From contig JALWNS010000333.1 in NCBI GenBank assembly GCA_027083655.1, positions 1-13,184 on the forward strand: DNA of 13,184 nt. The letters run 5' to 3'. The notes beneath the pieces are model-generated. The model did no database searches. It had not been told where the DNA came from and saw nothing but the letters and a program-made list of their open reading frames with translations. Source of the DNA: Bacteroidales bacterium. Lineage in GTDB: Bacteria > Bacteroidota > Bacteroidia > Bacteroidales > S143-33. Every line of letters starts with the position of its first letter. The first letter of the stretch is position 1. The position numbers and the translations under genes were made by a program. Shown here piece by piece: positions 1 to 13,184 of this stretch.

Positions 1-335
1 ATATTATACCTACCCATTATGTGCTTGATAATTATGATATAGATGAGATCATCATTGTACTATGCCAACCGACTGAATTAGAAGAAATTGTTTTCAATCC
101 TGGTGACCTGACACAACTAATTTACCGTACAAAGCATATAACAGAAAACGAGCTGTTAATGAGAGATTTGGCTGTAGTGCAAGAATACGCTTCACAAAAC
201 CGGAAATTTAAACATACTATCATTAAACCTGACAAAGAACTTTTTGTCTCCCTCACTGATTTTACATACGATGATATTAGAAAGATGATAACTATGGGAG
301 AAGAAGTAGCAAAGGCCTCATTGCTTGAAAGCTAG
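1..335 (+). CDS. C-terminal part of a probable patatin-like phospholipase (partial at 5' edge)
   Basis: The frame is open from the first bases of the window (before the GTG at 21) to a TAG at 333-335, so this is the 3' end of a gene that starts outside. About 110 residues are visible. They run from a hydrophobic strand (DEIIIVLCQPTE), through a helical stretch with a paired-residue LLMRDLAVVQEY pattern, to a basic-strand-and-aspartate segment (HTIIKPDKEL), and end in a helix (YDDIRKMITMGEEVAKASL). This order and spacing resemble the end of bacterial patatin-like serine hydrolases. In those proteins a strand of type 'ADEIIVVLxSP' precedes helices and a terminal 'ix.mi..G...A' helix. The catalytic Ser/Asp dyad would lie outside the window, so activity cannot be judged. 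The gene call is firm; the family is an inference from remembered family patterns. The downstream riboswitch has its own promoter, so this gene is probably not part of the B12 operon. Confidence 0.6.
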   Translation, partial: IIPTHYVLDNYDIDEIIIVLCQPTELEEIVFNPGDLTQLIYRTKHITENELLMRDLAVVQEYASQNRKFKHTIIKPDKELFVSLTDFTYDDIRKMITMGEEVAKASLLES

Positions 336-382
336 GTATTTATAAACTCACCTACCAAACAAAAATATAAAAGTTAAAAATT

Positions 383-412
383 TTTCTTTTCTTAAATAAA
401 CATCTAATTTTG
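383..412 (+). promoter_or_regulatory. Bacteroidota-type promoter of the B12 operon
   Basis: TAATTTTG at 405-412 is an exact match to the Bacteroides -7 consensus TAnnTTTG. The -33 box is weaker: TTTC at 383-386 is one mismatch from TTTG, at an 18-base spacing. A start a few bases after 412 would place the first nucleotides at about 417-420, exactly where the 5' strand of riboswitch helix P1 begins (418). That agreement supports the assignment. The -33 mismatch is the weak point. Confidence 0.55.
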
Positions 413-417
413 ACAAG

Positions 418-575
418 TCAAAACGGTGCCTTTGCGGCTTAATAGGGAATCCGGTGTAAATCCGGAGCTGTCCCCGCAGCTGTGAGCGCCAAATGTTCCC
501 AGTGCAATAGCCACTGTCCTCAATGGATGGGAAGGCGCACTTGGGAGGCGCGAGCCAGAAGACCTGCCGTTTTGA
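418..575 (+). ncRNA. Cobalamin (vitamin B12) riboswitch aptamer
   Basis: The conserved aptamer blocks appear in the right order. GGTGCC is at 425-430. The TTGCGGCTTAATAGGGAA block is at 431-449. The CCGGTGTAAATCCGG arm is at 451-465. CTGTCCCCGCAGCTGT is at 468-483. The B12 box GCGAGCCAGAAGACCTGCC ends at 568. Helix P1 closes perfectly over 9 bp: TCAAAACGG (418-426) pairs with CCGTTTTGA (567-575). The element lies about 125 bases upstream of the first gene of the surface-protein operon and is in the same orientation. Family knowledge: this class binds adenosyl- or other cobalamins and usually lowers expression of B12 uptake or synthesis genes when the ligand is present. There is no U-tract after the aptamer, which points to control of translation initiation rather than transcription termination (inference). 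Confidence 0.97.
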
Positions 576-585
576 CAAAAACATC

Positions 586-699
586 TCTGTGCTTTCGGGG
601 GCTAAAGCACAGAACAGGAGCTTCCCTTTCTTGTCTTCTGTTCGGATACAAACCCCTGTAAAGCACAGCATCTAACTAAAACAAAAAAAAAGCTGTGCT
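586..699 (+). promoter_or_regulatory. Putative riboswitch expression platform with four interchangeable pairing segments
   Basis: Four short segments can pair in alternative ways. A is TCTGTGCTTT (586-595), B is AAAGCACAGA (604-613), C is AAAGCACAGC (660-669) and D is GCTGTGCT (692-699). A and B form a perfect 10-bp hairpin with an 8-base G-rich loop. C and D form a perfect 8-bp hairpin whose 3' strand ends on the base before the ATG at 700, so it would hide the initiation region. A can also pair with C, and D with B. GAACAG (612-617) and CTGTTC (638-643) can form a further stem that competes with the base of A-B. The loop GGGGG (597-601) is complementary to CCCC (653-656). No U-run follows any stem, so a translational switch is more likely than a terminator. 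The complementarity is directly visible; the switching mechanism is inferred. Confidence 0.6.
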
Positions 700-1659
700 A
701 TGAAAAAAATTGTACTTTTCTGGACCTTTGCTTTTGTTCTTTTTGTAGCAAAAGCTCAAGAAAAGGTATTCACACTGAATACCCTACCAGTACCAGACAC
801 TGGCTTCTACAATGGCAGTGACGGCCGGGGATACTTTGCCGACACAGTAGAAGATGTTTGGGTGAAATTTTACAATACCTATGACCAGACCTGGGGGTCG
901 TGGCAAGGATGGGCTTATTCAACATGGAAAGATGATACAACCGAAGGTTATACTAACCAATGGAGCACTTATTCCGGCTACCTTATTGACTCAACATTTG
1001 CCCTGGCATACGTGGCTATTGACTGGAATAATGATTACGAAAACATACCTGCAGGGATTAAATTCTCTTGTCCTGTGGAGCCGGTCTCCATTTATGTCGC
1101 TAATTGTACTTACACAGCATTAGTAATAAAGAATGGAAATAGTTTTGCGCGTGCCTTCGAACCTGGCGACTATTTTAAGCTTATTATTATAGGAATTAAC
1201 AATGGTATGCCTACTGATACTATTGAGCATTTCCTCGCAGACTACCGCGATAGTTTAAAGTATATCCAGAAAGACTGGGCATATATCGACCTTCGGCCGC
1301 TGGGAGAAGTTGACAGTATAAGTTTTAATGTAGTTAGCACCGATGTGGGGGATTACGGCATGAACACACCTGGTTATTTTGCCTTAGACTTATTACGATT
1401 TAATAAATCATCACGAACCACGGCTGTTTTTACACCGGACAATGATGATGAAATTAATATTTACCCAAACCCATCAACTTCTTATTTCATTGTACCACAA
1501 AATATTACAAAGACTGAATTATATGACATTTATGGCCACAAAATAGGTGAATGGTCTGTATCCAGAATAAATGTTTATGGTCTACAAAACGGTCTTTACA
1601 TAGTCCGCCTGTGGGACGGACAGCAGTGGATTAGTAAAAAGCTAATAATCAAACATTAA
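700..1659 (+). CDS. DUF4465-type secreted protein with T9SS C-terminal sorting domain, first gene of B12-riboswitch operon
   Basis: 319 aa. Residues 1-20 form a signal peptide (MKKIVLFWTFAFVLF then AKAQ, cleavage about A19/Q20). Residues 27-235 form an all-beta, aromatic-rich domain. Its opening (FYNGSDGRG, then a Trp-rich stretch WGSWQGWAYST and later WSTYSG) matches the pattern I associate with DUF4465 proteins. Residues 252-319 are a type A T9SS sorting domain: INIYPNP, then LYDIYGHKIGEW, then GLQNGLYIVRL and a basic end KKLIIKH. The protein should cross the outer membrane by T9SS and be anchored or released there. The ATG at 700 follows an A-rich leader and segment D of the riboswitch platform. 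The stop overlaps the next ATG by one base (TAATG). Its place directly after the riboswitch suggests a role in capturing or handling corrinoids. Binding itself is inference; enzymatic motifs were not seen. Confidence 0.85.
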   Translation: MKKIVLFWTFAFVLFVAKAQEKVFTLNTLPVPDTGFYNGSDGRGYFADTVEDVWVKFYNTYDQTWGSWQGWAYSTWKDDTTEGYTNQWSTYSGYLIDSTFALAYVAIDWNNDYENIPAGIKFSCPVEPVSIYVANCTYTALVIKNGNSFARAFEPGDYFKLIIIGINNGMPTDTIEHFLADYRDSLKYIQKDWAYIDLRPLGEVDSISFNVVSTDVGDYGMNTPGYFALDLLRFNKSSRTTAVFTPDNDDEINIYPNPSTSYFIVPQNITKTELYDIYGHKIGEWSVSRINVYGLQNGLYIVRLWDGQQWISKKLIIKH

Positions 1660-2639
1660 TGAGGCACAAGCTTACTATAATCCTGGTGTCTCTTTTTTTA
1701 CAGAGCCTGGCACAATTTTCCCCACAAGCAGGCTTGCCAGGCTCTAATGCTATTCCTGCCAATTCACCTTTATTCAAAGCCTGGGTACAAAATGGTTGGA
1801 TAAGCCCTGGATATATAGATATAGGAGACACAAATTTTACTATTGACCAGACCAATCGTGCACATTTTGGGGAGATACAAAATATTTTTGGCCCTGCGGA
1901 CGGCAAGGTTGTAAGTTTAGGTGACAAAGGTACGGTAACAATTTTTCTAAACCCACCCATCTATGATGGACCCGGTTATGACTTTGCAGTTTTTGAAAAT
2001 GGCTTCCGCAGCCTCAACGACTCGGCACTTGCATTCCTGGAGCTTGCTTACGTTGAAGTTAGTTCAGATGGTAAAAACTTCTTCACCTTTCCTGCTATTT
2101 CGCTGACTCAAGATACTGCGCAGGTAGGACCATTCGAAATGTTAGATGCTAGAAAAATTTACAATCTGGCAGGTAAATACATATCTGGATATGGCACACC
2201 TTTTGACCTTTCCGATCTAACTGGTTTCAAGGATAATGGCTTAGATCTTAACAATATTTCTTTTATCAGGATACGTGACGTTGGAGGTAGCATAAACCCT
2301 ATGTTGGCAAGCTATGACAGCCATGGACACAAGATTAATGACCCCTACCCCACTCCTTTTCTAAGCTCTGGCTTCGACTTAGATGCTATCGGACTTATTA
2401 ATATAAAAACAACAACAGTAAGGGTTTTCCCTAATCCTACAGACGGACAAATTTTCATCCAATCAAAAAACAAGATCAAAACACTAATTATTAACGACTT
2501 ACAAGGCAGAACAGTGTTTAAAAAATCCATGAATGTTAATTTTATTAAAATTGATCTTTCAAATCTAAAATCTGGGCTTTATTTTTGCATAATATTAGGA
2601 GATAATTTTAGAGCTGTTGAGGAAATAATTTTATTCTGA
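1659..2639 (+). CDS. T9SS-sorted cell-surface protein of the B12 operon, uncharacterised beta-domain family
   Basis: 326 aa. Residues 1-18 are a signal peptide (cleavage about A18/Q19). Residues 20-248 form one beta-rich domain with strongly patterned blocks: GPADGKVVSLGDKGTVTI (79-95), GPGYDFAVFENGF (104-116), FLELAYVEVSSDGKNF (126-141), YNLAGKYISGYGTPFDLSDL (168-187) and GFDLDAIGLI (238-247). I recall this block order from 'cell surface protein' entries found repeatedly in Bacteroidota B12 loci, usually without an assigned function. Acidic and Asn-rich turns (DGPGYD, DLDA, DSHGHKIND) could bind calcium (inference). Residues 252-326 are a T9SS sorting domain: VRVFPNPTDG, then LIINDLQGRTVFK, then LSNLKSGLYFCII. 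The start ATG overlaps the previous stop by one base and the stop overlaps the next start by one base, so translation is probably coupled. No catalytic motif was found. Confidence 0.8.
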   Translation: MRHKLTIILVSLFLQSLAQFSPQAGLPGSNAIPANSPLFKAWVQNGWISPGYIDIGDTNFTIDQTNRAHFGEIQNIFGPADGKVVSLGDKGTVTIFLNPPIYDGPGYDFAVFENGFRSLNDSALAFLELAYVEVSSDGKNFFTFPAISLTQDTAQVGPFEMLDARKIYNLAGKYISGYGTPFDLSDLTGFKDNGLDLNNISFIRIRDVGGSINPMLASYDSHGHKINDPYPTPFLSSGFDLDAIGLINIKTTTVRVFPNPTDGQIFIQSKNKIKTLIINDLQGRTVFKKSMNVNFIKIDLSNLKSGLYFCIILGDNFRAVEEIILF

Positions 2640-3328
2640 TGAAACATAAATTATTGACAATAAGCTTATTAGCTTTTTTCTTTTTTTTGTCAGGTTGCCA
2701 GAACATTTTTAGTAAAAAGCTTATCAGGGAAGGAATAGCCACATTTACAATCAATTACGAAACAACAAAAGAAGAAAATCCCATTGTAATTTTATTACCT
2801 CACAAGATGTATACTTACTTCAAGGATGATAAAAGTGCCTCAATAGTCGAAGGCTTTTTTGGCACTTTCCGTATGGTAATGCTCAATAGGCCAGACCTGG
2901 GTCAAAAATATACAATTGTCAGAATTCTTGATAAAAAATACATTTATGAAACAAACCTTGACGGAAAACCCTTTGCCAGTAGCCAAATGCAAAATATGAA
3001 AATTAAACTCCTCGATACAAGTTTCGTTTACAAAGGCTTTAATTGCAAGGCTGCGGCTATTTATTGCCCTTCGATACAACAGGATACATTTCTTATTTAC
3101 TATACAACAGACCTGGGTATTAAATATGCAAATGTAAATACTCCATATTACCAAATTCCTGGTGTTTTAGTTAAATTTAAGCTAAAATTACTAGATGTCG
3201 TTATGGATATTTCATTAGAAGAAGTTGCTAGCAAAAAGATAGAACCAACAACTCTTGAAATTCCAAAAGAAGGATACAAATATGTTAGCTACGAACAATT
3301 AGAAGAAATTTTAAATTCACTGCAGTGA
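2639..3328 (+). CDS. Predicted lipoprotein resembling the GLPGLI/DUF4412 group, third gene of B12 operon
   Basis: 229 aa. Residues 1-20 form a lipoprotein signal with a canonical lipobox L17-S18-G19-C20, so the mature protein should carry lipid on Cys20 and sit in the outer membrane or periplasm. The rest is beta-rich. It opens with GIATFTINYETT and continues with a putative 'iYfK-D-k' segment (MYTYFKDDKSASIVEG), then a KYIYETN strand. Next come a central LLDTSFVYKGFNCKAA block and an ending strand set (YYQIPGVLVKFKL) before a short helical tail ending EEILNSLQ. The pattern 'kl.dt..i.Gy.Ckka' followed by 'y....G..l.y' resembles Bacteroidota GLPGLI/DUF4412 proteins, whose role is unknown. That family match is from memory and moderate. 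The ATG overlaps the previous stop (TGATG), and the stop overlaps the next GTG start over four bases (GTGA, 3325-3328). No enzyme motif was seen. Confidence 0.75.
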   Translation: MKHKLLTISLLAFFFFLSGCQNIFSKKLIREGIATFTINYETTKEENPIVILLPHKMYTYFKDDKSASIVEGFFGTFRMVMLNRPDLGQKYTIVRILDKKYIYETNLDGKPFASSQMQNMKIKLLDTSFVYKGFNCKAAAIYCPSIQQDTFLIYYTTDLGIKYANVNTPYYQIPGVLVKFKLKLLDVVMDISLEEVASKKIEPTTLEIPKEGYKYVSYEQLEEILNSLQ

Positions 3329-4809
3329 TATCCATAAGAAAAAATAGCTTTATCGTATTGATCTTATTACTTTTGTTATTCTTTTCCTGCGAAAAAAAAC
3401 ATGATAGGCTTTATAGCTTTTACAGAGTCTATTTCCCTTCTTCATACATGACTCTCAATGGTGCAGTATTAAGGACACAAGCAATACCTGATCAAATACA
3501 TTACATTGATTCCGTTCCTGCCCTCACACCTTTTTCTGCAATAATACAGGGAGAATTTGGTGCAGTATATGATACAATAATACAATATGGCCATGTATGG
3601 TCCATGACAAACCCAAACCCTGTTATTAACCCACGAGATACTAGTTCATACTCACGGCTAGGACAGTGGCCTACAGATAGCTCTGGTATATTTCTTACTG
3701 AAATAAATAACCTATATCCCAACACCCCATTTTATGTAAGGTCTTATATTGTTACTATTCACGGAGACACTGGATACAACCCTGTTATTCTAATAGATAC
3801 AACACTTAGAGCAGTTGACACATGGTTTATTGCTCCAATCTTACCAGGCTCGATAAGAACAGGTGCCGTAGGTGAAACATATTACGACACTGATTTAGGT
3901 TATGAAATTGGAATAATTGCCGGAGGTAATAATGCGAATGAAGTTTTAAATGATATGTGGTTTTATGATCCACAAACCAGGACATGGACCGAAAAAGCTA
4001 ATATACCATACAGAGCAACACAAGCAGTAGGATTTGTTATCACTTATACAAAGCTTGACGGTAATGAGATAACTAAATTTTATTACGGTACCGGGGAGAC
4101 AAGTCCATACGGGTACGGACAAACAGACCTTTGGTACGAATATGATTTCTCTTCTAATACATGGTCACAAACCATTTCCCAGACATCATACCCAATAAAA
4201 ATCAGCCGGGCCGTAGGTTTTTCTATAAAAAAATACGGTTATGTAGCCTTTGGACAGACAGACAATGGCAATACTACAACTACTATTTACAGATTCGATC
4301 CAAGCGAAGCAGACCGTAGTAATGGTGTACCGTGGGAGCTCATGCCTGTTTTGGACGCACAATATGCTCGAATGGATGCAATAGTCTTCGTAATAGATTC
4401 TGCAGCATACATTGGGCTAGGACAACAAAATGCAACACAATATTTTTCTGATTTATGGAGTTTTGTCCCAAACACTACCACCGGCGGTAATTGGAGCAGG
4501 AAAGCTTCATTTCCAGGACAGCCTAGATCACAAGCAGTAGCATTTGCTATTGGTTATAATGGCTTTGTTGGCCTTGGTTATAATGATACACAGGGATTTA
4601 AGGACTTTTACCGTTATGATGCTCTGGGCAACTCATGGACTAAAATTACTGATTACAAAATAGGACCAGATTTCAATGGTGAAGAGCAAGCTGTGAGAGA
4701 TGCGGTAGCTATCAGAATTGGAGAACTAGGACTGGTAGGTACTGGTTATAAAGTTTACGACTCATTAACCCCTTATGCCAAAGATTTTTGGTATTATCAG
4801 CCATGGTAA
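3325..4809 (+). CDS. Kelch-propeller lipoprotein with FnIII-like N-terminal module, fourth gene of B12 operon
   Basis: 494 aa from a GTG start. This start is chosen because it keeps the signal peptide and overlaps the previous stop by four bases; the next Met (residue 42) would lose the export signal. Residues 1-22 form a lipoprotein signal with a loose lipobox F19-F20-S21-C22, followed by EKK. Residues about 40-160 form an FnIII/Ig-like module of the type common in Bacteroidota (YGHVWSMTNPNP, then LYPNTPFYVRSYI). Residues about 168-494 hold Kelch repeats: AGGNNANEVLNDMWFYDPQTR..W, YGTGET...DLWYEYDFSSNTW, FGQTDN...YRFDP, GLGQQN..YFSDLWSFVP, GLGYNDTQGFKDFYRYD..W and GTGYKVY....DFWYYQPW. The last repeat looks closed by the strand at 168-190, giving a likely six-bladed propeller. 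BtuG of Bacteroides is also a surface lipoprotein propeller (seven blades, different family) that binds B12. The analogy is inference. Confidence 0.85.
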   Translation: MISIRKNSFIVLILLLLLFFSCEKKHDRLYSFYRVYFPSSYMTLNGAVLRTQAIPDQIHYIDSVPALTPFSAIIQGEFGAVYDTIIQYGHVWSMTNPNPVINPRDTSSYSRLGQWPTDSSGIFLTEINNLYPNTPFYVRSYIVTIHGDTGYNPVILIDTTLRAVDTWFIAPILPGSIRTGAVGETYYDTDLGYEIGIIAGGNNANEVLNDMWFYDPQTRTWTEKANIPYRATQAVGFVITYTKLDGNEITKFYYGTGETSPYGYGQTDLWYEYDFSSNTWSQTISQTSYPIKISRAVGFSIKKYGYVAFGQTDNGNTTTTIYRFDPSEADRSNGVPWELMPVLDAQYARMDAIVFVIDSAAYIGLGQQNATQYFSDLWSFVPNTTTGGNWSRKASFPGQPRSQAVAFAIGYNGFVGLGYNDTQGFKDFYRYDALGNSWTKITDYKIGPDFNGEEQAVRDAVAIRIGELGLVGTGYKVYDSLTPYAKDFWYYQPW

Positions 4810-4820
4810 AAAGAAATGTC

Positions 4821-5603
4821 ATGAAAAAAATAATATTCTTAATATCATTAATCCTGTGGGCATGGACATCATCTGCCCAATGGAGTGAGTTTAATTATTT
4901 TGCTATTCGTCTTGGGATTACAAACCAATTTCTAAACCCTGCACCTCTGAGCTCTAACGGTTTGTTTATAAATTCATACGAAGGAGATAGATATCTTATC
5001 CCTGATACAAATAAATATCTCAAATACAATGGTGGATTTGACATAGGTGTTAATTTCCATTTTGACTGGCATAATGACATGGGTGGTTTTGTCATTGGTG
5101 CAGAATATTACAACTTTGCCGTTTCTAATAAATTTGTCTCTACATCATCCGATGATTATATCATAAGAACGATGAGAATACATTCTGTCAGTTTCCCTGT
5201 TTATGTCAAATTTGGTTATGAAATATTCAACTTGCAAAGGTACGCATTCTTAGGTGTAAGATTTAATTGGAATTTACAATTAGATATATCCGAGGAAGCA
5301 AGCTGGAACAGTGAACTACGTACGCAATCTCATACCGATGAAGTTATGCTCCAATATAACTTTGTAATAATGGGCGGTATCAACTTCTTATTTTTTAACG
5401 TAGAAGCAGATTTCTTCCCTAATACATTCCTCAACAAAAACTATATACTTGACGTGGGAACAGAAACTAGCCCTTACTATATTAAACCATTTGAAACATA
5501 CCCCAATACATACTTTGTCGTTTCCACATCCATTTATATTCCTTTATCACCATGGGCAACAACAAGAAGCTATTTCCTCAATAAACTGCTAAAAATGTTT
5601 TAA
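4821..5603 (+). CDS. Outer-membrane beta-barrel protein, last gene of B12 operon
   Basis: 260 aa from the ATG at 4821, which opens a clean signal peptide (MKKIIFLISLILWAWTSSAQ, cleavage about A19/Q20). In-frame ATGs at 4788 and 4803 would add a poor N-terminus and overlap the preceding gene. The mature part alternates hydrophobic and polar residues in about eight strand-like segments rich in Tyr, Phe and Gly. Examples are YFAIRLGI, GGFDIGVNFHFDW, GGFVIGAEYYNF, FPVYVKFGYEI, YAFLGVRFNWNL, VMLQYNFVIMGGINFLFFNVEADFF and TYFVVSTSIYI. This resembles the small OmpA/PorT-like barrels of Bacteroidota (OMP_b-brl group). It is far too small for a TonB-dependent receptor and shows no plug domain. A tail of about 20 residues (PLSPWATTRSYF... 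ending KMF) continues past the last strand, unusual for barrels that end on an aromatic residue. Only 11 bases separate it from the Kelch gene, so it belongs to the same transcript. Confidence 0.75.
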   Translation: MKKIIFLISLILWAWTSSAQWSEFNYFAIRLGITNQFLNPAPLSSNGLFINSYEGDRYLIPDTNKYLKYNGGFDIGVNFHFDWHNDMGGFVIGAEYYNFAVSNKFVSTSSDDYIIRTMRIHSVSFPVYVKFGYEIFNLQRYAFLGVRFNWNLQLDISEEASWNSELRTQSHTDEVMLQYNFVIMGGINFLFFNVEADFFPNTFLNKNYILDVGTETSPYYIKPFETYPNTYFVVSTSIYIPLSPWATTRSYFLNKLLKMF

Positions 5604-5789
5604 TTATTAAAACACAGGTTACTAACAAATGGAAAAACCACGCACTTTTTAAAAACATCATTTTTTTGTTATATTTAGTTAACCAGACTTCATTAAACCA
5701 TACCTGTCTATACATATTTACCTGATTATCAAATAAATATAAACACAAAATTTACCTCATCACATATAATTACCTATGACTTAAAACAT

Positions 5790-5819
5790 TTTGCACAATA
5801 CAATTTTTTGGTATTTTTG
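5790..5819 (+). promoter_or_regulatory. Bacteroidota-type promoter of the aminotransferase gene
   Basis: TTTG at 5790-5793 and TATTTTTG at 5812-5819 match both halves of the Bacteroides TTTG / TAnnTTTG promoter exactly, with 18 bases between them. Transcription would start near 5825, leaving a leader of about 20 bases before the ATG at 5844. This separates the aminotransferase from the B12 operon upstream. Confidence 0.7.
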
Positions 5820-5843
5820 AGACAAATAAAAAAGCATAAGAAA

Positions 5844-7046
5844 ATGCCAAAGCTATCTACTCGTTCTTATGAGATGCCTGCGTCTCCTATACGTAAACTA
5901 GTACCATTAGCCGACCAGGCAAAAAAACGTGGTATAAAAGTTTATCATCTTAACATTGGCCAACCTGACATCAAAACCCCAGAAGTAGCCTTAGAGCCAT
6001 TACACAATTTCAAGCCAGAAACTATTATAGAATATACTAACTCGGCAGGCTTAGAGAGTTACCGCAGAGCTTTAGCCGAATATTACCGTAAAGTAGGTAT
6101 CAATGTCGATTATACGGACATACTCATTACTGCCGGCGGTTCAGAAGCTTTGTTCTTTACATTCATGACATTGTTCAATCCTGGCGAGGAAGTAATAATC
6201 CCAGAACCTTTCTACACCAACTACAATAGCATTGCTAAAGAAGCAGATATTAAAATCGTTCCTATAACATCAACCATCGAAAACGGTTTTGCCCTTCCTC
6301 CTATTGAAGAATTTGAGAAACGCATAACTGACAAGACTAAGGCAATTCTTATTTGCAATCCAAGCAACCCAACAGGAGCCCTTTATACAAGAGAAGAGCT
6401 CGAGCAACTTCGTGATATAGCAATCAAGCATGACCTATTCCTGATAGCAGATGAAGTTTACCGCGAATTTGTTTATGACGGATACGAACATTTCTCTGTA
6501 ATGCAGCTAGAAGGCATCGAAGACCGCGTCGTATTAGTAGACTCAAATTCTAAGCGATTTAGCCAATGTGGCACACGTACAGGTTATCTAGTTAGCAAAA
6601 ACAAGGAGTTTATCCAGCAAGCTCTCAAGTACGGGATGGCACGTTTAAGCCCTCCTTATTTTGGACAGATTGTGGGAGAAGCTTCACTTCGTGCACCTCA
6701 AGAATACTTCAAAGAAGTCTATGATGAATATGTTAAACGACGCAATTACCTCATCGAGGCTCTTAATAATATCCCTGGTGTCTTCGCACCTATGCCTCAT
6801 GGCGCCTTCTATACAATAGCTCGTTTACCTATTGATGATAGCGAAAAATTCTGCGCCTGGTTGTTGTCTGACTTCAACGTGGACGGCGAAACAATTATGT
6901 TTGCACCAGCTCCTGGTTTCTATGCTACTCCTGGGCTGGGTAAAGATGAAGTACGTATTGCTTATGTGCTTAATGTGGACGACCTCAAGCGCTCAATGGA
7001 AATCCTGGAACGTGCCCTAGAAAAGTATCCAGGCACCAAGAGATAA
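5844..7046 (+). CDS. PLP-dependent class I/II aminotransferase (aspartate aminotransferase-like)
   Basis: 400 aa from the ATG at 5844. An in-frame ATG at 5808 lies inside the promoter and adds a non-conserved leader. This is a fold-type I aminotransferase transferring an amino group between an amino acid and a 2-oxo acid in the cytoplasm. Visible landmarks are the N-terminal SPIRKLVPLADQAKKRG helix, NIGQPDIKTP (37-46), the GGSEAL cofactor-phosphate loop (98-103), and CNPSNPTG (171-178) with Asn175. They continue with ADEVY (202-206) with Asp203 facing the pyridine nitrogen, SNSKRFSQCGTRTGYL with Schiff-base Lys237, and Arg371 in the RIAY strand for the substrate carboxylate. The length is normal for the class. 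The 'SKRFS.CG.R.G' variant around the lysine is a form I associate with Bacteroidota and Chlorobi enzymes usually named aspartate aminotransferase. Aromatic or prephenate amino-transfer cannot be excluded. It has its own promoter and terminator, so it appears monocistronic. Confidence 0.93.
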   Translation: MPKLSTRSYEMPASPIRKLVPLADQAKKRGIKVYHLNIGQPDIKTPEVALEPLHNFKPETIIEYTNSAGLESYRRALAEYYRKVGINVDYTDILITAGGSEALFFTFMTLFNPGEEVIIPEPFYTNYNSIAKEADIKIVPITSTIENGFALPPIEEFEKRITDKTKAILICNPSNPTGALYTREELEQLRDIAIKHDLFLIADEVYREFVYDGYEHFSVMQLEGIEDRVVLVDSNSKRFSQCGTRTGYLVSKNKEFIQQALKYGMARLSPPYFGQIVGEASLRAPQEYFKEVYDEYVKRRNYLIEALNNIPGVFAPMPHGAFYTIARLPIDDSEKFCAWLLSDFNVDGETIMFAPAPGFYATPGLGKDEVRIAYVLNVDDLKRSMEILERALEKYPGTKR

Positions 7047-7155
7047 TTTTACCAATGCTTAATTGAAATTACCTGTAAGCATACGACAGGTTCCTTGCAG
7101 GTAAACAAGATTAGAGAAAAATAATTCAGTAAAAAGTCCTATTCCCAGTACTTAC

Positions 7156-7187
7156 AAAAATCCCCTGCACGCGTGCAGGGGATTTTT
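7156..7187. terminator. Strong bidirectional intrinsic terminator between convergent genes
   Basis: This is a perfect 32-base inverted repeat centred at 7171/7172. A GC-rich core (CCCCTGCAC / GTGCAGGGG) is flanked by AAAAAT on the left and ATTTTTT on the right, so each strand reads as a stem followed by a U-run. It lies between the 3' ends of the aminotransferase (stop at 7046) and the minus-strand amylase (stop at 7209), and can end transcription from both sides. Confidence 0.93.
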
Positions 7188-7208
7188 TGTTGTATAAAAC
7201 AGTGACCC

Positions 7209-10200
7209 TCACTCTTTAATAATCTTGCCTGTAGTTACACGGCCGCCTGTCTCCAACATATAGATATACAAGCCTGGCTGTAAGTCTTTTATGCTTATTT
7301 CCTGCCGGGCCTGCTGCTTTTTGACAAGCTTGCCAGTGATTGTGTAAATAGATATGCTACCCTGCACTGGTTCAGAGAGATAAATCTTATCATGAGCAGG
7401 ATTGGGATAAAGCATTATATCATGGCCTGTCGTCTCTACTGAGGCTGAGACATCATCCACCATACTGAGTTGTTTGTCGGCAAAAAGATGGTACTCTCCA
7501 GGTTGTAATGTCTTGCTCAAAGGAGTGGAAGCCACATCAATGGTCTGGCCGGCCAGTATATCATACCATGTGCCCGTATGCTGGAAATTCAAATCAACCG
7601 TATAACTGACAACGTCAAAATTAGCCACAACGTATAAATTTAATGTATCAGAGCTTAACCATTGCTCTTTGACCATGCCAGACAAATTATAAGTATATGT
7701 GCCATTGCGTACTATATCATTTGAATGCCTAAAATTAATCAGTTTACGGTAAACATTGTAAAGTCCCAAACGCGCTGTATCTTCATAGAAATAATCCCAA
7801 CGCACAGGCTTGGGACTGGTGCGGCATTCTTCGCTTATTGTTCCATCTGTACAATAATTCAAACTGTAATCATACCCCAATTCCTGGAACTGCCACATCA
7901 TTTTCGGACCGGGTATTGTATAGAAAAACGTTGCTAATCCTTTGCTTCTCTGCAATGAGGTGTTCAAATCCTTAACATCATAACTTGCCGTAGAATTTCC
8001 ATACTGTAAAGCTTTGTACATTAGCCGTTCTTCATCATGGCTCTCCATAAATGTAAGATTATTCGGATAAGTAAACCCTCGGTTTTGATAATAAGACCAT
8101 GAAAAATCCGAACCGTCTTGCCACCCCATTAACGCTTGACCAAAATTATAATTCATGTTCTGCCAGAGCAAAAATCCATAATTAGCCAACACCTGCTCCT
8201 CGCTATTATCTGCAAAATGCTCCAGTACGACATAGGCATTGGGGTTAATTGACTTTACAAAATCGTAATAATCTTTCAATATATCTATGCGTGACTGGTC
8301 ATAAGCCGACCATGAAGCCAAATCTGTTGAATAAGTCTGTGTAAAGCCTTTGGAAAGGTCGAAACGGAATCCATCAATCTTGAATTCTTCCAACCAGTAT
8401 CTTAGCACATCTTTGACAAACTCCCTGGTAGCTAAGCTCTCATGGTTAAAGTCATAGCCCACGCCTAATGGATGGGGACAGGTCTGGTTAAACCACGGAT
8501 TATCAGCCGAAGGTACACCATTCTTACTATCCCAATACATTTGTACCAGTGGACATTGACCAAAGGCATGATTGAACACAACATCCAATATCACTGCAAT
8601 ACCACGTTTGTGGCATTCATCAATAAATTGCTTATAATCCTGCTCCGTGCCATAATATTTGTCTGTTGCAAAGTAAAAGTCAGGATTATAACCCCAGCTA
8701 ATATTGCCTTCAAACTCCGTAATTGGCATAATTTCAATAGCGTCAATACCCAAATCTTTCAGGTAATCAAGCTTGGCAGTGACATCCTTTATTGCTGATG
8801 ACTCTACAAAATCCCGCACTAGTAATTCATATACAGTAAGATTAGGCTGATTCTCGTTAAGACTTCTTGGTACAAAATTTTCAACCTGCCATTGATACTG
8901 GCTCTGGCCTGTCTGCAGAACACTTACAATGCCTGTTGTCTTGCCACTAGGATAAGGCATCAAATCCGGGTAATTCTGTATGTATTGATCATTCCATGGG
9001 TCCAGGATTTTATGACAATAAGGGTCTGCTATTTTCAGGTCTCCGTCTATAAGATATTGATAAGCATACTCCTTGCCTTTTTGCAAACCACCTATCCGTA
9101 GCCAGAAATGTGTACCATCTGGCGTGCGTTTCATATAATACCTCTCATCAGGCTGCCAATTATTAAAATCTCCAAGCACAAAAACATAGTTTTTCCGTGC
9201 AGGCGGATCCCACAGTACAAGCACAACCGAAGTATCACTTTCGTAATTAATACCATTATGCACACCTGCAGGTAATTCAGCTATTTCTGGTGCTCCCATT
9301 ACCAGAAATTTAACAGTATCATAAACTACTTGTGTGCCTTTTGTAGCCCTAGCAACAAGGTAATGGTTACCCTGGGGAAGGGAATCCGCCCATATCTCTT
9401 TAACTGCCGAGTCTACAGTGGAAGTCATCAAAACAGTTCCATCTACCAGCAAGTCCAGCTCATCACTGTTCAATGCAAAGGCAGAAAAATTAATAACATC
9501 GCCCGGTCCATATAGGAAACTGAGCTTGTTCGGGCTAGTTATTCTGACTGCCAGATCATTTGCCGGATATACAGGCATAAAGAAATCCCCTCCGTCCTCT
9601 TCGCGTGCCACGATGTAATCATCTGGCCTATCAGGCGAAACAGGGTCTGCACTACGTATAACCATAGCTAATTGGAGAACATGTTCCGAACTATCTGTAA
9701 TACCATAATAATCACGGATATTACTAATCTCAAGCTTGTACAGGTCAGGAGCTATGCGCGTAAACTTAGTCTTTGCCAGGTTCTCACCCCAATCCGAAAC
9801 AACATGTAGCCATTCTGTAGGCGTTGAGCTCTTAGTTGTTATCACACCCGTGTGTGCATAAACATCACCTGTGTAGCCGGCCAAAGCCCCATTACCCAAT
9901 GTAGCATCAAAATACACCACAACGCTACTATCTTCAAGAGGCATTGCAGGGATGGTATATACTGCACCGACTTTGTAAATTGCAGCCGGAGTATCACTTG
10001 GCTGTACCTGCTGATCTGCTACTTGATAAGAAAAATTCAGGCCACTGTTGTTTAGAAAATCTATTGTAATTAGGTCATAATCAGCCGGTGAAGGGTTGGA
10101 CAAATTGTTCAATGCAGTTGTATTTGTCGAAAAAACATAGTAAGACACATTTGTTCCTGCTGCTAATGAAGGTATAATTCCAGTTGCTGTGTCATTATTG

Positions 10201-10859
10201 ACAGAACAAACGACTAGCTGGGATGTCGCCCAATTATCTGTAGTATAACGGATTACAAATGATTGTTCCTGTGCCGCCACTGTGTCTAAAATAATTTTTA
10301 CTGCTACTTCATCACTACTTTGCACTACGTTTGTATCAGGGATCTGAAGGATTGTGTCAACAAGGGCGGGCCTTGAGGAAAATTCCATAAAAATAGCGCG
10401 CGTATCTTGATAGCCATTATCCTCAAAGTTAACAACATACCAACGGTCTGGGTTAAGGCTTATGCTATTGTTATTACCTCCGCCATCATTGTGCCAGTAG
10501 TAAGTTTGAATTGTATTCAGGGAAACTGCTACATCTGTCCACTTATTAGCATAAAGATTACTTTTGGGTCCGCTAGTAAATAGAAATTCATAGCTTCCTG
10601 AATTAATGGCATTTGTATCACCACTAGAGAGCGTTGTAAAAATAGTCTGGTAATGTGGGGAAGCCAATCCTGTTATTTTACCAACCATTCCTGCCACACC
10701 ATCAACAGTGTCATTGACAGAACGTAAAGTCATGTTATTTGGTGGTTGTGTCCAGCCATCCCAGCTTCCTGGCATATTAACACCTTCGGGCTCGTATATC
10801 TGTGCAAAGGACACATTCGCCATTATTATCAAAATCCATATCAAGTATAATCTTTTCAT
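7209..10859 (-). CDS. Secreted multidomain GH13 alpha-amylase-family enzyme with T9SS sorting domain
   Basis: 1216 aa from the ATG at 10857-10859. That start opens a signal peptide (MKRLYLIWILIIMANVSFAQ); upstream in-frame starts would bury it. The mature protein begins with about 150 residues of beta domain (GSWDGWTQPPNN). Ig-like segments follow, then a module at about 290-430 (YTIPAMP, YFDATLGNGALAGYTGDVYAHTG), then another Ig-like segment. Next is a CBM48/isoamylase-N-like domain at about 541-626 (FVLGDFNNWQPD, YQYLIDGD). The GH13 barrel spans about 671-1056. Its conserved regions are DVVFNHA (Asp759, Asn763, His764), GFRFDLSK (Arg832, nucleophile Asp834), VVLEHFAD (acid/base Glu880) and SHDEER (His941, Asp942), so the catalytic triad is intact. 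A beta C-domain follows, then a T9SS tail at about 1146-1216 (LYPNPAHDKIYL, then LQPGLYIYML). The enzyme should cleave alpha-glucans outside the cell or on its surface. Exact specificity (alpha-amylase, pullulanase or other) cannot be read. It is monocistronic and divergent from the KdsB-like gene. Confidence 0.93.
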   Translation of the reverse strand: MKRLYLIWILIIMANVSFAQIYEPEGVNMPGSWDGWTQPPNNMTLRSVNDTVDGVAGMVGKITGLASPHYQTIFTTLSSGDTNAINSGSYEFLFTSGPKSNLYANKWTDVAVSLNTIQTYYWHNDGGGNNNSISLNPDRWYVVNFEDNGYQDTRAIFMEFSSRPALVDTILQIPDTNVVQSSDEVAVKIILDTVAAQEQSFVIRYTTDNWATSQLVVCSVNNDTATGIIPSLAAGTNVSYYVFSTNTTALNNLSNPSPADYDLITIDFLNNSGLNFSYQVADQQVQPSDTPAAIYKVGAVYTIPAMPLEDSSVVVYFDATLGNGALAGYTGDVYAHTGVITTKSSTPTEWLHVVSDWGENLAKTKFTRIAPDLYKLEISNIRDYYGITDSSEHVLQLAMVIRSADPVSPDRPDDYIVAREEDGGDFFMPVYPANDLAVRITSPNKLSFLYGPGDVINFSAFALNSDELDLLVDGTVLMTSTVDSAVKEIWADSLPQGNHYLVARATKGTQVVYDTVKFLVMGAPEIAELPAGVHNGINYESDTSVVLVLWDPPARKNYVFVLGDFNNWQPDERYYMKRTPDGTHFWLRIGGLQKGKEYAYQYLIDGDLKIADPYCHKILDPWNDQYIQNYPDLMPYPSGKTTGIVSVLQTGQSQYQWQVENFVPRSLNENQPNLTVYELLVRDFVESSAIKDVTAKLDYLKDLGIDAIEIMPITEFEGNISWGYNPDFYFATDKYYGTEQDYKQFIDECHKRGIAVILDVVFNHAFGQCPLVQMYWDSKNGVPSADNPWFNQTCPHPLGVGYDFNHESLATREFVKDVLRYWLEEFKIDGFRFDLSKGFTQTYSTDLASWSAYDQSRIDILKDYYDFVKSINPNAYVVLEHFADNSEEQVLANYGFLLWQNMNYNFGQALMGWQDGSDFSWSYYQNRGFTYPNNLTFMESHDEERLMYKALQYGNSTASYDVKDLNTSLQRSKGLATFFYTIPGPKMMWQFQELGYDYSLNYCTDGTISEECRTSPKPVRWDYFYEDTARLGLYNVYRKLINFRHSNDIVRNGTYTYNLSGMVKEQWLSSDTLNLYVVANFDVVSYTVDLNFQHTGTWYDILAGQTIDVASTPLSKTLQPGEYHLFADKQLSMVDDVSASVETTGHDIMLYPNPAHDKIYLSEPVQGSISIYTITGKLVKKQQARQEISIKDLQPGLYIYMLETGGRVTTGKIIKE

Positions 10860-10918
10860 ATTAGAAATTTTTTCTTTAAAATTACTATAAATCATCGAAC
10901 TAGTCATTATCAAGACTT

Positions 10919-10928
10919 CAAACGTTTG
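10919..10928. promoter_or_regulatory. Candidate LacI-family operator upstream of the GH13 gene
   Basis: CAAACGTTTG is a perfect 10-base palindrome with a central CG, the hallmark of LacI-family operators. Maltose/starch repressors of the MalR type in other bacteria use sites built on a core of the form GCAAACGTTTGC. It sits 60 bases upstream of the GH13 start codon, on the side where that gene's promoter must lie, and about 30 bases from the -33 box of the divergent gene. A ten-base palindrome can occur by chance and no regulator gene is in the window, so this is tentative. Confidence 0.35.
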
Positions 10929-10956
10929 CACTCCTGGCTAAAAGCATAAATTTCAT

Positions 10957-10987
10957 TTTGCAAAACCCTCACTTATTTTTAATTTTG
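10957..10987 (+). promoter_or_regulatory. Bacteroidota-type promoter of the KdsB-like gene
   Basis: TTTG at 10957-10960 and TAATTTTG at 10980-10987 match both halves of the Bacteroides consensus, separated by 19 bases. Transcription would start near 10993, giving a leader of about 40 bases before the ATG at 11033. Confidence 0.75.
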
Positions 10988-11032
10988 ATTAAATATTAGT
11001 TTAATACATATCTATCTATTAATCAATATATT

Positions 11033-11824
11033 ATGAAACGTAAAAAAGTTATAGCAATAATTCCTGCAAGAATCAAATCACGACGGTTTAAAGGAAAAGT
11101 ATTGACTGAGATTTTTTCTATGCCAATGATAGGACATGTATACAAGCGTACTGCCTTGTGTAAGGACATTGACAAAATCATCATAGTTACACCGGACAAA
11201 GAAATACAAGAATATGCACACAATCTTCTAGGAGCCACAGTAATAATGGAGAAACATAAATACCAAAACGTTTTTGATTCCTGTGCCGATGCCCTGAAAA
11301 AATACCAAGAACAAACTAATACTATTTATGACATAGCTTTGGTTATTTCCGGGGATGAGCCTATGATCACAAACGATATGCTTGCTATGGCCATCAGTCC
11401 TTTTTATCTTGAGGACGACGTAAAAATTAGCACTTTAATGTGTCCTATCCCTACAGAAGATGAATTCCGTAATCCAAACACTATCAAAGTCGTCGTGGAT
11501 GTTAATAATAATGCTATGTATTTTTCGCGTGAGCCTATACCTTCACCTGCAAAAGGCGTTGTAGGCATACCTCCTCTTAAAGTTGTCAGTGTTTCATCAT
11601 TTGATGTACAATTTCTTCTCGAATTTAGAGAAATGCCCCCGTCCACTCTCGAGTTGATTGAAGATATACCAGTGCTCCGTGCTTTAGAGAATGGATTTAA
11701 AGTTAAAATGATTATGAATGAAAAATACACTATGTCCGTCGATACACCCGAAGACCTTGAAAAAGTAAAAAAACTTATGGAGGAAGACCCATTGCTACAA
11801 CGCTACCTCACTTCTCTGAATTAG
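11033..11824 (+). CDS. KdsB-like cytidylyltransferase (CMP-sugar synthase family)
   Basis: 263 aa, cytoplasmic. Family role: transfer of CMP from CTP to a sugar acid such as Kdo, for lipopolysaccharide or capsule. Residues 6-23 form the nucleotide-binding N-terminus (VIAIIPAR.KSRRFKGKVL) with Arg13, Arg17/18 and Lys22, followed by PMIGHVYKR. ISGDEPMI holds metal-binding Asp108. FRNPNTIKVVVD and AMYFSREPIPSP (161-172) are close to the KdsB core. PSTLELIEDIPVLRALENG and SVDTPEDLEKV, with metal-binding Asp237, complete the fold. Two places differ from standard KdsB. The 'SGTDR' sugar-binding block is absent (QNVFDSCADAL stands in its place), and the 'HIGIYAYR' segment is replaced by KVVSVSSFDV. 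The protein may therefore use another sugar acid, or be a KdsB paralogue. It has its own promoter. Its last 17 bases overlap the convergent RNase Z gene. Confidence 0.8.
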   Translation: MKRKKVIAIIPARIKSRRFKGKVLTEIFSMPMIGHVYKRTALCKDIDKIIIVTPDKEIQEYAHNLLGATVIMEKHKYQNVFDSCADALKKYQEQTNTIYDIALVISGDEPMITNDMLAMAISPFYLEDDVKISTLMCPIPTEDEFRNPNTIKVVVDVNNNAMYFSREPIPSPAKGVVGIPPLKVVSVSSFDVQFLLEFREMPPSTLELIEDIPVLRALENGFKVKMIMNEKYTMSVDTPEDLEKVKKLMEEDPLLQRYLTSLN

Positions 11825-12746
11825 ATCTTTTAAATGGAATAGAAATTTTTAGCCCATCATAGGCCAGAACTGTCCGAGGAAAAACATTTTTAGCTTCCAT
11901 GTAAAAACGCTCCATATCTAACAAAGTTGCTGAAAAATGGCCTATGATAAGCTGTCCTACACCTGCCTCGCGTGCCAAAATAGCAGCTTGCTCTGCTGTT
12001 GAATGAAACGTAGCTTCTGCCTTCTGTTTGTGCTCGTTGTCAAAGGTGGCTTCATGGTATAGCACATCAACGCCACGTATTTTTTCGGCCAGGTGGGGAA
12101 GAAACTTAGTATCAGAGATATAAGCATAAGATCTGGGTTCAGGAGGTGGTATTGTTACATCATCAGGAAAAATTATTGTTCCATCCTCCCGCTCTATCAT
12201 CTCTCCTTTTTTTAGGCGGACTATTTCCTCTATCAATAACTTTAATTCCTCGATTTTAGTTTTTATTATATTTGGTTCCCGTTCCTTTTCCCTAAAAATA
12301 AATCCCCATGTATCAATCCTGTGCTCTAAAGGTACAGCCTCTACACTAAAATTCTTATGATCCATTATAATCCCACCCCTCTTAGGCAAGGCATGAAAAT
12401 GCAATGTAAAAGGTAATTCCCTGACCTTGACCGGAGAATGCCGGGACCACAGAATTTGCTTCAGTCCCGCAGGAGCATATAAATGAAGGTCTACCTCCCT
12501 GTGAAAAAGCTCATAAGTCGAGAGCAAACCAAAAAGACCAAAATAATGGTCTCCATGTAAATGGGAAATAAAAATATGACGTATCTTGCCAAAACCAACA
12601 TGAAAACGGCGAAGCTGCAACTGTGTGCCTTCGCCGCAATCTACCAATAATGGCGTACCATAAATATTTACTACTTGAGAAGAAGGGAACCTATGTGCCG
12701 TTGGTGTAGCAGAACTTGTTCCCAAAACAAGAATATCAAAATCCAT
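11808..12746 (-). CDS. rnz: Ribonuclease Z (tRNA 3' processing endonuclease)
   Basis: 312 aa, cytoplasmic metallo-beta-lactamase-fold enzyme that trims the 3' trailer of tRNA precursors. The start MDFDILVLGTSSATPT and VDCGEGTQLQL (35-45) are typical. Zinc ligands are visible as HLHGDH (His62, His64, Asp66, His67), His142 in EHRIDTWGF, Asp212 in YISDT and His270 in IGHFS. The HEAT motif is at 231-234 and an HSTAEQAA helix begins at His248. Length is usual for the bacterial short form. The flexible-arm region (about 152-200) is strongly charged and helical (IKTKIEELKLLIEEIVRLKKGE) and lacks the Gly-Pro-rich arm of the Bacillus-type enzyme, as I recall for other Bacteroidota members. The ATG follows directly on the stop of the STAS gene (TAAATG, no spacer), so the two are translated from one message. 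Its 3' end overlaps the convergent KdsB-like gene by 17 bases. Confidence 0.96.
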   Translation of the reverse strand: MDFDILVLGTSSATPTAHRFPSSQVVNIYGTPLLVDCGEGTQLQLRRFHVGFGKIRHIFISHLHGDHYFGLFGLLSTYELFHREVDLHLYAPAGLKQILWSRHSPVKVRELPFTLHFHALPKRGGIIMDHKNFSVEAVPLEHRIDTWGFIFREKEREPNIIKTKIEELKLLIEEIVRLKKGEMIEREDGTIIFPDDVTIPPPEPRSYAYISDTKFLPHLAEKIRGVDVLYHEATFDNEHKQKAEATFHSTAEQAAILAREAGVGQLIIGHFSATLLDMERFYMEAKNVFPRTVLAYDGLKISIPFKRSNSEK

Positions 12747-13142
12747 TTATTCATTGTCGTTTTTCTCTTCCACCTGCTCGTTCTGCCTGATTATTCTTTC
12801 TGCTTCTTCTACTGTATCTGCTATGTTAAGCACTGTATCCAACTGTGAAATATTTATTAATCGCTCTACAGCAGGCTGCAATCCTGTAACTACAAATATA
12901 CCATTAGAATTCTTTGACAAACGGTTTGCTACCAGGATTGCACTCAAACCAGAAGAATCGCAATACTTAACTTCTGACAGATCCATTATTATGTTTCGCT
13001 CTCTATTACTAGCCAACAGAACCAGCTCTGACTTCAAAGAAGGAGCTAAAAAGGTATCTAATTTCTCATCCAAAATCTTAATGAGCGTATAAAAATCACG
13101 CTTGATAATCTGAAACTTATTTGTTTGCTGGGTGTTGTCCAT
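12747..13142 (-). CDS. STAS-domain anti-sigma-factor antagonist-like protein
   Basis: 131 aa, cytoplasmic. One STAS domain fills residues about 8-120. A first strand pair (FQIIKRDFYTLIKIL) is followed by a helix (APSLKSELVLL) and the strand NIIMDLSEVKYCDSSGLSAIL. In SpoIIAA/RsbV-type antagonists, the serine after Asp in 'DSSG' is the site phosphorylated by the partner anti-sigma kinase; here it is Ser63. A C-terminal helix and an acidic tail (EQVEEKNDNE) close the protein. Family role: partner-switching control of an anti-sigma factor or another target, by phosphorylation of the serine. No kinase, phosphatase or sigma factor is visible here, so the partner is unknown. The stop codon directly abuts the RNase Z start, implying co-expression. 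The start ATG (13140-13142) is preceded by about 40 bases inside the window. Confidence 0.9.
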   Translation of the reverse strand: MDNTQQTNKFQIIKRDFYTLIKILDEKLDTFLAPSLKSELVLLASNRERNIIMDLSEVKYCDSSGLSAILVANRLSKNSNGIFVVTGLQPAVERLINISQLDTVLNIADTVEEAERIIRQNEQVEEKNDNE

Positions 13143-13173
13143 GCCCTGTTGTTTAATGTATAGTATCTTTTTA

Positions 13174-13181
13174 CAATATTA
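13174..13181 (-). promoter_or_regulatory. Possible -7 element for the STAS-rnz operon
   Basis: Read on the minus strand, TAATATTG is one mismatch from the Bacteroides -7 box TAnnTTTG. It would give a leader of about 25 bases before the STAS start codon. The -33 partner would lie beyond the window edge, so the call is weak. Confidence 0.3.
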
Positions 13182-13184
13182 GAA

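What the first reader, a model, noticed from the sequence alone, without database searches (positions are those of the whole stretch)
418..5603. B12-riboswitch operon of five exported proteins and no transporter: candidate surface corrinoid-capture system
A clear cobalamin aptamer controls five overlapping or tightly spaced genes, all with export signals: two T9SS-sorted proteins, two lipoproteins (one a Kelch propeller) and a small outer-membrane barrel. No TonB-dependent receptor, BtuF, ABC permease or B12 synthesis gene is present. Gut Bacteroides use the surface lipoproteins BtuG and BtuH next to BtuB to take up B12. This set looks like a parallel solution with partly different folds and T9SS delivery. 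Apart from DUF4465-like and Kelch features, I recognise no assigned function.
Basis: partly seen in the sequence, partly recalled or inferred. Interest (0 to 1): 0.72.

Follow-up and report, generated by a model that had tools for sequence, protein, structure and literature searches.

The report
Surface vitamin B12 capture operon
A vitamin-B12-controlled gene set in an uncultured bacterium makes two secreted surface proteins that very probably catch vitamin B12, one from a known B12-binding family and one from a widespread unnamed family that resembles another known B12 catcher, while a likely import channel is encoded elsewhere in the genome.

The parts
407..585 (+). cobalamin riboswitch aptamer (RF00174)
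   Evidence: 126.4 bits, gathering 31.5; the only one in the held genome; one in each of 4 genus genomes
586..613 (+). conserved hairpin UCUGUGCUUU-CGGGGGCU-AAAGCACAGA, probable expression platform; its G-rich loop faces a conserved C-run downstream
   Evidence: 586-730 folds with z -2.99, 5 of 200 shuffles as well; arms and GGGGG loop conserved in 4 genomes; the switching role is inference
662..699 (+). second hairpin AGCACAGC...GCUGUGCU that ends directly before the gene 1 start codon; its arms repeat those of the first hairpin
   Evidence: role in masking the start codon is inference
700..1659 (+). gene 1: DUF4465 (BtuJ-family) B12-binding protein, 319 aa, Sec leader + T9SS type A tail
   Evidence: PF14717 149 bits; PDB matches 9hmu 6.8e-21 and 9fct 5.3e-10; MNTPGY loop at aa 221
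1360..1377 (+). B12-binding HI loop MNTPGY of gene 1
   Evidence: published BtuJ1 motif MNTPSY with Tyr245 (PMC12751083)
1459..1650 (+). T9SS sorting tail of gene 1 (aa 254-317)
   Evidence: PF18962 37.4 bits, TIGR04183 38.2 bits
1659..2639 (+). gene 2: unnamed conserved T9SS protein with BtuH-like domain, 326 aa
1713..2408 (+). BtuH-like discoidin-type domain of gene 2 (aa 19-250)
2424..2630 (+). T9SS sorting tail of gene 2 (aa 256-324)
   Evidence: PF18962 49.9 bits, TIGR04183 43.0 bits
2639..3328 (+). gene 3: lipoprotein (lipobox read by eye), 229 aa, no Pfam/NCBIfam family; relatives outside the genus beside an ftsK-like gene in 10 of 16 loci read
3325..4809 (+). gene 4: lipoprotein (lipobox read by eye) with N-terminal domain and Kelch propeller, 494 aa
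   Evidence: Kelch_4 60.8 bits; relatives
4821..5603 (+). gene 5: small outer-membrane beta-barrel, 260 aa
   Evidence: PF13568 26.5 bits, cut-off 27; pairs with gene 4 in other genomes

Best explanation
This is a B12-repressed surface capture operon. Genes 1 and 2 are exported by Sec, moved across the outer membrane by T9SS and held at, or shed from, the surface. There gene 1 (DUF4465/BtuJ) and gene 2 (a BtuH-like domain) bind cobamides and hand them to a TonB-dependent BtuB-type receptor, which in this genus is encoded elsewhere. Genes 3-5 are co-transcribed envelope proteins that stand in the BtuB-BtuG position in this genus; the Kelch lipoprotein may help at the surface. Shown here: riboswitch, domains, tight gene packing, conservation, association of gene 2 with BtuB/BtuG/riboswitch loci, BtuH-like predicted fold, unlinked BtuB-like receptor, NrdJ. 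Shown by others: B12 binding by DUF4465 and by BtuH. Inferred: repression by B12, B12 binding by genes 1 and 2 themselves, surface display, hand-over to the unlinked receptor, any role of genes 3-5.
For: Riboswitch. DUF4465 with the published binding-loop motif (PMC12751083 and PMC13398666, read). Gene 2 domain at E <= 3.2e-31 in 30 of 99 genomes, own included; 23 of those 30 have a listed cobalamin riboswitch 0.1-2.5 kb upstream on the same contig and strand (listing truncated, so a lower bound). In 80 loci from named records, BtuG homologues lie within 6 kb on the same strand in 66, BtuB in 58, either in 68, DUF4465 in 45. A riboswitch motif lies upstream in 33 of 80, none on the other strand or in block-shuffled sequence, and Rfam finds one in 13 of 17 scanned loci of the 47 without the motif. 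Gene 2 domain fused to DUF4465 in 4 of 5 long relatives. The top two VIA-align rows for the gene 2 domain are the two BtuH structures. BtuB-like receptor in 4 of 4 genus genomes, inside the BtuB clade. NrdJ over cut-off in 4 of 4.
Against: No sequence match of the gene 2 profile to BtuH structures. Foldseek's own top 50 rows for the domain are discoidin/CBM-like and others, with no BtuH, and identity to BtuH is 17%. BtuH ligand residues could not be mapped. Three of 80 loci with at least 6 kb on both sides have no BtuB/BtuG near gene 2 on its strand (L244, L248, L288), and L288 has no DUF4465 either. The BtuB-like receptor has no riboswitch and sits beside a PP2C phosphatase gene, so its substrate is inferred. 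BtuG, BtuF and BtuD were not searched in the genus.
Confidence: 0.76

Rival explanations
1. Genes 3-5 are functional replacements of BtuB-BtuG: the Kelch propeller lipoprotein acts as the B12-binding lid in place of BtuG, with the small barrel and the gene 3 lipoprotein as partners, and they work with genes 1-2 at the surface.
For: They occupy the slot where relatives usually have BtuB-BtuG, overlap gene 2 and each other by 1-4 bases or lie 11 bases apart, are conserved in 4 of 4 genus genomes, and genes 4 and 5 at higher identity than gene 1 in each comparison (gene 4: 80/73/49%, gene 5: 82/78/58%, gene 1: 66/58/44%). BtuG is also a propeller lipoprotein (for its solved relatives; lipoprotein status from PMC10404256).
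Against: Gene 3 matches occur in 50 of 99 genomes, beside an ftsK-like gene in 10 of 16 loci read. Gene 4-5 pairs occur elsewhere in relatives and in the window's own genome without riboswitch, gene 1, gene 2 or BtuG. A small barrel of this type is not expected to pass B12 (general knowledge). A BtuB-like receptor exists elsewhere.
Confidence: 0.15
2. Genes 3-5 are bystanders: a rearrangement placed ordinary envelope genes behind the capture pair and they are merely co-transcribed or have their own promoter.
For: Their relatives read elsewhere are unlinked to B12. Capture-only operons (riboswitch, DUF4465, gene 2, no BtuB/BtuG near) exist in L244 and L248.
Against: Overlapping stop/start codons across genes 2-3 and 3-4, and conservation in 4 of 4 genus genomes. 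Six database contigs besides the window's probably carry both gene 2 and gene 4 relatives, judged only by equal contig lengths in two capped lists; some may belong to this genus.
Confidence: 0.5
3. Gene 2 is a carbohydrate-binding (CBM32/discoidin-type) surface protein that only travels with B12 loci and does not bind B12.
Confidence: 0.15

Closest known systems
BtuJ1/BtuJ2 (DUF4465, IPR027828) of Bacteroides thetaiotaomicron and relatives
   Same: Gene 1 is a clear family member with the binding loop motif, in a riboswitch-headed operon. C-terminal sorting tails in this family are already noted in print: 229 of 824 sequences carry IPR026444 (PMC12751083; that this entry is the T9SS tail is recalled).
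   Different: B. theta BtuJ are lipoproteins; gene 1 ends in a T9SS tail.
BtuH (BtuH2, PDB 7BIZ; H-domain of BtuG1, PDB 8BLW)
   Same: Predicted fold of the gene 2 domain matches the B12-binding domain best; relatives lie in BtuB/BtuG loci.
   Different: No sequence similarity found by profile search; no PKD domains seen; T9SS tail in place of a lipid anchor; strongly conserved family without a Pfam or NCBIfam model over cut-off.
BtuB-BtuG uptake loci of Bacteroidota
   Same: Riboswitch, surface B12-binding accessory proteins; relatives of this locus contain BtuB and BtuG.
   Different: BtuB and BtuG are absent from the operon; genes 3-5 stand in their place; a BtuB-like receptor lies elsewhere without a riboswitch.

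Membership tests
Cobalamin riboswitch (RF00174) | covariance model score over the gathering cut-off, full length | tested here: met
   126.4 bits against 31.5, model 1-189 of 189
DUF4465 / BtuJ (gene 1) | PF14717 domain | tested here: met
   149 bits, cut-off 25
DUF4465 / BtuJ (gene 1) | HI-loop motif with the B12-contacting tyrosine | tested here: met
   MNTPGY at aa 221-226, aligned with the BtuJ1 loop; published motif MNTPSY
DUF4465 / BtuJ (gene 1) | binds cobalamin | not testable with these tools
   wet experiment
BtuH (gene 2) | fold of the C-terminal B12-binding domain | tested here: met
BtuH (gene 2) | sequence homology to BtuH | tested here: inconclusive
   profile searches of solved structures list no BtuH chain up to E 1 and E 10
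BtuH (gene 2) | cobamide-contacting residues (Gln333, Asn399, His476, Tyr510, Trp511, Trp577 of BtuH2) | not tested
   coordinates and sequence of 7BIZ were not available to align; residues taken from PMC8941943
BtuH (gene 2) | surface lipoprotein | tested here: not met
   T9SS tail instead; leader without lipobox cysteine, read by eye
T9SS type A cargo (genes 1, 2) | TIGR04183 tail over cut-off | tested here: met
   38.2 and 43.0 bits, cut-off 23
BtuB-BtuG locus | TonB-dependent receptor and DUF5074 propeller in the operon | tested here: not met
   none among the 11 window proteins scanned nor found beside the operon in the 3 other genus genomes, as far as their contigs reach
BtuB (receptor elsewhere in the genus) | groups with BtuB of riboswitch loci, apart from other TonB receptors | tested here: inconclusive
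   266-301 bits on a BtuB profile; the longest frame of each of 30 fetched plug loci gives at most 99 (30 of the 132 or so plug matches, many cut by the stretch end). Nests among 54 locus BtuBs (support 0.94 and 0.93) with 10 other receptors outside, but on a long branch

The most novel reading that the evidence does not exclude
In this genus the BtuB-BtuG step of a B12 locus was replaced under the riboswitch by a Kelch-propeller lipoprotein, a small outer-membrane barrel and an accessory lipoprotein. These form a new type of surface lid or relay, fed by a T9SS-secreted BtuJ plus BtuH-like pair, and serve a cell whose main B12 user is class II ribonucleotide reductase.
Probability: 0.13. Interest if true: 0.8.

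Novelty: new variant of a known kind. Interest (0 to 1): 0.56.

Why it matters
It gives a likely function to a strongly conserved, unnamed protein family (gene 2), of which one capped scan found 553 coding stretches in public genomes, nearly all of the listed ones titled Bacteroidota. It suggests that the B12-capture toolkit known from gut Bacteroides as lipoproteins exists widely in a T9SS-secreted form. It also shows that capture genes can be uncoupled from the transporter. The prediction can be tested with one purified protein and a B12 column.

Tried and rejected
Rejected: 'no transporter in the cell' (a BtuB-like receptor exists). Rejected: gene 2 is just a T9SS tail protein (83 of 99 genomes matched it at E <= 0.001, but the rows below the best 30 or so mostly align only to the tail). 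Rejected: genes 3-5 as a general B12 module.

Led nowhere: a close-relative scan of genome contigs with gene 2 alone (61 stretches, no relative); PDB profile searches for gene 2 (T9SS tails, or nothing better than E 0.066 for the domain); promoter/terminator scan (20 promoter-like against 20.3 expected, 3 terminator-like against 3.5). The full-length gene 2 model had mostly beta-glucuronidases as Foldseek's best rows and the domain model mostly discoidin-type domains; BtuH came up only in the VIA-align second look. A strict [GN]TPxY[FV] motif was found in 29 of 46 DUF4465 frames, so it is not universal in that spelling. The FecCD permease found once in each genus genome is not shown to carry B12; I recognised no B12 gene beside it in the three of four genomes read. 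The c3 proteins (T9SS proteins in the DUF4465 slot of some loci) were not resolved. 30 of the 47 loci without the riboswitch motif were not scanned with Rfam.

Print: searches listed no paper on a T9SS BtuH-like protein; (BtuH and T9SS together) returned 0 papers. Only open-licence PMC text was searched. Papers seen: PMC13398666 abstract, Results and Discussion; PMC12751083 abstract, first two of three parts of Results, passages; PMC8941943 abstract and two Results sections; PMC10404256 passages; PMC9723704 one passage; others search listing only.
Full report
What is there. The window is one whole contig (G000:C333) of a 2.53 Mb draft genome, 75% complete. A full-length cobalamin aptamer lies at 407-585 (126.4 bits). 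Five genes follow with 1-, 1- and 4-base overlaps and an 11-base gap, so they read as one operon. The stretch between aptamer and start codon holds two hairpins whose arms are repeats of each other, the second ending directly before the ATG (z -2.99, 5 of 200 shuffles fold as well). The first hairpin's arms and a GGGGG loop are conserved in four genus genomes. I infer a start-codon-masking switch.

Gene 1. DUF4465 at 149 bits plus a T9SS tail. The best PDB matches include the DUF4465-B12 structures 9hmu, 9fct and 9i2l, and the binding loop reads MNTPGY. DUF4465 was published as a B12-binding domain: BtuJ1 and BtuJ2 (PMC12751083) and six more divergent members (PMC13398666). So this gene has an assigned function, and C-terminal sorting tails on this family are already counted in print.

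Gene 2. Pfam and NCBIfam know only its T9SS tail, besides sub-threshold rows such as a 41-residue match to a Leptospira lipoprotein family. The domain is strongly conserved: 26 invariant columns in 56 sequences. A domain-level match (E <= 3.2e-31) exists in 30 of 99 genomes, own included. By tblastn, DUF4465 lies nearby in 17 of the 29 other loci, tail-only hits not counted. The riboswitches listed lie 0.1-2.5 kb upstream in 23 of the 30, a lower bound because that listing is cut. The usual order is riboswitch, DUF4465 or another T9SS protein, gene 2, BtuB, BtuG, with variations. With score limits of my choosing, BtuG homologues lie within 6 kb on the same strand in 66 of 80, BtuB in 58, both in 56, either in 68, DUF4465 in 45. 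Of the 12 with neither, 3 are this genus, 6 run into a contig edge and 3 are real (L244, L248, L288). A strict riboswitch motif lies upstream in 33 of 80, with no hit on the other strand or in block shuffles. Rfam on 17 of the 47 loci without the motif found a riboswitch in 13; the other 30 were not scanned. In 4 of the 5 long relatives examined, gene 2 domain and DUF4465 sit in one polypeptide ahead of one T9SS tail.

Genes 3-5. In 3 genus genomes genes 1-5 are contiguous. In G002, gene 2 runs off the end of one contig and genes 3-5 begin near the end of another, whose last codons read like the end of the gene 2 tail; I count it as the same arrangement, 4 of 4. Six pairs of gene 2 and gene 4 relatives in the protein database, besides the window's own, have equal longest-contig lengths (capped lists), which suggests that the link extends a little beyond these genomes; this is inference. 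Elsewhere the parts live apart. Gene 3 matches occur in 50 of 99 genomes. Of the 16 loci read outside the genus, 10 have next to or one gene from gene 3 a gene that I recognise from memory as ftsK-like. Gene 4-5 pairs were seen on 15 of the 20 stretches fetched (4 of the 20 were fetched for the BtuB-like receptor, and one holds gene 4 alone at a contig end). None of the 15 shows a gene 1, gene 2 or BtuG match or a cobalamin riboswitch; one of them, L152, is the split genus operon. I see no evidence yet that these proteins handle B12.

The rest of the cell. A BtuB-like receptor exists in each of the 4 genus genomes. It scores 266-301 bits on a BtuB profile, while the best of the longest frames of 30 other plug loci scores 99. 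Its four PDB matches up to E 0.01 are two chains named BtuB and two unnamed receptors, 8p97 and 8bmx, of entries that also hold BtuG-like chains. A tree of 68 receptors places it among the locus BtuBs, on a long branch. Rfam finds no riboswitch on its four stretches, and it sits beside a PP2C phosphatase gene. One FecCD permease per genus genome was found. No PF02310 B12-binding domain was found in 4 of 4 genus genomes (two other genomes in that search had 4 and 8 matches), while adenosylcobalamin-dependent ribonucleotide reductase passes its cut-off in 4 of 4. So the need for B12 is at least DNA precursor synthesis. Other B12 enzymes without PF02310 were not searched, and the genomes are drafts of 75-96% completeness.

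Verdict. A B12-controlled, T9SS-delivered capture pair (BtuJ + BtuH-like), with a likely import receptor elsewhere. The strongest new element is gene 2, a widespread unnamed family that now has a testable function. The replacement of BtuB-BtuG by genes 3-5 in this genus is real as an arrangement, but its meaning is open. Two capture-only operons elsewhere (L244 by motif, L248 by Rfam) show that the pair can stand without a linked transporter.

Noticed in passing
G000-G003: No PF02310 B12-binding domain in 4 of 4 genus genomes although class II ribonucleotide reductase is present in 4 of 4: a cell that may need B12 only for making DNA precursors.
   Followed up: partly
L146-L149 (G000:C203, G001:C270, G002:C262, G003:C296): The BtuB-like receptor is followed by a PP2C-like gene in all four genus genomes (read; the G001 copy matches Stp1/IreP-type PP2C at 179.9 bits, under the cut-off of 230); unusual partner.
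   Followed up: no
window 586-699: Repeats of one 8-9 base arm between aptamer and start codon could form mutually exclusive hairpins, with a possible GGGGG/CCCC loop contact.
   Followed up: partly
window:1659-2639, aa 105-145: Sub-threshold NCBIfam match to the LIC_13355 lipoprotein family (23.9 bits, cut-off 120): a possible distant relative of the gene 2 domain, in Leptospira if I recall the name rightly.
   Followed up: no
L150-L165: Kelch lipoprotein plus small barrel gene pairs recur, in several genomes twice, with no common neighbours that I recognised: a two-gene envelope module that I could not name.
   Followed up: partly
L268, L278, L282, L304: In four loci, titled from yak, horse or rumen or as Limimorpha, a T9SS protein of about 400 aa takes the DUF4465 slot before gene 2; the one scanned (L268) has no Pfam domain besides the tail. 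Another candidate B12 binder.
   Followed up: no
window:7209-10931 (-): A 1240-aa alpha-amylase-type protein with a CBM48 match and T9SS tail.
   Followed up: no
window:11033-13142: Cytidylyltransferase, metallo-beta-lactamase-fold protein of RNase Z type (as I recall it) and STAS-domain protein; nothing B12-related.
   Followed up: no
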